DNA of 33,175 bases. Source: Candidatus Caribbeanibacter nitroreducens. Its GTDB lineage: Bacteria > Gemmatimonadota > Gemmatimonadetes > Palauibacterales > Palauibacteraceae. Position 1 is the first letter of the stretch; each line of letters begins with the position of its first letter. Below the pieces are notes generated by a model. The model was not told where the DNA came from, searched no databases, and saw nothing but the letters and a program-made list of their open reading frames with translations. Below, piece after piece: positions 1-33,175 of the stretch. The stretch is from NCBI GenBank assembly GCA_947581645.1, contig CANPVF010000143.1, positions 1-33,175 on the forward strand, given 5' to 3'. The translations under genes were made by a program, and so were the position numbers.

Positions 1-1622
1 AGCGGCGGGAAGCCCTCCGGCGGACGGCGGTGGCGGGTGGCCCGCTCGTAGCCGCGGGCGACCCGGAAGATCGCGGCTTCGTCGAAGGGGCGGCCCAGGA
101 TCTGGAGGCCGGCGGGATGGCGACCGTACGAGAAGCCCATGGGCACGGTGGCCGCGGGGAGCCCGGTGTCCGGCGACACCAGCTGGCTGTTGTCTCCCCG
201 ATAGCCGGCCCGCGCCGAGTCCACGTGGGCCGGCGGATGGGTCCAGCTGGGGTAGACCACCACGTCCACCCCGGCGCTGTCCATGGCGGCCACCACGTCC
301 TCGCGGAAGGCCTGTCGCCCCTCGTGGTTCCAGAAGTCGGGGCAGGGCGGGTTCCACCGTGACGGGTGCACGTCACCGGGCCGACCGGTGAGGGACTCCA
401 GGGCTCCCTCCGCGTAGGGTGCGTATTCTCCGGTCTCCAGGACCGTGGCCACGTCGCGGAGGGGGGCGTCGGCGCCGAGGGACTCCAGGTACCGGTTGGC
501 GTCGTACCGGAAGCGGGGGCAGGTGAGGTCGGCCTCCAGGTGCCGCGCCAGGCCGGGAATCGTGAACGGATCCACGATCTCGGCGCCGGCCTCCCGCATG
601 TCGGCCACGGCGCGGTCGAAGAGCCGGAGGACGGAGCTGTCGCTCTCGGAGGGGACGGCCAGGTCGCGGAGCACGCCGACCCGGGCTCCCTCCAGGCCGC
701 CGGCGTCGACGTGGCCCGGGTAGCCGCCGGGCTCCCGCCCCTCCAGCAGGCGGGAGTAGGGGTCGGCCGTATCGCGGCCGGCGATCACCTCCAGCACCCG
801 GGCGGCGTCGGCCACGGTCCGCGTCATGGGGCCCGCCACGTCCCGGTCGAAGTAGAGCGGGATGATCCCGTCGCGGCTCACCAGTCCCAGGGTGGACCGG
901 ATGCCGAAGAGCGCCAGGTGCGAGGAGGGCCCCCGGATGGAGTTGCCGGTGTCGGTGCCGAGGCCCACCAGGGCGAAGCTGGCCGCCACGCCGGAGGCCG
1001 TCCCGCCGCTGGATCCCGCCGGCACCCGGTCCAGGGCGTAGGCGTTCCGCGTGGTGTCGAAGCTGGAGCTCACCGTCTGGCGCGGGCTGAAGGCCCATTC
1101 CGCCATGTTGGTCTTCGCCACCACCACGGCGCCGGCCTCCCGCATGCGGCGGACGATCGTGGCGTCGTCCGGTGGCACGCTCCCCTCCAGGGCCACGGAC
1201 CCGCCGGTGGTCACCATGTCCCCGGTGTCCATGTTGTCCTTGACCAGCGTGGCCACGCAGTGGAGCGGGCCGGTGTCCCCGCCGCGCTCCCGGACCCGGT
1301 CCAGGGAGTCGGCGCGATCGGGCGCGGCGGGGTTGAGCACCGTGATGGCGTTCAGGCGCGTGGAGTCGTCGTACGCACGGATGCGTCGTCGGTACGCGTC
1401 GATCACATTTCGGCAGGTGAGCTCCCCGGATCGCAGCGCGTCGTGGAGGCCCGAGATGGTGGCCTCGACGACGAATCGGTCCGGGTCCGGTTCCCCGGGG
1501 CCGCCGGAGGGACCATCCGTGCCGCAGCCCGTGGCCGAGAACAGCAGGGCCACGGCGGAGCACGCGGCGAGGAGAGGCGCCGCCCGGGAGGGGCCGGCGT
1601 GAAGACGCTTCGGTGCCGTCAT
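1..1622 (-). CDS. Secreted amidase (amidase signature family), C-terminus cut by window edge
   Basis: Amidase-signature hydrolase that splits a C-N amide bond; the substrate is unknown. Starting from the ATG at 1622, the frame is open to base 1 (540 codons), so only the C-terminal end is missing. The catalytic triad is visible as K128 in LVKDN, S204 in AGSSGGT and S228 in GTDTGNSIRG. The Lys-to-Ser and Ser-to-Ser spacings (100 and 24) match fatty-acid amide hydrolase-type enzymes. The N-terminus has a hydrophobic segment ending FSATGC, so it is probably an exported lipoprotein and not cytoplasmic GatA. A GGAGGA-like site lies about 7 bases before the ATG. The gene is divergent from the serine hydrolase at 1837, with a 214-base shared upstream region. 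Family membership is secure; lipidation and substrate are inferred. Confidence 0.9.
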   Translation of the reverse strand, partial: MTAPKRLHAGPSRAAPLLAACSAVALLFSATGCGTDGPSGGPGEPDPDRFVVEATISGLHDALRSGELTCRNVIDAYRRRIRAYDDSTRLNAITVLNPAAPDRADSLDRVRERGGDTGPLHCVATLVKDNMDTGDMVTTGGSVALEGSVPPDDATIVRRMREAGAVVVAKTNMAEWAFSPRQTVSSSFDTTRNAYALDRVPAGSSGGTASGVAASFALVGLGTDTGNSIRGPSSHLALFGIRSTLGLVSRDGIIPLYFDRDVAGPMTRTVADAARVLEVIAGRDTADPYSRLLEGREPGGYPGHVDAGGLEGARVGVLRDLAVPSESDSSVLRLFDRAVADMREAGAEIVDPFTIPGLARHLEADLTCPRFRYDANRYLESLGADAPLRDVATVLETGEYAPYAEGALESLTGRPGDVHPSRWNPPCPDFWNHEGRQAFREDVVAAMDSAGVDVVVYPSWTHPPAHVDSARAGYRGDNSQLVSPDTGLPAATVPMGFSYGRHPAGLQILGRPFDEAAIFRVARGYERATRHRRPPEGFPP

Positions 1623-1836
1623 CGGAGTCCTCCGCTGTTCGCTGGACCGGGCCGGTCGCCCCGGCGGCCGCTCCCTGTGGTGGGAAGGGCGTCGGGCGAA
1701 GAGACGAGTGAAGAGAGCCACCAGCCGTCTCGTAAGACCGGGCGAGCGGATGAAACTAATCACGGCGGAGCCTCGATAGGGAGGCCTCCGCGGCCCTTCG
1801 TACGAGCACCAGGTGAATTCCACGGAAAGCATCGCC

Positions 1837-4032
1837 ATGACCGTCGTCACGCTCCGATCGACCGCCCGCGCTCGTCGCCTCCTGGCCGCGGTCCTCGTGG
1901 CCGCCTTCTCCCTGGCGCTCCCGCCGCTGGCCGCATCGGCCGGCGCCCAGGAGCGATCGCCCGCTGGGCAGTGGGAGGGAGCCATCCAGACGCCGGGCGG
2001 CGACCTCCGGGTCGTGGTGGACCTCGCCCCGGCGGAGGGAGGGGAGTGGACGGGCCGCATCGACATCCCGGCCCAGGGCGTGACGGACCGCGAGCTCGCC
2101 GAGATCGAGGCCGGGCCCGACTCGGCGCGCTTCGCCATCCCGGGCATTCCGGGCTCGCCCACCTTCCGGGGTGCGGTGACGGCGGCGGGGGACAGCCTCC
2201 GGGGCGACTTCAGCCAGGGCGGACAGACGATGCCGTTCCGGCTGGCCCGGAGCGGCCCGGCGCAGATCGCCACCGGCCCCGACCCGGCGCAGCTGCTGGA
2301 GGGCTTCGACGAGGACGTCGAGACGGCCATGGAGGCCTTCCACGTCCCCGGGGCCTCCGTGGCCATCGTCCACGACGGGGAGGTGGTCCTCTCCCGAGGA
2401 TACGGTGTTCGGGACCGGGAGTCCGGCGCCGCGGTCACCGACAGCACGGTCTTCCCCATCGGGTCCATGACGAAGTCGTTCACCGCTCTTCTCGTGGGCG
2501 ACCTGGTGGAGGAGGGACGCGTGGCGTGGGACGATCCCGTCCGGGACCACCTGCCGGAGTTCCGCCTGGAGCGGGACTACCCGTCGCTGCACGCGACGCC
2601 GGTGGATCTCCTCAGCCACCGCACGGGCCTGCCCCGGCACGACGCGCTGTGGATCGCCTGGGAGGAGGCGGACACCGTGGTCACACGCTCGGACTTCGTG
2701 GACGACCTCAGGCACCTGGAGCCGACGGCGGAATTCCGGACCACCTGGCAGTACAGCAACTTCGGCTACGCCGCCGCCGGGCTCCTGGTGGGACGCGTCA
2801 CCGACAGCACGTGGGAGGAGCAGCTCCGGGAGCGTCTCCTGGAGCCTCTCGGGATGCGGCGGTCCAACGCGAGCGTGGACAGCACGCTGGCCCTGGCCGA
2901 TCACGCCAGCGGGTACCGCGTGGTGCGCCCGGACTCCGGCGAGGCGCGCGTGGAGCCCATGGACCACTTCCGGATCGACGCCATGGCCCCCGCCGGCGCC
3001 ATCAACTCCAGCGCCGCGGAGATGACCCGGTGGCTCGAGCTCCATCTGCAGGGCGGCGAGGTGGACGGCGAAAGGGTCGTACCGGCCGCCGCCGTGGAGC
3101 GGACGCACCGGCGCGAGATGCCGCTGGAGGGCGGGATCAGTCCCGTCGAGGGGGGCGAGGTCTCCCACACGAGCTACGCCCTGGGCTGGCAGGTCCAGGA
3201 CTACCGGGGGCATCGGATGCTCCAGCACGGCGGAGGCATCGACGGGTTCACCTCGCTCATGGCGGTGCTCCCGGAGGAGGACCTGGGCGTCGTGGTCCTC
3301 TCGAACCGCCTGGGGAGCGCCTTCACGCGGGCGGTGACGCTCACGGCGGTGGACCGGATGCTGGACCTGGAGGCCCGCGACTGGACGGGCCGCTTCCGGG
3401 AGCGGGCGGAGCAGGCCCGGCAGACCTCCGGGTCGGGCTCCTCCGAGACGGCCCGGGCCGACGCACCGCCGAGCCATCCGCTGTCCGACTACGCCGGGAC
3501 CTACCGGCACCCGGCCTACGGTGAGATGAGGGTCTCGAGCACCGGCGACTCCCTGGTGGCCCGGCTCGGCACCATGACGATCGACCTGGACCACCGGCAC
3601 TACGACGTCTTCGACGGCCGGGCCTCGAACCCGCTGCTGCAGGAGCTGAGCTTCTCGGTCCAGTTCGAGACGAACCGGAACGGGGACGTGGCCTCCCTGA
3701 CGGTGCCCCTGGAGCCATCGGCAGATCCCCTCCGCTTCGAGCGGCAGGCACCGGAGCGGCTCCGGGATCCCGGCTTCCTCGAGGGGCTCACGGGCACCTA
3801 CCGCGTGGCGGGCATGGAGGTGCAGGTGCGCTTCCGGGGCGAGCGGACACTGGTCTTCGAGCAGCCCGGGGCCACCGCCGAGCTGGTGCCCCGGCGCGGC
3901 ACGCGCTTCGGCATCCGGGGGCAGGGAGACGTGACGGTCGAGTTCGTCGTGGAGGACGGCCGTGCCACGGGCATCGTGATCCGGCAGGCCGGGCAGCGGT
4001 TCGAGGGCGAGAGGGTCTCCTCCGGAGGATAG
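1837..4032 (+). CDS. Exported serine hydrolase (beta-lactamase / class C, esterase VIII-like)
   Basis: Serine hydrolase of the class C beta-lactamase/penicillin-binding-protein fold, likely a periplasmic esterase or peptidase. A signal peptide ends near AGAQ. Residues of roughly 40-145 form a beta-rich N-terminal domain of the type often found before exported hydrolases. The catalytic domain has S210-M-T-K213, Y306-S-N and an HGGG box at 464-467 in place of KTG. A beta-rich C-terminal region of about 200 residues follows. I chose ATG 1837 (731 aa) because GGAAAG precedes it and the signal peptide follows. An in-frame GTG at 1813 would add eight residues but has no ribosome site. HGG in place of KTG argues against a true beta-lactamase. 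A 9-bp hairpin lies directly after the stop. Confidence 0.9.
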   Translation: MTVVTLRSTARARRLLAAVLVAAFSLALPPLAASAGAQERSPAGQWEGAIQTPGGDLRVVVDLAPAEGGEWTGRIDIPAQGVTDRELAEIEAGPDSARFAIPGIPGSPTFRGAVTAAGDSLRGDFSQGGQTMPFRLARSGPAQIATGPDPAQLLEGFDEDVETAMEAFHVPGASVAIVHDGEVVLSRGYGVRDRESGAAVTDSTVFPIGSMTKSFTALLVGDLVEEGRVAWDDPVRDHLPEFRLERDYPSLHATPVDLLSHRTGLPRHDALWIAWEEADTVVTRSDFVDDLRHLEPTAEFRTTWQYSNFGYAAAGLLVGRVTDSTWEEQLRERLLEPLGMRRSNASVDSTLALADHASGYRVVRPDSGEARVEPMDHFRIDAMAPAGAINSSAAEMTRWLELHLQGGEVDGERVVPAAAVERTHRREMPLEGGISPVEGGEVSHTSYALGWQVQDYRGHRMLQHGGGIDGFTSLMAVLPEEDLGVVVLSNRLGSAFTRAVTLTAVDRMLDLEARDWTGRFRERAEQARQTSGSGSSETARADAPPSHPLSDYAGTYRHPAYGEMRVSSTGDSLVARLGTMTIDLDHRHYDVFDGRASNPLLQELSFSVQFETNRNGDVASLTVPLEPSADPLRFERQAPERLRDPGFLEGLTGTYRVAGMEVQVRFRGERTLVFEQPGATAELVPRRGTRFGIRGQGDVTVEFVVEDGRATGIVIRQAGQRFEGERVSSGG

Positions 4033-4034
4033 AC

Positions 4035-4055
4035 GGAGGGGGCACGGCCCCCTCC
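4035..4055 (+). terminator. Hairpin after serine hydrolase gene
   Basis: A perfect 9-bp G+C stem (GGAGGGGGC / GCCCCCTCC) with a 3-base ACG loop starts 3 bases after the stop at 4032. There is no T-run, which is common for terminators at this G+C content. It separates the hydrolase from the dehydrogenase cluster. Confidence 0.6.
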
Positions 4056-4141
4056 CGCCCGGCGGCGGTGTCTTGTCCGCGGGCGGGGCGTTCCGCATGC
4101 TGACCGCCGACCGCGGACTTCCCCTCTCGCCGGAGGTGAGG

Positions 4142-4867
4142 ATGACGGACGGCGTCGACGACGCGCGAGATCCCGGCCGCAGGAGCTTCCTCAGGCAGGC
4201 GGCGGTGGCCCTGTCGGCCCTCTCCGTTCCGCTGGCCGCCTGCCGGGGCGACGGCGGCGCCGGGGAGGAGAGCGACCGGGCCCTCCAGGAAGAGCTGGCG
4301 GGAGAGCTCCTGGACGCGCTGGCCGACGCCGTACTCCCGTCGGAGATCGGCGCCGGGGGGCGGACGGAGGCCGCCGACGGCTTCCGGGCGTGGCTGGACG
4401 ACTTCGAGCCCGTGGCCGAGCTGACGCACGACTACGGCTCCCAGGCCGTTCACTACGGGCCGGAGGACCCGGGGCCGCGCTGGTCGTCGCAGCTCGCGGC
4501 CCTGGAGCTGGTGGCCCGGCGCCGGGAGGACGCCGGCTTCGCCGAGCTCCCGGCCGACGATCGGCGCCGCCTGGTGCGTCGGCGCGTACCGGAGCCGCCC
4601 GGTGAGGCCGCCGGCCGCGGGCTCCCGGGCAACCCGGCGGAGGCGGAGCACGTGGCCGTGGGGCTCCTGGCCTGGTTCTACGGTCGGCCGGAGGCGGCGG
4701 ACCTGGGCTATCGGGCCCGGATCGGACGCTTCACCTGTCGGCCGCTGGAGCAGTCCGGAGAGCGTCCGGCGCCGCTGTCCGAGGGCGACGCGGCGGCCGC
4801 GGTTCGCCGGGAGTCGGCCGCCCCCCGATCGCGGCGCACGGCGGCCCGTCCCGAACCGGCCTCCTGA
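4142..4867 (+). CDS. Gluconate 2-dehydrogenase subunit 3-like protein, Tat-exported
   Basis: Small (gamma) subunit type partner of an FAD-dependent GMC dehydrogenase. In the gluconate and FAD-glucose dehydrogenases, this subunit carries the twin-arginine signal and escorts the catalytic subunit across the membrane. The N-terminus reads GRRSFLRQ followed by a hydrophobic stretch ending at LAAC, a Tat signal possibly with a lipobox. The rest is helical and acidic, with a late YGRPEAADLGY segment as in the family. The ATG at 4142 (241 aa) has a perfect GGAGGTGA site 5 bases upstream; an in-frame TTG further 5' has none. The stop is 2 bases before the GMC gene, so the two are translationally coupled. 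The last 30 or so residues are Ala/Arg-rich and probably unstructured. Confidence 0.85.
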   Translation: MTDGVDDARDPGRRSFLRQAAVALSALSVPLAACRGDGGAGEESDRALQEELAGELLDALADAVLPSEIGAGGRTEAADGFRAWLDDFEPVAELTHDYGSQAVHYGPEDPGPRWSSQLAALELVARRREDAGFAELPADDRRRLVRRRVPEPPGEAAGRGLPGNPAEAEHVAVGLLAWFYGRPEAADLGYRARIGRFTCRPLEQSGERPAPLSEGDAAAAVRRESAAPRSRRTAARPEPAS

Positions 4868-4869
4868 CG

Positions 4870-6540
4870 ATGCCGCAGGGAGATGAGCGGCTGGAGGCGG
4901 ACGTCTGCTTCGTGGGCTCGGGAATCACCGCCGCGGTGATGGCCGAGAAGCTGGCCGAGGAGCGCGACTGCGACATCCTCGTGCTGGAGGCCGGCGGCCG
5001 TCCGGCGCCGGAGGAGCGGCGGTCCGAGACCCGGAGCCGGTACCTGTCCTACGACGAGAACCCCTGGCCCGAGGACCACATCGCGGATCAGACCGTGGCC
5101 GGGACGCCCCACGGCTGGACGCCGGCCATGACCGTGGGAGGCCTGGCCATGCACTGGGGCGGCGTGACGCCGCGCTTCTCGCCGGAGGACTTCCGGGTCC
5201 GCTCCACGTACGGGGTCGGCCGCGACTGGCCCATCAGCTACTCGGAGCTGGATCCGTTCTACCAGGAGGCGGAGGAGCGGATCGGCGTCGGGGGCGTGCA
5301 GGGCCCCGAGGAGGTGGACCCGCGGGGCGGCGAGTACCCGATGCCGGCGATGCCGCTCACCTGGAACCTGGAGAAGCTGCGGGACTGGGGGGAGGCCAGC
5401 GGCGTCCCCTTCTGGCCCATGCCGCAGGCCAAGAACACCGAGCCCCGGGACGGCCGCCCGGTCTGCTGCCGCAACGACACGTGCTCCCCCATCTGTCCCA
5501 TCGGGGCCAAGTACTCCCCGGACCACACGCTGTACGGCCTGGAGGAGCGGGGTCGGATCCGGCTCCGGGCCAGGACCCTCGTCCGCCGGCTGGAGCTCGA
5601 GGAGGACTCGGACCGGATCGCCGGGGCCGTGGCCGCGGACCTGGACGGGGGCGGGGAGGTGCGCGTGGACGCCGACACCTTCGTCCTGGCCGGCGGCTAC
5701 ATCTGGACGCCCCACCTGCTCCTGCTCTCGGCCGGCAGCCGCTACCCCGACGGGCTCGCCAACAGCTCCGGCCTGGTGGGGAAGTACCTGGCCGGACACC
5801 GTGGCGTGAACGCGTACGTGGAGCGTCCGACCCAGCTCTACCCGGGCATGAACTCCTCCCACTCCCTGATCTCGAAGTTCTTCATGGACCGGGCCGGCGA
5901 TAGCTGGGCCCGGCAGCAGGGGCTCCGGAACGGGGAGGGGTACCTGCGCCACGACTTCCGGATCTGGACGTCCACGGTGGGGCGGCAGCCGCGGGCCCGG
6001 GACGGGGACGGGCGGCTCCTGCTCGGCGACGAGCTGCTCGAGGACTGGCGCTCCCGAACCGAGGGGAAGGGCACGGCCCGCCTGCGCTGCTACTACGACG
6101 TCCTGCCCGCCCGGAACAGCGAGATCACGCTGGAGCCCGATCTGACGAACCGGTTCGGCGATCCGCTGCCGCGCGTCCGGTTCCGCGACAGCTCCGAAGG
6201 GCGGCGGCTGCGGCCGTACCAGGAGGAGTCCATCGCACGGCTCCAGCGATCCTTCGCCGAGCGGGGCGGCGGCGAGCTGCTCGGGCTCTACCGCGGCGAC
6301 GGCCAGGCGCATCCCGGCGGTGGCTGTCGGATGGGCGACGACCCGTCGGAGTCGGTGGTGGACCCCCGTGCCCGGAGCCACGACCACGAGAACCTCTTCA
6401 TTCCGGGCGCGCCGTCCATGGTCACGGGCGGATGCACCAACGGGACGCTCACCTTCTGCGCCCTGGGCCTGATGTCGGCGGCCGAGATCGGACGGGAGTA
6501 TCCGGCCCGGGGGGAGCCGGGGGAAGCGGGAGGGACGTGA
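4870..6540 (+). CDS. GMC-family FAD dehydrogenase, catalytic subunit with Fe-S cysteine motif
   Basis: GMC oxidoreductase that oxidises an alcohol or sugar and passes electrons onward; probably carried to the periplasm by its Tat partner, since it has no signal of its own. The Rossmann motif GSGITAAVMAEKL is near residue 15 and GGLAMHWGG near 95. The catalytic pair is H481 (HPGGGCRMGDDP) and N524 (GGCTNGTLT). Cysteines 199, 200, 205 and 209 (CCRNDTCSPIC) have the same order and spacing as the cysteines around the 3Fe-4S cluster of bacterial FAD-glucose dehydrogenase (C212, C213, C218, C222). Its 556 aa are normal for the family. No cytochrome c subunit is encoded nearby. The gene overlaps the next by 4 bases. 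The substrate cannot be read from the sequence; glucose, gluconate or another polyol are all possible. Confidence 0.9.
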   Translation: MPQGDERLEADVCFVGSGITAAVMAEKLAEERDCDILVLEAGGRPAPEERRSETRSRYLSYDENPWPEDHIADQTVAGTPHGWTPAMTVGGLAMHWGGVTPRFSPEDFRVRSTYGVGRDWPISYSELDPFYQEAEERIGVGGVQGPEEVDPRGGEYPMPAMPLTWNLEKLRDWGEASGVPFWPMPQAKNTEPRDGRPVCCRNDTCSPICPIGAKYSPDHTLYGLEERGRIRLRARTLVRRLELEEDSDRIAGAVAADLDGGGEVRVDADTFVLAGGYIWTPHLLLLSAGSRYPDGLANSSGLVGKYLAGHRGVNAYVERPTQLYPGMNSSHSLISKFFMDRAGDSWARQQGLRNGEGYLRHDFRIWTSTVGRQPRARDGDGRLLLGDELLEDWRSRTEGKGTARLRCYYDVLPARNSEITLEPDLTNRFGDPLPRVRFRDSSEGRRLRPYQEESIARLQRSFAERGGGELLGLYRGDGQAHPGGGCRMGDDPSESVVDPRARSHDHENLFIPGAPSMVTGGCTNGTLTFCALGLMSAAEIGREYPARGEPGEAGGT

Positions 6541-7715
6541 GCGTCGGGAGCCGGCTCCAGGAGCTGCTGCGGGGGCCCCTGGGACGGGTCGTCCTCCCGG
6601 CCGCCATCCTCCAGTCGGTGCTCATCGGGGGCGGCTACGCCACGGGCCGCGAGATCGTGGCGTACGGGGCGAAGTACGGGGCACTGGGCTGGGTGTCGGT
6701 GCTGGCCATCTTCGCGGGGTTCACGGTGATGTCCGTGCTCACCTTCGAGGTGGCCCGTGTGTTCCGCGCCTACGAGTACAAGGGCTTCGTCCGCGGGCTG
6801 ATCGGCCCGGCGTGGCCGCTCTTCGACGTCCTGTACGGGGCCATGGCGGTGCTGGTGATCGCCATCATGGCCTCGGCCGCCGCCGAGATCATGCACGACA
6901 CCCTCGGCCTCCCGCCGCTGGCCGGCACGGCCCTGGTGGTGGGCTGCGTGGGAGCGCTGACTTATTTCGGAGCCTCGGCCATCGAGGCGTTCAAGGGCGT
7001 CGGCACCGTCCTCCTCTACCTCGCCTACCTGGGCTTCGGCGTCGCCGTGCTCTGGGGGCGGTGGGGCGCGGTGAGCGAGGTCTTCGCCGCGGGCAACACG
7101 GCCTACACGGAGGGGGCTGGCCCGGCCGACGCCCTGGGGTCGGGGATTCTCTACGTGGGTTACAACCTGGCGGTCTATCCGGCGGTCCTCTTCGTCCTCC
7201 ACCGGCAGGAGGACCGGCGGGACAGCCTGACGTCGGGCCTGCTGGCGGGGCTGATGATGACCCTGCCCTTCGCCCTCACCTATCTGTGCGTGCTGGCCTT
7301 CTATCCCATGCCCCGGGTGCTGGACGCCCCCGTGCCGTGGCTCCCGATGCTGGCCGCCGCCGGCGGCGGGGCCCTTGTGGCGGTCTACGGGGCGGTCATG
7401 GGATGGACGCTGCTGGAGACCAGCGTGGGCATGATCCACGCGATCCTGGACCGGGCCGACGCGGCGCTGGAACGCGCCGCGGAGGCGACGGACGGCGAGG
7501 AGGACGGGGACGCGGCAGACGCCGGGCTCTCGCCGCTGCAGCGCGGCCTGATCGGGGCCGGCGTCCTGGCGGGCGCGGCGCTCCTCTCCCGTGTGGGCAT
7601 CGTCGCCCTGGTGGCGGAGGGCTACACGTACATGGCGTACGGCTTCATCGCGCTGTTCGCCCTGCCGCTGCTCACCGTGGGTGCCTACCGGGCGTTCACC
7701 GCGGAGGAGGACTGA
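6537..7715 (+). CDS. YkvI-family membrane protein (LeuT-fold transporter-like)
   Basis: Polytopic inner-membrane protein with about ten hydrophobic segments, resembling the YkvI family, which is related to amino-acid/cation symporters of the LeuT fold. An early unwound-helix-like GGGYATGRE segment lies near residue 30, and an acidic cytoplasmic loop near 315-330 (ATDGEEDGDAADAG). The start is the GTG at 6537, overlapping the preceding TGA as GTGA, with GGGAGGG just upstream, giving 392 aa. The tight overlap with the GMC dehydrogenase gene suggests one transcript and a shared substrate pathway. That link is inference, because YkvI substrates are poorly known. Confidence 0.8.
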   Translation: MSVGSRLQELLRGPLGRVVLPAAILQSVLIGGGYATGREIVAYGAKYGALGWVSVLAIFAGFTVMSVLTFEVARVFRAYEYKGFVRGLIGPAWPLFDVLYGAMAVLVIAIMASAAAEIMHDTLGLPPLAGTALVVGCVGALTYFGASAIEAFKGVGTVLLYLAYLGFGVAVLWGRWGAVSEVFAAGNTAYTEGAGPADALGSGILYVGYNLAVYPAVLFVLHRQEDRRDSLTSGLLAGLMMTLPFALTYLCVLAFYPMPRVLDAPVPWLPMLAAAGGGALVAVYGAVMGWTLLETSVGMIHAILDRADAALERAAEATDGEEDGDAADAGLSPLQRGLIGAGVLAGAALLSRVGIVALVAEGYTYMAYGFIALFALPLLTVGAYRAFTAEED

Positions 7716-7861
7716 GGAGAGGGATCGGGAGGGCTGCCGGAGGCGGCGATCGGGGACGTGGGGGCCGACGGCGGCGCAGGGCGAGCTCCGTCCCGCTGGC
7801 GAGGCGGTGGGCCGACGGACAGGTTTCGGCGTCGGCGGCCGCGCGGGTCGCCGATCGGCCG

Positions 7862-7882
7862 CGTCCCGGCCGCTCCGGGACG
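7862..7882. other. Stem-loop upstream of the M28-like peptidase gene
   Basis: An 8-bp perfect stem (CGTCCCGG / CCGGGACG) with a CCGCT loop lies about 31 bases before the next start codon. It could end the transcript of the dehydrogenase cluster or sit in the leader of the peptidase mRNA. There is no T-run, so the role is uncertain. Confidence 0.35.
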
Positions 7883-7913
7883 GCCATGACGCACGCCCAC
7901 AGGGAGCCCCCGC

Positions 7914-9872
7914 ATGTCACGACCCCCGGCCCGCCTCTCCGTCGCGACCCTCGTTCTCGGCGCCGCTCTCCTCCTCGCGGGCTGCGGCCCCTCCGGAGAC
8001 CGGGGGAGTGCATCGGGCTCCGCCGCCCGGGTCGCCGACGAGGTGCGACAGCAGGTCACGCCCGAGGGCCTGGCCCGCTCGCTGGACTCCATCGTCCGGT
8101 ACGACCGCCGGTCCGGCACCGAGGGCGAGGCCCGGGCTCTGGACTTCATCCTCCGGGAGCTGCGGGCCGAGGGGATCCCGGCGCGCGTGGACACGTTCAG
8201 CGCCTACGTCTCGGACCCCGTCTCCGCCTCCGTGGAGGTCCCGGCCGCGGACCCGGAGTTCTCGCCGGAGGCCCTCACGGTCTCGTTCGCCGGCTCGGCC
8301 GAGGCCCTGACCGCGCCGCTGGTGGACGTGGGGGGCGCCGACGCCCTGCCGGCGCTGGCCGTGGCGACGGGCGAGCGGCTCCTGCTGGAGTGCGAGCTCG
8401 ACGCCGAGCTCCGGCGCCCCACGGGGATCCCCGGCGGCGTGCAGGCCGGGACCACCGCCGGGGCAGGGGGCGAGCGGACGTGTCCGGAGGCGCCGGACCT
8501 CCGCGGGAAGATCGCCATGGTCGAGGCTCTCCCCATTCCCGAGACCGCGTGGAAGCTGGAGCGGCTCGGGGCCGTCGGAGCGATCTTCGTGAACCCCGAG
8601 GACCGCCTGAACGCGCTCATCACCACCACCCTGTGGGCGGGCCCGTCGCTTCGGAACCAGCATCGGATTCCGTCCCTCCCCCTGGCCGAGGTGACGCAGG
8701 GCGACGGCCAGCGCCTGCGGTCCATGCTGGAGGAGGAGCCGGGGCTCCGGGTGCGTCTCACCTCGGAGGTGGAGACGCGCTGGAAGCCCCTGCGGCTGGT
8801 GCAGGCGGCCATACCGGCGGAGAACCCCGTTGGCAGCTTCGCCGTCCTCGGTGGACACATCGATTCCTGGTGGCAGGGCGCCACCGACGAGGCCGCCTCC
8901 AACGCGGCGATGCTCGAGCTGGCGCGGGCCTTCTGGGATCAGCGGGAGCGGCTCCGCCGCGGGCTGGTGGTGGCGTGGTGGCCCGGACACAGCAACGCCC
9001 GCTACGCGGGCTCGAAGTGGTACGCCGACCACCACTTCCAGCAGCTGCGGCAGCGGGCGGTGGCGTACCTGAACGTGGACGGCATCGGCCAGCGTGAGGC
9101 GTCGACCTTCGACGCGGCGACCACGGTCTCCCTGGCCGACGTGGCCCGGAACGCGGTGCAGGAGGTCTCCGGCCAGCGGATCGAGCCGGACCGGCCGGTG
9201 CGGAACTCAGACCAGTCCTTCAACGGCATCGGGCTTCCGCTCCTCCAGATCTACCACCGGCGTCCGGACAGCCTGGGCGGATACTGGTGGTGGCACAGCC
9301 GGGAGGACACCCGCGACAAGATCGACGCCTCGGTCCTGGACGCGGACGCCGGGGCCTACGCCGGTGCGCTGTCGCGCCTGCTGGTGTCCCCGCGGCTGCC
9401 CGTGGATCCGGTGGACCAGGTGGACTACCTGGGCCAGCTCCTGCACGACCGGCAGGCGACGGCCTCGGGGCGCCTCGACCTGAGCGCGGAGATCAAGCTG
9501 CAGGCGCGCCTGCTTGAGGCGGTGGAGGGCGTCGAGGAGGCTCTCCCGCCGGAGCCGGACGAGCGGGTGAACCTCTCGCGGCTCCGGGTCCTCCGCCCGG
9601 TGCACCGCGTGCTCTACACGCTGGGCGGCAGCTATCATCCGGACCCGTCGGTGAACCTCGGGCCGCTGCCGGGCCTGGAGCCCGTGGACCGGCTGGCGGA
9701 GGCGGAGCCGGGGTCCCACCGGTACGAGGTGACGAGGCGAACGCTGGTGCGGGAGCGGAACCGGGTAAACGAGGCCCTCCAGCGGTCCCTGGAGCGGGCG
9801 GAGCGTCTGCGGGCGCGTCTCGTGGCCGGCGGCGGGACGGGGAACGGCTCGGACGGCGGAGGCGGGCGGTGA
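7914..9872 (+). CDS. M28-like (PA-domain) peptidase lipoprotein
   Basis: Exported zinc aminopeptidase-like protein of family M28. The signal peptide ends in a lipobox (LLLAGC). A protease-associated insert is likely at about residues 120-285, followed by the peptidase core. Expected metal ligands are H315 (GGHID), D325 (GATDEA), D389 (LNVD) and H461 (WWHSRED). Where typical M28 enzymes have the catalytic Glu-Glu pair, the sequence here is WWPGHSNARYAGS, with G358-H359-S360 and no glutamate. A helical C-terminal extension of about 160 residues, rich in Arg and Glu, follows. At 652 aa it is longer than a minimal M28 enzyme. The start ATG at 7914 is preceded by GGGAG. The next gene overlaps its stop as TGATG. 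The substituted active-site segment makes activity uncertain. Confidence 0.85.
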   Translation: MSRPPARLSVATLVLGAALLLAGCGPSGDRGSASGSAARVADEVRQQVTPEGLARSLDSIVRYDRRSGTEGEARALDFILRELRAEGIPARVDTFSAYVSDPVSASVEVPAADPEFSPEALTVSFAGSAEALTAPLVDVGGADALPALAVATGERLLLECELDAELRRPTGIPGGVQAGTTAGAGGERTCPEAPDLRGKIAMVEALPIPETAWKLERLGAVGAIFVNPEDRLNALITTTLWAGPSLRNQHRIPSLPLAEVTQGDGQRLRSMLEEEPGLRVRLTSEVETRWKPLRLVQAAIPAENPVGSFAVLGGHIDSWWQGATDEAASNAAMLELARAFWDQRERLRRGLVVAWWPGHSNARYAGSKWYADHHFQQLRQRAVAYLNVDGIGQREASTFDAATTVSLADVARNAVQEVSGQRIEPDRPVRNSDQSFNGIGLPLLQIYHRRPDSLGGYWWWHSREDTRDKIDASVLDADAGAYAGALSRLLVSPRLPVDPVDQVDYLGQLLHDRQATASGRLDLSAEIKLQARLLEAVEGVEEALPPEPDERVNLSRLRVLRPVHRVLYTLGGSYHPDPSVNLGPLPGLEPVDRLAEAEPGSHRYEVTRRTLVRERNRVNEALQRSLERAERLRARLVAGGGTGNGSDGGGGR

Positions 9873-10132
9873 TGACCGGGAGCAAGGCCTCCTTCTGGCG
9901 GCTGGCCATCGTGGCCACCGGCGTCCTGGCGGGGCTCAAGCTGTCCGGCCACGTGGGCTGGCCCTGGCTGTGGGTCACCGCGCCCCTCTGGCTTCCGCTG
10001 CTCATCTCCGTGGGGGTGCGGCTCGCGCTGCTCGTGCTGATCATCGGCGCCCTGTGGCTCATCGACCCGGGCGGCATGATGACCGAGATACAGGCGCTGG
10101 CGACGCAGCTCAGCTCCTGGCTCGCACAGTAG
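9872..10132 (+). CDS. Small two-helix membrane protein
   Basis: An 86-residue protein with two hydrophobic segments: residues about 8-25, then about 30-65, which includes a Trp-rich WPWLWVTAPLWLP turn. The turn resembles small membrane proteins annotated as transmembrane Fragile-X-F-associated, but I hold that loosely. The ATG overlaps the stop of the peptidase gene by one base, with GGCGGAGG upstream; a GTG one codon earlier is also possible. It sits 13 bases before the SolA-like oxidase gene, so it is probably part of the same transcript. No function can be assigned. Confidence 0.75.
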   Translation: MTGSKASFWRLAIVATGVLAGLKLSGHVGWPWLWVTAPLWLPLLISVGVRLALLVLIIGALWLIDPGGMMTEIQALATQLSSWLAQ

Positions 10133-10145
10133 CGCGAGGGCCAGC

Positions 10146-11300
10146 GTGTCCCGGCCCGGGTGCGACGTTCTGGTCGTGGGCCTCGGGGTGGCCGGTAGCG
10201 CCGCCGCCCGGGAGCTCGCGCGGCGCGGCCTGAGCGTCGTCGGGCTCGACCGCTTCGGGCCCGATCACCGCCGGGGCTCCTCCCACGGGGAGAGTCGTCT
10301 CTTCCGGCTCCTGTATCACGAGGCGTCGCACTACGTGCCGCTCCTGCGGCGTGCGCGGGCGGACTGGGCCGAGCTGGAGGAGGAGGCGGGCCGCGAGCTC
10401 CTCCTGGAGACCGGCGGGCTCGCCGTCGGACCCCCCGGCGGGGCGCTGGTCACCGGCTGCCTGTCGACGGCCGCCGAGCACGGACTGGCCTTCGACCGCC
10501 TCACCCCGGTGGAGACCCGCCGGCGGTTCCCGGCCTTTCGGCCGGGTGCGGAGCAGGAGGCTCTCGTGGATCCGGCCGCCGGCGTGCTTCGCGCCGATCG
10601 CTGTGTCGCGGCGCTGCGTGCGGGGGCCCGACGGGCCGGCGCCGAGCTGCGGTTCCGAGAGCCGGTCCGGAGATGGAGCCTCCGCGGCGACGGCCTGACG
10701 GTGGAGACCGGCGGTGGAGAGCTGCGGGCCGGGGGGCTGCTCGTGGCCGCCGGGGGGTGGACCGCCGACCTGCTGGAGGAGGCCGGCGAGCCGCGTCCTC
10801 CGCTCACCGTGGAGCGTCAGACCGTCCATCGCTTCCCGGCGCCCGGTGGGGGCGAGTACGGGCCGGAGCGGTTTCCCGTCTTCCTCCTGGAGCGGGGTGG
10901 AGACGCGGGGCCCATGGCCTACGGTGTCCCGGACCTGGGGCGCGGGGTGAAGGTGGCCGTCCACCACGACGGGGAGCAGAGCCCGCGCCCGGAGGACGTC
11001 CGTCGCCGTCTCGACCCGGACGAGGCGGGGCGGGCCCGCGGCGCCGTGGACGACCTCCTACCGGCGCTCGGAGCGTCGCCCCTGGACGGCGAGATCTGTC
11101 TCTACACCGACACGCCGGACCGGGACTTCCTGATCGATCGGCTCGGAACGGACGGTCCGCCCGTGGTCGTGGCCACCGGCTTCTCGGGCCATGGCTTCAA
11201 GTTCGGCCCGGTCGTGGGTCGGGTGGCCGCGGACCTCCTCACGGGAGAGCGCCCGGAGGTCGACACGACGCCGTTCCGCCTGGGGCGATGGAGCGGATGA
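10146..11300 (+). CDS. SolA-like flavin oxidase (monomeric sarcosine / N-methyl amino acid oxidase)
   Basis: FAD-dependent amine oxidase that demethylates N-methyl amino acids to the free amino acid, formaldehyde and peroxide; cytoplasmic, no signal. The dinucleotide-binding motif GLGVAGSAAARE is near residue 12 and the flavin-contact motif GSSHGESRLFR near 44. C318 in CLYTDTPDRDF matches the cysteine that covalently holds FAD in monomeric sarcosine oxidase (C315). K352 in GFSGHGFKFGP matches the oxygen-activating lysine (K348). Length 384 aa is typical. The start is GTG 10146 with GAGGG upstream. Sarcosine, N-methyltryptophan or another N-methyl amino acid could be the substrate; the sequence does not decide. 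It is the last gene of its cluster, ending at a strong hairpin. Confidence 0.9.
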   Translation: MSRPGCDVLVVGLGVAGSAAARELARRGLSVVGLDRFGPDHRRGSSHGESRLFRLLYHEASHYVPLLRRARADWAELEEEAGRELLLETGGLAVGPPGGALVTGCLSTAAEHGLAFDRLTPVETRRRFPAFRPGAEQEALVDPAAGVLRADRCVAALRAGARRAGAELRFREPVRRWSLRGDGLTVETGGGELRAGGLLVAAGGWTADLLEEAGEPRPPLTVERQTVHRFPAPGGGEYGPERFPVFLLERGGDAGPMAYGVPDLGRGVKVAVHHDGEQSPRPEDVRRRLDPDEAGRARGAVDDLLPALGASPLDGEICLYTDTPDRDFLIDRLGTDGPPVVVATGFSGHGFKFGPVVGRVAADLLTGERPEVDTTPFRLGRWSG

Positions 11301-11336
11301 GCGGCGGGGACCGGCCGTCGTCCGTGTCCCCGCCGC
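11301..11336. terminator. Bidirectional terminator hairpin between convergent genes
   Basis: A perfect 11-bp stem (GCGGCGGGGAC / GTCCCCGCCGC) with a 14-base loop starts at the base after the oxidase stop and ends 12 bases before the dodecin stop on the other strand. It can serve both converging transcripts. Confidence 0.7.
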
Positions 11337-11348
11337 GCCCTCTTCGCG

Positions 11349-11552
11349 TCAGCCCTCGTACTTGAAGGAGACCTTCACTCTGGCCCGGTAGGCCTGCACC
11401 CGGCCGTCCTCGATGACCATGTCCAGCTCCTCGACCTCGGCCACGCGCAGGTCGCGGAGGCTGTCGGAGGCCCGGTCGACGGCCTGCTGGGCCGCGTCCT
11501 CCCAGGATTCCTCGCTGGTCCCGACGAGCTCGATGCGCTTGTACACGCTCAT
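11349..11552 (-). CDS. Dodecin
   Basis: A 67-residue flavin-binding protein that assembles into hollow dodecamers which store and protect flavins. The sequence starts MSVYKRIELVGTSEESW and has the family's SLRDLRVAEVEELDMVIEDG core and a closing KVSFKYE strand. Length matches the family (about 65-71 aa). ATG at 11552 with AGGGAG about 7 bases upstream. It lies 112 bases downstream of the acyltransferase gene, far enough for its own promoter. The flavoprotein oxidase gene that converges on it may be coincidental. Confidence 0.93.
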   Translation of the reverse strand: MSVYKRIELVGTSEESWEDAAQQAVDRASDSLRDLRVAEVEELDMVIEDGRVQAYRARVKVSFKYEG

Positions 11553-11664
11553 GGCGTTCTCCCTTCGGAGTGGTGAGTGAACCGGGTGGAGCCGACGCTC
11601 CGCCCGTAGACGAGGCACGAATGTTAGGGACCGGCCGGCCGAGGGGAAGCCGGGCGGGACGAGG

Positions 11665-12303
11665 TCAGTCGGTTCCGTCCGCCGAGGCCCGCACGGGGCC
11701 CTGGTTCTCGGGCCGCTTTCCCCGCTTGTCGGCATAGAAGTCACGGATCCTCTCCATGTCGGCCTCCACGTCGCCGGTGGGCTGGATCCAGCCGCCGACG
11801 CCGGTGCGGCGGTTCGGGTAGTCGGCGTAGCCCAGGGCGATGGGGACGCCGGCCTGGCGGGCGATGTGGTAGAAGCCGGTCTTCCACCGCTCGGTGGGCG
11901 AGCGGGTCCCCTCGGGCGCGATGACCAGCACGAAGGGCTCGTTCCGCTCCTCGGCCCGCCGGAAGCGCTCCACGATCTGGCTCACGAAGTCCGTGCTCAC
12001 CCGCCGGTCCACCGGAACCCCGCCCAGGGCCCGCATCAGCGGTCCCATGGGACCGCGGAAGAGCGTGTGCTTGCCCACCCAGCGCGGGGGGAAGCCCAGG
12101 GCCAGCATGGCGGCCAGGCCCACGGCCAGGTCCCAGTTCGTGGTGTGCGGTGCGCCGATGCATACGTACCGGGGCACGGGCGGCAGGCGCTCCTCCACGC
12201 TCCACCCGACGAGGCGCAGGAGGCCGCGGCCGAGCTTCTGTCGGAGCGTCCGCGCCGCGGGCGGGTCGCTGTCATCCCCCGGCTCGCTCGCTTCCGGACT
12301 CAA
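11665..12303 (-). CDS. Lysophospholipid acyltransferase (PlsC-like)
   Basis: Membrane-associated acyltransferase that likely acylates a glycerophospholipid or related acceptor. The HX4D motif is H53-TTNW-D58 and the EGTR motif is E131-G-T-R134. The segment GKHTLFRGPMGPLMRALGGVPVDR between them is typical of the family. Length is 212 aa. The start is taken as the TTG at 12303, which overlaps the ligase stop as TTGA and has GGAGGAG about 5 bases upstream. No ATG or GTG codon lies in frame near the start. Coupling to the acyl-CoA ligase suggests the ligase supplies the acyl donor. The C-terminal 15 residues are polar. The acceptor is unknown. Confidence 0.88.
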   Translation of the reverse strand: MSPEASEPGDDSDPPAARTLRQKLGRGLLRLVGWSVEERLPPVPRYVCIGAPHTTNWDLAVGLAAMLALGFPPRWVGKHTLFRGPMGPLMRALGGVPVDRRVSTDFVSQIVERFRRAEERNEPFVLVIAPEGTRSPTERWKTGFYHIARQAGVPIALGYADYPNRRTGVGGWIQPTGDVEADMERIRDFYADKRGKRPENQGPVRASADGTD

Positions 12304-13871
12304 GCGGACTCCTCCACCAGCTCGCGACGCAGGATCTTGCCGGACGCCGAGGTGGGGATCTCGTCCCGGAACGTGACGCGCCGGACCTTCTTGTACGGGG
12401 CCACCCGCTCGGCGACGTAGTCGATGACGTCCCGGCTCTCCAGGCCGGCGCCGTCCTCCCGGACCACGAACGCCTTCGGCACCTCGCCGGCCTCGTCGTG
12501 GGGCGAGGGCACGACGGCGGCGTCGGCGATCCGCGGATGGGACTGGAGCACGGCCTCGATCTCGGCCGGCGGCACCTGGTAGCCCTTGTACTTGATCAGC
12601 TCCTTCACCCGGTCCACGACGTACAGGTAGCCGTCCGCGTCCGCGCGGCCCACGTCCCCGGTGCGCAGCCAGCCGTCGTCGGTGAGGGTCCGGTCCGTGG
12701 CCCGGGGGCGATCCAGGTATCCGCGCATCACCTGAGGGCCCTGGATCCACACCTCGCCGCGCCGGTCCGGGCCCAGCGGCTCCCCGGTGTCCAGGTCGAC
12801 GATCTTCATGCGCGTGTTCGGGAGCGGCGGGCCCACCGAGCCCGCCCGGTTGTCGCCCGGCGGGTTCGTGTGGGTGACGGGACTTGTCTCCGTGAGGCCG
12901 TAGCCCTGCCGCACCCGGCAGCCGAGCCTCGCCGCACACTGCTCCTGCACCTCGGCCCCGAGGGGGGCGGCGCCGGATCCGACGACCCGGAGCGAGCCGA
13001 GGTCGTACCGGTCCACCTCCGGGGAGCGGGCCAGCTCCCGGATGATGGGCGGCACCAGGTTCGCCCGCGTGACGCCGTGCTCCTCGATCAGGCCCAGCGT
13101 CTCCTCCAGCCGGTAGCGCGGCACCGTCACCACCGTGGCGCCCTCCCGCAGGCCGACGCTCATGACCACGATCATGCCGTAGATGTGGAAGAAGGGGAGG
13201 ACCCCGAGGAGGACCTCGCCCCCGTCCAGGGGATCGGAGGCCCGGTACTGCTCCACGTTGGCCACCAGGTTCCGGTGGGTGAGCTTCACCCCCTTGGGGA
13301 AGCCGGTGGTGCCGCTGGAGTAGGGGAGACAGGCCAGGTCCTCCGCCGGATCGACGGCCGCTCCCGGGGGCGGGGCCGTCCCGTCGTTCCGCGGGACGTC
13401 GCCGGAGGGCGTCCATCCGTCGCCGTCCGGGGCCAGGGCCGGGAGCCCCAGGACGTCCTCCACCCCGGCCTCGCGGGCGGCGACCCGGGCCTTCTCCATG
13501 CTCTCCGGCGCGGCGGCGAGCAGTCGGGCCCCGGCGTCTCCCAGCTGGCGGGACATCTCGCCGGCGGTCCACAGTGGGTTCAGCGTCGTGACGGACCCGC
13601 CGGCGGTGAGGGCGGCGTGGAACGCCACGGCGAACTCGGGGACGTTCGGGCTCACCAGCCCCAGCACGTCGCCGGAGCCGAACCCCCGTCGGGCCAGCTC
13701 CCCGCCCGCGGCACGGATGGCGGTCCGGAGGCCGCCGTAGGTCAGCCGGCGGCCCGTGGGGCCGTCGATGAAGGCGACCCGGTCGGGGTGGCGTTCGACC
13801 CGGGAGAGGACGAGCTCCGTCAGGGAGGCGTCGGGAATCGTCACCGGGTCTCGGGGGCTCTCGAAGATCAT
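12300..13871 (-). CDS. Acyl-CoA ligase (4-coumarate/long-chain fatty acid-CoA ligase-like, AMP-forming)
   Basis: ANL-superfamily enzyme that activates a carboxylic acid to its CoA thioester through an acyl-adenylate. The P-loop YSSGTTGFPKG is at about residues 184-194. Further motifs are QGYGLTETSP, TGDVGRADADGYLYVVDR with KELIKYKGYQVPPAEIE, and the catalytic-lysine region PTSASGKILRR near the end. Length 523 aa is usual for 4-coumarate-CoA-ligase-like and medium/long-chain fatty acid ligases. ATG at 13871; no strong ribosome site is visible. It follows the CNNM gene by 32 bases and overlaps the acyltransferase by 4, giving a three-gene unit. Substrate is uncertain; the neighbour argues for a fatty acid over a phenylpropanoid. 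Confidence 0.9.
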   Translation of the reverse strand: MIFESPRDPVTIPDASLTELVLSRVERHPDRVAFIDGPTGRRLTYGGLRTAIRAAGGELARRGFGSGDVLGLVSPNVPEFAVAFHAALTAGGSVTTLNPLWTAGEMSRQLGDAGARLLAAAPESMEKARVAAREAGVEDVLGLPALAPDGDGWTPSGDVPRNDGTAPPPGAAVDPAEDLACLPYSSGTTGFPKGVKLTHRNLVANVEQYRASDPLDGGEVLLGVLPFFHIYGMIVVMSVGLREGATVVTVPRYRLEETLGLIEEHGVTRANLVPPIIRELARSPEVDRYDLGSLRVVGSGAAPLGAEVQEQCAARLGCRVRQGYGLTETSPVTHTNPPGDNRAGSVGPPLPNTRMKIVDLDTGEPLGPDRRGEVWIQGPQVMRGYLDRPRATDRTLTDDGWLRTGDVGRADADGYLYVVDRVKELIKYKGYQVPPAEIEAVLQSHPRIADAAVVPSPHDEAGEVPKAFVVREDGAGLESRDVIDYVAERVAPYKKVRRVTFRDEIPTSASGKILRRELVEESA

Positions 13872-13903
13872 GGCCCGCACAACATAGCAGGATCCCGTCG
13901 CCG

Positions 13904-14962
13904 TCAGTCCAGTGGATCCTCCACGTCCCCGGCGATGGCCTCGAAGGCGTCGGTGATCGTCACCAGTCCGGTGACGCGCTCCCCACTCCGGACCAGGGCC
14001 AGCTCCTGCCCCTCCTGCTGCAGGCGGTCGATGACCTCGCTCACGGGCCGGGCCTCGTCGACGAAGACGGCGTCGGCGGCCAGGTCGAGGAGCTCCGCCT
14101 CGCCGGACCGGAGCGCCTCCAGGTGCCCGAAGAGGGCCGGAACGTAGACCACGCCCGGCACTCCGCCCTCCTCGGAGCGGCACAGGGGATACCGCACGTG
14201 CCGGCTGCGTCCGATCTCCCGGAGGTTCTCCTCCACGGTCCTCTCCAGCGAGAGGACCGCGGCTTCCCCCCGCGGGATCATGATGTCGCGGACCGGCCTG
14301 CTCCCGATGTCCAGCGTGTTCAGGACTTCCTGGCGTCTCTCCTCCGACATCCGGCCACGGCTCAGCACCTCCCGCACCTGGCGCCGCACCTCTCCGGGAC
14401 CGGAGCCGTCCTCGGCATCGGCGTCGGACTCGGTCCAGGATCGAGTGATCTCGACGCCGAACAGCCCGAGGGTGCCCTTCGCCAGTCCGTCTCCGAGATA
14501 GATGAACGGCGAGGTGATTCTCGTCCACCACCGGAGGGGGACCGCCAGGCGCTCCAGCACCGCCAGGGGCTTCTCGACACCGAGATAGGTGGGCGCCTGC
14601 TCGCCCCAGATCTTGTGCACGAGGTTGATGAAGACGACCGCCACGACGACGGCCGTGAGGTGCCGGGCCGTCCCGCCGACGGGGGCCCAGCCGACGCCGA
14701 GCTCGAACAGGCGGGTGACGGCGGGCTCGGCCACGATCCCCAGGAGGATGCTGCTGGAGGTGATGCCCAGCTGACACCCGGTGAGATGGATCTCCAGGCG
14801 CTCCGTCATCTCCCACGCCTCACGGAGGCCCGGGCGGTCGGCCACCTCGTCCTCGGAGAACTGTCGGAGGCGAGTCAGCGCGAATTCGGCCGCGACGAAG
14901 AAGGCGTTCGAGGCCACCAGGAGGACGCCGCCGGCGAGTCTCAGGATCAGCTCCAGGCTCAT
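13904..14962 (-). CDS. CNNM/CBS-domain membrane protein (hemolysin C / CorB-like)
   Basis: Inner-membrane protein of the CNNM transporter family, often linked to magnesium or cobalt efflux. The start reads MSLELILRLAGG with NAFFVAAEFALTRLR, the usual first helix, and the hallmark QLGITSSSILLGIVAEP follows near residue 70. Where relatives usually have GELVPK it has GEQAPT. A cytoplasmic pair of CBS domains spans about 210-350. The protein ends right after the second CBS domain and lacks the CorC_HlyC domain many relatives carry. ATG 14962 (352 aa) was chosen because the first helix begins there; the frame is open further upstream, but that part is Arg/Pro-rich without family features. It is likely the first gene of the unit with the acyl-CoA ligase. 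Confidence 0.85.
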   Translation of the reverse strand: MSLELILRLAGGVLLVASNAFFVAAEFALTRLRQFSEDEVADRPGLREAWEMTERLEIHLTGCQLGITSSSILLGIVAEPAVTRLFELGVGWAPVGGTARHLTAVVVAVVFINLVHKIWGEQAPTYLGVEKPLAVLERLAVPLRWWTRITSPFIYLGDGLAKGTLGLFGVEITRSWTESDADAEDGSGPGEVRRQVREVLSRGRMSEERRQEVLNTLDIGSRPVRDIMIPRGEAAVLSLERTVEENLREIGRSRHVRYPLCRSEEGGVPGVVYVPALFGHLEALRSGEAELLDLAADAVFVDEARPVSEVIDRLQQEGQELALVRSGERVTGLVTITDAFEAIAGDVEDPLD

Positions 14963-15103
14963 GCTCGGTCCGGTGGTGATGGGGGCATCGAGGGGCCCGG
15001 CGGACGGACGGCGGTCGGGGACGACGGGACCTTCGCTCTGCCAGCGCCGCGCGGGCCCGGGGCGGACCCGCTGGGAACGAAACAATCGTTCCGGCCGCGA
15101 GCG

Positions 15104-15751
15104 TCAGGCCCCGCCGCTTCCGCCCGTGGCCGTGGTGTCCGTGTCGGCGCCCTCCGCTCCCGCCGGGTCGGGGGCGGGCCACGTGGTGACGACCACGGGA
15201 AGCGTCCGGAAGCGCTGGACCAGCGCGTCGGCGGCGGGGGCGGCGAACAGCATCACGCCCCCGGCGTTGGAGGGGAGGGTGATCTGGGAGGCGGCGGTCT
15301 CGCTCTCTGGTGTCACGGCGGCGTTGGGCGAGCCGATGCCGTCGGGACGCCAGCCGCTCGCCGGGAACCACTTCCCGGCAGGAGGCCAGTCGCCGCCGGC
15401 GATGCTGGAGGCGGACAGCGATTCCCCGGCCGTGGCCAGAGTCGGCGTCGTCGCGGCCCGGCCGAGGATCTCGCCGTCGCGGACGGCCACGGCGATCAGT
15501 CGGATCGGAACGCGGTCCATGGGGAGGGCCTCGCTGGACGTGAACTCCACGGACAGGTGCTCCGGGAGCTCCGCCCAGGAGAGCTCCTCCGGCGCCTCCT
15601 CCATCTGCCGGCTGAGCTCCTGTGAGACGGTGAGGCGGAGGGTGGGAGCCTCCTGCGCTCCCGCCGGAGCGGGGCCAAAGGGAGAGAAACCGGTCCGGGG
15701 AAGCACGGCGGCGACGGAGAAGAGGAGGAGGGCTTTGAGACCTCTCCGCAT
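15104..15751 (-). CDS. Hypothetical exported protein
   Basis: A 215-residue protein that I do not recognise. The N-terminus is a signal peptide (MRRGLKALLLFSVAAVL, cleavage near PAGAQ). The mature part has a predicted mixed alpha/beta pattern with few charged clusters, a Trp/Gly/Pro-rich middle (GGDWPPAGKWFPASGWRPDG), an ITLPSNAGGVMLFAAPAADALVQ segment and a Gly/Thr-rich tail. It has no cysteines, which fits a periplasmic or surface location. A near-consensus promoter lies about 50 bases upstream. It is divergent from the DUF5916 barrel gene and 141 bases upstream of the CNNM gene on the same strand. Coding status is supported by the signal peptide and promoter. Confidence 0.7.
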   Translation of the reverse strand: MRRGLKALLLFSVAAVLPRTGFSPFGPAPAGAQEAPTLRLTVSQELSRQMEEAPEELSWAELPEHLSVEFTSSEALPMDRVPIRLIAVAVRDGEILGRAATTPTLATAGESLSASSIAGGDWPPAGKWFPASGWRPDGIGSPNAAVTPESETAASQITLPSNAGGVMLFAAPAADALVQRFRTLPVVVTTWPAPDPAGAEGADTDTTATGGSGGA

Positions 15752-15798
15752 GGCGAACCTCCGGTCGGAGTCGACGGCTCGAGAATCCGTCCACTCTG

Positions 15799-15826
15799 AT
15801 TATACGGGACGCCGCGTATCTGTCAC
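15799..15826 (-). promoter_or_regulatory. Near-consensus sigma-70 promoter for the hypothetical exported protein
   Basis: On the minus strand, GTGACA (15826-15821) and a perfect TATAAT (15804-15799) are separated by 16 bases. Transcription would start near 15792, giving a leader of about 40 bases before the ATG at 15751. Such a clear -10 box is rare in this G+C-rich window. Confidence 0.65.
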
Positions 15827-15938
15827 GGTTCGCGGACGTGTACCGTAGCGGATACATTGCCGCTCGCGGCCTCCTTTCCGGGCAGGTCCGCAGGCCCCCG
15901 AACACGCCCGTCGCCAGATCACCCTCCGGAAGAGATCC

Positions 15939-18281
15939 GTGCTGCAGCGAGCCCACCTCACCGTCCTCGTCGTCGCCTCGCTCGTCGTCTCGACAGCGGT
16001 CCCTGCCGCGGGGCAGGAGACCGGGCAGGTGGACGATCCCACCCGCGCCGCGGCATCGAACCCCGACGTGGCCCCCGGCGTACCGCCGGACGCCGACTTC
16101 CCGGTGGAGCCGTCGGAGGTCCGGCGGCCCGAGGCGCGTGCGGTCCGGGCCTCGGGTGAGATCGAGGTGGACGGGAGACTGGACGAGGACACCTGGGACG
16201 ACGCCGTCCGCATCACCGGCTTCGTGCAGTCCATGCCGAACACGGGGAGCCCGGCCACCGAGGAGACGGTGGTCCGCGTCCTGTACGACGACGAGAACGT
16301 CTACGTCGGCGCCGTGATGTACGACGACCACCCGGAGCGGATCACCGTCCACTCCCTGGAGCGGGAGTTCGAGACCCACGACAGCGACGTCTTCGCCGTC
16401 ACCTTCGACCCGTTCCTGGACCGCCGCAACTCGTTCATGTTCCTCATCAACCCGGTCGGGGCCATCAAGGACGGCCAGACCTTCGACAACAGCCGGATCA
16501 CGAACCTCTCCTGGGACGGCATCCTGGAGCGGTCGGCCCGGATTCACGACCGCGGCTGGACGGCGGAGATGGCGATTCCGCTCGAGACGCTCCGCTTCGA
16601 GCCCGGCCAGGGGCCCCAGGACTGGGGGATCCAGTTCCTGCGCCGGATCCGCAGGAAGGCGGAGGACGTGTACTGGGCGCCGGTGGACCGGCGGACGCGG
16701 GTCCACAAGATGGCCGAGGCGGGCACGCTCCGCGGACTGGAGGGGCTCGAGCAGGCCGGCGGCAACCTGAAGGTGAAGCCCTACCTCCTGACGGCGGCCT
16801 CGGAGCTCACCGGCGATGGAGCCGGGGCTCCGTCCGGCGCGGGGCTGGACGCCGAGACGGAGTTCGAGGTCGGCGGGGACGTGAAGTACGGCATCACGCC
16901 GCGCCTCACGCTGGACCTCACCTACAACACCGACTTCTCGCAGGTCGAGGTGGACCGCGAGCGGGTGAACCTGACGCGGTTCTCGCTCTTCTTCCCGGAG
17001 CGCCGGGACTTCTTCGTCGAGAACGCCGGCATCTTCGCCTTCGGCGACCAGACGGAGCGCAACTACCGCCTGGGTGCGTCTCCCCGCGACTTCACCCTCT
17101 TCCACTCGCGCCGGATCGGACTGGACGAGGAGGGGCAGCCGGTGCCGATCCTCGGCGGAGGACGGCTCACGGGCCGCGTCGGCGGCCTCGAGGTCGGGCT
17201 CCTGGACATGCAGACCGAGGCGGCGCCGGGGACTCCGGCGGAGAACTTCGGCGCCGTCCGGCTGCGGCGGACCTTCTTCGACGCCCTGCAGCTGGGCGGC
17301 CTGTTCCTGAACCGGCAGGCCACGGGCGATCCGCTGACGGGGGGCGGCGGCACCGGGAGCGTCGGAGACGACTGGAACCGCAGCTACGGCGTCGACGCGA
17401 ACCTGAGCCTCTTCGACAACCTGATCATCCACTCGTACCTGGCCGGGAGCAGCGACCCGGCGGCGGGCGAGGGAAGCGAGGTGGCGGGACGGATGTCGGC
17501 CGCGTGGCGGGGCCCCCTGTGGGACGTCTCGGCCATGTACCGGCAGATGGGCGACGCTTTCCGGCCCGAGATGGGCTTCGTCCGGAGGCGGGACCTCCGG
17601 CACGGCTACGCCACCGTGGGGGTGCATCCGAAGCCCGCCTGGGAGCTGGTGGTGGCGGCGAACCCGTACGTCGAGATGGACTACATGACGAACCTGGAGT
17701 CCGTGCTCGAGACGCGGAAGGGTACGGCGGGCCTGGACGTGGACTTCGTCGACGGCAGCTCGCTCCGGTTCTCCCTCTCCGACCGCTACGAGCGCCTCTT
17801 CGAGCCCTTCGACCTGGGCGAGGGGACGGTGCCGGCGGGCGAGTACGACTTCACGGAGGGAAGCGTCGAGTACCAGTCCAGCGCCGGCCGGGCCCTCTCG
17901 GGGCGCGTGCGAGTGGCCGCCGGAGGATACTTCGACGGGAGCCGGCAGACCGTCGAGGGAACGGCCCTGTGGAGGCCGACGCCCCACTTCGCCCTGGACC
18001 TCACGGCACAGCACAACGTGCTGGAGACCGGTGGCCGGGAGTTCACCGCCGACGTCTTCGGCGGCCGGATGCAGGTGGCCGGCTCCACGCGCCTGTTCGG
18101 GAGCGCCTACGTGCAGTACAACGAGGCCACGGACGAACTGATCAGCAACATCCGCTTCAATTTCATCCACGCCCCCCTCAGCGACGTCTTCCTCGTGTAC
18201 CGGGAGCGGAGGGACGTGGACGGCGGCGCGATCCTGGATCGTCGGCTCACGGCCAAGGTGACACGGGTCTTCGCCTTCTGA
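15939..18281 (+). CDS. DUF5916 outer-membrane protein with N-terminal CBM9-like domain
   Basis: Large exported protein (780 aa) of the DUF5916 type. A signal peptide (cleavage near PAAGQE) is followed by a CBM9-like beta-sandwich at about residues 60-235 that begins IEVDGRLDEDTWDDA. A repetitive beta-strand region then runs to the end, with the typical segments FSLFFPERRDFFVENAGIF and FHSRRIGL, and the last residue is Phe, as in outer-membrane barrels. The start is GTG 15939 with GGAAGAG upstream. The family is common in Gemmatimonadota and Bacteroidota; its function is not settled, and binding or uptake of an oligomer at the cell surface is the usual guess. It is followed by an exported amidohydrolase, 70 bases on. 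Confidence 0.88.
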   Translation: MLQRAHLTVLVVASLVVSTAVPAAGQETGQVDDPTRAAASNPDVAPGVPPDADFPVEPSEVRRPEARAVRASGEIEVDGRLDEDTWDDAVRITGFVQSMPNTGSPATEETVVRVLYDDENVYVGAVMYDDHPERITVHSLEREFETHDSDVFAVTFDPFLDRRNSFMFLINPVGAIKDGQTFDNSRITNLSWDGILERSARIHDRGWTAEMAIPLETLRFEPGQGPQDWGIQFLRRIRRKAEDVYWAPVDRRTRVHKMAEAGTLRGLEGLEQAGGNLKVKPYLLTAASELTGDGAGAPSGAGLDAETEFEVGGDVKYGITPRLTLDLTYNTDFSQVEVDRERVNLTRFSLFFPERRDFFVENAGIFAFGDQTERNYRLGASPRDFTLFHSRRIGLDEEGQPVPILGGGRLTGRVGGLEVGLLDMQTEAAPGTPAENFGAVRLRRTFFDALQLGGLFLNRQATGDPLTGGGGTGSVGDDWNRSYGVDANLSLFDNLIIHSYLAGSSDPAAGEGSEVAGRMSAAWRGPLWDVSAMYRQMGDAFRPEMGFVRRRDLRHGYATVGVHPKPAWELVVAANPYVEMDYMTNLESVLETRKGTAGLDVDFVDGSSLRFSLSDRYERLFEPFDLGEGTVPAGEYDFTEGSVEYQSSAGRALSGRVRVAAGGYFDGSRQTVEGTALWRPTPHFALDLTAQHNVLETGGREFTADVFGGRMQVAGSTRLFGSAYVQYNEATDELISNIRFNFIHAPLSDVFLVYRERRDVDGGAILDRRLTAKVTRVFAF

Positions 18282-18351
18282 CGGCCACGCGCCGGCGGCG
18301 CCGGAGGGCCGACCGCTCGATCTGCTTCTTCATCTCGCCGGGACCGGGACC

Positions 18352-19668
18352 ATGACACGACGATCGCACGACGACGGCAGCCACCTCTCGCGGGCCTCCA
18401 TGGTGGCCCGCGCTCTGGCCGCTGCGGTCCTGCTGATGTCGGGGAGCGTCGGCGCCCAGGAGACGGGCGCGGAGGACGGCCGTCCCCTCTATCTGACCGA
18501 CGGCCGGGTCGTGGACGTGGAGGACGGCCAGGTCCGGAGCGGCCGCACCCTGGTCGTGCGGGACGGTCGCATCCGTCGGATCGCTCCCGCGGAGGAGGTC
18601 GGACGACCGCCGGACGGAGCCCGGACGGTGGACCTCGACGGCCGGTACGTGCTTCCCGGACTCGTGGACGCACACACGCACCTGGCGGATCTGGAGGCCG
18701 CGCGCCGCGCCCTCGAGTCGGGGGTCACGACGGCCCGGGTCGTCGGCGTGGCCGGCTACCGGGACGTGGCCCTCCGCCGCATGGTGCGGGACGGCGTCCT
18801 CCCGGGCCCGGACCTTCTCGCGGCCGGCGTCTTCGTCACGCCCGATCTGGGCGAAACCGTCCTGGCCGATCCCCGTCTGGGCCGGTACCACGGCCGGGAC
18901 GTCCGTCGAGAGGAGGACCTGAGACGCGTGGTGAGCGTGAACGCCGACCGCGGGGCCGACTGGATCAAGACGCGGGCGACGAAGCGGGCGGGCCTTCCGG
19001 AGCAGGACCCCCGCCAGCAGGTCTACACCGAGTCGCAGCTGCGTGCCATCGTCGCGGAGGGCAGGGAGCACGGCATGTCGGTGGCGGTCCACGCCCACGG
19101 CGACGCCGGGATCCGGGCCGCGGTGCGGGCCGGGGCCCGCTCCATCGAGCACGGCACGTACGCCTCGGACTCGACGCTCAGCATGATGGCGGACCGCGGC
19201 ACCTACCTGGTTCCGACCGTCGCGGTGGTGGAGGACCTGACGCTCCCGGGCGGAGACTACAGCGGGGCTCACCTGCAGACGCGCGGGCGGCACATGCTGC
19301 CGCGGATTCGCCGAACGGCGGCACGGGCGCGGGAGCTGGGCGTGCCCCTCGTGGTCGGCGTGGACACGGGGTACGGGCCGGAGAGCGTGCTTCGCATCGG
19401 ACACGAGATGGAGGAGCTCGTGGGGGCCGGGCTCACCGAGCTGGAAGCCCTCCGGGCCGCCACGAGCCGGGCGGCCGAGATGCTGGGGATCGACGATCGA
19501 ACCGGTCGGCTGGAGGAGGGGCTCGAGGCGGATCTGGTCGTCGTCGACCGGAATCCCCTGGAGGACATCCGTTACGTCCAGGACGTGCTGGTCGTGGTCA
19601 GCGACGGGCGCCTCGCGGTCGATCGCCTGCCGTTCGCCCGGGAGGAGACGGCGGAAACGGGGAGGTGA
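18352..19668 (+). CDS. Exported metal-dependent amidohydrolase (imidazolonepropionase/prolidase-like)
   Basis: Amidohydrolase-superfamily enzyme that hydrolyses an amide, lactam or Xaa-Pro-like bond outside the cytoplasm. The signal peptide ends near GSVGAQE. Metal and active-site residues are H108 and H110 (DAHTHL), K206 as the probable carboxylated lysine (WIKTRATK), H247/H249 (VHAHGD), H267 (SIEHGTY) and D338 (GVDTGYG). The N- and C-terminal strands form the small beta domain (LTDGRVVDVEDGQ and LEADLVVVDRNPLEDI). Length 438 aa is typical. The ATG at 18352 has only a weak GGGAC site. It sits 4 bases ahead of the hotdog gene, so the two share a transcript. The substrate is unknown. Confidence 0.9.
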   Translation: MTRRSHDDGSHLSRASMVARALAAAVLLMSGSVGAQETGAEDGRPLYLTDGRVVDVEDGQVRSGRTLVVRDGRIRRIAPAEEVGRPPDGARTVDLDGRYVLPGLVDAHTHLADLEAARRALESGVTTARVVGVAGYRDVALRRMVRDGVLPGPDLLAAGVFVTPDLGETVLADPRLGRYHGRDVRREEDLRRVVSVNADRGADWIKTRATKRAGLPEQDPRQQVYTESQLRAIVAEGREHGMSVAVHAHGDAGIRAAVRAGARSIEHGTYASDSTLSMMADRGTYLVPTVAVVEDLTLPGGDYSGAHLQTRGRHMLPRIRRTAARARELGVPLVVGVDTGYGPESVLRIGHEMEELVGAGLTELEALRAATSRAAEMLGIDDRTGRLEEGLEADLVVVDRNPLEDIRYVQDVLVVVSDGRLAVDRLPFAREETAETGR

Positions 19669-19672
19669 GCCG

Positions 19673-20185
19673 ATGAGCAGTTCCGGCGCGGGCCCGGGGG
19701 CCAGGATCCTCCGGGCGTGGCGCTCCCTGTCGGGGCTTCCCGGCGGGCAGTGGCTGTTCAGCCGCCTCGTCGGCTGGATGGCTCCCTATTCCGGGACCAC
19801 CGGAGCCGTCGTCCGCGTCCTGGAGCCGGGCCGCTGCGAGGTGGAGCTCGCCGAGCGACGGCGGGTCCGCAACCACCTGGATTCCATCCACGCCGTGGCC
19901 CTCGTGAACGTGGGCGAGCTGGCCACCGGCCTCGCCACGCTCACGGCGCTCCCGCCCGGCGCCCGGGGGATCATCGTGGAGCTCGGCGCCACGTACGAGA
20001 AGAAGGCCCGCGGCGTGGTGCGGGCCGAGTGCCGTAACGCTGTACCCCGCGTGGACGGTCGTCCGATCGAGGGGCTGGAGACGAGCATCGAGCACCGCGC
20101 CGTGGCGGAGGTGCGCGACCACGAGGACGACGTGGTGGCCTCGGTGACCGCGCTGTGGCGCATCTCGCCCCCGGAGAGCGGCTGA
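19673..20185 (+). CDS. Hotdog-fold protein (DUF4442 / thioesterase-like)
   Basis: A 170-residue cytoplasmic protein of the hotdog fold, resembling the DUF4442 group of putative acyl-CoA thioesterases. Visible family features are VRNHLDSIHAVALVNVGELATGLA, with the conserved N-H and the long central helix, and a strand ending ATYEKKARG. The ATG at 19673 has a strong GGAGGTGA site that overlaps the end of the amidohydrolase gene. Thioesterase activity is a family inference; no substrate is indicated. The amidohydrolase neighbour gives no obvious metabolic link. Confidence 0.8.
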   Translation: MSSSGAGPGARILRAWRSLSGLPGGQWLFSRLVGWMAPYSGTTGAVVRVLEPGRCEVELAERRRVRNHLDSIHAVALVNVGELATGLATLTALPPGARGIIVELGATYEKKARGVVRAECRNAVPRVDGRPIEGLETSIEHRAVAEVRDHEDDVVASVTALWRISPPESG

Positions 20186-20376
20186 GGCGCCCGGAGCCGT
20201 TGCCGATCCCCCGCGGGACCCACCGCACCCATCCGTTCCTCACCGTCGTCTCCCGCGGTCTGATCGACCCGCCGACACGCGGGGTCCGCCGAACCCGTCG
20301 GACGGGGTGAAGGCCGGGGCAGGGGACGGACCGCTCCTGTCCCGGGACTCATCCAACCGGAACGGGAGCTCGAGGA

Positions 20377-20961
20377 ATGCAGGCACGAACGACGGGACGG
20401 GGCGGAGCACTGCTGGGAGCGGCGGCGGCGCTGCTTCTGGCCGCGGCTATGCCGGCCGTGGCGCAGGACGGAGAGCGGACGGTGGTGATCTCGGACCTCC
20501 CCCTGATGGAGCAGACCCGGATCGCCGCGGAGATGGACGCGAGGAACACGGAGGCGTCGGAGCTGCTCGAGGAGGCCCGAGCCCACGAAGAGGAGGGAGA
20601 ATGGGGAAGGGCCGCCCGCAAGTACGAGCGGTCGGGCGAGCTCCGTGCCGACGGCGACGGCCTGGCCTGGCAGGTCTACGACATGGCGGGCCGCGCCTAC
20701 TACTTCAGCGACAGCCCGGGCCGAGCCAGTCGCATGTGGGAGGAGTCGGCGGAGCGGGCGCTCATCTTCGGCAACGTGCTGGAGGCCGCGCACGGATACC
20801 TCCGGGCGGCGGTGGCGGCCCAGGAGGCAGGGAAGCGCGTCCGGACGGTGGAGCTGGGATGGAAGGCCTACCACCTCTCCCAGTCGCCGGTCCTGACGAG
20901 GATGCAGCGCGAGGAGCTGCAGGCGCACCTCAGCGTCGACGCGGAGGACGAGCGGGGCTGA
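20377..20961 (+). CDS. Small exported alpha-helical (TPR-like) protein
   Basis: A 194-residue protein with a signal peptide (GALLGAAAALLLAAAMPAVAQD). The mature chain is almost wholly helical and acidic. Helix pairs such as ASELLEEARAHEEEGEWGRAARKYERSGEL, and later QVYDMAGRAYYFSDSPGRASRMWEESAERAL, have the small/large residue spacing of TPR repeats, though no motif is canonical. It probably acts as a periplasmic scaffold or binding protein. ATG 20377 is preceded by GGGAG and GAGG. It stands alone, 191 bases after the hotdog gene, and no partner is obvious. I do not recognise a specific family. Confidence 0.75.
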   Translation: MQARTTGRGGALLGAAAALLLAAAMPAVAQDGERTVVISDLPLMEQTRIAAEMDARNTEASELLEEARAHEEEGEWGRAARKYERSGELRADGDGLAWQVYDMAGRAYYFSDSPGRASRMWEESAERALIFGNVLEAAHGYLRAAVAAQEAGKRVRTVELGWKAYHLSQSPVLTRMQREELQAHLSVDAEDERG

Positions 20962-21033
20962 GCGGGACGCGGTGTCGGGCCGACGACGGGTGCAGCGGCG
21001 ACGGGTCGGCCCGGAACGATGCCGGGAGGGAGG

Positions 21034-21654
21034 TCAGCCGTCGACGCCCGTGCGGCCGCGCCAGGGAAGGAGCCGGTCGGGGTCGCCGCCGCGGCCGGCT
21101 CCCGGCGCTCCGCGGGTCGACTGCGTCCGCGTGACCACGGGCGGGGGATGCGGGGCGAGGAGGCCGCGTCCCGTGGGGTCGAAGAAGCCCCGGCTCCGGG
21201 CGTCGGCATTGTCCAGACGGTCGAAGCCGTCCTCGGGCGGTTCGCCGCGGAGCGCCGAGCACAGATCGGTCAGGTACGCCCGGTGGCGGCTGCCGAGCCA
21301 GTCCGTCACGCGCCGCAGCTCGTCCCGGACCTCCGGCTCCACCTCGCGGGCCTCTTCCCGGGAACTCCGCTCCACCTCCAGCGTGCCTCCCGACCGGAGA
21401 TAGGCCCGGGGGATCGACCAGAGCGGATTCCCGCGTCCCAGGGTGCCGCTGGCCTCGTCCAGGTAGGCCACGGCCAGGAGTCGGGCCACGTTCACGGCCT
21501 CGGCGTCCGCCCGATCCAGCAGCAGGACCCAGTGGTAGCTGCCGCGGGAGGCGTGCTTGGCGATGATCCCCGAGGTGTCCTGCCCCGGGGGGCGCAGCCG
21601 GATCAGTACGAGCTCGAAGCGCCGGCCGCTGCCGGCGGTGCGCGGTCCCGTCAT
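21034..21654 (-). CDS. Hypothetical cytoplasmic protein
   Basis: I do not recognise this 206-residue protein. Residue composition (many Trp, Tyr, Phe, Asp, Glu) makes this the coding strand. The core begins RFELVLIRLRPPGQDTSGIIAKHASRGSYHWVLLLDRAD, a strand-helix-strand pattern, followed by a helical middle with EVRDELRRVTDWLGSRHRAYLTDLC and a Pro/Arg/Gly-rich tail. There is no signal peptide or membrane segment. The start is uncertain: the ATG at 21654 begins just before the folded-looking core, with GGGAGGA about 15 bases upstream. The frame stays open to an ATG at 21831, but that extra part is low-complexity. It is divergent from the RidA gene and 72 bases from the TPR-like gene. Confidence 0.65.
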   Translation of the reverse strand: MTGPRTAGSGRRFELVLIRLRPPGQDTSGIIAKHASRGSYHWVLLLDRADAEAVNVARLLAVAYLDEASGTLGRGNPLWSIPRAYLRSGGTLEVERSSREEAREVEPEVRDELRRVTDWLGSRHRAYLTDLCSALRGEPPEDGFDRLDNADARSRGFFDPTGRGLLAPHPPPVVTRTQSTRGAPGAGRGGDPDRLLPWRGRTGVDG

Positions 21655-21894
21655 GTCGTCGCCGAGGTTCCTCCCGCCCCCGTCGTCCCGTTCGTTCGCC
21701 TCGGCCGGGCACCGGCGGGGGGCTGCCGGCGTCCGGCGCTCGCGCGTCGGTCGGCGTGCCGCGGGGCGTCCGGCCCCGCGACGAAGGTACGCGTCCCATT
21801 GATACCGGCCAACCGGACTCCCCTTCCGCATCGTCTTGTTGAGGCGACGGCCGGGTCCTAGTCTCGACTCTCATTCCAGAGAGGAGATCCTCCG

Positions 21895-22401
21895 ATGTCC
21901 CGACGTCCTCCGGTCGTCTCCGCGTCGTGTCCCTCCGCGCCCCTGCCGGTGGCGCTTCTCGTCCTGGCCTCGCTCCTGGCCGCCGCTCCGGCGGCGGGCC
22001 AGGAGGCGTCGCCGGACGTGGAGTTCCTGAACGCCGGCACCGTCCTCCCGGCCGACCTGCCGTTCTCGGAGGCCGTGCGGGTGGACGATACCCTCTACCT
22101 GTCGGGCATGGTCGGCGTCGTCCCCGGCACCGACAGCCTGGTCGCCGGCGGCATCGGGCCGGAGGCGCGCCAGACGCTCGAGAACATCGAGGCCGTGCTC
22201 CGGGCCCACGGCTCCTCCCTGGATCGTGTGGTCAAGTGCACGGTCTTCCTGGCGGACATCGGCGAGTGGGACGCCTTCAACCAGGTATACCGCACCTTCT
22301 TCTCCGACCCGTACCCGGCGCGCAGCGCGCTGGGAGCCGACGGGCTGGCCCTGGACGCCCGCGTGGAGGTCGAATGCACGGCGACGGCCGGCTCCCGGTA
22401 G
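21895..22401 (+). CDS. Exported RidA-family protein
   Basis: RidA/YjgF/UK114-fold protein carrying a signal peptide (PVALLVLASLLAAAPAAGQE), 168 aa. The core shows the family landmarks VRVDDTLYLSGMVGV, GIGPEARQTLENIEAVLRAHGSSLDRVVKCTVFLADI and YPARSALGADGLALDARVEVECTA. The arginine in YPARSA corresponds to the substrate-contacting Arg105 of cytosolic RidA. Cytosolic RidA hydrolyses reactive enamine/imine intermediates; an exported form must do something else or act on outside imines. ATG 21895 has GAGAGGAGA about 8 bases upstream. Its 3' end overlaps the epimerase gene by 28 bases. Confidence 0.88.
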   Translation: MSRRPPVVSASCPSAPLPVALLVLASLLAAAPAAGQEASPDVEFLNAGTVLPADLPFSEAVRVDDTLYLSGMVGVVPGTDSLVAGGIGPEARQTLENIEAVLRAHGSSLDRVVKCTVFLADIGEWDAFNQVYRTFFSDPYPARSALGADGLALDARVEVECTATAGSR

Positions 22402-23372
22402 AGACACGGGTCCTCGTCACCGGCGCCACGGGCTTCATCGGCGGGCACCTGGCGGAGCGGCTCGCTGGTGACGGTCTGGCGGTGACCGGGACGGGGCGGC
22501 GGATCGACGAGGTCCGGTGGCTCGAGGAGGCTGGCGTCCGACTCCGTCGGGCGGACCTGCTGGACCGGGAGGCGGTCCGGGAGCTGGTCGCGGGCCGGGA
22601 GGTCGTGTTCCACGCCGCGGGCTGGCTGTACGGTGATCCCGAGCAGGCGCGGCCGGTGAACGTTGAGGCCACGGCCGACCTGGTGCGGATCTGCGCCGAG
22701 GAGGGCGTCCGCCGCGTCGTCCACGTGAGCACGCTGGGGGCGTATCGGCGGCCCGATCCCGGAGCGGAGCTCCCCATCGAGGAGTCTCATCCCCTCTCCC
22801 CCGACGCCGGGGGGCTGTACCAGCGGACCAAGGCCGAGGGTGAGATGCGGGCCCGCTCGGTGGCCGGGGAGCGGGGGCTCGAGCTCACGGTGGCGAGGCC
22901 GGGCATGGTGTTCGGGCCGCGTGCGGACACCTGGACCGTCGGCATGTGCCGGGCCGTGTGCGGCGGGAAGCGGGTGCTGATCGGAGACGGCGGCGGCCAC
23001 TTCCACCCCCTGTACGTCGACGACCTCATGGACGCCCTCGTGGCCTGCGCGGCCTCGCCGGCGGCAGCCGGAGAGGCCTACAACTTCTGCGAGGACCCGG
23101 TCACCTTCCGGTCCTACCTCTCGGAGTACGGCGAGCTGTGCGGGCGGGAGCCGAAGGCGCTCCCCACGTGGGTGGCGCGGCTGATGGTGGCGGCGAACCG
23201 GATCCCGGGCGTCGACGTCCCGCTGGACGAGACGTGGCTGAACCTGGCCACCAACCGCCTGCGCTTCTCCACCCGGAAGGCGCGCGGGGAACTGGGGTGG
23301 AGCCCGGAGGTCGGATACGAGCGGGGCATGGAGCTGACGAAGGAGTGGCTCCGGGCCGAGGGGCACGTGTGA
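22374..23372 (+). CDS. NAD-dependent epimerase/dehydratase (extended SDR)
   Basis: Extended short-chain dehydrogenase/reductase of 332 aa. The NAD-binding motif TGATGFIGGHL begins near residue 16. The catalytic triad is visible as the Ser in HVSTLGAY, Y149 and K153 in YQRTK. Further conserved features are RPGMVFGPR and the HFHPLYVDDLMDAL segment. Such enzymes act on nucleotide sugars, steroids or dihydroflavonol-like substrates; the late RPGMVFGPR-HPLYVDD pattern is common to many, so the substrate is open. ATG 22374 has a perfect GGAGGT 4-5 bases upstream, inside the RidA gene. It is 28 bases upstream of the YtcJ-like gene. Confidence 0.88.
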   Translation: MHGDGRLPVETRVLVTGATGFIGGHLAERLAGDGLAVTGTGRRIDEVRWLEEAGVRLRRADLLDREAVRELVAGREVVFHAAGWLYGDPEQARPVNVEATADLVRICAEEGVRRVVHVSTLGAYRRPDPGAELPIEESHPLSPDAGGLYQRTKAEGEMRARSVAGERGLELTVARPGMVFGPRADTWTVGMCRAVCGGKRVLIGDGGGHFHPLYVDDLMDALVACAASPAAAGEAYNFCEDPVTFRSYLSEYGELCGREPKALPTWVARLMVAANRIPGVDVPLDETWLNLATNRLRFSTRKARGELGWSPEVGYERGMELTKEWLRAEGHV

Positions 23373-23400
23373 GCGAGCATCGAGATCAGAGGGAGAGAGC

Positions 23401-25182
23401 ATGATCGGCGGAGCGGAGCGCCTCGGATCCCTGTTCGTCGCGTCCGCTCTCGCCGCGCTCTGGCTGGCGGGATGCGGCGGCCCGTCCGCGCCGACGGCGG
23501 ACCTGCTGATCACCGGCGGGGAGGTGTGGACCGGAGATCCGGACCGGCCGCGGGCCGGGGCGGTGGCGGTCGAGGGACACGAGATCCTGGCCGTGGGGAG
23601 CGCCTCCGAGCTCGAACCGCACGTGGGGCCGGAGACCCGCGTCATCGACGCCGACGGGGCCTTCGTGGCTCCCGGCTTCATCGACAGCCACACCCACTTC
23701 GACCGGGCCGGGCGGCTGCTCCTCGGCATCAACCTCCTGGACGTGTCCACGGACTCGGCCCTGGTGCAGCGGGTCCGGGCGGCCCGCGAGCGCCTGCCGG
23801 AGGGGGCGTGGATCACCGGCGGCGACTGGGGCGCGTACGCCGAGTGGGAGCAGGGATCGGCCGGGGAGGAGAGCTCCGGCGGCGGGGGAGGAGCAGACGC
23901 GGACGGCGGCGGTCGGGATTTCCGCCCCACCCGGGCTCTGCTCGACTCGATCACGCCGGAGACCCCGATCTTCCTGTCCCGCTGGGACGGAGGCGTCTAC
24001 CTGGCCAACGGGGCGGCCCTGGAGGCGGCTGAGGTGGACTGCACCACCGCGGGCGTGGAGTGCGAGGACGGCTCGCCCACGGGACGGCTGAGCCCGGCGG
24101 CCGCGGAGGCGGTTCGCGGGGTCGTTCCTGAGCGCTCCATGGAGCGGCGGATCGCCGAGGCCGACACCGCCTTCGACCGCCTCGTGGCCGCCGGCGTGAC
24201 GACCATCCACGATGTGACGCCGGCGAGTCAGATGCGCGTGTTCGAGGAGCTCCAGCGCCGCGACTCCCTGGAGGTTCGGGTCTACGCGCGTCCGATCCTC
24301 GACGACTGGGACGAGCTCCGGGCCGCCGGCATCCAGCAGGGCTTCGGGGACCGGTGGCTGCGCCTGGGGACGCTGAAGGGCTTCGTGGACGGGATCATGG
24401 GGAACTCTTCCGCCCGCTTCTACGAGCCGTACGACCACACCGGAGAGCGCGGGAGCTGGCGGGAGATGGTCCGGCAGCCGCCGGGGATCCAGCGGCTCAT
24501 GACCGGGGCGGACTCCTCCGGCCTGTGGATGGGGATCCACGCCATCGGCGACCAGGCCATCGACACGCTCCTGACCATGTACTCCCGGGTGCTGGAGGAG
24601 AACGGCCCGAAGAGCGCCGACGGCGCGGCCGGGCTGGAGGAGCGGCGCAACCGGATCATCCACACCCAGGTGCTGCGCGGGCCGGAGGTGGCGGACCGTA
24701 TCGCGGAGCTGGGCCTGATCGCCGAGGTCCAGCCCATCCATGTCTCCGACGACATGCGGTGGATGGAGGAGCGGATCGGCGAGGAGCGCTCACGGTGGGC
24801 GTATGCCTTCGGCACGCTGGAGGAGGCCGGGGTGCGTCTCTCCTTCGGCAGCGACTGGCCCGGAACGAACGCCGCCTGGTACCCGACGAGCCCGGTGAAG
24901 GGCATCTACGCGGCGGTGACGCGGAAGACGCTCTCCGGTGAGCCCGAGGGCGGCTGGTTTCCGGAGGAGCGGGTGAGCGTGGAGACGGCGCTCCGGGCCT
25001 ATACCGTGAACAACGCCTGGGCCGAGGGCCGCGAGCACAGCAAGGGCTCCATCGAGCCCGGGAAGCTGGCCGACCTGGTGGTGCTGGACCGGAGCCCGCT
25101 CCAGGTGCCCGCCGACAGCCTGAAGGATCTCGAGGTGCTGTACACGATCGTCGACGGCCGGGTGGTCCACGAGGGGCCGTAG
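23401..25182 (+). CDS. YtcJ-like amidohydrolase family 3 lipoprotein
   Basis: Exported metal-dependent amidohydrolase (593 aa) of the YtcJ/N-acyl-D-amino-acid deacylase-like family 3. The signal ends in a lipobox-like LWLAGC. Metal-binding H97 and H99 lie in GFIDSHTHF. Further conserved elements are ITGGDWGAY, H380 in IHAIGDQAID, H421 in IIHTQ and D485 in FGSDWPGT, and the beta-domain closing segment KGSIEPGKLADLVVLDRSPL. A Gly/Ser/Glu-rich insertion lies near residues 155-175. ATG 23401 is preceded by GAGGGAGAG. The substrate is unknown, perhaps an N-acylated amino acid or amide scavenged outside the cell. It converges on the PadR operon. Confidence 0.9.
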   Translation: MIGGAERLGSLFVASALAALWLAGCGGPSAPTADLLITGGEVWTGDPDRPRAGAVAVEGHEILAVGSASELEPHVGPETRVIDADGAFVAPGFIDSHTHFDRAGRLLLGINLLDVSTDSALVQRVRAARERLPEGAWITGGDWGAYAEWEQGSAGEESSGGGGGADADGGGRDFRPTRALLDSITPETPIFLSRWDGGVYLANGAALEAAEVDCTTAGVECEDGSPTGRLSPAAAEAVRGVVPERSMERRIAEADTAFDRLVAAGVTTIHDVTPASQMRVFEELQRRDSLEVRVYARPILDDWDELRAAGIQQGFGDRWLRLGTLKGFVDGIMGNSSARFYEPYDHTGERGSWREMVRQPPGIQRLMTGADSSGLWMGIHAIGDQAIDTLLTMYSRVLEENGPKSADGAAGLEERRNRIIHTQVLRGPEVADRIAELGLIAEVQPIHVSDDMRWMEERIGEERSRWAYAFGTLEEAGVRLSFGSDWPGTNAAWYPTSPVKGIYAAVTRKTLSGEPEGGWFPEERVSVETALRAYTVNNAWAEGREHSKGSIEPGKLADLVVLDRSPLQVPADSLKDLEVLYTIVDGRVVHEGP

Positions 25183-25196
25183 AGGCCCGCTCGGAC

Positions 25197-25220
25197 GCCC
25201 CGGAGGGTCGGCGCCGGGGC
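25197..25220 (+). terminator. Hairpin after YtcJ-like gene
   Basis: A 7-bp stem (GCCCCGG / CCGGGGC) with a 10-base loop, 15 bases after the stop at 25182. It probably ends the epimerase-amidohydrolase transcript. Confidence 0.5.
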
Positions 25221-25222
25221 TC

Positions 25223-25252
25223 CCGGATCGCGGACGAGCTATCCGCGTCCGG
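25223..25252 (-). terminator. Hairpin spanning the end of the mini-ExbB gene
   Basis: Stem of CCGGA plus CGCGGA paired with TCCGCG plus TCCGG, one unpaired T, loop of 7 bases. The stop codon of the minus-strand gene (25241-25239) lies in the loop. With the neighbouring hairpin it separates two converging transcripts. Confidence 0.45.
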
Positions 25253-25619
25253 CGAACCGTCGGAGGCCGGTCCGGAGACCGAACCAGGCCAGCAGGCTCA
25301 CGGCGAGGACCATCAGGCCGAAGACGGTGGTGATCAGGGCCACCCGGATCCCGGACCACGCCACGGCCGGGGAGACGCTTCCGGCCTGCTCGATGGACCG
25401 GGCCATCACCCCCACCCCTCCCAGCGTGCCGATGAGGCCGAGGAGGGCCGCGAAGCCGCCCCAGAAGAGCACGGCGTCGATCTCGGAGCGGACCGCCGCC
25501 TCGTCTCCGGGCGTGCCCAGCAGCCTGCGGCCGGCGTCCGCCGCCAGCCCGAGGCTCACCAGGCCGGCCCCCAGCACGAGCCACATGAAGAAGCCTCCCG
25601 ACGCGAACCAGTCGATCAT
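25239..25619 (-). CDS. Short MotA/TolQ/ExbB proton-channel-like protein
   Basis: A 126-residue protein with three hydrophobic segments, starting MIDWFASGGFFMWLVLGAGLVSLG and continuing WGGFAALLGLIGTLGGVGVMARSIEQAG and ALITTVFGLMVLAVSLLAWFGL. The last two match the paired pore helices of the MotA/TolQ/ExbB family, including the GLIGT...G and ALITTVFGL patterns. The usual long cytoplasmic loop is almost absent, so it is far shorter than the 200-plus residues of ExbB or TolQ. ATG 25619 overlaps the upstream stop as ATGA and has a perfect AGGAGGTGA site. No ExbD/TolR-like partner gene is present. It is the last gene of a PadR-HAAS operon, so it is probably PadR-regulated. Confidence 0.8.
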   Translation of the reverse strand: MIDWFASGGFFMWLVLGAGLVSLGLAADAGRRLLGTPGDEAAVRSEIDAVLFWGGFAALLGLIGTLGGVGVMARSIEQAGSVSPAVAWSGIRVALITTVFGLMVLAVSLLAWFGLRTGLRRFAGRG

Positions 25620-26413
25620 CGCGTCACCTCCTGTCGAGTTGACGTCTCTCGCGCGTCGGTCGTCTCGGGTCCGCCGGAGGGGAGCGTGTCGCCGAGCTCC
25701 GATCGCGCCCGGGCCACGGCGCGCCGCACGGCGCTCGCCCGGAGCCGAAGGACCAGCCAGGCCAGGGCCAGGAGAAGAGCGACGCTGATCCCCAGGGAGG
25801 CGAGGGCGGCCGCGGCGGTGAGGTCCGACCAGGGCACGCCGGTTGCCGCGTCCGCCGGTGCCGCGGTCAGGCGGAGCCCTGCGGCGATCAGGCCCGCCAG
25901 GGCGGCAGCGGCCGCCGCGGCCAGAACGTCCCGGAGACGGCGGACGACGTCCGGGGAGCTCCCGGAGCCGCGGACGAAGAGCCCGTAGCCCCGTGCGGCG
26001 ACCATTCCGAGCCCCGCGGCCCCGATCACGGTAACGGCCCACGCCCCCGGCAGCGTGGGCGCGAGGATCCCGGACGCGGCGACGCCCGCGATCCCGGCAC
26101 CCGCGGCAGCCAGGGAGAAGGTCGCCACGGCTCCGATCTCCACCCATCCCCGGGCCGTGCTCCCCAGGCGGCGCAGGTGGCGCTCGATCCACGGCGTGTG
26201 GATCGCCCGCAGTCTGTCGGTGGCCTCCGGCGAGGGCTCGAACCACCTCACCGCACGGCGGCGTGCCGCCTCCGGGTCCATTCCCCGCTCACGATAGGCC
26301 TCGCACAGGTCCTCCAGGTCGCCGGCCATCTCCGCGAGGATCCGGGACCGGTCCGGCTCGGGGGTCTCCAGGCGGCGGTCAACCCGCCGCAGGACTCGGT
26401 CGAATTCCTCCAT
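25616..26413 (-). CDS. HAAS-domain (permease prefix-like) membrane protein
   Basis: A 265-residue protein. The N-terminal 90 residues form a HAAS/permease-prefix domain (RILAEMAGDLEDLCEAYRERGMDPEAARRRAVRWFE), which is usually found in partners of PadR regulators. Several hydrophobic segments follow (about four to five helices between residues 90 and 225), with a short polar tail. There is no transporter core, so it resembles the prefix-plus-helix proteins of PadR operons more than an ABC permease. ATG 26413 lies within the 3' end of padR (35-base overlap). It overlaps the next gene by 4 bases, so three proteins are co-translated. Confidence 0.8.
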   Translation of the reverse strand: MEEFDRVLRRVDRRLETPEPDRSRILAEMAGDLEDLCEAYRERGMDPEAARRRAVRWFEPSPEATDRLRAIHTPWIERHLRRLGSTARGWVEIGAVATFSLAAAGAGIAGVAASGILAPTLPGAWAVTVIGAAGLGMVAARGYGLFVRGSGSSPDVVRRLRDVLAAAAAAALAGLIAAGLRLTAAPADAATGVPWSDLTAAAALASLGISVALLLALAWLVLRLRASAVRRAVARARSELGDTLPSGGPETTDARETSTRQEVTR

Positions 26414-26738
26414 CGTCTCCTCCCAGCAGTCGACTCAGCGTCCGGAATGCCTGTATCAGGCGGCTCCCCTGCGCCGAGAGCCGCTCCCGTCCCGCTTCCG
26501 TGAGCCCGTAGACCTTGCGCCGCCTGCCCTCCTCCTCCCACTGCCCCTCGATCAGACCGTCCTTCTCGAGGCGGTGGAGGATCGGGTACAGCGTGCCGTG
26601 CTGGAGCTCGAACGCGCCGTCGGTCTCCTCCTCCACGTCGAGGGCGATCTGGTAGCCGTGCCGGGGGCCGTCCTCCAGGGTGGCGAGGACCAGCAATTCG
26701 TTCACGTTCCTGCCCAGGGCCTGGGTGTCGACCGACAT
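26379..26738 (-). CDS. PadR-family transcriptional regulator
   Basis: A 119-residue winged-helix repressor of the PadR family. The hallmark is seen at NVNELLVLATLEDGPRHGYQIALDVEEETDGAFELQHGTLYPILHRLEKDGLIEGQWEEEGRRRKVYGLTEAG, and the C-terminal helix (LSAQGSRLIQAFRTLSRLL) serves as the dimer arm. Short form, without the long C-terminal domain of the phenolic-acid regulator. ATG 26738 has GGAAGGAT upstream. It probably represses its own operon through the AT-rich site just upstream. The inducer is unknown; many PadR-HAAS pairs respond to membrane-active compounds. Confidence 0.92.
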   Translation of the reverse strand: MSVDTQALGRNVNELLVLATLEDGPRHGYQIALDVEEETDGAFELQHGTLYPILHRLEKDGLIEGQWEEEGRRRKVYGLTEAGRERLSAQGSRLIQAFRTLSRLLGGDDGGIRPSPAAG

Positions 26739-26782
26739 GCCATCCTTCCGCTGCGGGTTCGTCGCCTCTATGTGGACGTTCA

Positions 26783-26809
26783 ATGTATAGATACCCAAGA
26801 TAAAGGCAA
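26783..26809 (-). promoter_or_regulatory. AT-rich promoter/operator upstream of the PadR operon
   Basis: An AT-rich pocket in very G+C-rich surroundings. On the minus strand it holds TATACA as a possible -10 and TTGCCT 14 bases upstream, a short spacer that would suit a repressed promoter. GTAT-AG-ATAC (26785-26794) has inverted 4-base arms, and AGATA is repeated 9 bases apart (26789-26793 and 26798-26802, plus strand). It is the likely PadR binding site. Confidence 0.55.
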
Positions 26810-26953
26810 GGTCGCGCCGTGTCCGCGGTGCCGCCGTCCGGCCGGGATTGCGGGCCGAGCCTCGCCCCGGGAGCATTGGTGCCGACCTGCGGCCTCCGTC
26901 CGGGGCGCCGCCGACGGAGAAGGGCTCATCACAGCGTGGGGAGACGGGACCAG

Positions 26954-27835
26954 ATGACGACGGTGTACATGAACGGGGAGTACCTGCCGAAGCGGGAGGC
27001 CGCGGTCTCGCCGGACGACCGGGGCTTCCTGCTGGCGGACGGTGTCTACGAGGTGACGCCGGCCTACGACGGCGAGTTCTTCGGCCTGGACGGGCACCTC
27101 GAGCGACTGGAGCGCGGCCTGGAGGAGCTCCGCATCGGGCTGGACGTGGAGCCCCTGGCCGAGGTTCACCGCCGGCTGCTCGAGGAGAACGGGCTGGCTG
27201 AGGTGCCCACGGCCAAGGTCTATCTCCAGGTCACCCGGGGAGCGGCGCGGCGGCAGCACGCGTTCCCGGAGGCCGAGCCGGAGCCCACGGTGTACGCGTT
27301 CGCCACCGAGTGGACGGCGCCGGACGCCGCGGAATGGGAGGAGGGCTGTTCGGCGGTGACGGTGCCGGACCGGCGATGGAGCCGGGTGGACATCAAGAGC
27401 ATCGCGCTGCTCCCCAACGTCCTGGCGCAGCAGGCGGCGCACGACGCCGGCGCCGAGGAGTCGATCTTCGTCCACGAGGGAGTGGCCATCGAGGGGGCGC
27501 ACGCCAACTTCTGGGCGGTGCTGGACGGCACCGTCGTCACGCATCCGGCGACGAACCGGATCCTCCCGGGCATCACGCGAGCCACGGTGCTGGAGCTGGC
27601 CCGGGACCGTGGGCACCCGGTTCGGGAGCGTCCGGTCCAGGTGGAGGAGCTCCCCGGGGCCGACGAGGTGTTCCTCACGGGCACGACCACCGAGGTGCTG
27701 CCCATCACCGAGCTGGACGGCGATCCCGTGTCCGACGGCTCACCCGGGCCGGTGAGCCGGGATCTCTTCGTCGCCTATCGCGAGAAGGTGGGAGGTCCGG
27801 TCCCGGCGTTTCCGGCGCCGGCCGGCGGGGCGTAG
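26954..27835 (+). CDS. D-amino-acid transaminase-like class IV aminotransferase
   Basis: PLP enzyme of fold type IV, 293 aa, cytoplasmic. The catalytic lysine is K148 in DIKSIALLPNVLA and the cofactor-holding glutamate is E180 in EGAHANFW, matching K145 and E177 of Bacillus D-amino-acid transaminase. The substrate-carboxylate residues of that enzyme (Y31, R98, H100) are matched by Y32 in DGVYEV and R100/H102 in TRGAARRQHAFP, which favours D-amino acids over branched-chain L-amino acids. ATG 26954 follows GGGGAGACGGG; an open frame extends upstream without homology. It converges on a diaminopentanoate/amine dehydrogenase-like gene across a shared hairpin. D-alanine/D-glutamate metabolism is the likely role. 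Confidence 0.88.
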   Translation: MTTVYMNGEYLPKREAAVSPDDRGFLLADGVYEVTPAYDGEFFGLDGHLERLERGLEELRIGLDVEPLAEVHRRLLEENGLAEVPTAKVYLQVTRGAARRQHAFPEAEPEPTVYAFATEWTAPDAAEWEEGCSAVTVPDRRWSRVDIKSIALLPNVLAQQAAHDAGAEESIFVHEGVAIEGAHANFWAVLDGTVVTHPATNRILPGITRATVLELARDRGHPVRERPVQVEELPGADEVFLTGTTTEVLPITELDGDPVSDGSPGPVSRDLFVAYREKVGGPVPAFPAPAGGA

Positions 27836-27867
27836 CGGGCCGGCGCCCCTGCGGGGCCGTGAGCTAC
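27832..27867. terminator. Shared hairpin holding both stop codons
   Basis: The outer arms GTAGC and GCTAC include the TAG stops of the two convergent genes, and the inner stem is GCCCC / GGGGC with a TGC loop. Unpaired bases separate the outer and inner stems. It probably acts in both directions, although no T-run is seen. Confidence 0.5.
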
Positions 27868-28886
27868 AGGCTGGCCCCCAGGGGGAGCTCGGCCATGGTC
27901 ACCAGGCCGGGGCCGGCCGCAACGGTGCGGGGGACCATGTTGGCCACGACAGCGGCCGTGGCACGATCGCCGTGCACGCCGTCCCGGATCTTCATGTCCA
28001 CCGGCGGAACGCCCCGGATCTTCACCGCGTCGCCGGGATCCTCGGCGCCCACGTACATCGCCAGCTCCAGCCGCAGCACCTCGCGGCCGTCCCGGCTCCC
28101 GGTGATGAGATGGCGTACCCCCGCGGCCTCACCCTCCTCGACCTCCACGACGTCGGTCGTGACGGGGCGGGGTGCGGTGACCGGCTCGATGACCTCGTCC
28201 GAGAACGTGAGGTCGCTCCACCCCACGGCCGCTGCCAGCATCCGGGCGGATTCCGGGAGCCCCACGTGTCGGATCTCACCCTCGTCCCGGCGGCGGCGCC
28301 ACTCCTCCAGGTCCAGTCCGGCCCCCACCTTCTCCTGCAGCGGACCCCGCCGCTCCGAGGCGTTCACGATGCGGCTCGCCGTCACGTGGTCGACGCTCTG
28401 ACACGAGACGGTGAGCACCGCGGGCAGGGCGTCCAGCAGGAAGCCGGGGTTGATCCCCGTCCCCAGCACCGTGCTGCCGCCGTCGCGACCGGCTTCGTCG
28501 AGCCGGCGGGCCAGGCGGTCGTTCAGCGGGAACGCCAGCTCCTCGCAGGTGGAGACCACCGAGCGGCCGTCCTTCAGGTGGGGGACGACCTGGTGAGTGG
28601 CGGACTCGAGGTCCGAGACGGTGGCGTGGGCCACCACGTCGCAGTCCACGTCCAGCGACGGCGTGACGTCCACTCCGACCTCGCGGTCGAGCTCCGCCAC
28701 CTCGGACAGGGGGCGTCCCTCCAGCGCCGGGTCCACGTCGACGGCGGCCACCAGGTCCGCCCATCCCTTCCGGGCCAGCACCTGTGCGATCTCCTGGCCG
28801 ATGGGCCCGAGCCCCATGACGGCGATCTGTATGGGTTCGGAGGGGACCGGGTTGGCGCGGCTCTCGGCGAGGCTGTGGTCGGACAT
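27864..28886 (-). CDS. 2,4-diaminopentanoate dehydrogenase-like / amine dehydrogenase family protein
   Basis: NAD(P)-dependent oxidoreductase of 340 aa with a dihydrodipicolinate-reductase-like N-terminal domain. The nucleotide-binding motif is IAVMGLGPIGQEIAQVL near residue 21, followed by VDVDPALEGRPL. The family signatures SVVSTCEELAFPL and GTGINPGFLLDALP are clear, as is SRIVNASERRGPLQEKVGAG. These point to the 2,4-diaminopentanoate dehydrogenase and native amine-dehydrogenase group, which oxidatively deaminate amines or reductively aminate ketones. ATG 28886 has AGGAG 8 bases upstream. No other ornithine-fermentation genes (ord/ort) are near, so classic 2,4-diaminopentanoate catabolism is unlikely. 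The true substrate is open. Confidence 0.85.
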   Translation of the reverse strand: MSDHSLAESRANPVPSEPIQIAVMGLGPIGQEIAQVLARKGWADLVAAVDVDPALEGRPLSEVAELDREVGVDVTPSLDVDCDVVAHATVSDLESATHQVVPHLKDGRSVVSTCEELAFPLNDRLARRLDEAGRDGGSTVLGTGINPGFLLDALPAVLTVSCQSVDHVTASRIVNASERRGPLQEKVGAGLDLEEWRRRRDEGEIRHVGLPESARMLAAAVGWSDLTFSDEVIEPVTAPRPVTTDVVEVEEGEAAGVRHLITGSRDGREVLRLELAMYVGAEDPGDAVKIRGVPPVDMKIRDGVHGDRATAAVVANMVPRTVAAGPGLVTMAELPLGASL

Positions 28887-29127
28887 GGAGTGCTCCTGCT
28901 CTCGGTCGGCTGGTCGGATCTGTCGATCGACGTGCGTGGCCGGCGGCGCCCGCGGAGCGGGCTCCACCGTCAAACGGCCCGGAAGAATTCAAGAAGTCGC
29001 CGGGGACGCAAGGGGCGTGGAGCCAGTGAGGGGGCTATCCCCGATCACGCCGCCGCATAAGTTAAGCGGCCCCGCCGGGAGATCCCGCAGAATCGAGCCC
29101 CGAAGGCCGAAGGAAAGGAGACTGCGC

Positions 29128-29523
29128 ATGCCGCGTCGAGTGGTGGGAGCCGTGATCCTGGACGACCGGGGACACGTGCTCCTGTGCCAGCGACCCGAGG
29201 AGAAGCGTCACGGCGGCCGGTGGGAGTTCCCCGGCGGCAAGATCCTGCGGGGCGAGTCGATGCTCCAGGCGGCCCGCCGCGAGATCGGCGAGGAGCTCGG
29301 CGTCGAGGTGGTGGGCGTGAAGGGGCAGCCGGTGCCGGTTCAGGATCCGGGGTCGGAGTGGGTCGTGGAGTTCATCGAGACGGTGGTCGAGGGCGAGCCC
29401 CGGGCCGACGAGCACATGGAGGTGACCTGGGTTCCCCTGGAGGAGGTCGCCGACTACGACCTGGCCCCGGCGGATCGCGAGTTCGCCGAGGGATACCTGA
29501 GCTCCATGGTCGGGGCGGGCTGA
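29128..29523 (+). CDS. MutT-like Nudix hydrolase (8-oxo-dGTP diphosphatase type)
   Basis: Nudix hydrolase of 131 aa that clears damaged nucleoside triphosphates or another nucleotide substrate. The complete Nudix box is present at GGKILRGES through REIGEELGV, with all acidic residues, and it follows a WEFPGGK strand typical of the MutT group. The family's AMVGAVI-like start (RRVVGAVILDDRGHVLLCQRP) and a C-terminal LEEVADYDLAPADREF segment fit the (deoxy)nucleoside triphosphate pyrophosphohydrolases. ATG 29128 has AGGAG 8 bases upstream. An AT-rich CATAAGTTAAG about 70 bases upstream may be part of a promoter. It converges on trkH. Confidence 0.9.
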   Translation: MPRRVVGAVILDDRGHVLLCQRPEEKRHGGRWEFPGGKILRGESMLQAARREIGEELGVEVVGVKGQPVPVQDPGSEWVVEFIETVVEGEPRADEHMEVTWVPLEEVADYDLAPADREFAEGYLSSMVGAG

Positions 29524-29525
29524 CC

Positions 29526-29551
29526 CCGGACCGACCTCCGTCGGGATCCGG
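29526..29551. terminator. Hairpin between mutT-like and trkH genes
   Basis: CCGGACCGAC paired with GTCGG-GA-TCCGG, with a two-base bulge and a CTCC loop, lies between two convergent stops (29523 and 29558). It is probably a bidirectional terminator. Confidence 0.5.
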
Positions 29552-29557
29552 GCGACC

Positions 29558-31030
29558 TCAGCCGGCCGATCGAACTCCGCTCTTCCGCCACAGGTCCGGG
29601 TGGAACAGCAGTAGGACGGTGAACAGCTCCAGGCGCCCCACTACCATCAGGAAGGTCAGCAGGCCCTGGGCCGTGGGCCCCATCCATCCGTAGTTGTCCA
29701 CGGCGCCCACATCGCCCAGCCCCGGCCCGATGTTCCCCAGCGTGGCGGCCGCCGCGCCCACCGCCGTCGTCAGGTCCATGCCCAGGAAGGACAGCAGCAT
29801 CGTCCCGACGGCGAAGACCATCAGGTAGAGGACCAGGAAGGCCACGATCCGCAGCAGGACGTCCTCCTGCAGCACCCGTCGCCCCACGCGGGTCAGGATC
29901 ACCGCCCGGGGACGGAGGCTCTTCTTCATCTCGGTGAACATGTGCTTCACGAGCACCTGCACCCGGACGACCTTCATCCCGCCGCCCGTGGACCCGGCCA
30001 TCCCGCCCACGAACATCAGGAGCAGCAGGACGACCTGGGCCCCGATGGCCCACTGCTCGTAGTCGGCCGTCACGTAGCCCGTCGTGGTGACGATGGCGAC
30101 CGTCTGGAAGACGGAGTGGCGGAGCGAGGTCTCGAAGCCCTGGCCCGCGAAGTGCCCGCCGGCCAGGACGGCCGCCAGGATCAGCCCTCCGGCCCCCAGG
30201 AGGAGCTTGCCGAAGAACCGCCACTCCGCGTCCTCCCAGTAGACGCGCGGCCCGCCGTGCAGCGCGCGGTAGTGGAGGGCGAAGTTCACCCCGGCCAGGA
30301 ACATGAAGAGGATGGTCACCCACTGCAGGTAGGCGGAGTCGAAGGCCGCGATGGACTCGGCCTCCGGCGAGAACCCGCCGGTGGAGAGGGTGGTGAAGGC
30401 GTGGGTGACGGCGTCGAAGGCCGAGGCGCCGCCGAGCATCCAGAGAACGGCCTGTGCCGCCGTCAGCCCCGCGTAGACGTACCAGAGGAGCTTCGCCGTC
30501 TGGGTTATCCGCGGCTGGAGGCGAGAGGGGGTAGGGCCCGGCACCTCCGCCTGGAAGAGCTGCATGCCGCCCACGCCCAGGAAGGGGAGCACCGCCAGGC
30601 CGAGGACGATGATCCCCATGCCTCCCATCCACTGGGTGAAGTTCCGCCAGAAGAGGATGCCGTGGGGGAGGGCCTCGATGTCGGCGAAGACCGTCGCGCC
30701 GGTGGTCGTGAAGCCGGAGATGGACTCGAAGAGGGCCGGGACCGGGGACGAGAGGACCCCGGTGAACAGGAAGGGCAGGGCGCCCACGGCCCCCACCGCG
30801 AGCCAGGCCAGGGCGACGACCGCGTAGCCCTCCCGCACCGTCAGATCCCGCTCCACATCCGTGGTCGCCACGGCGGCGGCGCCGACGGCCAGGCTGATCC
30901 CTGCGGTGAGGGCGAAGGCCCCGGCGTCCCCGTCGCCGTAGATCAGGGCCACCAGGGCCGTGACGACCAGGGCTCCTGTCAGGGCCAGGAGGATGAGGCC
31001 CACCACGTGGACCAGGTGGCGGATCCTCAC
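29558..31030 (-). CDS. trkH: Trk/Ktr potassium uptake channel subunit
   Basis: Inner-membrane K+ translocating subunit of the Trk/Ktr family, 490 aa with about ten membrane helices. The four pore loops are recognisable: SGFTTTGATV, FTTLSTGGFS, VTTTGYVTAD and AATLGNIGPGLG, each with the filter glycine. The start is GTG 31030 with GGGAGGT upstream. It lies 46 bases downstream of the TrkA-like gating subunit gene, so both are made from one transcript and form the uptake complex. Pore glycines all look intact. I use trkH for the family; KtrB-like ion specificity cannot be excluded. Confidence 0.92.
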   Translation of the reverse strand: MRIRHLVHVVGLILLALTGALVVTALVALIYGDGDAGAFALTAGISLAVGAAAVATTDVERDLTVREGYAVVALAWLAVGAVGALPFLFTGVLSSPVPALFESISGFTTTGATVFADIEALPHGILFWRNFTQWMGGMGIIVLGLAVLPFLGVGGMQLFQAEVPGPTPSRLQPRITQTAKLLWYVYAGLTAAQAVLWMLGGASAFDAVTHAFTTLSTGGFSPEAESIAAFDSAYLQWVTILFMFLAGVNFALHYRALHGGPRVYWEDAEWRFFGKLLLGAGGLILAAVLAGGHFAGQGFETSLRHSVFQTVAIVTTTGYVTADYEQWAIGAQVVLLLLMFVGGMAGSTGGGMKVVRVQVLVKHMFTEMKKSLRPRAVILTRVGRRVLQEDVLLRIVAFLVLYLMVFAVGTMLLSFLGMDLTTAVGAAAATLGNIGPGLGDVGAVDNYGWMGPTAQGLLTFLMVVGRLELFTVLLLFHPDLWRKSGVRSAG

Positions 31031-31076
31031 GTCCGGACCTCCCGCCGGAACCGGCTCCCCGGGGCTGCCGAGCCGC

Positions 31077-32420
31077 TCACACGAAGAACCGCTGGAACTC
31101 CGAGATGCGATCGGGGGCGGCGAAGAGGATCACCCGGTCACCGGGGTGCACCCGGTCCTGCCCCCGTGGGGTGATGACCTCGTTCCCCCGGACGATGGCG
31201 CCCACCAGGCCCCGCTCGGGCAGGTCCGCCTCGACCAGGGGCTTGCCGGCGATGGGCGCGGACTCGGAGACCTCCACCTCCATGGCCTCCGCGTCGGCCC
31301 CCTTGAGGGTGGCCACCGTGTGCACCTCGCCGCGACGGACGTAGCGGAGAATGGCGTTCACCGTGGACATCCGGGGGGAGACGGCGGCGTCCACACCGAC
31401 CCGATCCACCAGGGGCAGGTAATCGACGCGGTGCATGAGGCTGATCACCTTCCGGGCGCCGACGGTCTTGGCCAGCAGGCCCGCCAGGAGGTTCGTCTCG
31501 TCCTGGCCGGTGAGAGAGACGAAGCCGTCGATCCCGGCCACGCCCTCCATCTCCAGCAGTTCCTGGTCGGTGGCGTCGCCGTGGAGGACCAGGGCGCCGG
31601 GCAACTCCTCGGCCAGCTCCTGGCACCGGTGGCGGTCCACGTCCAGGATCGTGCAGTCCACGTCGTGCTCGTTCAGGTGTCGGGCCAGGTAGACGGCCTC
31701 GCGGTTGCCGCCGGCGATCATCACGCGCTCCAGATTGAAGCGCTCGTAGCCCGCCAGGGGCGGGACGGCCGGCAGGTCCTCGGCGCGCGAGAGCACGTAG
31801 ATGTGGTCCCCGGCCTCGATGCGGCTCGACCCCTTCGGGATCTCCGTCTCGCCGTCCCGGACGATGGCCACCGTGACCCAGCTCCGGTCCTCCAGCTTCC
31901 GGTCCAGCTCCACCAGGTTCAGGCCCGCCACCGGGGCGCCCTCCCGGACGCGCAGGCCGACCAGCTGGAGGCGTCCCTCGGCGAAGCGGACCAGGTCGGT
32001 GGCGGCCTCGCTGTTCAGCAGCTGGAAGATCTCCCAGGCGCACTCGCGCTCCGGGCTGATCAGGAGGTCGATGCCCAGCTGCTCCTGGGAGAGCACCCCG
32101 TTCTCGCCGTAGTAGTCGGTGCTGCTGAGCCGGGCCACACGGAACCCGGCGCCGAGCTGTGAGGCCACCAGGCAGGCCACCAGGTTGACCTCGTCCTGGC
32201 TGGTGACGGCCAGCAGCAGGTCCGCCTCGGTGACGCCGGCCTCCTGCAGGACGGGCAACGAGGCGCCGTTCCCGGTCACCGGGAGGACGTCGAGGTTGTC
32301 GCTCACCACCCGGGTGCGCTCGGGGTCCTTGTCGATGACCACCACGTCCTCGCCCTCCTCCGAGAGGCGTTCGGCGAGGTGGTAGCCCACGGCTCCGGCT
32401 CCGACGATCAGGATACGCAT
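31077..32420 (-). CDS. trkA: Trk system potassium uptake regulatory subunit
   Basis: Cytoplasmic gating subunit that binds NAD(H) and nucleotides, 447 aa. Two RCK repeats are visible: the first starts RILIVGAGAVGYHLAERL at residue 2, and the second starts VMIAGGNREAVYLARHL near 230. Each is followed by a TrkA-C domain (near VGLRVREGAPVAG and VEVSESAPIAGKPL). Two repeats in one chain are the TrkA form, as opposed to single-repeat KtrA. ATG 32420 is preceded by no clear ribosome site, only an AT-rich TACCCTTTA, so a leaderless mRNA is possible. An upstream in-frame extension to 32501 lacks homology. It is divergent from the M14 gene. Confidence 0.92.
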   Translation of the reverse strand: MRILIVGAGAVGYHLAERLSEEGEDVVVIDKDPERTRVVSDNLDVLPVTGNGASLPVLQEAGVTEADLLLAVTSQDEVNLVACLVASQLGAGFRVARLSSTDYYGENGVLSQEQLGIDLLISPERECAWEIFQLLNSEAATDLVRFAEGRLQLVGLRVREGAPVAGLNLVELDRKLEDRSWVTVAIVRDGETEIPKGSSRIEAGDHIYVLSRAEDLPAVPPLAGYERFNLERVMIAGGNREAVYLARHLNEHDVDCTILDVDRHRCQELAEELPGALVLHGDATDQELLEMEGVAGIDGFVSLTGQDETNLLAGLLAKTVGARKVISLMHRVDYLPLVDRVGVDAAVSPRMSTVNAILRYVRRGEVHTVATLKGADAEAMEVEVSESAPIAGKPLVEADLPERGLVGAIVRGNEVITPRGQDRVHPGDRVILFAAPDRISEFQRFFV

Positions 32421-32557
32421 GGCCGTAAAGGGTATGGAGGTTCCCCCGCGGAGAGAACCCTCCCGGTCGCCGGCGGGCTGGCCCGGCTCGAGGGGCACCA
32501 TACATTCATGGACTCACGTTCCGGCACACGGACCCCGACGATGACGGAGGTTCCACG

Positions 32558-33175
32558 ATGGACGCGGTCTCGGATGTCACCCGCCGTGCGGCGCGCGCAG
32601 GCACGGCGCTTCTCGCTGCCGCCCTGGCGGCGATCCTTCTCGCACCGGCTCCCACTCCGGCACAGGACGTTCCCACACCGGAGTCGGTGATCGGCTTCGA
32701 GCTGGGGTCGGACTACAGGCTGGCCGACTACGATCAGCTCACCGAGTACTACCGGCAGCTGGACGCGGCCTCGGACCGGATGGTCCTGCGGGAGGTCGGG
32801 ACCTCGGTGCAGGGGCGCCCCCTGTACGTGGCTTACGTCTCCAGCCGCGAGAATCTCCAGAACCTGGAGGAATACCGGGACATCTCCCGGCGGCTCGCCC
32901 GGGCCGAGGTGGACTCGGCGGAGGCCCGGCGCCTCTCGCGTGAGGGGAAGGCTTTCGTGTGGATCGACGCGGGTCTCCACTCCACCGAGGTGTCGCCGGC
33001 CCAGGCCATGCCGAACACCGCCTACCGGCTGGTCACCAGCGAGGACCCGGAGGTCCGGAAGATCCGGGAGAACACGATCGTCATGCTGATGCCGGTGATG
33101 AACCCGGACGGCCTGGACATCGTTGTGGACTGGTACCGCGAGCAGAAGGGCACTCGCTTCGAGACGGCCTCCCTC
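32558..33175 (+). CDS. M14-family zinc carboxypeptidase, N-terminal part
   Basis: Exported metallocarboxypeptidase, cut by the right edge after 206 codons. A signal peptide (GTALLAAALAAILLAPAPTPAQD) is followed by the M14 prodomain-like start with LADYDQLTEYYRQLDAAS and LREVGTSVQGRPLYVAYVSS. The zinc motif HxxE is H141-S-T-E144 in AGLHSTEVSP. The next segment MLMPVMNPDGLD matches the family strand. The third zinc ligand and the catalytic glutamate would be beyond the window. ATG 32558 has GGAGGT about 6 bases upstream. It is divergent from trkA with a 137-base shared region. Confidence 0.88.
   Translation, partial: MDAVSDVTRRAARAGTALLAAALAAILLAPAPTPAQDVPTPESVIGFELGSDYRLADYDQLTEYYRQLDAASDRMVLREVGTSVQGRPLYVAYVSSRENLQNLEEYRDISRRLARAEVDSAEARRLSREGKAFVWIDAGLHSTEVSPAQAMPNTAYRLVTSEDPEVRKIRENTIVMLMPVMNPDGLDIVVDWYREQKGTRFETASL

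Follow-up and report, generated by a model that had tools for sequence, protein, structure and literature searches.

A conserved operon beside PadR encodes two unequal ExbB-like cores

The operon described here is a conserved module with two ExbB-like cores beside a gene for a PadR regulator, and its short ExbB relative is neither an ordinary orphan nor partnerless. It lies in a stretch of 33,175 nucleotides, hereafter the window, which is the entire contig C143 of the 2.96 Mb genome of Candidatus Caribbeanibacter nitroreducens. Three minus-strand genes of the window are confirmed as real and tightly coupled open reading frames (ORFs). The gene padR (26379..26738) encodes a standalone winged-helix regulator of 119 amino acids (P0003; PF03551, E 2.8e-27). 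It is followed by the gene for the long subunit, HAAS-ExbB (P0002; 25616..26413), a protein of 265 amino acids with a permease-prefix/HAAS-like cytoplasmic domain, an extra transmembrane (TM) helix and a degenerate ExbB core, and by the gene for the short subunit, mini-ExbB (P0001; 25239..25619), of 126 amino acids. A preliminary description of this DNA had proposed three coupled genes, and the ORFs, their strand and their overlaps (4 bp between the mini and HAAS-like genes, 35 bp between the HAAS-like gene and padR) bear this out. Two PadR matches above cut-off are found in the organism's own genome, the one in the window being the stronger. The flanking ORFs (23401-25182 and 26954-27835) lie on the opposite strand and by eye resemble an amidohydrolase and a D-amino-acid aminotransferase, respectively; an Rfam scan of the window gave no matches. 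By eye, a further pair of minus-strand ORFs in the window (29558-32501) resembles TrkH and TrkA of potassium uptake.

By its sequence, the short subunit is shown to be a bare ExbB core in which the putative pore hydroxyls are kept. It matches PF01618 (MotA_ExbB) with 39 bits against a cut-off of 22.9, as expected of the 126-residue MotA/TolQ/ExbB relative first described, and 32 of 40 aligned minis match the same family at E 0.01. A monomer model, built with the help of five ExbB rows (pLDDT 84.9), has helices at residues 10-35, 40-79 and 84-125, with a link of 4 residues between TM1 and TM2, and all 126 residues align to TolQ residues 6-206. The model and this alignment agree with the earlier observation that most of the cytoplasmic loop has been lost: the TM1-TM2 cytoplasmic domain is absent from the mini, and a long insertion is present there in the five full-length ExbBs of alignment A3.

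Hydroxyl residues occupy pore positions in two helices of the mini. Thr65 in TM2 (25425..25427, minus strand) is Thr or Ser in 33/40 aligned members and Thr98 in TM3 (25326..25328, minus strand) in 31/40; we take these residues to be the equivalents of E. coli ExbB T148 and T181. The pore-helix polar residues, the conservation of which the preliminary description had set out as a check, are thus largely conserved, and the exceptions are Gln, Met, Gly, Leu, Ala, Val or Pro in some members. Residues G61, G68, G101, W112 and L115 are invariant across the 40 minis. At the place that presumably corresponds to E. coli ExbB E176, 38 of the 40 have V, I or L, and Val is also found there in full-length ExbBs of the own genome. 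A predicted structure with no ExbB-like pore had been named beforehand as an outcome that would speak against the assignment; the 50 matches listed by Foldseek for the monomer model are all, by title, TolQ, ExbB, MotA or PomA chains, none of them at E 0.001 or better (best 0.021). Superposition of the model on TolQ gives Z 12.3 and an rmsd of 2.7 over 126 residues (VIA), a score that falls within the tool's helical-bundle warning range, with unrelated helical proteins at Z 10-11.6 in the same list.

The long subunit, as judged from the family comparison on which the homology rests, starts with a helical domain, continues with one additional helix and ends in a degenerate ExbB core. Residues 13-58 of P0002 (26240..26377, minus strand) match the NCBIfam permease prefix domain 1 (NF038403) at E 3.6e-9, with 36.3 bits against a cut-off of 30, and the same match is found in 23 of the 34 long-subunit members. 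A Pfam scan of P0002 returned no match at E 1, HAAS (PF22564) included, while one of the 34 relatives matches Pfam HAAS. The GxP motif of the third HAAS helix, as described by Ravi et al. (PMC11237479), is found in the third-helix region of none of the 34 long subunits, and anywhere in the first 80 residues in 9/34. The HAAS label given earlier is therefore retained in part, since the permease prefix domain 1 match speaks for it, whereas the missing Pfam HAAS match and the missing third-helix GxP (0/34) speak against it. After the HAAS-like domain come four hydrophobic helices, that is, a fused multi-TM region, as placed by the alignment and a low-confidence model. This single-sequence model (pLDDT 58.9, too poor for a fold search) has helices at residues 2-16, 22-42, 47-58, 62-83, 85-113, 122-150, 154-184 and 195-243.

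The degenerate three-helix ExbB-like core is assigned to residues 123-225 of P0002 (25739..26047, minus strand) by hmmsearch with the mini-family profile and by hhalign. The profile matches the C-terminal half of many HAAS-like proteins, the window's own P0002 giving a weak match with a domain score of 12.2 bits over residues 123-225. When 40 minis (A1; from 59, thinned at 80 percent identity) are compared with 34 HAAS-like proteins (A2), hhalign returns a probability of 97.3, E 2.8e-11 and a score of 74.2, with 123 of the 138 mini columns aligned. The probability falls to 5.3 percent (score 23.4) with A2 reversed, to 4.2 percent with A1 reversed and to 2.9 percent with A2 columns 1-150 alone; the best of 40 local shuffles reaches 81.7 with a score of 40.4, against the real 74.2. 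The mini is therefore not partnerless, as had been supposed, because the C-terminal half of the HAAS-like protein encoded upstream of it is, on this comparison, a second, degenerate ExbB core. Against solved structures, the four best matches of A2 are to TolQ, at only E 0.018-0.043, and Pfam MotA_ExbB matches none of the 34 members. Thr or Ser is present at the corresponding pore places of the long subunit in 4/34 and 1/34, and one place beyond the pore position S or T is found in 12/34. An invariant Trp occupies the same TM3 place in both families (40/40 minis, 34/34 long subunits). A tree built on 65 columns keeps the long subunits together and likewise the minis, each with UFBoot 92, and places a single full-length ExbB (L115) among the minis; with only three groups, the tree does not tell which two are sisters. 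A recent duplication of the two subunits was considered and is unsupported, the subunits falling into separate groups.

Conservation of the module was followed within the organism's own class, with homologues identified in stop-to-stop frames by profiles built up from the window proteins. Of 295 class genomes searched with a single sequence, 194 gave a match, and many of the weaker matches are ordinary longer ExbBs, all 20 that were fetched lying in frames of 223-282 residues. Sixty loci (L040-L099) were fetched for the listed matches with E values up to 9.6e-9, most of them including some 4 kb of flanking sequence either way where the contig was long enough; weaker mini-like matches, such as those in G188, G006, G138 and G150, fall outside this set. 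The order PadR, HAAS-ExbB, mini is found at 51 of the 60 loci, in a recount that takes PadR on the same strand and within 400 nt. Six of the nine misses are cut by, or lie too near, a contig end (L041, L049, L051, L056, L059 and L085), and in L041, L049 and L051 the HAAS-ExbB gene is present with PadR cut off. L068 and L088, both from genome G278, are two broken copies of the mini (L068:3791-4246 and L088:4010-4454), and neither PadR nor long subunit was found in the fetched stretches around them. The sole remaining exception is L074, with PadR and mini and no HAAS-like gene; here (L074:2983-4771) the mini comes straight after PadR and continues in frame into a lipoprotein-like stretch. Tandem pairs of minis are present in L046 and L084.

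The spacing of the two subunit genes is close, the mini start lying at most 50 nt from the HAAS-ExbB stop in 53 of 54 loci and overlapping it in 24, with start codons chosen by rule; in the exception, L094, the HAAS-like frame is broken. Many of the 60 loci come from the same few genera and do not represent 60 independent events. The association of PadR, HAAS-ExbB and mini exceeds chance, though a few genera supply many of the loci. The long subunit is found in 59 of 395 genomes of the phylum, and all 59 belong to the own class. Outside the phylum, a single-sequence scan that reaches close relatives only gave five loci, all of them full-length ExbBs adjoining ExbD. A tblastn search with P0001 and P0002 for plasmid copies found none, and searches of the open-licence literature on HAAS/PadR, PadR with ExbB or proton channels, the permease prefix domain and ExbB without ExbD turned up no account of the module.

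The axle subunit ExbD was sought by phmmer, using the three ExbDs of the own genome as queries. No match was found in the window or at any of the 60 loci, the fetched stretches of which cover at least 365 bases past the mini and 1000 or more in 59/60; the same search was positive at 5/5 full-length ExbB loci (L005-L009). The own genome has four MotA_ExbB matches, and its three ExbD matches lie on C142 and C177. The view that the mini has no ExbD/TolR neighbour is upheld by these data, the own-genome ExbD matches being on other contigs, and homologues lying regularly beside ExbD, which had been proposed as evidence to the contrary, were not encountered (0/60 fetched loci with an ExbD match). 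ExbD as a missing partner nearby is thus rejected, there being no match in the 60 loci. The absence of ExbD is not unique to the mini, because among 20 further full-length ExbBs sampled from the class nine also gave no match (one of them, L110, contig-cut) and 11 adjoin ExbD; the C29 ExbB of the own genome (L002) likewise has no ExbD match nearby. For the same reason, a missing ExbD was rejected as proof of novelty. At seven of those nine loci without an ExbD match (L111, L112, L117, L119, L121, L122 and L125), the full-length exbB is followed by a long ORF, alike among these loci and transglycosylase-like by eye.

Clustering of the flanking genes yields a single recurrent neighbour, a beta-propeller gene. 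When called genes are searched more strictly, it is adjacent or fused at 30 of 60 loci, a set that here comprises 59 of L040-L099 (L088 dropped) and the window. The gene lies directly after the module on the same strand in 16 cases, directly before it on the same strand in 10 and before it on the other strand in 2, and L065 has one on each side. None occupies the second or third place in the stricter search, while looser clustering put two at the third upstream place. At L095, L097 and L098 the mini is fused in frame to the propeller protein. These fusions (L095:1880-4381, L097:3996-6497 and L098:1914-4415) are beta-propeller/FGE-sulfatase proteins of 833 amino acids from three genomes of one genus, the one from L095 having been scanned, and a lipobox-like stretch is seen by eye at the junction of mini and propeller. 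All five propeller proteins scanned carry a 6-bladed beta-propeller or NHL match, some below cut-off, and three of the five an FGE-sulfatase domain; a sixth scanned protein (L074) matches MotA_ExbB only, below cut-off. At E 1e-50, one propeller-FGE protein finds a match in 37 of the 295 class genomes, with 31 of these among the 59 long-subunit genomes; the corresponding Fisher value of 7.7e-20 is inflated by three dominant genera and assumes shared class genomes. Seven genomes of one genus have a HAAS-ExbB gene and no propeller-FGE match at E 1e-50. The own genome contains an intact, near full-length propeller-FGE relative, which is unlinked, on C183.

A candidate PadR operator, TCTATACATTGA in the minus-strand reading, is located at 26780..26791, 41 bp before the padR start codon. 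It falls within 26739-26953, an interval shared with the divergent, aminotransferase-like ORF at 26954-27835, and PadR might affect both. Long palindromes were scattered as operator candidates, and k-mers were used instead. The resulting motif, CGATATAWAGA, is present at one mismatch or fewer upstream of padR in 35 of 50 regions; among 960 other windows the rate is 0.7 percent, and the shuffles gave none. These counts describe rather than test the motif, which was derived from the same regions. The upstream region of the window's own padR carries it at 2 mismatches. In the genus that has the propeller gene before padR (L053-L055, L057, L063-L065), the padR upstream regions carry the motif only at 3-4 mismatches; upstream of the propeller gene it is found at one mismatch or fewer in 1/10 loci, and at 2 in 6 more.

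Upstream of the propeller-FGE gene on C183 of the own genome lies a perfect palindrome, ACTCTATATATAGAGT. Its core, TCTATATATAGA, occurs nowhere else in this genome at one mismatch or fewer, and at two or fewer it occurs at three places in 2.96 Mb, against 0 for a control pattern, the 12-base core having been chosen after the own-genome sites had been seen. The three places are before the C183 propeller-FGE gene, at 26780-26791 of the window before padR, and at C168:17875-17886 (L136:3376-3387), where the letters are GCTATATATAGG. A few hundred bases after this last place comes an ORF, lipoprotein-like by eye, which may be a further member of the regulon. Among 13 propeller-FGE genes outside the operon, CGATATAWAGA is found at one mismatch or fewer in four, against a background of 1.3 percent of 822 windows; the four include L149, in which the region is shared with padR, and the own-genome gene. 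The nine without the motif at 1 mismatch consist of three outside the 59 long-subunit genomes (G064, cut to 157 bases, G123 and G164) and six from long-subunit genomes (G006, G022, G059 with two mismatches, G071, G144 and G180). In G006, a HAAS-ExbB gene is present, yet the region upstream of the propeller-FGE gene lacks the motif. Together, the candidate operator and the neighbour evidence point to the propeller-FGE protein as a putative member of the regulon.

The module can be set beside three known systems. Ravi et al. 2024 (PMC11237479) suggest HAAS-PadR pairs as an alternative to membrane-sensor two-component systems, and list fused multi-TM domains for them. Like these HAAS-PadR-like wHTH systems, for which membrane-linked signalling is proposed there, the module has a standalone PadR adjoining a gene for a multi-TM protein with a helical domain at its N-terminus. 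Unlike them, its membrane part is an ExbB core accompanied by a second, free ExbB core, and its helical domain, of the permease-prefix-1 type, has a third helix without GxP. The main text of PMC11237479 nowhere mentions ExbB, MotA or TolQ. The three-helix core, the TM2/TM3 glycines and the pore hydroxyls are shared with MotA/TolQ/ExbB (PF01618), treated as generic ion transporters in PMC12505986, which also notes generic A subunits with extra domains, and the mini monomer model superposes on both TolQ and ExbB. In contrast to that family, the module lacks the cytoplasmic domain, shows no ExbD match in its vicinity, pairs two unequal cores and adjoins a padR gene. A further likeness is to the FGE-fold lipoproteins PorK/GldK of the T9SS, given the FGE-sulfatase domain of the associated propeller protein and the analogous placing of an FGE protein next to a relative of ion-motor parts. 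Of four propeller proteins tested, three give weak matches to the GldK family (NCBIfam TIGR03525), with E values of 4e-11 to 3e-15 and scores of 42.8 to 56.7 bits where the cut-off is 350. This likeness is confined to the FGE domain, where PvdO scores better, and unlike PorK/GldK the protein has a beta-propeller.

As to function, the chances appear evenly balanced that the operon is a membrane sensor-transducer joined to a PadR repressor, with an output that includes the propeller-FGE protein; the sensing, the complex of the two subunits and the binding of PadR are parts that we infer. In such a system, a change in the state of the membrane (in ion gradient, or by lipid disorder or damage) would alter the assembly, the HAAS-like domain would relay this change to PadR, and the operator would be freed. 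PadR would then derepress its own operon and at least one envelope protein of the beta-propeller/FGE-sulfatase type. A more specific version, tentative and on the doubtful side, is that the ExbB/MotA fold acts here without an axle as a two-subunit receptor for transcription, in which a pore-competent small subunit and a pore-dead relay subunit would report the electrochemical state to PadR.

Other explanations give the ExbB cores a lesser or a different part. It is unlikely that the core merely anchors the HAAS-like domain in the membrane, or serves as its scaffold, with any ion-linked role lost. The few pore hydroxyls of the HAAS-ExbB subunit (4/34 and 1/34), the minis with Gln, Met, Gly, Leu, Ala, Val or Pro at pore positions and the existence of degraded copies (L068, L088) are all consistent with an anchor, but a separate mini gene in which G61, G68, G101, W112 and L115 are invariant among 40 members goes beyond a bare anchor's need. 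The kept hydroxyls of the mini (33/40 and 31/40) and the lack of an ExbD match nearby would also suit an ion-leak effector, in which the mini is a proton-conducting homo-oligomer, induced through PadR, that dissipates gradient or pressure, with HAAS-ExbB serving only as its gate. We regard this as distinctly unlikely. Characterised members of the MotA/TolQ/ExbB family conduct together with an axle subunit, on which the key Asp is located. In MotB, this residue of the axle is D22 (PMC9389320); the axle sought beside the mini was ExbD. The V, I or L of 38/40 minis at the E176 place also argues against a leak, although this is a weak point, the full-length ExbBs of the own genome likewise having Val.

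Very unlikely, in our judgement, is an energizer, in which the pair would join an ExbD from another locus in a 5:2-like motor that powers the propeller-FGE protein, the FGE domain of which resembles the T9SS ring lipoprotein GldK. The own genome does encode three ExbDs elsewhere, 3/4 tested propeller proteins give the weak GldK match, and 9/20 full-length ExbBs of the class (one contig-cut) are likewise without an ExbD match nearby. Set against these are the loss of the cytoplasmic domain of full-length members, the 0/60 loci with an ExbD match and a GldK similarity that lies in the FGE domain, where PvdO is the better match.

To our knowledge, few systems that control transcription sense the proton gradient directly. 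The sensor-transducer reading would make this module a small candidate for such a sensor and, if true, the 5:2 motor fold would be reusable for signalling without an axle. It also yields a definite prediction of the regulon, with three sites in a single genome, which would tie a propeller-FGE envelope protein to the module.
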